From positions 1-23,450 of IMG/VR virus record IMGVR_UViG_3300042319_002983: a DNA stretch of 23,450 nucleotides; one strand, 5' to 3'. Made by a program: the position numbers and the translations under genes. The notes under the pieces were generated by a model. That model had not been told where the DNA came from, made no database searches, and was given only the letters and a program-made list of their open reading frames with translations. The stretch comes from a virus. Position 1 is the first letter of the stretch; the number at the start of each line of letters is the position of its first letter. Below are positions 1-23,450 of the stretch, piece after piece.

Positions 1-260
1 CCGACACCGGTACCTACAACGCCATGACCGACGGCGCCGTCGATGTGCCCGCGCGGGTGATGGTGGACGAAGCGCAGCAGCTGGTCGGCGACTTCTCGCG
101 GATCCCTGGCAAGACCGCCAGCATCACCCTGCTGCGCGCCGATGTGCCCAGCCCGGCGCGGGGTGCGCGCGTCACGGTCGATGGCGTGGTGTGGGAGCTC
201 GATACCTCGATCAGCCAGGACACCGGCAGCACGGTGTGGGAGGCAGCCCGTGTCTACTGA
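1..260 (+). CDS. Head-tail connector/joining protein, 5'-truncated by the window
   Basis: The reading frame is open from the left edge (codons start at base 3), and an internal ATG lies at base 24, so this is the C-terminal part of a longer protein. About 85 residues are visible, with a beta-rich ending that includes VTVDGVVWELD. Small proteins of this kind sit just upstream of tail genes in lambda-like siphoviruses (gpFII-type head-tail joining proteins that bind the neck). The gene overlaps the next start by 11 bases, which fits co-translation in a late structural operon. The family call is inferred from size, position and general sequence character, and no diagnostic motif is visible. It could instead be another small neck or minor tail protein. 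Confidence 0.55.
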   Translation, partial: DTGTYNAMTDGAVDVPARVMVDEAQQLVGDFSRIPGKTASITLLRADVPSPARGARVTVDGVVWELDTSISQDTGSTVWEAARVY

Positions 261-717
261 GCCGCTGAGCTACCGCCTGCTCGAAGCCCTGCAAACGCAG
301 CTGCAGACGATCACCGTCGCCAACGGTTTCCGCACGGAGCTGGGTGGGGACATCCGGCTTGAGGACTACAGCCTCGAAGACCTTGGCGCCGACATCGGCC
401 TTCGCGCCTATGTGTACGCGACGGAACTGACTCGCGATTCCGAAGGCAGCAGCACCCGCATCAAGAAAGACAGCGAAACCGTGCTGATTGACGCGATCGT
501 TCCCACCACCACAGGCACTGGCCAGCTGGTCGCGCACCGCACGCTCGCCGACCTGCGCCGCGCGCTTGACCAGGACGAGCGCCAGTGGCTGGGCGAAGGC
601 CTCGGCCGCATCGAAATCGAAACGCAGCGCATTGAACTGCGCCCGGCTGGTCTGCGCCTGATCGTTGTGCAGCTGGGTTTGTCCGTGCTGCTGAGCGAAA
701 CCGTACCCCGCACCTAA
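250..717 (+). CDS. Tail terminator/completion-like protein
   Basis: This encodes 155 residues from GTG at 250, preceded by GGGAGG at 238-243 at ideal spacing. An upstream in-frame ATG at 142 would add 36 arginine-rich residues that read as a shadow of the preceding gene, so it was not chosen. The protein is mixed alpha/beta with a helical N-terminus (LLEALQTQLQTI) and a conserved-looking core of alternating hydrophobics. Its place directly before the major tail protein matches the tail terminator (gpU-like) slot of siphoviruses, whose product caps the growing tail tube and docks it to the neck. Function is inferred from synteny and size (gpU-like proteins run about 130-160 residues). I do not recognise a specific family signature. 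Confidence 0.65.
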   Translation: MSTEPLSYRLLEALQTQLQTITVANGFRTELGGDIRLEDYSLEDLGADIGLRAYVYATELTRDSEGSSTRIKKDSETVLIDAIVPTTTGTGQLVAHRTLADLRRALDQDERQWLGEGLGRIEIETQRIELRPAGLRLIVVQLGLSVLLSETVPRT

Positions 718-783
718 CCCGCATGCGCTGCACTCGCAGCCCAACCCCGCCACCCGGCGGAATCACCACAAGGAAACGTAGCA

Positions 784-1572
784 ATGGCAACGGTCAAAGT
801 GCGCCAGTACGCCGGGGATATCCGGCTCTGGGAAATCGGCGAGGATGGTGCCCGCATCCCTGTCATTCCGGAGCCGGCAGATCCGGACGGTAACCAGCCC
901 GTCGAAACCACTTCCTTCAGCTTCAGCTATGAGGCCGGTGAACAGCAGCAGGTGCTGAGTGCCCGCCGCGGTGCGCGCTATCAGCAGCCGGTGCTGAGCC
1001 GCACCCTGCCGGGTGTGACCAGCGCGACCATCACGCTCGCCGAACAACCGCCGCTGATCCTGGCTCGCATGTTGTTCGGCGAGGGCAGCACGGCCACGGT
1101 CACGGCTGGTTCGGTGACGGATGCGAACTTCACCGTGACGGCGACCGACGTGCCGCTGCAGCTGCCGCACCGCATGCTGCTGGCCTCGCCCGCGCCGACC
1201 GTCGAAAAGGGTGTCGCCACGCTGGTCGCTGGCACCGACTACACCATCGACCTGCGCCGCGGGCAGATCCTGCCGCTGCCGGGTGGCGATATCGAAGCTG
1301 ATGACGTTCTGGTGTTGAACTACAGCTACGCGGCCCATGTGTCCACGTCGATCGTGGGCGGCGCCGTGCCGACCAAGGACTTCTACATCACGGGCGACAT
1401 GGAAGACCGCAACAACGCCGAGAACGGTGAGCTGCGCCTGCCCAAGGTCAGCCTCACCACCGACGGCGAGGTCGACTGGCTGGCGGTCGAGCCCATCACC
1501 GTGACCCTGACCGGCCCCTGCATCGTGGCCGATGGCGAGACGGCGCCCTACACCTTCGTCGCCTACAAGTAA
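784..1572 (+). CDS. Major tail (tube) protein
   Basis: This is a 262-residue protein starting at ATG 784, behind an AAGGAAA ribosome-binding site about seven bases upstream. It is predicted to be the tube subunit that polymerises around the tape measure. The sequence is beta-rich, with many V/T/S strands and few cysteines, and includes paired motifs such as GTDYTIDLRRGQILPLPGG and VLVLNYSYA that resemble Ig-like strand repeats in tail proteins. It precedes a gpZ-like gene and the tape measure, the classic place for the major tail protein. A strong 11-bp inverted repeat lies just after its stop, suggesting transcript punctuation that could raise its expression relative to downstream genes. The assignment rests on order, length and composition. 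Confidence 0.75.
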   Translation: MATVKVRQYAGDIRLWEIGEDGARIPVIPEPADPDGNQPVETTSFSFSYEAGEQQQVLSARRGARYQQPVLSRTLPGVTSATITLAEQPPLILARMLFGEGSTATVTAGSVTDANFTVTATDVPLQLPHRMLLASPAPTVEKGVATLVAGTDYTIDLRRGQILPLPGGDIEADDVLVLNYSYAAHVSTSIVGGAVPTKDFYITGDMEDRNNAENGELRLPKVSLTTDGEVDWLAVEPITVTLTGPCIVADGETAPYTFVAYK

Positions 1573-1594
1573 CACCCGCCCCACTGCACCACCA

Positions 1595-1620
1595 CCCCGC
1601 ACGCCGCCTGGCGTGCGGGG
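1595..1620 (+). terminator. Strong GC hairpin after the major tail gene (partial terminator or mRNA stabiliser)
   Basis: A perfect 11-bp inverted repeat (CCCCGCACGCC / GGCGTGCGGGG) encloses a four-base loop, 22 bases after the major-tail stop. No T-run follows, so it is not a canonical intrinsic terminator. It may attenuate read-through or protect the 3' end of an abundant major-tail transcript. Confidence 0.5.
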
Positions 1621-1644
1621 CCCTATCCTCACCGCAGGGCGACC

Positions 1645-2265
1645 ATGAGCCGCAATTCCTTCGTCGTCGCGTCCGATGCGCTGGTGCGCTTGTCGCAGCG
1701 CCTGGCCGACAAGCCCAAGCAAGTGGAGCGCGCACGCACGCGCGCCCTGGGCACCCTGCGGCGCCGCCTGCCTGTTGTGGCGGGGCGGCTTGCAACTGAA
1801 ACGGTTCTGAACGTTCGGCCGGCGGCGATCCGCGGGCTGCTGACGGTGAAGTCGCGCGGCAACGATTCGGTGATCTTGAGCGGCATCGACAAGCGGATCC
1901 CGCTGAAGGACTTCATTGGCACCCGCTGGGGTGGGCCGAAGTCGCCAGGCGTCACCATCCAGAAGTGGAAGGACGCACCGGCCGAGGTGTACGACGCCGC
2001 CCGCGCCCGCAGCAAGGGCGGGCTGGCCGTGGGCGGCGCGTTCTTCGTCAAGGGCCGCGGCCTGCGCGGTGGCGTGTGGCAGCGCTTGGACAAGATCACC
2101 CGCACCGCCACCGGCCGAATCCGCCAAGTGGCCACGCCGCGCACCGGCCCGAGCTTCGCCACGGCCCTTGCCGACGGCAAGCACGGCGACATCATCCCGC
2201 GCCTGGCCGAAGAGGCCCGCGGCATCCTCGGCGCCGAAGTCGCGCGCCTGACCAAGGGGCTCTGA
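1645..2265 (+). CDS. Minor tail protein, gpZ-like
   Basis: This is a 206-residue, strongly basic protein from ATG 1645 with an AGGGCG ribosome-binding site. It resembles the prophage minor tail protein Z family (lambda gpZ, about 192 residues), which acts at tail completion near the head-proximal end. The visible family-like pattern is an N-terminal Arg/Lys-rich helix, a middle ISGIDKRIPL-type turn (SGIDKRIPLKDF, about residues 80-91), a GxT/GV-like strand (SPGVTIQKWK), and a GGAFFVKGRG stretch. Its position between the major tail protein and the tape measure is unusual for gpZ, which normally precedes the major tail gene. This slot usually holds tail assembly chaperones. The stop is one base before the tape-measure start. 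Confidence 0.6.
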   Translation: MSRNSFVVASDALVRLSQRLADKPKQVERARTRALGTLRRRLPVVAGRLATETVLNVRPAAIRGLLTVKSRGNDSVILSGIDKRIPLKDFIGTRWGGPKSPGVTIQKWKDAPAEVYDAARARSKGGLAVGGAFFVKGRGLRGGVWQRLDKITRTATGRIRQVATPRTGPSFATALADGKHGDIIPRLAEEARGILGAEVARLTKGL

Positions 2266-2266
2266 C

Positions 2267-5200
2267 GTGGCTGCGCGGAATATCGAGATTCTTGAGGTAC
2301 AGCTCAAGGCCACGGGCGACGAAGAGGCGGACCGCCTCCGCAAGAGCATTCTCGAGCTGGCGAAATCTGGCGACGCTGCCGAAGAGGACATCTCCGGTTT
2401 TGTCGAGGCCTTGGACCGCCTGGCGAAGATTGACCGCGCGCTATCGTCTCTGACGAAGCTGCGCTCCGGACTGAGCGAGACGGCTGTCAATCTGGACAAA
2501 GCCCGCACCCGCGTGGCCGAGCTTGAGCGGGAGTTTGATAAGGCCGAAGAGCCCACCGCCAAGCTGCGCAAAGAGCTGGATAAAGCTCGCGCTTCAGTGC
2601 AAGAGCTTGTTAAGGAACAGAACCGCCAGACCGCCGAGCTCAACCGCAACGCGGGCGCCTTGGCGAAGGCCGGCATCGACACGGAAAAGCTCGGCGCCGC
2701 GCAGCGCCAGGTGCGGCAGGACATCACAGAACTGACCAACCGCTTCGGCACCTATGCGCAGCGCGTGCGCGAGGCCGGTGCCGGCAATGAGCGCCTGGCG
2801 AAGAGCACGCGCGAGCTTGGCGACTCGGCCAAGACGGCGCGCAGCGAGCTGGATCAAGTGCAGCTCGGCCTCGGCAAGATCGCCGCGGCGGCAGGCGCGG
2901 CGATTGTCGCGCTCAAGGGCCTGCAGTTCGGTGGCGACCTGGTCGGCGATGCGGCTGCGCTGCAGACCAGCTTGGCCGAAGTGCAGGCCATTGCCGGCGG
3001 CACGGCTGCGGAGTTCGCCTTGCTGCGCGATGCGGCGGAGACGGCGTCGGAAGAAACCGGTATTGCCATCGGCGACGTCACCGCGGGGCTGGGTGAGCTG
3101 GCTCGCGCGGGCTTTGATACGAAAGACACCATTGCCGCTCTGCGCCCTGCGCTGGACCTTGCGCAGGCCGGCAGCCTGGCGCTGAGCGAGGCGGTGGAGA
3201 TCACCACCACCACGCTGACGCAGTTTGGCGAGGGCGCCGATCAGGCCGGCCGCGTGGCGGATGTGCTGGCGCAGGCGGCGAACACCACGCAAAGCAGTGT
3301 GCAGGGCCTCGGCCGCTCGCTGGTCGACGTGGCGCCGCTGGCGCGGCAGCTCGATATCAGCTTTGAAGAGACGGTGGCGATCATCGGCAAGCTGGCGGAT
3401 GAAGGCTTCCGCGGCTCGCGCGCCGGTACCAGCCTGCGTGCTGCGTTCTCACAGCTGCTGGACCCGTCAACCAAGTTCCGCGAAGAGCTGGCCAAGCTCG
3501 GCATCACCAGCACCGACTTTACGACGGTGTTGGAACAGTTGTCAGAGAAAGGCATTGAAGGCCGCAACGCGATCCTGTCGCTAGGCCAAGAGGCCGCCCC
3601 TGCCATCCTCGCGTTGGCGGCCAAGGGCGCTCCAGCCATTCGAGAACTTACCAAGGAACTGCAGGAATCCGCGGGCGCTGCCGAGCTTGTGGCCGCCAAG
3701 ATTCGGGACACCTTGGGCAACGCCTTTGCTCGACTCAGCAACACTGCAGGCAACGCGATCAATGACCTGATCGATGGGCTGCTTAAGCCGCTGCAGGGGC
3801 TGCTTGAAGACGTCACCGCGCGGTTGGCTGCGTTCGCGAACAGCGAGGATTTCGAGAGGATCAAGGCGGGGCTGAGCACGGCGTTCCAGGAAGGCATTGA
3901 TCTGGTTCGCCAGCTGGTGGAAGCCGCAGATTTCGCATCTATCTCGGCCGAGGTTGAGCGATTCGCAAGTGAGTCGGGCACGAGCCTTGGTGAGCTCAAA
4001 GCCAGTATCGATTCAATCGTGGCCGCGTTCGAGGCGGTAGCCGCAGCTATCCGCGTCATCGTCAACGGCGTGCAGTCGGAGCTCGCGGGTATCCAACGGG
4101 AGTTCGTGCTTTTCCAGCGGCTGGCCAAAGAGGCTGAGCTTGCTCTGCTGCGGTACTCCTCGGTCTTCCGCGAGAACGCCGAGTTCCAGGTCAAGGTTCA
4201 GGGTGAAATCAACGAACTGCTGCGGCAAGAGGCGGTGCTCTCTGCCGATCGCCGCCGGGAGCTGGGCGAGCTGCAGACCGCGTCTGATGACTTCGCAGAC
4301 GCAGTCGGGCGCATTGGCGGCGAGATCCAGAAAACTGCTGAGCAGGGCAACCTGCTGCGCGGGCTCAAGACCATCATCAAGGGCGTGGCCGACGGCTTCC
4401 GAGAGGTCGGAACCGCGGTGGCTGAGGCTGCCCCGGAAATCGACCAACTTCCCATCGCGGTATCCGATGCGGCTACCTCGATCGAGGCCAGCAACACCCG
4501 CGCCGCCAAGAGTTTCGACGGTGTCGGGGCGTCGTCTGAGCGCGTCAAGGTGGCCGTGCTGCGCAACTATGAGCAGCTGACGCGGGAGCTTGAAGCTCGG
4601 GCGGATGAGTTGGCCCTGCAGATCGCGAGGGCGTTGGAGGCTGGCACAGACACCACCGCGCTTCAGCGCGAACTCGGCGAGGTAGAAGCCAGCCTGCAGC
4701 AGACTGGCCAGAAGGCCGACCAGGCGCGTCAGGCGCTGACCGGGCTGTCCGATTCCGGAGACCGCGCTGTGAACAGCCTCAACAAGATCACGCTTGCGGC
4801 CAAGGGCGCCAGCGGCAGCCTGGCGCAGGTCGGTGCCGAAGCTGAGCAAGCCTTCGGCAACATCGGCCAAGGCGCCAGCAAGGTCACCGGTGGCCCGCTG
4901 GATTCTCTCAATCAGAAGTTCCGCGAGGCGCGCGAGCGCGCTGCGGCGCTGGGTGAGGAGGCTTTGAAGGCCTTCGATGCGACGCTGCGGGTGGGTGACT
5001 CATTCAAGGGCACCGGGTTCAGCATTGAATCGTTCATGCAGCGAAGCATTGACCGCACCATCGAAGCCACGCGCGTGGCCGAGGATCTGGAGCGCACCTA
5101 TCGGCGCTCGGCCGATGCTGCGCAGAGCACGGCCGATGCCGCGAACAACATCGCCAAAGCCAACGTCCTGTCGCTGGAAGCCCAGCAGCGGGCCACGCTT

Positions 5201-5470
5201 GAACTGTCGCGACAGCAAGCGGAGCTGGAAGAGCGCAAGGCCACGGCTGCGCGGGAGACGGCGGACGGAATACGCGAGCAGGTGACGGCAACGCAGGCGC
5301 TTGCCGCTGCGCGCGCCGATATGCCCGCGGAGCGTATCGAGCTGGTAGCGCGCAATGAGCAGACGCCGGGCGGGGGGTTCATCGAAATCAGTGAATCGCA
5401 ATTCGATGTGGTGGCAGACAAGCTGTTGAGCAGGGTTGCGTCCACACGCCGCGGAGTACTCGCCCGATGA
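2267..5470 (+). CDS. Tail tape measure protein (TP901 family)
   Basis: This is a 1067-residue protein starting with GTG at 2267, one base after the previous stop, with AAGGGG upstream. It sets tail length and is extruded during DNA ejection. Residues about 55-200 form a long charged heptad-like coiled coil (LDKARTRVAELEREFDKAEE and similar). A small hydrophobic stretch (IAAAAGAAIVALKGL) lies near 205-219. Residues about 230-470 match the TP901 tape-measure core, with EETGIAIGDVTAGLGELARAGF, TTTLTQFG, the QAANTTQSSVQGLG motif and GFRGSRAGTSLRAAF. The C-terminal half has further helical, Gln/Ala/Glu-rich coiled coils. At the family's rough scaling of 0.15 nm per residue the tail would be about 160 nm (inference). 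It overlaps the next gene by ATGA. Confidence 0.93.
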   Translation: MAARNIEILEVQLKATGDEEADRLRKSILELAKSGDAAEEDISGFVEALDRLAKIDRALSSLTKLRSGLSETAVNLDKARTRVAELEREFDKAEEPTAKLRKELDKARASVQELVKEQNRQTAELNRNAGALAKAGIDTEKLGAAQRQVRQDITELTNRFGTYAQRVREAGAGNERLAKSTRELGDSAKTARSELDQVQLGLGKIAAAAGAAIVALKGLQFGGDLVGDAAALQTSLAEVQAIAGGTAAEFALLRDAAETASEETGIAIGDVTAGLGELARAGFDTKDTIAALRPALDLAQAGSLALSEAVEITTTTLTQFGEGADQAGRVADVLAQAANTTQSSVQGLGRSLVDVAPLARQLDISFEETVAIIGKLADEGFRGSRAGTSLRAAFSQLLDPSTKFREELAKLGITSTDFTTVLEQLSEKGIEGRNAILSLGQEAAPAILALAAKGAPAIRELTKELQESAGAAELVAAKIRDTLGNAFARLSNTAGNAINDLIDGLLKPLQGLLEDVTARLAAFANSEDFERIKAGLSTAFQEGIDLVRQLVEAADFASISAEVERFASESGTSLGELKASIDSIVAAFEAVAAAIRVIVNGVQSELAGIQREFVLFQRLAKEAELALLRYSSVFRENAEFQVKVQGEINELLRQEAVLSADRRRELGELQTASDDFADAVGRIGGEIQKTAEQGNLLRGLKTIIKGVADGFREVGTAVAEAAPEIDQLPIAVSDAATSIEASNTRAAKSFDGVGASSERVKVAVLRNYEQLTRELEARADELALQIARALEAGTDTTALQRELGEVEASLQQTGQKADQARQALTGLSDSGDRAVNSLNKITLAAKGASGSLAQVGAEAEQAFGNIGQGASKVTGGPLDSLNQKFREARERAAALGEEALKAFDATLRVGDSFKGTGFSIESFMQRSIDRTIEATRVAEDLERTYRRSADAAQSTADAANNIAKANVLSLEAQQRATLELSRQQAELEERKATAARETADGIREQVTATQALAAARADMPAERIELVARNEQTPGGGFIEISESQFDVVADKLLSRVASTRRGVLAR

Positions 5471-5895
5471 GCAGCCTAGCCGGCATCGCCCTACCCAACG
5501 ATATCGAGTGGCCGGATGAACACGAATGGTCGCCGGTCACGCAGCAGCTTGAAGTCAGCCTGAGCGGCGCGCTGGTGGTGGAAGAGTCGCTGCAGCTGGC
5601 CGGGCGGCCGATCACGCTGCGGAGCAATCAGGACGGCGACAAGTATTACTCCGTCGTCACCCACACCACGGTGCAGGCGCTGCGCGCGCTGGTAGACACG
5701 CCGCGCGGCCAGGCCGATGCGATGGCGCTGGTGCTGCCGGACGGGCGCACCACCACCGTGCTGTTCCGTGGCAGCGGCGCGGAGCGCTTCAGCGCCCGGC
5801 CGTGGAAACACATCGTGCCGGCCGAGGCCGGCGACCTCTACTTGATCGAGCTGCGGCTGCAGGCCGTGAGCGCCATCGTCACCCCGGAGCCCTGA
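5467..5895 (+). CDS. Small minor tail protein, distal-tail position
   Basis: This 142-residue protein starts at ATG 5467 inside the tape-measure stop (ATGA), so it is translationally coupled. The sequence is beta-rich with a conserved-looking opening (LPNDIEWPDEHEWSPVTQQLE), a QLAGRPITL strand, and a C-terminal IELRLQAV strand. Proteins directly downstream of the tape measure in siphoviruses form the distal tail or initiator complex (lambda gpM / Dit-like position), linking tube to tip. No signature secures the family, so the name is based on synteny. It is followed four bases later by a very large tail protein. Confidence 0.6.
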   Translation: MSSLAGIALPNDIEWPDEHEWSPVTQQLEVSLSGALVVEESLQLAGRPITLRSNQDGDKYYSVVTHTTVQALRALVDTPRGQADAMALVLPDGRTTTVLFRGSGAERFSARPWKHIVPAEAGDLYLIELRLQAVSAIVTPEP

Positions 5896-5899
5896 GCCC

Positions 5900-8800
5900 A
5901 TGCCCGACATCAAATTGCTACGCCCGCAGCGCCTCTCTGACAACCCGGACGGCGGTGGCCTGGCGACGGGTATCGAGATCGTTGACGGCCAGATCAACAA
6001 TCTGCTGGACGACAACAGCCGCATCGATCGAGTCAACGGTGACGTGAGCCTGCGGCCGTTCTTCGCGATCGCGGACACGGCCGATGCCACGACGTTTCTG
6101 GGCCTGCACTTCATCGTGAAATCGCCGCCGCTGGATCCGAATGTCAGCGTGGTGCTGTTCCCCAACACGCGCTGGGCGGATGAGCGCAGCGACGCGCGCA
6201 ATGCGGTGGAGCGCTACCTAGACCCCAGCGTGACCACGCGCATGCTGCCCTACGGCCGGCAGCTGGCCGGCCAACGCACGCTGCTGGTGTATCAGCGCGG
6301 CAATCTGCCCTTGCCGGACGTGGGCGAGGTGTACGTGCTGGCCAATGAGTCCGGCACGCAGCTCGAATACGTGCGGGTGCAGGCGGTGACCGACCGCGTG
6401 GAGTTGTTCACCAATGAGCGCGACCTGGAGTATCAGGTGCGCGTGATCACCATGACGCTGTCGCAGCCGCTGCAGCAAGAGTGGCCGGGCAGTGAGGTCA
6501 ACCCCCGGTTTACGCGCGACCCGGGCGGCTCTGTGCTGCGCGCTTCCAGTGTGTCGGATGCGGCGCGGTATTACGGCACGGTGCCGCTGGGCTTGGATGC
6601 CGACATCGGCGATCTCACCATCAAGCTGGGCACGGTGTTCGGCCAGGTGATTCCGGCGGCCGTGAGTGAGTCGGCGGTGACGGATGCGCCGGCCGGCGGG
6701 TCGGTGACGCAGGTGGCCAGCGCGGCGGCGGGCGTAGTGGTCGCCAGTGAGTCGATCCCGTTCAATTTGTCGGCCGTGAGCCGCGTGTACCGCACGCAGG
6801 TGGACTATCGGTGGGGCACGCTGGTGGTCACCTTTGTGGCCGCGTCGCAGACCACGATCTTTACGCAGCAGAGCGATGGCGGCTTTGTCGGTGCTGGGCC
6901 GAATGTGTCGTCCTACGTCGTGTCCGCCGATCGCGATAGCGGGTTGGTGTCGATCAGCATTACGGGCATCTTCGGCAGCGGCAACGTCGTGACCATCACT
7001 GCCACGCCTGCGGTGGAGATCAACCAAGCGTCGCTGAGCTACAACCAGCCGGTGACGGTCGGCACCCGCGGCACGGTGTACGTGGCCACCCTTGAACCGG
7101 TGCCCGGCCCTGGCAGCCTGAGCATCAGCTATCGCGCCGGTGGCCGCTGGTATGAGCTGCAGGACGATGGCAATGGCGTGCTGTCATCGTCGCCGGGCCT
7201 GGGCGTGGGTGCCATCAACTACGCCACCGGCACGGTGAGCGTCACCTTGGGCGCGCTGCCCGACGTGGGCAGCAGCATCATCTACGCGTGGTCGCAGCAG
7301 AGCACGTACGAGATCCGCACGCAGTCGATCGCCACACAGGTGCCCGAGGTCACGCTGCAGCTGGCCACGGGCTGCGAGCCCGGCACGCTGTCGATCGAGT
7401 GGGAAGCTGGCGGTGTGGCGAAGTCGGCCACGGACAACGGCGCCGGCGTGCTGACGGGTGACGCCACCGGCAATGTGCAGTACAGCAGCGGCGCGGTAGC
7501 GCTGCGGCCGACCGTGCTGCCGGATGACAGCACCGCGTTCGAGGTCGAGTATGAAGCGGCCGACGTCGAGACGGTCATCAGCAACCCGAGCAAGTCGGGC
7601 GCCACGATCACGCTGGATGCCGAAGAGGCCATCCGCGAGCGCAGCGTGCTGATCACCTACAGCCAGACGCGACAGCAGGGCCCGCTGCAGGTGAGCACCA
7701 CGCAGCAGCTGACGGACAACGGCGCCGGGCAGCTGGTGGATGCCGATGGCAACATCAAGGCCGGCAGTGCGGTGAACTACGGCACGGGTGAGATCACCTT
7801 CAACCCCGACTACACCGCCGTGACGCCAACGCTGAGCTACAGCGATTTCAGCCAGGGCCTGCCGGCGCGCACGGTAGACCCGAGTACCGGCTACTTTGCC
7901 GCGCAAGCGCAGTTCGGGGTGTGGCCGAGCGCCTGCGGCAATGAGATCACCGCGGTGGGCTTTCTGGACGGCAGCGCGGTGACGCTGCAGTACAAACCGG
8001 CCGGCGCCACCGACACCGCGCGCACGGCCAGCTTCCCCGCGCCGCCGATCCGCGTGCGGCTGAACCGCGGCACCGCCAATACCATCGTGCCCGGCAGCCT
8101 GCTGTTTGAGCTCGGCGGGGCGCGCTACGTGGACCGCAGCGGGCGCCTCGTTCGCGACCCCGGTGTATTGACGGGCGCGGGCCTCGATGCCGGCACCGTG
8201 AGCTACAGCAGCGGCGAGGCGGTCATCACCAGTTGGGCGGCCAACGTGGCCCCGGCGCTTAACGTGCGCGCCCTGCTGACGCAGGTACGGCCGCTGCCAC
8301 TGAATGTTGCCACGGGGCGCACGCCGGGCAGCCCGCTCCGGCCTGGCAGCTTCATTCTGCAGGCGAATCGATATTCCGACGGGGTGCTGCTGACGGGCGT
8401 GGCGGACCAGAATGGCCGCATCAGCACCGCCAGCATGCACGGCTACATCGATGCCACCACGGGCGTGTGGTCGGTGGCCTTCGGCGCCTGGGTGCTGGAC
8501 AGCAGCCTGACGCTCGATGACAAGGCCGAGCCCTGGTACAGCATCGATGCCGTCAACGAAGACGGCTACATCTGGCGGCCGATCGAAGCCACGCCGGGCA
8601 CGGTGCGTTTCAGCTGCGTGGTGCAGGTGGCGCTGCCGCTCGATGAGGCCATCATCGGGGTGAACCCGGTGCGCCTGCCGCAGGATGGTCGGGTGCAGAT
8701 CATCCGCCCCGGCAATACGCTGGTGATCCACGACACGCTGGGCGAGGCGCTGCCGAACCCGGCCGTGGCCGGCGCCGTCTACGACATGGGCCGCACGGGG

Positions 8801-9514
8801 CTGGCGAGCGTGGCGCTCTACGACGCCAACGGCTTGGGCATTCCGCCGGATCGCTTCAGCGTGGACAAGGCGGCCGGCGAAATCACCATGGCCGACCCGC
8901 TGGTGCTCACCGGCTACGCGCAGCCGCTCACGGCGCTGCACACGGTCGAAGACATGGCCCTGTGCACCGATGCGCAGATCGACGGCACCGTCACCATCGC
9001 GCAGCCGCTGACGCGCGCCTACACCGCGGCCAATGCGCTGGTCAGCTCGGCGCTGGTGTCTGGCGATGTGTCGGCGCGGGTGGCGAACTTGTTCGCACAG
9101 AACACCTGGACGGGCGTGTGGTCCGATGAGCTGATCGGCACGGCGCCGGCGAGTGGAGCGCAATACAACGATGTGACTTTCCCGCTGGTGGTGGTCAATG
9201 CGGACTGCATCACGATGCGGTGGCGGATCCAGTTCACCAGCGCGACGGCCTTCAGTGTGGTGGCCGAAGAGCTGGGCGTGCTGACCACCGGCACCACCAG
9301 CGGCAACGTGGCGCCGATCAACCCAGCCACCGGCGAGCCCTATTTCACGATGGCGGCGGCCGGCTTCGGCACGGGGTGGGCGACGGGCAACGTCATCCGC
9401 TTCAACACCATCGCCGCCGGCGCGAAGGTTTGGGCGCTGCGCGCGATCCGGCCGGGGCCGGCGACTATCGAAGATGATCGCGTGATCATTCAAGCCCGTT
9501 ACGATGTGGGTTGA
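5900..9514 (+). CDS. Large repeat-containing tail/tip protein
   Basis: This is a 1204-residue structural protein from ATG 5900, four bases after the preceding stop. It is almost wholly beta-rich (V, T, S, G, A), with very few lysines and no enzymatic motif that I recognise. From residue about 405 to 870 there are at least five degenerate units, beginning near residues 405, 495, 594, 732 and 816. Each runs G-S/T/P-L-x-I/V, a polar loop with DDGNGVL or TDNGAGVL-like turns, then a Y-x-(S/T)-G-x-(V/I) hairpin. The N-terminal 230 residues differ and may anchor it to the tail tip. Position between distal-tail and tip genes suggests a central or side tail-tip component, possibly a host-contact fibre. 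This role is inferred. Confidence 0.7.
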   Translation: MPDIKLLRPQRLSDNPDGGGLATGIEIVDGQINNLLDDNSRIDRVNGDVSLRPFFAIADTADATTFLGLHFIVKSPPLDPNVSVVLFPNTRWADERSDARNAVERYLDPSVTTRMLPYGRQLAGQRTLLVYQRGNLPLPDVGEVYVLANESGTQLEYVRVQAVTDRVELFTNERDLEYQVRVITMTLSQPLQQEWPGSEVNPRFTRDPGGSVLRASSVSDAARYYGTVPLGLDADIGDLTIKLGTVFGQVIPAAVSESAVTDAPAGGSVTQVASAAAGVVVASESIPFNLSAVSRVYRTQVDYRWGTLVVTFVAASQTTIFTQQSDGGFVGAGPNVSSYVVSADRDSGLVSISITGIFGSGNVVTITATPAVEINQASLSYNQPVTVGTRGTVYVATLEPVPGPGSLSISYRAGGRWYELQDDGNGVLSSSPGLGVGAINYATGTVSVTLGALPDVGSSIIYAWSQQSTYEIRTQSIATQVPEVTLQLATGCEPGTLSIEWEAGGVAKSATDNGAGVLTGDATGNVQYSSGAVALRPTVLPDDSTAFEVEYEAADVETVISNPSKSGATITLDAEEAIRERSVLITYSQTRQQGPLQVSTTQQLTDNGAGQLVDADGNIKAGSAVNYGTGEITFNPDYTAVTPTLSYSDFSQGLPARTVDPSTGYFAAQAQFGVWPSACGNEITAVGFLDGSAVTLQYKPAGATDTARTASFPAPPIRVRLNRGTANTIVPGSLLFELGGARYVDRSGRLVRDPGVLTGAGLDAGTVSYSSGEAVITSWAANVAPALNVRALLTQVRPLPLNVATGRTPGSPLRPGSFILQANRYSDGVLLTGVADQNGRISTASMHGYIDATTGVWSVAFGAWVLDSSLTLDDKAEPWYSIDAVNEDGYIWRPIEATPGTVRFSCVVQVALPLDEAIIGVNPVRLPQDGRVQIIRPGNTLVIHDTLGEALPNPAVAGAVYDMGRTGLASVALYDANGLGIPPDRFSVDKAAGEITMADPLVLTGYAQPLTALHTVEDMALCTDAQIDGTVTIAQPLTRAYTAANALVSSALVSGDVSARVANLFAQNTWTGVWSDELIGTAPASGAQYNDVTFPLVVVNADCITMRWRIQFTSATAFSVVAEELGVLTTGTTSGNVAPINPATGEPYFTMAAAGFGTGWATGNVIRFNTIAAGAKVWALRAIRPGPATIEDDRVIIQARYDVG
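7112..8500 (+). repeat. Five degenerate beta-hairpin repeats inside the large tail protein
   Basis: Units begin near 7112, 7382, 7679, 8093 and 8345. They share a G-x-L/F-hydrophobic start, a D-x-G-x-G-x-L-like turn and a closing Y-x-(T/S)-G-x-V/I motif (YATGTVSV, YSSGAVAL, YGTGEITF, YSSGEAVI, DATTGVWSV). Spacing varies from about 84 to 138 residues, so this is a protein-level domain repeat rather than a tandem DNA repeat. The end coordinate is approximate. Confidence 0.55.
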
Positions 9515-9517
9515 TCA

Positions 9518-10126
9518 ATGCCCACGATTTCCGAACTGATCGCCCTGGTCGCCGCGGTGCCGCCGATCGAGGCCAACACGGCCGAGGACGGCGCCGGCAC
9601 TGAGCACGATGTGCTGCACCAGCTTGAGCTTGAAGTGGCGGCCGCGGTGCTGGGCTTTGCCGATGCCGCCGCGCCGGTGCTAGTGGGGCTGGATGCGGCG
9701 GTGGGCGATCTGGATGCGCGGGTCGATGCGCTTGAAGAGGGCGGGCCGGGCGGGGCGGTTGCGCGCACGGTGCGGGCGATCTTCGACGGCGGCAGCGTGG
9801 ACGCCGTGGCGGCCAGTGTTGAGGTAGGCGCTGAACTGATCCTGCGTACGCCCTACGCGCTCACGTTGTCGAGCTGGACGCTGTTGCTCGAAGGGGCCAC
9901 CGGCAGCGTCACCGTTGACGTGCTGACCAAGCCTTTCGCCAGCGGCAGCTACGCCAGCATCACTGGCAGCGCCACGCCCTCGGCGAGCGGCGGCGCCAAT
10001 GCTGAGGGCGATGTCACCGGGTGGTCGGCCAGCGTCGCCGCGGGCCACCTGATCAAAATCGAAATCACAGCGCGCACCGGCTTGGTGCCGCGCGTATCGC
10101 TACAGGTAGAGGGCACGCAGGCATGA
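9518..10126 (+). CDS. Tail tip/fibre-associated protein
   Basis: This is a 202-residue protein from ATG 9518, three bases after the previous stop. The first 80 residues are helical and acidic and include LELEVAAAVLGFADAAAPVL and DLDARVDALEEG, a probable trimeric coiled-coil stem. The C-terminal 115 residues form a beta domain (LTLSSWTLLLEGATGSVTVDVLTK through SGGANAEGDVTGWSASVAAGHLIKIEI). The pattern of strand, SITGSATPS, then TGWSASVAAGHLIKIE is common to receptor-facing or decorative domains in tail and fibre proteins of many phages. It is coupled to the next gene by an ATGA overlap. Carbohydrate or surface binding is an inference from that domain style, and no binding residues can be assigned. 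Confidence 0.6.
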   Translation: MPTISELIALVAAVPPIEANTAEDGAGTEHDVLHQLELEVAAAVLGFADAAAPVLVGLDAAVGDLDARVDALEEGGPGGAVARTVRAIFDGGSVDAVAASVEVGAELILRTPYALTLSSWTLLLEGATGSVTVDVLTKPFASGSYASITGSATPSASGGANAEGDVTGWSASVAAGHLIKIEITARTGLVPRVSLQVEGTQA

Positions 10127-10998
10127 CAACACGCACATTTTCGACCGTGATCGAGCACACCTCTGATGCGACGTTTCGCGCCTGGGCCTTGGAGGTCAGC
10201 GACGCCCTGGCCTTCGTCGGCATGCCGAAGTCTGCAGACACCGGGCAAATCAACTTGGCTACCGCAGCGCGGCCGGGCACGAACACTGCGGCAGGCTACG
10301 AAATTCGGTACGTGGACGACGCGCTGCACGCGACCGCGCCGATCTACATCAAGATCGAGTACGGCACAGGGTCTGCCGCTACGCGCCCGGCTATGTGGAT
10401 AACGGTAGGGACCGGAAGCAATGGCTCAGGGACAATTACTGGCGTCCTGCTGGCGCGGCAAACGTTGACGTGCGCCAGCACGCCCAGCACGTCCGTGCCG
10501 TCACCGACCTACGCGTGTCGAGTTGGCGGGCAGTTTGGTTTTGCGTGGAAGTCGGGCGTGCTGGACCTTGGCGCGTTCCCAAGCATGGGCGCTTTTTTGA
10601 TTTCCAGAACGACAGACGACGATGGCGCAGACACGGCAGCCGGGGTTTCAATCTACGCACTTAGCCCGGGCTCCTACGTCGAGGCTACCAGCAAGCTGTT
10701 TTCGGGATCGGCATACTCGACTGGGTCTAACCGGCAGTACTGCATGGTCCCGTACGGGCTCACTGCCTCGCTTGTGGGTGCGGACAATCAGGCTTTTCGG
10801 CATTACGCGGCGTTTCCGCAGATCCGCCCGGTGGTGGCTTGCGTGACTGTGCTGGCGAGTGAAGTGCCGGTGGGTAGCACAATCAGCGTCACTCCCATTG
10901 GCGCCACCCCGCGCACCTACATAAGCACGGGATTTGCCGGGCGCGCGTCCTGCGTCAATGGCACCGCGGCGCAGACCCTCGCGATGATCTGGGAGTAG
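10123..10998 (+). CDS. Structural/fibre-type protein of unknown specificity
   Basis: This is a 291-residue protein using ATG 10123, which overlaps the previous stop as ATGA. A longer in-frame opening to 10021 reads as shadow and was not used. The N-terminus (FSTVIEHTSDATFRAWALEVSDAL) and the YVDDALHATAPIYIKIEYG stretch look like virion or tail-tip proteins that follow fibre genes in other phages. The rest is beta-rich with several cysteines. Base composition differs from neighbours: two 60-base lines counted here (10381 and 10561) are 55-57% GC, against 75% for the line at 9661. This suggests a recently exchanged tail-tip gene, as expected for host-range determinants. Exact function is unknown. 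Confidence 0.65.
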   Translation: MTTRTFSTVIEHTSDATFRAWALEVSDALAFVGMPKSADTGQINLATAARPGTNTAAGYEIRYVDDALHATAPIYIKIEYGTGSAATRPAMWITVGTGSNGSGTITGVLLARQTLTCASTPSTSVPSPTYACRVGGQFGFAWKSGVLDLGAFPSMGAFLISRTTDDDGADTAAGVSIYALSPGSYVEATSKLFSGSAYSTGSNRQYCMVPYGLTASLVGADNQAFRHYAAFPQIRPVVACVTVLASEVPVGSTISVTPIGATPRTYISTGFAGRASCVNGTAAQTLAMIWE

Positions 10999-11000
10999 CC

Positions 11001-11177
11001 ATGGCTACGCTCTTGTCGCCCGCCGAGCCTTCGCCCGGCCTTGCTTACGGCGTCAACAGCCTGACGCCGACGGCGCTTGGCATCGTCACGATTGCTTCGC
11101 CGCCGAACATAGGCAGCAGCGGTGGCGGTGGCGGCGAGCTGGTAGTACCGCCCAGCAGCTGGGGCCACATCGGGTGA
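11001..11177 (+). CDS. Small 58-residue protein between fibre and hub genes
   Basis: The ATG at 11001 follows the previous stop by two bases, and the frame ends with TGA at 11175-11177, four bases before the next GTG. It reads MATLLSPAEPSPGLAYG..., then a five-glycine linker and a proline-rich tail ending SSWGHIG. It fills an otherwise untranslated gap in a tightly packed operon, which supports it being real. It is too small for confident annotation and has no known motif. A virion linker, a chaperone-like tail peptide or a decayed fragment are all possible. Confidence 0.55.
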   Translation: MATLLSPAEPSPGLAYGVNSLTPTALGIVTIASPPNIGSSGGGGGELVVPPSSWGHIG

Positions 11178-11181
11178 CTAC

Positions 11182-12834
11182 GTGAGCACCCCCTACCGCT
11201 ACCCCGGGCGCTACCGGCAGAGCAAAACCTACCGCGGCCTGGAGCTGGTGCCGGCTGTCGCGCCGCCGGGCTTTGCTGTCGGATCGGGCATGCGCTGGCA
11301 GCTGCCCACACCGCGGCAGCGGGTGACCGCGTTGCCTTCCAGCGAGGCGACGGCGCGAGGCGCGGCGATCGCGCTGCCCTTCGAAGGTGCAACGTCTGCC
11401 GCGGCCGATGTGGCGCTTCCGTGGTCGCGGCCCGAGGCGCAGCAGGCGGCGGTGCGTGCGCCCTGGGCGCTGGCCAGCCAGCAGATTCAGGCCACCGCTG
11501 CCGCCCGCTGGGGCTTGCCTGCACCGCGCGGTGCAGCGGCCGCGCTGCCGTGGGGTGCATCGACCCCGCACGCGGAAAGCCTGGCCGCGCCGTGGCTGCA
11601 GGCCCAGCCAGCGGAAACCGCCGCCGGTCTGCGCTGGGGCGCCGCTCTGCCGCGCGAGTTGCACATCACCGCCTTCTGGCGCCAGGCCGCGGCGCGTGGC
11701 GCGTACATCGCGCTGCCGTGGGGCCCGGCCGGGCAGCGGCAAGTCGGCGTCGGCACGCCCTGGCCGATCGACCCCAACCCCGGCGACGGCTCGCCAATCA
11801 CCGTACCGATTCGGGATGCCTACATCATGCTGCCCACACTCACCGCTGTAACGCTGCCCGACCGCACGCCGCTGACCCTGCTGAATGTTCGGCTGTCGAC
11901 CGATGTCACCCGCTACGGGTGGGAACTGGGCGCCACGCTGCCGTTCGGCGAACTCGCGCTGGTCACGCCTGTCGGCCGCACGGACCCGGTCGAAATCGAG
12001 GTCACCGTCAACGGCTACACCTGGGTGCTCATGGTCGAGGGGGTGGACGATCAACGCCGCTTCGGCCTCAAGACCGGCACCATCCGCGGCCGCTCGCGCA
12101 GCAGCCTGCTCGATGCGCCGTATGCGCCGGCGCGCAGCGGCATCGCCGAAGACGCCCGCGATGCCAGCCAGCTGGCGGATGAGCAGCTGTTCGGGACCGG
12201 CTGGACGCTGGCATGGGATGCCGTGGATTGGCTGGTCCCCGGCGGCACCTGGAGCTATCAAGACGCCACCGTGCTGCAGGCCATCGGACAGCTGGCGGCC
12301 TCGATCGGCGCCCGCATCGAAACCGCGCGCACTACGCTGGATCTGGCCGTCAAGCCGCTGTACCCGGTGAGCCCGTGGGCGTGGGCCGGCGCGACGCCGT
12401 ACGCCATCCTGCCGCTGTCGATCGTGCCCGGGCTCAGCAGCTCATGGCAGGGCGGCACCAATGCCAACGGCGTGTACGTGCTGGATGGCGCCGGCAGCGG
12501 CGCGCCCGTGTTCATCACCGGTACCGGCGGCGAAGTGGAGGCGGGGCAGGTGGTCGACCGGCTGCTGGTCAGCGCCGACCCGCAGCGCGAGCGCGGCCGG
12601 ATAGAGCTGGCAAAGGCCGGCAAGATCACCAGCCACAGCCTGACCATGCTGCTGTTGCCCAGCCCCGCCGCCCCCGGCCTGATGCCACTGGGCGCCCTGC
12701 TTCAGATCACCGACCCGGCGCACGTTGACGGCGCCTGGCGCGCGCAGGTGATGGCTGTGACCATCGACGCCCAGCGCAGCGGCGGCGGCCTCGGCGTGCG
12801 GCAGACTCTCACCCTGGAGCAACACCACCGATGA
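11182..12834 (+). CDS. Tail hub-like protein with N-terminal 14-residue Trp repeats
   Basis: This is a 550-residue protein from GTG 11182. Residues 37-194 carry twelve successive units of 14 residues (one of 15), most beginning x-P/R-W, such as LPWGPAGQRQVGVG, followed by a Pro/Asp linker. From residue about 215 the protein becomes a folded alpha/beta region, with repeated strands (VEIEVTVNGYTWVLMVEGVDD) and a VLQAIGQLAASIGARIETART helix. The order of these elements resembles phage tail hub/baseplate proteins (gp27 or late-control-D type). It ends in an ATGA overlap with the next gene. The hub role is inferred from the C-terminal architecture and late position. The function of the Trp repeats is unknown. 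Confidence 0.6.
   Translation: MSTPYRYPGRYRQSKTYRGLELVPAVAPPGFAVGSGMRWQLPTPRQRVTALPSSEATARGAAIALPFEGATSAAADVALPWSRPEAQQAAVRAPWALASQQIQATAAARWGLPAPRGAAAALPWGASTPHAESLAAPWLQAQPAETAAGLRWGAALPRELHITAFWRQAAARGAYIALPWGPAGQRQVGVGTPWPIDPNPGDGSPITVPIRDAYIMLPTLTAVTLPDRTPLTLLNVRLSTDVTRYGWELGATLPFGELALVTPVGRTDPVEIEVTVNGYTWVLMVEGVDDQRRFGLKTGTIRGRSRSSLLDAPYAPARSGIAEDARDASQLADEQLFGTGWTLAWDAVDWLVPGGTWSYQDATVLQAIGQLAASIGARIETARTTLDLAVKPLYPVSPWAWAGATPYAILPLSIVPGLSSSWQGGTNANGVYVLDGAGSGAPVFITGTGGEVEAGQVVDRLLVSADPQRERGRIELAKAGKITSHSLTMLLLPSPAAPGLMPLGALLQITDPAHVDGAWRAQVMAVTIDAQRSGGGLGVRQTLTLEQHHR
11290..11763 (+). repeat. Twelve 14-residue (42-base) degenerate repeats with invariant-like Trp
   Basis: Units start at protein residues 37, 51, 65, 79, 93, 108, 122, 136, 150, 164, 178 and 192. 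The first three residues read MRW, LPS, LPF, LPW, APW, ARW, LPW, APW, LRW, AFW, LPW and TPW. The register is exact except for one extra alanine in the unit at residue 93. Nucleotide identity between units is low, so selection at the protein level, not recent slippage, keeps the period. Confidence 0.85.
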
Positions 12835-13067
12835 GCGTGAATCTGTGGGCGCAATTCGACGGCCTGTTGCCCAAGGCCCCGCGCATCGTCGCGCAAGTGG
12901 TCACCGTCGACACCGACGGCAGCACTATCGTGGAGCAGCCCGGCGGCCAGCAGTTCAAAGCCCTCGGCGGCGCAGGCCTGACCACCGGCGATTGGGTGTA
13001 CGTGCAAGCCGGCGAGATCCGCGGCGAAGCGCCGGCGCTGTCGCTGGGGGTGGCGTTGGAGGTGTGA
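12831..13067 (+). CDS. Small beta-rich tail-associated protein
   Basis: This is a 78-residue protein whose ATG at 12831 overlaps the hub gene stop (ATGA). The sequence alternates short strands and turns (APRIVAQVVTVDTDGSTIVEQPGGQQFKALG, GDWVYVQAGEI), consistent with a small OB- or SH3-like barrel. It is the last gene of the tail operon: a hairpin and a new promoter follow. A hub plug, spike adaptor or assembly factor would fit its place, but there is no signature to choose between them. It was kept as a real gene because of coupling, coding bias and regular folding pattern. Confidence 0.65.
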   Translation: MSVNLWAQFDGLLPKAPRIVAQVVTVDTDGSTIVEQPGGQQFKALGGAGLTTGDWVYVQAGEIRGEAPALSLGVALEV

Positions 13068-13075
13068 GGGTGCGA

Positions 13076-13106
13076 CCGACGAACAGTAAAAACTACCGTT
13101 CGTCGG
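13076..13106. terminator. Inverted repeat at the end of the tail operon
   Basis: Nine-base arms CCGACGAAC (13076-13084) and GTTCGTCGG (13098-13106) can form a stem. Inside it an AGT/ACT mini-stem closes on an A-rich loop, leaving an ACC bulge. It starts eight bases after the last tail gene stop, where a late-operon terminator is expected. Only a short, interrupted T-run (GTTTCTT) follows 10 bases later, so termination would be weak or factor-assisted. A protein-binding palindrome is the alternative. Confidence 0.45.
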
Positions 13107-13133
13107 CTGGTGGCGGTTTCTTGCGGCTGCCTG

Positions 13134-13162
13134 TTGACCTACTAAGTAGGTCGGCTTAGTCT
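13134..13162 (+). promoter_or_regulatory. Promoter with embedded palindromic operator
   Basis: TTGACC (13134-13139) makes a near-consensus -35. After 17 bases TAGTCT (13157-13162) makes a weak -10. A 17-base palindrome, GACCTACTAAGTAGGTC (13136-13152; 8-base arms around one A), covers the -35 and spacer, so a dimeric regulator bound there would block RNA polymerase. The first gene starts 42 bases downstream of the -10. A likely ligand is the helix-turn-helix protein encoded two genes down, but a host regulator is equally possible. Confidence 0.6.
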
Positions 13163-13170
13163 ATTCCTAC

Positions 13171-13186
13171 GCCAGCGACCGCTGGC
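13171..13186 (+). promoter_or_regulatory. Leader hairpin before the ribosome-binding site
   Basis: GCCAGC and GCTGGC arms with a four-base loop (seven pairs on paper, six sterically possible) lie in the 5' leader. The structure ends five bases before the GGGAGA ribosome-binding site of the gene at 13204. It may stabilise the leader or tune translation. Confidence 0.4.
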
Positions 13187-13203
13187 CCCACGGGAGAGAC
13201 GAC

Positions 13204-13530
13204 ATGGCGCGGTTCATTCTGATCGACAACAACAGCGGTTACATCTTCGGCGACACGGCCGACTATGCCGCCGGCATGCAAAGCGACTGGATCGCAAAGA
13301 GCGAGGCCGACCTGATCGAAGCCGCTCGTGTGCTGGATGAGCAGATCGGCGAGCATGGCCGCCAGTACACCTATCACAGCCGAAACCCACGCAGCACCGT
13401 CACAGGCTACGACGTCTACGATGCCAGCGGCGATCAGGTGGTGTGCGTGCAAGACGGGCAGGATCGCGAGATGATCGATGCGGTTGAGGCCAGCTGCGAC
13501 TACCTGGGCTTCGTCGAGGTCGTGGCGTGA
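13204..13530 (+). CDS. Unknown 108-residue protein of a prophage-end unit
   Basis: The gene starts at ATG 13204 after a clear GGGAGA ribosome-binding site and behind its own promoter. The protein is acidic and soluble with no membrane segment. It opens MARFILIDNNSGYIFGDT, then has a helical region (EADLIEAARVLDEQIGEHG), a YDVYDASGD turn and a conserved-looking VVCVQDGQDREMIDAVEA segment. The regular strand-helix pattern suggests a compact alpha/beta fold. I recall similar short proteins on other mobile elements but cannot name a family. The gene is coupled by GTGA overlap to a helix-turn-helix gene. In the lysogen it would sit beside the attachment site, a usual location for lysogenic cargo such as exclusion or host-modulating genes (inference). 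Confidence 0.7.
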   Translation: MARFILIDNNSGYIFGDTADYAAGMQSDWIAKSEADLIEAARVLDEQIGEHGRQYTYHSRNPRSTVTGYDVYDASGDQVVCVQDGQDREMIDAVEASCDYLGFVEVVA

Positions 13531-13763
13531 CTACGGCCCTTGGCGGGGCCGAGCGCCCCGCTACGGCTGTCACAGCAGTGGCGGCCTGGCAAGCCCGACT
13601 GGGGCTCACGGATCGCGCCGCGGCTGCTGCCTTGGGCATGACGCTTGACGGCTACGGCCGGCAAAAGCGAGGCCGCGATCAGCACGGCAACCCGCGCGCC
13701 GCATCGCGCGTTTTGCTGTTGGCCTGTGCGGCAATCGAGCGCGGTATTGATCCGGTCGAGTAG
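13527..13763 (+). CDS. Short helix-turn-helix DNA-binding protein
   Basis: This is a 78-residue protein from GTG 13527, overlapping the upstream stop as GTGA, so it is coupled to the unknown gene. Residues about 20-52 form a helix-turn-helix of XRE-like type: AAWQARLGLTDRAAAAALGMTLDGYGRQKRGR, with the recognition helix around TLDGYGRQKRG. A C-terminal helix (VLLLACAAIERGI) could mediate dimerisation. Many such small phage and mobile-element proteins autoregulate their own operons. The palindrome in the promoter 365 bases upstream is a natural candidate target (inference). The protein lacks an effector domain, so it could also be a Cro-like switch protein or an antitoxin-type partner for the upstream gene. 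Confidence 0.7.
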   Translation: MTTALGGAERPATAVTAVAAWQARLGLTDRAAAAALGMTLDGYGRQKRGRDQHGNPRAASRVLLLACAAIERGIDPVE

Positions 13764-14001
13764 CCTGCGGGCAACTCCGACAAAATTACGTCAGACCCCG
13801 CTAAAACCCTTGCTGTAGGCCACCTAATGGTGCCGAAGGGGGGCACAAAGCCGTAATCCGCCGCATCCCGCTTGGGCCGCCAGAAACCCGCAAACCCGCG
13901 TGGTTGCTGCCTTCGCGCGGCTGCAGGGGCTGCCCTTATCCGCCACTGTCCGCCCTGAAACCGCTAGGCTCTACGTCACGGATTACGTCAGCGGGGTGGC
14001 G
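13764..14001. other. attP: attP region (core at 13828-13843) with candidate integrase arm sites
   Basis: TGGTGCCGAAGGGGGG at 13828-13843 is the reverse complement of a tRNA-Leu 3' end: the stretch CCTTCGGCACCA is the terminal acceptor and CCA of many bacterial tRNA-Leu genes. On both sides the match to a tRNA breaks off, as expected of an attP core and not of attL or attR. The heptamer TACGTCA occurs once left of the core (13787) and twice right of it (13972 and 13984). An eight-base tandem repeat AAACCCGC lies at 13884-13899. These look like arm-type and accessory sites. The tRNA identity comes from memory of tRNA-Leu sequences, so it needs a direct comparison. Confidence 0.6.
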
Positions 14002-15018
14002 GTGGCCAGTATCAGGCGCAGGGGCAAGCGGTGGTTTGTGGAGGTGTTCGTCGGCGGCAAGCGGCGGGGCAAGAGCTTCGATACCAAGGGCGAGGCCTCG
14101 GGCTGGGCGCTGCGCATGGAGGCCGAGCTGCGCGAGCCCGAGGGGCCGCCGCGGGTGACGCTGGGCGAGGCTTGCGCGAAGTATCGCGAAGAGGTCGCGC
14201 CATCGCATCGCGGGGAGCGGTGGGAAGTGGTGCGGCTGAATCTGATCGAGCGCGGGCCGGTGGCGGCGGTGGTGCTGTCTGAGCTGACGACGGCGCGTTT
14301 GGCGGAATGGCGGGATGCTCGGCTGCGCGAGGTGTCGCCGGCGAGCGTGCGGCGCGAAATGAATCTGATCGGCAGCGTGTTGGAGGCCTGCCGGCGCGAT
14401 TGGGGGTACATCACCGTCAACCCGCTGCGGGATGTGCGCAGGCCCAAGGCGCCGCCAGCCCGGCGCAGGCGCATCAGTGCGGCGGCGATCGATGCGGCGA
14501 TGGCGGGCCTGGGCTACGTGCGCGGCGCGCAGCCGGTGACCTCAAGCCAGCGGGTCGCCGTGTGCTGGCTGCTGTGCCTGGAGACGGCCATGCGCGCGGG
14601 CGAAGTGCTGGGCCTGCGGTGGCGGGATGTGGCGCCGAAGTCGGTGACGCTGCCGCGCACCAAAAATGGCGACGCCCGGGCGGTGCCGCTGTCGACCGCC
14701 GCGCGCGAGTTAGTTGCGCTGCTGGGGCCGGGCGAGGGCGATGCGATGGTGGTCGCGGTGTCAACCGCAAGCCGTGATGCGCTGTGGCGGGCAGGGCGGG
14801 AGCGCGCTGTGGGTCGCGCGACGAAGGCGGGGGATGCGGAGCTGGCGGCGGAGCTGGCCGGGTTGCACTTCCACGACTCGCGCGCCGAGGCGATATTCCG
14901 GCTGTCGAAGCGGCTGGATGTGTTGGAGCTGGCGCGGGTGGTGGGCCACCGTGACCCGCGTTCGTTGATGCTGTATTACAATTCGACTGCGGATGAGCTG
15001 GCGGATAAGCTGGGCTAA
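14002..15018 (+). CDS. int: Tyrosine-recombinase phage integrase
   Basis: This enzyme performs site-specific integration and excision at attP/attB. From GTG 14002 it has 338 residues and opens ASIRRRGKRWFVEVFVGGKRRGKSFDTKGEA, the usual N-terminal arm-binding domain. A frame open to GTG 13900 would add 34 unrelated residues overlapping likely arm sites. GGGG at 13993-13996 suits the later start. The core-binding helices follow. Catalytic residues seen: Arg198 (ETAMRAGEVLGLRW), Lys in LPRTKNGDARAVPLS, His291-x-x-Arg294 (HDSR), His316 (GHRDPR) and nucleophile Tyr325 (LMLYY). The catalytic set is complete, so the enzyme should be active. It faces the minus-strand early operon and overlaps its last gene by four bases. 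Confidence 0.93.
   Translation: MASIRRRGKRWFVEVFVGGKRRGKSFDTKGEASGWALRMEAELREPEGPPRVTLGEACAKYREEVAPSHRGERWEVVRLNLIERGPVAAVVLSELTTARLAEWRDARLREVSPASVRREMNLIGSVLEACRRDWGYITVNPLRDVRRPKAPPARRRRISAAAIDAAMAGLGYVRGAQPVTSSQRVAVCWLLCLETAMRAGEVLGLRWRDVAPKSVTLPRTKNGDARAVPLSTAARELVALLGPGEGDAMVVAVSTASRDALWRAGRERAVGRATKAGDAELAAELAGLHFHDSRAEAIFRLSKRLDVLELARVVGHRDPRSLMLYYNSTADELADKLG
14997..15017. repeat. 21-bp direct repeat, copy 1 (integrase 3' end)
   Basis: This copy, beginning GCTGGCGGATAAGC, is identical over 21 bases to 15350-15370. It holds the last codons of integrase and, on the other strand, the stop of the 105-residue gene. Confidence 0.95.
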
Positions 15019-15332
15019 GTGGCAAAAGCAGCGCGCACGGCAGCTTCGACCTTGGCAGCCTGAAGCGCAGCCCATTGCTCAACTTGTTCTCGCACTTCGG
15101 CCTCGGTCTCGCCCTTGAATTGCTCACTGGCCAGCACTTCGTTTCCAAGATAGATGCTGCTGATCGCGGTCGGCTTGATATCCGGACGGTCTTCGTTGTC
15201 CTCAACCACTCCGTCGCACACCGACAAGAATCCGCCGCCTTGCGGGTAGTATCGGGAGGAAAGTTCTACGAGGTGCGCGTCGTAGTCCTTCTTCCCCTGG
15301 CAGTCATTCTTCCACGTGATTTCAAAGAGCAT
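15015..15332 (-). CDS. Unknown 105-residue protein inserted beside integrase
   Basis: This minus-strand gene starts at ATG 15332-15330 behind AAAGGAAG, a strong ribosome-binding site. The product is acidic and soluble, opening MLFEITWKNDCQGKKDYDAH and ending in a helical Ala/Glu-rich tail (EAEVREQVEQWAALQAAKVEAAVRAA). No family is recognised. It overlaps the convergent integrase by four bases. The local composition looks less GC-rich than neighbours (35-37 of 60 bases at 15181 and 15241). The gene lies between two perfect 21-bp repeats, whose copies contain its own stop and the stop of the next minus-strand gene, so it was probably inserted here as a cassette. A plus-strand frame over the same bases lacks a start signal. 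Confidence 0.65.
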   Translation of the reverse strand: MLFEITWKNDCQGKKDYDAHLVELSSRYYPQGGGFLSVCDGVVEDNEDRPDIKPTAISSIYLGNEVLASEQFKGETEAEVREQVEQWAALQAAKVEAAVRAAFAT

Positions 15333-15349
15333 AGGTTCTTCCTTTGATG

Positions 15350-15370
15350 GCTGGCGGATAAGCTGGGCTA
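15350..15370. repeat. 21-bp direct repeat, copy 2
   Basis: This copy is identical to 14997-15017. It holds the TAG stop (minus strand, 15370-15368) of the 76-residue gene. Upstream similarity extends a few bases further with one gap (GATG-GCTGG vs GATGAGCTGG). Confidence 0.95.
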
Positions 15371-15598
15371 GCTGCGCCGCCCAGGCCGCTTGCCCTGCCG
15401 GCGCCAGCTTTCGTTGGTCGACCGTGCGGGCTTGGATGCGTGCACTTTGGGCGGCCGGTCTTGAATGGTGATTGTGTGGAAGTCTCGGGCCTGAGCTTGG
15501 GCGGCGCAGGCCGCGCGCTCAAGGGCGTGGAAGGCTGGGGCCAGCGAGCTTGTCAGGAGTGCCGCGATTGAAAGGCTGCTGGGGTTGATGGCGATCAT
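15368..15598 (-). CDS. Small unknown protein with hydrophobic N-terminus
   Basis: This 76-residue product starts at ATG 15598-15596, overlapping the preceding stop as ATGA, so it is the last of four coupled genes (methyltransferase, AlpA-like, 108 aa, 76 aa). Residues 5-35 are mostly hydrophobic or alanine (SSLSIAALLTSSLAPAFHALERAACAAQAQA), and the rest is basic (KPARSTNESWRRQGKRPGRRS). An amphipathic or membrane-peripheral helix with a basic tail is possible, but no convincing transmembrane length or lipobox is present. The stop lies within the second copy of the direct repeat. Function unknown. Confidence 0.5.
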   Translation of the reverse strand: MIAINPSSLSIAALLTSSLAPAFHALERAACAAQAQARDFHTITIQDRPPKVHASKPARSTNESWRRQGKRPGRRS

Positions 15599-15921
15599 GC
15601 GTGTGGTTCCTTTTGTAGGTTTGGCTGGCTGCCGTGCTCTCTACGCCTGAATATCTCTTCTGCCGCCCAGAGATAGCGGTCGGCCATGCTGTCGAATTCG
15701 GCGGGAGCTTCGCGACATAGCGTCAGTAGCGGGACGTGCTGCGTCCCGTCCCAAAACTGCCCATGCCACGTGTCCACAAAGGCATGCTTCCCCGGTCCGC
15801 CTGCGTCGCGCCGTATGAATGTATTTCCCGCGTTGTGCTTCCAGCCTGGGTGTCGGGCCGAGATTGCGGAGGATTCGGATTGTGTTGGGTAGGCGCCAGT
15901 GACATCCCGTTCGTTGATCAT
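15595..15921 (-). CDS. Unknown 108-residue phage protein
   Basis: The start is ATG 15921-15919, overlapping the AlpA-like stop as ATGA. A longer frame to 15987 would invade that gene. The protein begins MINERDVTGAYPTQSESSAI and is rich in His and Trp. It has a compact middle (NTFIRRDAGGPGKHAFVDTWHGQFWDGTQHVPLLTLCREAP) and a helix DSMADRYLWAAEEIFRRRE. Metal or nucleic-acid binding is possible given the His/Trp content, but there is no recognised motif. Its neighbours are an excisionase-like DNA-binding protein and a small basic protein, so it probably belongs to the DNA-handling end of the early operon. Confidence 0.6.
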   Translation of the reverse strand: MINERDVTGAYPTQSESSAISARHPGWKHNAGNTFIRRDAGGPGKHAFVDTWHGQFWDGTQHVPLLTLCREAPAEFDSMADRYLWAAEEIFRRREHGSQPNLQKEPHA

Positions 15922-16121
15922 GCGGCTCTCCGCTGCTGCTGTTCGTTGGCGGCCAGTATCCATGCCTCGACGCCGCTTTGCAGCCATGTGAGCGGGCGGC
16001 GGCTGAGGGGCGCGGGGAATTGGGGTTTCCAGCCGTGGCGGCGCTCAAGCGTGCGGCGGCTGATGCGCAGCAGGTCGCAGACCTCTTCGGCGGTGATGAT
16101 TTTGGGCGGTGGCTGGCTCAT
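15918..16121 (-). CDS. AlpA/excisionase-like DNA-binding protein
   Basis: This 67-residue protein starts at ATG 16121-16119, overlapping the methyltransferase stop as ATGA. It carries a MerR/AlpA-type winged helix: KIITAEEVCDLLRISRRTLERR is the helix-turn-helix, then FPAPL...RPLTWLQSGVEAWILA, the typical C-terminal wing and anchoring helix. Proteins of this class act as recombination directionality factors or regulators that favour excision, bending DNA at att sites. Location near integrase and attP supports that role here. It is transcribed on the opposite strand to integrase, so its expression can be decoupled from integration. Alternative: a regulator of the early operon. The excisionase role is inferred. 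Confidence 0.8.
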   Translation of the reverse strand: MSQPPPKIITAEEVCDLLRISRRTLERRHGWKPQFPAPLSRRPLTWLQSGVEAWILAANEQQQRRAA

Positions 16122-17992
16122 GCGGCGATCCGGTCGGCGCGGTGCGCGGGATCTAGGTTGGCGCGGGCCAGTGCGGCAAGCGGCGGTGGGCTGACGCTGT
16201 TGCCGACCATGCGCACGGACTGGCTGATGGTGAGGCTGCGGCCGTCGGCGGTGCGGTCGATGATGTAGTCGGGCGGGAAGCCCTGGGCGGCGTAGAGCTC
16301 GCGGGGTTTGAGCATGCGCAGGCCGATGTCGACGATGACGTAAGGCACGCCGCGGACGTGGACGGTGACCAGGGCGAGGCGATCGCGGGTGGTGATGGTG
16401 TCGAGCGGGTCGCGCAGGTTCAGGGCGGTGCCGTTGCCGTAGTAGTTGACCAGGAACGCGGCCACGCGCTCGGCGCCTTCGACGTGCTCGGGGCTGAGCT
16501 GGCATTCCACGACGGCATGGTGCTCGCCCTGGGCGGCGATGGTGGCCAGCGGGTCGGTCACCGGGGCGCCGGTGCTGTGGTGGCGCAGGGTGGCAAGGTG
16601 GGCGGTGACCAAGCGCTGCTGGCTGCCGGCTTGAGTGATGGTGCTGACGGGGTCGGTGCAGGCGTGGCCGGTGCCGTTGGCGTTGCGCGGGCCGCCGTTG
16701 GCTTGTTCGAGGTAGGCGGTGATCACGCCCATGGCATGCGCCGCGCCGGCCGGGCGCTTGGCGCCTGCGCCGCTGGTGATGGTGGGCAGTGGATCGGTGA
16801 CGGGCGCGCCGGCGCTGTCGCCGCGGAACTTGGCCAGCGTGGCGCTGGCCAGTGCGAAATGCCCGCCCTTCACTCCGGCGCAGACGGTGCGCAGCGGTTC
16901 GGCCGCGGACCAGCTGGCGGCGCGGCTGGCGTTAGCGTGTTCGGTGATGAGCGGGGCCAGTTTCGGGCAGCAGGCCATCAACTCCCCGCGGTTGGCGGCG
17001 GTGATAGTGGGCAGCACCTGGCTGGCGCCGTGCGCGGGCCGCTGGCCTGCGTGCGTGGCGTGGATGATGAACGGCTCCGCCGCATCAATCACAAACCGCT
17101 TCACCCCGCGTGCGATGCGGCGCAGCGTGGCCTCGGCCAGCGGGCGCTTGCGGGTGAAGATGCTGGGGCAGGGGTGGGCGAAGTCGATGCAGTCGGCGGC
17201 GGTGACGAAGGGCGCGGGGCGGCCGGGGCCGTGGGTGGGCTCGGGCCAGCGGATGGGCTGGCTGTCGCGGCGGGCGATCAGGAACAGGCGGGTGCGGCTG
17301 GTGCCGGCGCCGTAGTCGCAAGCGCGCAGCTTGCGCCACTCGACGGCGTAGCCCAGCGCGCGGAGCTGGCGGACGAAGGCGCGCCAGGTGCGGCCCATGC
17401 GGCGCGGGTCGGGCGTGAGGAATTGGTTTTGCACCGGCACACGCTCGCCGGGCTCGGCGACGCGGTGCACCTGGCGGCCGGTGGTGAGGCAGGTGATGCG
17501 GTCCAGCGTGACGACGCGGCCGGTGTCGGCGCAGCGCTTGGCGATCAGCGGCCCCCACTTGAGGATCTGTTCAACGTTCTCAAGGCTGATGATTCGCGGG
17601 TGCACGCTGCCTGCCCACTTGCACACCACCCAACTCAGGCTGCGCGTGGCGCTGGATCGCGGCTGGCCGCCCTTGGCCTGGCTGAAGTGGGTGCAGTCGG
17701 GCGAGGCATGCAGCCAGCCGACGGGCCGGCCGGCCACTTCGCGCTTCGGGTCGGCGTGCCAGACGTCTTCGCGCAAATGGTGCGTGAACGGGTGGTTGGC
17801 GGCGTGCATCCCGATGGCGTGGATGTCGTGGTTGATGGCGATGTCCGGGTCGCGGCCCAAGGCCTGCCGCAGCGCTTCGCTGACGCCACCGCCGCCGGCA
17901 AACATGTCGACCACGATTTCGCCGGGGCGCAAGGCGCTGGTGTGGGGGCTGGGCTTGGGGAAGCGGAAGTGGTGTTGGGTGCCGTCAGCCAT
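16118..17992 (-). CDS. DNA cytosine-5 methyltransferase (Dcm family), orphan
   Basis: This enzyme transfers methyl from S-adenosylmethionine to C5 of cytosine in double-stranded DNA. It has 624 residues from ATG 17992-17990. Motif I is DMFAGGGG (29-36). The catalytic Cys100 is in SPDCTHFSQ, where PC is replaced by DC as in several phage enzymes. ENVEQ (138-142) is motif VI, SRTRLFLIAR (232-241) motif VIII, LKPRELYAAQGFPPDY (561-576) motif IX and GNSVSPP (597-603) motif X. It is longer than typical 330-450-residue enzymes because residues about 325-545 contain six imperfect DPLxTIT-type repeats. No restriction enzyme gene is adjacent, so protection of phage DNA from host restriction is the likely purpose. 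Confidence 0.92.
   Translation of the reverse strand: MADGTQHHFRFPKPSPHTSALRPGEIVVDMFAGGGGVSEALRQALGRDPDIAINHDIHAIGMHAANHPFTHHLREDVWHADPKREVAGRPVGWLHASPDCTHFSQAKGGQPRSSATRSLSWVVCKWAGSVHPRIISLENVEQILKWGPLIAKRCADTGRVVTLDRITCLTTGRQVHRVAEPGERVPVQNQFLTPDPRRMGRTWRAFVRQLRALGYAVEWRKLRACDYGAGTSRTRLFLIARRDSQPIRWPEPTHGPGRPAPFVTAADCIDFAHPCPSIFTRKRPLAEATLRRIARGVKRFVIDAAEPFIIHATHAGQRPAHGASQVLPTITAANRGELMACCPKLAPLITEHANASRAASWSAAEPLRTVCAGVKGGHFALASATLAKFRGDSAGAPVTDPLPTITSGAGAKRPAGAAHAMGVITAYLEQANGGPRNANGTGHACTDPVSTITQAGSQQRLVTAHLATLRHHSTGAPVTDPLATIAAQGEHHAVVECQLSPEHVEGAERVAAFLVNYYGNGTALNLRDPLDTITTRDRLALVTVHVRGVPYVIVDIGLRMLKPRELYAAQGFPPDYIIDRTADGRSLTISQSVRMVGNSVSPPPLAALARANLDPAHRADRIAA
16356..17019 (-). repeat. 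Six imperfect repeats in the methyltransferase target-recognition region
   Basis: On the protein the units centre on LPTITAANRGEL (327), PLRTVCAGVKGGHFAL (366), PLPTITSG (401), PVSTITQAG (448), PLATIAAQG (481) and PLDTITTRD (529). Each runs P-L/V-x-T-I-T followed by polar turns and a hydrophobic strand. The DNA repeats are degenerate, pointing to an old, protein-level repeat. Confidence 0.7.
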
Positions 17993-18242
17993 TCTCAGGA
18001 CTCCCGCCGGCGTCGGTGCGTGGCTGTTTGTCGAGCCAGCTTTCCGCCCGTGCTTTCCATGGCCTCATTGCAGGGCGATCTTCCGACAAGTGGATTGCAC
18101 CGTGGATCAAGGTTCGAGCGTCTCTCAGCGCTCGCCGAAGTCTGTCAACCTCGGTCTCCGCGCCTACGTATTGGCAGCCGCTGCCCTTCGTGCGTCCGCA
18201 CGCTCCGCCGCAGCTGTGGCATGGATCTGGTAGTGCTGCCAT
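17985..18242 (-). CDS. Small Cys-motif phage protein
   Basis: This encodes 85 residues from ATG 18242-18240, sharing one base with the preceding stop (TGATG). A longer frame to 18284 is less likely. The N-terminus has four cysteines in CxxCx3Cx7C arrangement (PCHSCGGACGRTKGSGC), a plausible zinc knuckle. It is followed by a basic/acidic helix (AETEVDRLRRALRDARTLIH) and a Trp-containing segment (RPWKARAESWLDKQP). It overlaps the methyltransferase by eight bases, suggesting co-translation. Function unknown; nucleic-acid or protein binding are possible roles. Confidence 0.65.
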   Translation of the reverse strand: MAALPDPCHSCGGACGRTKGSGCQYVGAETEVDRLRRALRDARTLIHGAIHLSEDRPAMRPWKARAESWLDKQPRTDAGGSPENG

Positions 18243-18517
18243 CACTCCCCCTCTGCGCGCGTGGCGCCGTCGAATGCAGTGCACGTCGGCTGTCCGTCAG
18301 TCCCGTACTGCCATTCGGTCGGGTATTCGGAATCCTTGACTTCGAACACCAGCGTCTTCATGAAGATGCCGCAGGTTCCGTCCTGGTCCTTGCTGCAGCC
18401 CATGCAGTAATGACGCTCGAACAACTCGCCTTCGTGTCCGTTGCTCGGGCGCCATTTCTTGCCGGCGCGCGGGACGTTCATGGCCGCGTGATCGGGCACG
18501 TAGATTCCTCGATTCAT
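18242..18517 (-). CDS. Conserved-type Cys-rich phage protein
   Basis: This encodes 91 residues from ATG 18517-18515, which overlaps the upstream stop as ATGA and has GGAGAAGG as ribosome-binding site. A frame reaching 18556 runs into the preceding gene. The visible pattern ERHYCMGCSKDQDGTCGIF (two Cys in CxxC, another seven residues later), then YPTEWQYGTDGQPTCTAF, is one that I recognise as widespread in phage early regions without a known role. The cysteines could bind zinc or iron. It sits between a winged-helix protein and a CxxC protein in a run of small coupled genes. Confidence 0.75.
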   Translation of the reverse strand: MNRGIYVPDHAAMNVPRAGKKWRPSNGHEGELFERHYCMGCSKDQDGTCGIFMKTLVFEVKDSEYPTEWQYGTDGQPTCTAFDGATRAEGE

Positions 18518-18957
18518 GATCCTTCTCCCTGCGTAGAAAGTTGAAATGTCAAGCACGCTTGCCCCGTGGTGTGGCAGCGGGTTTGCGGGCCTTCGGTGAT
18601 CAGGCCGGCGTCGCGCAGTTCAGCGACGCGGTAGCGCACGGCGCTGTGTTGCAGGCCTGTGCGCAGGCTGATGCTGCGGTGGGTGTTGCAGCCGGCCTTG
18701 ATCGCGCGTAGCACCGGCCTGCCAAGCTCCGCGGTCATCTCGGCGCCGACGTGTTGGACCTCGGCGGCGAAGTCGGCCAGGCTGATGTCTGGGCGGAAGG
18801 CGCCGACCGCGGCCGCGCCGGTGGAGGGCATGACGGCGTCGTCGCAGACCACCACCTGCCCGCGGATGCTCACCCACACGTGCGCCGGTGGCGCGCCGGG
18901 TGCGGAGCTTCGCAGGCGGGCCCATGCGCGATTGATCTGTTCATCAGTGATGCGCAT
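18514..18957 (-). CDS. Winged-helix DNA-binding protein
   Basis: This 147-residue protein starts at ATG 18957-18955, six bases after the preceding stop. The C-terminal part reads as a winged helix: AELGRPVLRAIKAGCNTHRSISLRTGLQHSAVRYRVAELRDAGLITEG, with the recognition helix in LQHSAVRYRVAELR and a wing ending in LTFQL. The N-terminal 60 residues are a separate region (INRAWARLRSS...VWVSIRGQVVVCDDAV). Such early proteins commonly regulate phage or host promoters. No ligand-binding domain is obvious. The transcription target is unknown. Confidence 0.7.
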   Translation of the reverse strand: MRITDEQINRAWARLRSSAPGAPPAHVWVSIRGQVVVCDDAVMPSTGAAAVGAFRPDISLADFAAEVQHVGAEMTAELGRPVLRAIKAGCNTHRSISLRTGLQHSAVRYRVAELRDAGLITEGPQTRCHTTGQACLTFQLSTQGEGS

Positions 18958-18963
18958 GGGTGG

Positions 18964-19155
18964 TTACCGTGTGAGCCAGCGGCTGCAGCGCGGGCCGGTG
19001 TCGGCGCCCTGGGGGATGCGGGGCTGGTGGGGGTTGGCTGCGGCGGCGGGGTGTTCGGTGGCCAGGCGTTTGCAGCTGTCGCAAATTCGCAGGCCGCGGC
19101 CGTCGCAGAGTTCGAAGCGGAGCATGGCGGGCGCGGCTTTGTTGGGTGGGCTCAT
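18964..19155 (-). CDS. Small CxxC protein
   Basis: This encodes 63 residues from ATG 19155-19153, overlapping the previous stop as ATGA. The N-terminal half contains LRFELCDGRGLRICDSCKRLA, with Cys in CxxC and another upstream, reminiscent of a short zinc finger. The C-terminal half is proline-rich and low complexity. It is coupled both upstream and, at six bases, downstream. Function unknown. Confidence 0.55.
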   Translation of the reverse strand: MSPPNKAAPAMLRFELCDGRGLRICDSCKRLATEHPAAAANPHQPRIPQGADTGPRCSRWLTR

Positions 19156-19406
19156 GGGCGGGGCTCGCTGTGGCGTGCGGTGTGTAAGGCGTGGGCGGCG
19201 CGGCGCAGTTCTGCGGCCAGGGCGTCGAAGCTGGGGGCGGGTACGGCATGCGGGCGGGCGGCGCGGAAGGCGGCGGACCAGCGGTAGGCGGTGGCGCGGC
19301 TGTGGCCGTGGCGGGCCATCAGCTCGGCGGGCGAGGGCAGCGTGCCGGCGTGGGCGTCGGCGACGCGGATGGCGGCCTCGATGTGGCTTGTGGGGTGGGC
19401 GCTCAT
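19152..19406 (-). CDS. Small helix-turn-helix protein
   Basis: This encodes 84 residues from ATG 19406-19404, ATGA-coupled to the upstream gene. Residues about 22-47 fit a helix-turn-helix: LPSPAELMARHGHSRATAYRWSAAF, with SRATAYRW as recognition helix. A C-terminal amphipathic helix (FDALAAELRRAAHALHTARH) could dimerise. Likely a regulator of early genes or host functions. This is inferred from fold pattern only. Confidence 0.65.
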   Translation of the reverse strand: MSAHPTSHIEAAIRVADAHAGTLPSPAELMARHGHSRATAYRWSAAFRAARPHAVPAPSFDALAAELRRAAHALHTARHSEPRP

Positions 19407-19702
19407 GCGGCGGCCCGGGTGTCGGGGGTGATGGTGAGGCGCAACACTTCGACGGGCGCGCAGCGGGTGCGGCGGCCGGCGGGGGCGAACATCGGCTCGA
19501 CGGCGAGGATGCCGGCGGCGATCAGGTCGGCGGTGGCGCGCTCGATGCGGCTGGCGCGGCGCTTGTCGTAGACGCCCAGCAGGGTGCGCAGATCGTCGGC
19601 GCGCGGGCGGCCGTCGTCGCAGAGCTGGGCGATGGCAGCGTGCGGCTGCGGCAGCTGGCCGGCGCGGGCGCGTAGGCGGAGCAGGGTGTGGGTGATGTGC
19701 AT
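19403..19702 (-). CDS. Unknown 99-residue early protein, possibly DNA-binding
   Basis: The start is ATG 19702-19700, after a weak AAGG signal and just downstream of a strong palindrome. The protein is basic in its first half (HTLLRLRARAGQLPQPHAAIAQL) and shows helical regions with a winged-helix-like run (DDLRTLLGVYDKRRASRIERATADLIAAGILAVE). This resembles DNA-binding domains that end with a short beta pair (VEVLRLTITPD). It begins a second run of coupled small genes. Role not known. Confidence 0.55.
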   Translation of the reverse strand: MHITHTLLRLRARAGQLPQPHAAIAQLCDDGRPRADDLRTLLGVYDKRRASRIERATADLIAAGILAVEPMFAPAGRRTRCAPVEVLRLTITPDTRAAA

Positions 19703-19716
19703 GGCGGCCTTGAGTT

Positions 19717-19741
19717 GCGCGCCCGGGCGGCCCGGGCGCGC
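19717..19741. repeat. 25-base perfect palindrome between early genes
   Basis: Twelve-base arms (GCGCGCCCGGGC and its complement) surround one central base, forming a very stable hairpin or a DNA operator. It contains two GCCCGGGC octamers nine bases apart. On the minus strand it lies between the DUF2303 gene stop (24 bases away) and the next start, with no T-run after it. It could be an RNA processing or stability element, a partial terminator or a protein site. Confidence 0.7.
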
Positions 19742-19765
19742 AGTGGGTGCAGTGCGTTGCGGTGC

Positions 19766-20587
19766 TTACGGTTTGAAGGTGCCGCGCAGCACCTGGGCGG
19801 CGGGCAGGCCTGCGATCAGCTTGGCTTCGAACTCTTGCGCGATGGCTTCGTCGGTCTGCTCGGCCGACAGCTCGCGCAGGCTCAAGCGCGGGTTGTCGGG
19901 GTCGGCGATCACGCCGATGCGCAGGCCGAACACGCGCTCGGCGAAGTCGGCGTAGGGCGCGGTGCGGAAGCTGAGCTTTGCGCCGTCGAGCTGCAGGGCG
20001 GTGCTGCTGGCCTCGACCATTTCGAGCCCGCTGCGCGAGGCTTTAAGGTCGCCCACCTGGTGTCTGGCGGTGCGGCTGGCCTTGATGTCGAGATTGCGCA
20101 CTCCGTTGATCAGCTGCCCGACGGTGGCGCCGCCCTCGATGCCGAACAAGTCGGCCCAGTTCTCGATCCACTCGGCAAGTTCCTTCTGGCCGAACTTCTG
20201 GCCGACGGCCCGGCGCAGGGCGGCGAATGCGGCAGTGGGTTTGAGTTTGAGCACGGCGGCGTGGTCGGCGTGGCCCGGCGCGCCCGAGCTGCCGAGGTTG
20301 AAGAACGCCTGTGCTGTGGCCTGGGCCGCGTCGACGAATACCTGCGCGGGGCCGTAGAGCAGGGCGGCCTCGCCCTGGGCCTGGGTGTAGGCGATGAACG
20401 GCGACAGGTCCTGCGTCTGGAACAGGCCGCGGAAGCGGTACCGGTTGTGCTGCAGGTGCTCGATGTTGACCAGCTCAAGGCCCTTGCCTTTGACCACGGT
20501 GGGGCAGTCGATTTCCTTGGGCATTTCTGCCCGCTGGGCATCGACGGCGGTGGCTTGGATCAGTTCCAGTGCATCACGGTTAATCAT
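19766..20587 (-). CDS. DUF2303 (YfdQ-like) protein
   Basis: This encodes 273 residues from ATG 20587-20585 (MINRDALELIQATAVD), the typical beginning. A frame to 20656 adds a proline-rich stretch with no ribosome-binding site and overlaps the upstream gene. The sequence resembles the DUF2303/YfdQ family found in prophages: the KGKGLELVNIEHLQHNRYRFRGLF segment, then AVLKLKPTAAFAALRRAVGQKFGQKELAEWIENW, the FGIEGGATVGQLINGVRNLDI region and the NPRLSLRELSAEQ ending. The family role is unknown, although it is frequently next to recombination or early genes. It overlaps the upstream gene by eight bases. The family call is from recall of these features. Confidence 0.78.
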   Translation of the reverse strand: MINRDALELIQATAVDAQRAEMPKEIDCPTVVKGKGLELVNIEHLQHNRYRFRGLFQTQDLSPFIAYTQAQGEAALLYGPAQVFVDAAQATAQAFFNLGSSGAPGHADHAAVLKLKPTAAFAALRRAVGQKFGQKELAEWIENWADLFGIEGGATVGQLINGVRNLDIKASRTARHQVGDLKASRSGLEMVEASSTALQLDGAKLSFRTAPYADFAERVFGLRIGVIADPDNPRLSLRELSAEQTDEAIAQEFEAKLIAGLPAAQVLRGTFKP

Positions 20588-20987
20588 GGTTGGTTCTCTC
20601 GTGGGGGGTGCGGTGAGCGTCGGCACGTCCGGTGGCCGCGCCCGCGCCGAGCTCAAGACGGGTCTGGGTGTTGGGCAGCAGGGTCACGCAGCCGTTGCCG
20701 GCGACGTGCATGGGGGTTTCCTTGATGATTCTTTCGGAGCGGTCACCGGATTCGGTGGGGACTTTCGCCACCAAGGTGTGCGTGACGTTGATCTGGTTGG
20801 TTTCACCGATCCGCTTGGTTTTGAGGGTGATGGTGACGCTGCCCTCATCGCCGGTGGCGACGGTGTTCAGGCTAACTTCGGAGAAGGCAAAGGACAGCTG
20901 ATTCACAAATACGCCGCCGTACATATCGGCGAGTACTTGCAGGATGTCGGTCGCCGGGGTGGCCGGGCTGTTGGGTGTTCTGTTCAT
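20580..20987 (-). CDS. Conserved phage protein preceding DUF2303
   Basis: This encodes 135 residues from ATG 20987-20985 with CGAGG just upstream. The core, TDILQVLADMYGGVFVNQLSFAFSEVSLNTV followed by strands GSVTITLKTKRIGETNQINVTHTLVAKVPT, and a TPMHVAGNGCVTLLPNTQTRLEL ending, resembles a small beta-sheet protein commonly paired with DUF2303 genes in other prophages. The C-terminal 20 residues are unordered. It overlaps the next gene by eight bases, implying co-translation and probably a shared role. The biochemical function is not known. The pair may act in DNA metabolism or host take-over. Confidence 0.72.
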   Translation of the reverse strand: MNRTPNSPATPATDILQVLADMYGGVFVNQLSFAFSEVSLNTVATGDEGSVTITLKTKRIGETNQINVTHTLVAKVPTESGDRSERIIKETPMHVAGNGCVTLLPNTQTRLELGAGAATGRADAHRTPHERTNHD

Positions 20988-21008
20988 GGGCCTCGGGTGG
21001 TGGGTGGG

Positions 21009-21305
21009 TTAGGCGCGCTTCCGCGCGGGCGGCGGGGCGTCGATGCGGGGTAGGCAGGGCTGCCAGTTCAGGGCGGCCAGTTGGGCGCTGAGGCGGGTGG
21101 CGGTGCGGTGCTGCTGGCGGGCGTGGTGCGCGGCCAGAATGGCGAGCTGAAGGCGCAGGCCCTGCAGCTTTCGCCAGCGGTAGCCCGGGGCGTGGTGCAG
21201 GCCTCGGTTCAGCACCTTGGCCTGGTACTCGGCGCGGCGGTCGACTGTTACGGCGGTGATGCTTTTGCCGTCGAAGGTGGGCAGTTGGGTGGTGGTGCGG
21301 CTCAT
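21009..21305 (-). CDS. Basic helical 98-residue protein
   Basis: The start is ATG 21305-21303, overlapping the cupin-like gene's stop as ATGA. Other frames over these bases carry longer but unlikely proline-rich readings. The product is strongly basic (many Arg, Lys, His) and mostly helical in the middle (LNRGLHHAPGYRWRKLQGLRLQLAILAAHHARQQHRTATRLSAQLAAL), suggesting nucleic-acid binding or a structural helix bundle. No family is recognised. A 21-base gap separates it from the following gene. Confidence 0.62.
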   Translation of the reverse strand: MSRTTTQLPTFDGKSITAVTVDRRAEYQAKVLNRGLHHAPGYRWRKLQGLRLQLAILAAHHARQQHRTATRLSAQLAALNWQPCLPRIDAPPPARKRA

Positions 21306-21841
21306 TGGTTGCAGCCTTTGCCGGTGAGGCCGGGGTCGGTGGGGTCGGTGAAGGCCTGCCACGGCACCCATCCGCGTTCGGGGCAGTGGAAGCCCCACTC
21401 GCGGATGCGGGGGCCGGTGGCGAAGAGGGTGAAACAGGTGACGGATCGGGAGATCCAGCCGCCGTTTTCGCGGTCGTTGTCGTATGTGGTGACGCCGGTG
21501 GCGTGCTTGTGCAGCTCGATGCGGTGCGCGCGGCGGGGGCCGCTGACGGTGAGGCTGCCGGCCTGGCGCCAGCGGCGGCGGTGGATGCCGCCAGCGGCAA
21601 TGGTGTGCTCGTAGTAGCCGCCCGCGAGCATCAGCGAGGCCCACGCCCACGGGTGGTCGTGCAAGGCGCGGTCATCGTCGTCGCGCAGGAAGTGGTGCAG
21701 GTACAGGTTGAACCAAGGGTTACGCGGCAGAACATGCCAGCGCCGCAGGTACGGGGCGTCCGCGCCGCCGATGATGCGGTCCGGCGGGCGGCGGGTGATG
21801 CGGCGGATGAGGGCTTCGGCGAGGCGGGTGAAGAGGGTCAT
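21302..21841 (-). CDS. Cupin-like phage protein
   Basis: This encodes 179 residues from ATG 21841-21839, ATGA-coupled to the upstream gene. It carries the pattern of a widespread phage early protein: YLRRWHVLPRNPWFNLYLHHFLRDDDDRALHDHPWAW, with HDHPW at 61-65 as a probable cupin-type metal-binding pair, then GPRRAHRIEL, SVTCFTLFATGPRIREWGFHCPERGWVPWQAF. The beta-rich fold with these histidines suggests a jelly-roll cupin that may bind iron or another metal. A hydroxylase, isomerase or binding role cannot be told apart. The family is often found in phage early operons of unknown function. Confidence 0.78.
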   Translation of the reverse strand: MTLFTRLAEALIRRITRRPPDRIIGGADAPYLRRWHVLPRNPWFNLYLHHFLRDDDDRALHDHPWAWASLMLAGGYYEHTIAAGGIHRRRWRQAGSLTVSGPRRAHRIELHKHATGVTTYDNDRENGGWISRSVTCFTLFATGPRIREWGFHCPERGWVPWQAFTDPTDPGLTGKGCNQ

Positions 21842-22266
21842 GGGGTGGCCTGCTGGCGGGCGGCGGCTTTGGCGACGGCGCGGATCGAGCGCTTGGCGGC
21901 GCCGAACTGCTGGCGGATGACCTTGCGCGCTTGAATCAGCCGCCAGGCTTCCGCGCAGTGCGGGCAGCCGGTGGCAGCGTCGCGCAGGAAGTCGCCAATG
22001 GGGTCGCAGCTGCCGATGTGGCGGCGCACGCCGAAGTCCGGCCGCAGCGGCACGGTCTGCAGGGCCGTGTGCAGGTGGTGCTTTACACGGTCGCGATCGT
22101 CGAAGAACTCAGCGTGCCGGTCGGTCTGGTAGGCGTGGTCTGATGCCTGGGTGATCGGGCAGCGGTCCAACGCATTGCCGATCGCACGCGTGGTGGCGGC
22201 GAGTTCAGTGGCGGCGCGGTCGTAGCTCAGCGCGGCGGAGATTGCGCGGCGGGGGAGTGGGGTCAT
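21838..22266 (-). CDS. Unknown early protein with C-terminal CxxC
   Basis: This encodes 142 residues from ATG 22266-22264, overlapping the preceding stop as ATGA. A frame beginning at 22434 is a shadow of the upstream gene. The C-terminus reads GCPHCAEAWRLIQARKVIRQQFGAAKRSIRAVAKAAA: a CxxC close to a Trp and a basic helix, seen in several phage early proteins. The N-terminal half is helical with Ala/Thr. A metal-bound or redox CxxC and DNA or RNA binding via the basic tail are both possible. No function is known. Confidence 0.65.
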   Translation of the reverse strand: MTPLPRRAISAALSYDRAATELAATTRAIGNALDRCPITQASDHAYQTDRHAEFFDDRDRVKHHLHTALQTVPLRPDFGVRRHIGSCDPIGDFLRDAATGCPHCAEAWRLIQARKVIRQQFGAAKRSIRAVAKAAARQQATP

Positions 22267-22946
22267 GCCGCGGCCTGCTGCGTGCTGTTCGCCGCATCCT
22301 TCGCTGCGTCGTATTGCTGGATGCCCCACGCGATGGCGTAGCAGGCCCAAATGAAGCTGTGGCGGTAGCTCGTGAAGTCGCAATCCCAAAGGTCTGAGAA
22401 CCGGTAGGTGTCCTGGCCGGCCCGATAGCTCCATTCGTCGGCGAGCCGGTAGGCCGCGTGTTCGTTGTCCCTGTCGATATCAGAGAGCAGGCCGCGCAGC
22501 TCTTCGAGCATGTCTGCGCGCACGCCTTTGTCGTGGCCGTCGGCCTTGGCTTCGCGCAGCAGTTCCTTGCCTTGCCGGCGCAGGATGGCAGCGAACTTGT
22601 TCTCGTCGAACTCCTTTGCGCCCTTGCTTGGGAAGTGTCCGCTGCAGTCGCAAGCGGTGAGCTTCTCGGACCAATAGCCGAGGTTGATGTGCAGGCGGGG
22701 GCCGTAGCGCTCGGGGGCGCGGAAGAACTCGAACATGTCGCGCAGGCGGGTGAAGGTCCAGGCGCCCATGTCGCCGGTGAACATCAGGTAGCCCGGCACG
22801 GTGGTGATGTTGAAGTGGAGGTTCTGGGTGCCGGGCGTTTTGAAGCACAGGTGGCGGACGTCGTTGCCGTCGTGGATGACCTGCATCTGGTGCGTGGCCA
22901 CGTCGCGCAGGAACTCGGCTTCGGTGAGCTGGGGTGCGGGCTTCAT
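22263..22946 (-). CDS. Conserved phage early protein, function unknown
   Basis: This encodes 227 residues from ATG 22946-22944, ATGA-coupled to the preceding small gene. It resembles a protein found in many enterobacterial and other prophages: FLRDVATHQMQVIHDGNDVRHLCFKTPGTQNLHFNITTVPGYLMFTGDMGAWTFTRLRDMFEFFR, followed by a YWSEKLTACDCSG stretch, a helical acidic middle and a C-terminal RHSFIWACYAIAWGIQQYD helix that is Trp-rich. Length and end motifs agree with that family. Its activity is not known. It lies centrally in the early operon with small, coupled genes on both sides. Confidence 0.8.
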   Translation of the reverse strand: MKPAPQLTEAEFLRDVATHQMQVIHDGNDVRHLCFKTPGTQNLHFNITTVPGYLMFTGDMGAWTFTRLRDMFEFFRAPERYGPRLHINLGYWSEKLTACDCSGHFPSKGAKEFDENKFAAILRRQGKELLREAKADGHDKGVRADMLEELRGLLSDIDRDNEHAAYRLADEWSYRAGQDTYRFSDLWDCDFTSYRHSFIWACYAIAWGIQQYDAAKDAANSTQQAAA

Positions 22947-23146
22947 GCTGTCTGCGTCCTGGCAATGCCCACGGCGCGCATCGCGGTGCTGTGGGCGACG
23001 TGGTGGGTGGTGGTGATGTCGCGGACCAGCAGGCCGGTGGTCAGGCGCAGCACGTCGTGGTGCTGCAGCAGCTGGTCGGCGATGCGGTGGGCGGTGGGGT
23101 GGCGGTCGGTGCGCACGCCTTTGGGTCGGTAGATGCGGGTTTTCAT
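22943..23146 (-). CDS. Small basic early protein
   Basis: This encodes 67 residues from ATG 23146-23144, overlapping the preceding stop as ATGA. A frame to 23203 is less likely because it runs into the upstream gene. The product (MKTRIYRPKGVRTDRHPTAHRIADQLL...) is rich in Arg and His, with a helical middle (ADQLLQHHDVLRLTTGLLV) and a TTTHHVAHSTAMRAVGI segment. The mixture could bind nucleic acid or metal. No motif is decisive, and the function is unknown. Confidence 0.55.
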   Translation of the reverse strand: MKTRIYRPKGVRTDRHPTAHRIADQLLQHHDVLRLTTGLLVRDITTTHHVAHSTAMRAVGIARTQTA

Positions 23147-23450
23147 GCGGCCACCGGTGCGCGCAAGTCGCCGTTCCGCACCCATTCGGAGTACGCGGCG
23201 CACCAGGCGGTGGCGGGCTCGATGTGGTGGGGCTGCAGGGCGATGGTGGTGCGGCCGATCACGAGGCAGGTGGTGTCGCGCGGGGCGACGACGCGGATGG
23301 CGCGGCCGAGGGTGCGGGTGATCGAGCGCTGAATGATGTGGTCGATGTTCTCAACGGGCTTGGTGTCGATCAGCAGTTCGTACGGGTCTTGCGGGTGGAT
23401 GTGGATGTGGCACAGAAACAGGCCGAAGCCGAGCACGAGGCGGCCGGGGT
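23143..23450 (-). CDS. Unknown early protein, 5' end beyond the window
   Basis: The minus-strand frame stays open to the right edge. The last possible internal start, GTG at 23436, is within it, so the true start may lie outside. About 102 residues are visible, with LVLGFGLFLCHIHIHPQDPYELLIDTKPVENIDHI, strand-rich and with several His, then RTLGRAIRVVAPRDTTCLVIGRTTIALQP and an EWVRNGDLRAP ending. No family is recognised. It is ATGA-coupled to the next small gene, marking that the operon continues past the window. Confidence 0.6.
   Translation of the reverse strand, partial: PGRLVLGFGLFLCHIHIHPQDPYELLIDTKPVENIDHIIQRSITRTLGRAIRVVAPRDTTCLVIGRTTIALQPHHIEPATAWCAAYSEWVRNGDLRAPVAA

What the first reader, a model, noticed from the sequence alone, without database searches (positions are those of the whole stretch)
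13134..13763. Two-gene, operator-controlled unit at the predicted prophage end: candidate undescribed cargo system
An independent promoter with a 17-base palindrome, a leader hairpin, an unknown 108-residue protein and a coupled helix-turn-helix protein sit after the tail operon. After recombination at attP they would be the last genes before host DNA, the typical place for lysogen-expressed exclusion, immunity or host-modifying genes. Own promoter and small regulator suggest expression in the lysogen.
Basis: inference. Interest (0 to 1): 0.7.

Follow-up and report, generated by a model that had tools for sequence, protein, structure and literature searches.

The report
Candidate anti-CRISPR gene with repressor
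A small phage cargo operon pairs an uncharacterised 108-residue protein with a repressor whose closest relatives sit directly behind a known anti-CRISPR gene, so the 108-residue protein is probably a new weapon against bacterial immunity, although no activity has been tested.

Summary
Between the tail operon and the integrase lie a 17-base palindrome (13136-13152) in a TTGAC promoter, a 108-residue ORF (13204-13530) and a 78-residue HTH ORF coupled by a GTGA overlap. The HTH protein belongs to a small XRE family whose members at 62% and 54% identity lie directly behind AcrIF11 anti-CRISPR genes, in a viral contig and in a Xanthomonas plasmid. The 108-residue protein (p108) belongs to a family with no Pfam, PHROG, NCBIfam or PDB match, found mostly in viruses. 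One relative, with a related HTH gene and an equivalent palindrome promoter, sits in a Mu-like phage at the same junction (neck gene to head protease) as acrIF1-aca1 in phage JBD30. In a sibling phage p108 is kept (77%) while regulator and operator are both replaced. Small HTH genes follow p108 in 7 of 27 loci against 0.5 expected. Best reading: an acr-aca-type operon, with an Aca-type autorepressor (likely) and p108 as a new anti-CRISPR or other anti-defence protein (probable, untested).

The parts
13076..13106 (+). hairpin after the tail operon, possibly its terminator
   Evidence: 13-nt arms 92% complementary; folds at -27 kcal/mol, z -1.7, not significant
13133..13161 (+). promoter: -35 TTGACC, 17-bp spacer, -10 TAGTCT
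   Evidence: 8 of 12 to consensus; TTGAC and AGTCTA kept in L049; TTGAC within 120 bp upstream in 14 of 27 p108 loci against 2.8 at random
13136..13152 (.). operator candidate, palindrome GACCTACTAAGTAGGTC overlapping -35 and spacer
   Evidence: the same register in L002 (GACTTGATTATCAAGTC) and a different palindrome in L049 where the regulator differs
13171..13186 (+). leader inverted repeat GCCAGC-GACC-GCTGGC
   Evidence: kept in L049; fold not unusual
13204..13530 (+). p108, candidate anti-CRISPR or anti-defence protein
   Evidence: family of relatives in viral contigs; no known family; model pLDDT 79.6
13527..13763 (+). HTH78, Aca-type XRE autorepressor, translationally coupled to p108 by GTGA
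   Evidence: 62% and 54% identical to HTH proteins directly behind AcrIF11 genes; XRE fold model
14002..15018 (+). tyrosine integrase next to the cargo slot (neighbour, not part of the operon)
   Evidence: PHROG 1 integrase E 4e-48; 72% identical to the L049 integrase, which sets the start
12831..13067 (+). last tail-operon gene, left border of the slot (neighbour)
   Evidence: PHROG 5076 E 2e-20

Best explanation
The unit is an acr-aca-type anti-defence operon. On entry of phage DNA the host polymerase transcribes p108 and HTH78 from the TTGAC promoter before repressor has accumulated. p108 inhibits a host defence, most likely a CRISPR-Cas complex, by a mechanism not yet known. HTH78 then accumulates through coupled translation, dimerises, binds the 17-bp palindrome across the -35 and spacer, and shuts the promoter, keeping a low level in the lysogen and preventing transcription from running on. 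Shown by sequence: the promoter-palindrome layout, the coupling, the family link of HTH78 to AcrIF11 operons, and the joint swap of operator and regulator in a sibling phage. Inferred: DNA binding, repression, and the anti-CRISPR activity of p108.
For: 1) Closest viral relative of HTH78 (L077, 62%) starts inside the stop codon of a gene identified as AcrIF11 (PDB 6kyf E 2e-52; NCBIfam AcrIF11 equivalog, 93.5 bits against a cut-off of 50). 2) A second case, X. citri plasmid pXAS220: AcrIF11 (6kyf E 1.7e-47) followed with a 4-nt overlap by an HTH 54% identical to HTH78. 3) L002, a Mu-like phage: p108 relative plus HTH 44% identical to HTH78 between homologues of JBD30 gp34 and protease gp37, the junction that holds acrIF1-aca1 in JBD30. 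4) L002 has TT-GACTTGATTATCAAGTC-GTG-TAGAAT, the same register as the window. Published acr-aca promoters carry an inverted repeat inside the core promoter that the Aca represses (PMC9410906). 5) In L049 p108 (77%), promoter core and leader are kept while palindrome and downstream genes are replaced. 6) With an HTH model trained only on HTHs not adjacent to p108, 7 of 27 p108 loci have a small HTH gene within 800 bp downstream against 0.48 expected; three overlap the p108 stop exactly as here (the window is one of the three). 7) p108 turned up at 26-33 viral-contig loci per scan, and in 2 of 398 sampled Pseudomonadota genomes. 8) HTH model: Aca2 Z 7.3, Aca10 Z 6.9, Aca1 Z 6.1 among the best.
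Against: No activity is known for any p108 member. No known Acr gene was recognised beside a p108 gene by NCBIfam. The HTH fold match is equally good to HigA2 antitoxin (Z 7.1). Most p108 loci lack a recognised HTH partner. Distant p108-like genes occur in 13 of 248 genomes of one bacterial family, and 1 of those 13 has Cas1 against 65 of 248 overall, so no co-occurrence with CRISPR there. p108 shows no convincing fold match.
Confidence: 0.62

Rival explanations
1. Anti-defence protein against something other than CRISPR-Cas (restriction, abortive infection, signalling-based defence), under the same Aca-type control.
For: Anti-CRISPR genes cluster with other anti-defence genes (PMC7648647); other phages carry DNA methylases in the same slot; no p108 gene found beside a known Acr.
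Against: The HTH family is twice coupled to AcrIF11 and L002 lies at the JBD30 acr junction, which favours CRISPR-Cas.
Confidence: 0.22
2. Toxin-antitoxin pair: p108 toxin first, XRE antitoxin second, autoregulated as in HigBA.
For: Gene order and XRE fold resemble HigBA (HigA2 Z 7.1); a weak relative of the HTH (39%) follows a RelE-like toxin in Burkholderia phage AP3.
Against: Many p108 genes have no antitoxin candidate; the partner is exchangeable, including non-HTH genes in L049; no toxin family match; rare in bacterial genomes.
Confidence: 0.07
3. Superinfection exclusion or lysogenic conversion gene expressed from the prophage.
For: Own promoter, late-end location next to the integrase.
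Against: Nothing specific; no membrane or secretion signal was seen by eye in the sequence (no predictor was run); relatives lie in head, replication and terminase neighbourhoods.
Confidence: 0.05
4. Transcription regulator module of the phage lytic or lysogenic switch.
For: HTH protein with operator.
Against: The pair lies at the late end beyond the tail operon, and the sibling phage replaces the regulator entirely, which a core switch would not tolerate easily.
Confidence: 0.04

Closest known systems
acrIF11 with its downstream aca-type HTH gene (viral contig L077; X. citri plasmid pXAS220)
   Same: HTH protein of the same family (62% and 54%), overlapping start and stop codons, small protein first and regulator second
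   Different: The first gene is p108, unrelated in sequence to AcrIF11
acrIF1-aca1 of Pseudomonas phage JBD30
   Same: Two small genes; HTH second; the L002 version is at the same genome junction; published repression through a palindrome in the promoter
   Different: HTH78 and Aca1 share only a weak HTH match over 23 columns (hhalign probability 67%); here the slot is after the tail operon
Aca2 and Aca10 regulators
   Same: XRE fold; model Z 7.3 and 6.9; Aca10 is a faint sequence hit (E 0.08)
   Different: No confident sequence homology; Aca2 has an extra dimerisation domain
HigBA-type toxin-antitoxin operons
   Same: Gene order and XRE fold
   Different: p108 is not a RelE-like toxin by any search and the partner is exchangeable

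Membership tests
acr-aca operon | Small phage or MGE gene followed by a small HTH gene in one operon | tested here: met
   GTGA overlap at 13527-13530
acr-aca operon | Inverted repeat inside the core promoter | tested here: met
   13136-13152 over the -35 and spacer; criterion from PMC9410906
acr-aca operon | HTH gene family physically linked to a proven acr elsewhere | tested here: met
   AcrIF11 in L077 and in pXAS220
acr-aca operon | Aca represses its own promoter | not testable with these tools
   needs reporter or binding assay
acr-aca operon | First gene inhibits a CRISPR-Cas system | not testable with these tools
   needs phage or plasmid protection assay
Known Acr families | Sequence match of p108 to a named Acr | tested here: not met
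   no match in NCBIfam, Pfam or PDB sequences; AcrIE2 profile comparison empty. Only Acr families held in those libraries were tested.
Aca1 | Sequence homology to JBD30 Aca1 over the protein | tested here: inconclusive
   hhalign probability 67% over 23 columns only
Aca2 and Aca10 | Shared fold and sequence | tested here: inconclusive
   fold Z 7.3 and 6.9, sequence E 0.08 for Aca10
Aca3 to Aca7 and Aca9 | Sequence homology | not tested
   their sequences were not at hand; HTH78 could belong to one of them
HigBA toxin-antitoxin | First gene a RelE-fold toxin | tested here: inconclusive
   no sequence match; fold search gave nothing convincing

The most novel reading that the evidence does not exclude
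p108 founds a new anti-CRISPR family that circulates among unrelated Pseudomonadota phages, with interchangeable Aca modules: each phage keeps the inhibitor but swaps regulator and operator together, as the window and L049 show.
Probability: 0.5. Interest if true: 0.7.

Novelty: new member of a known kind. Interest (0 to 1): 0.58.

Why it matters
It gives a concrete, testable candidate for a new anti-CRISPR family that is absent from the family libraries searched, plus an HTH family usable as bait for further ones (for example the unknown 158-residue protein before the HTH in X. translucens pCIX43 and the 77-residue protein in L049). The paired exchange of operator and regulator in two sibling phages is a clean natural experiment on how such operons are assembled.

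Tried and rejected
tRNA-type attP at 13828-13843: not found in 299 Pseudomonadota genomes, so dropped. Similarity of p108 to AcrIE2: fold Z 2.8, tied with unrelated thioesterases at 3.3, and no profile match, so not used. dsRNA-binding or PAS fold from Foldseek: all E above 0.4. Known Acr neighbours of p108: none by NCBIfam. Co-occurrence of p108 with Cas1 in Methylobacterium's family: none; those are mostly distant chromosomal relatives. Searches of annotated phages and plasmids with p108: empty. Leader hairpin as a special RNA element: fold not unusual. Rate of inverted repeats upstream of p108 (14 of 28 against 6.0 at random positions) is supportive, but intergenic regions in general may be richer in them; the same caution holds for the promoter counts.

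Full report
What is there. The window is a 23,450-base IMG/VR virus record. The + strand carries the tail operon up to 13067 (PHROG tail proteins and PHROG 5076). Then come the promoter with the palindrome, p108 (13204-13530), HTH78 (13527-13763, overlapping by GTGA) and an integrase. The integrase start is better placed at 14002 by comparison with the sibling L049 (72% identical). The palindrome GACCTACTAAGTAGGTC is unique in the window and rare by chance (9 of 2000 shuffles of the intergenic region). The promoter is 8 of 12 to consensus, so the standard scan missed it.

The slot is a cargo slot. Related phages with the same tail genes carry other things after the last tail gene: DNA methylases in L036, L042, L047 (read by eye from the translated sequences) and Stenotrophomonas phage S1 (annotated), and other small genes in Curvibacter phage PCA1. 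The attachment site was not located, so the claim that the pair becomes the last gene pair of the prophage is plausible but unproven.

p108 is a family of its own. Scans of IMG/VR recovered 26 and 33 loci, whereas annotated phages and plasmids gave nothing and 2 of 398 Pseudomonadota genomes matched. No member matches Pfam, PHROGs, NCBIfam or PDB sequences convincingly. The contexts differ widely: Mu-like head region, end of a tail operon, terminase region, replication region (gene identities there partly read by eye). TTGAC occurs within 120 bp upstream in 14 of 27 loci against 2.8 at random positions, and five have strong sigma-70-like promoters against 0.4. So the gene often travels with its own promoter. 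The predicted structure (pLDDT 79.6) has no convincing match.

The regulator gives the key. A scan with HTH78 and the L002 HTH found L077, whose HTH is 62% identical to HTH78. It starts inside the stop codon of a gene that matches AcrIF11 (PDB 6kyf, E 2e-52; NCBIfam AcrIF11 equivalog). A plasmid search then found the same arrangement in Xanthomonas citri plasmid pXAS220, where AcrIF11 (E 1.7e-47) overlaps an HTH gene, not listed in the gene table of that record, that is 54% identical to HTH78. The literature defines Aca proteins by this linkage and reports that their operators lie inside the core promoter (PMC9410906); AcrIF11 itself was found as a neighbour of aca1 (PMC12421852).

Independent support from p108. 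In L002, a Mu-like phage, a p108 relative and an HTH protein (44% identical to HTH78) lie between homologues of JBD30 gp34 (26%, E 2e-7) and the head protease gp37 (40%, E 2e-65). In JBD30 that junction holds acrIF1 and aca1. The L002 promoter reads TT-GACTTGATTATCAAGTC-GTG-TAGAAT, the same register of palindrome and -35 as in the window. With an HTH profile trained only on proteins not adjacent to p108, 7 of 27 p108 loci have a small HTH gene within 800 bp downstream against 0.48 expected, three of them with the same overlap (the window itself is counted among the 27 and among the three). Loci are not fully independent, so the enrichment is a guide rather than a probability.

A natural swap. 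In L049 p108 is 77% identical, in the same slot. The -35, the AGTCTA and the leader are kept, but the spacer palindrome is ACGTTAGAGCCCTAACGT, and HTH78 is replaced by a 77-residue protein and a 78-residue protein that by eye resembles a ribbon-helix-helix protein, without a Pfam match. The simplest reading is that operator and regulator were exchanged together while the effector stayed.

Conclusion. HTH78 is very probably an Aca-type autorepressor (about 0.85). p108 is probably an anti-defence protein (about 0.8), most likely an anti-CRISPR (about 0.6). Activity, repression and target remain untested. Whether HTH78 belongs to a numbered Aca family could not be decided because most Aca sequences were not at hand. 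The kinship of the regulator with Xanthomonas plasmid proteins and the tail kinship with Stenotrophomonas phage S1 hint at a host among the Lysobacteraceae; this is inference.

Noticed in passing
L125:1028-1704 (X. translucens plasmid pCIX43): An unknown 158-residue protein overlaps by 4 nt an HTH gene 64% identical to HTH78; no PDB match. A further anti-defence candidate.
   Followed up: partly
L049:5324-5790: Unknown 77-residue protein plus a ribbon-helix-helix-like protein replace HTH78 behind p108 in the sibling phage.
   Followed up: partly
L054 and L055 (one contig, IMGVR_UViG_3300037357_000066): Two diverged p108 copies on one contig, each followed by a different putative DNA-binding protein.
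   Followed up: no
L012, L025, L027 downstream of p108: A recurring 125-190 residue protein with at most a faint winged-helix signal follows p108 in three different loci; possibly another partner or effector.
   Followed up: partly
L110, L111, L112: Distant chromosomal relatives of p108 (about 102 residues); in L110 and L111 they precede a gene that by eye resembles a UspA-like protein. Function unknown; possible cellular origin of the family.
   Followed up: partly
window 13785-13794 and 13982-13991: Repeated ATTACGTCAG on both sides of the integrase leader, with similar repeats in L049; candidate integrase arm sites.
   Followed up: no
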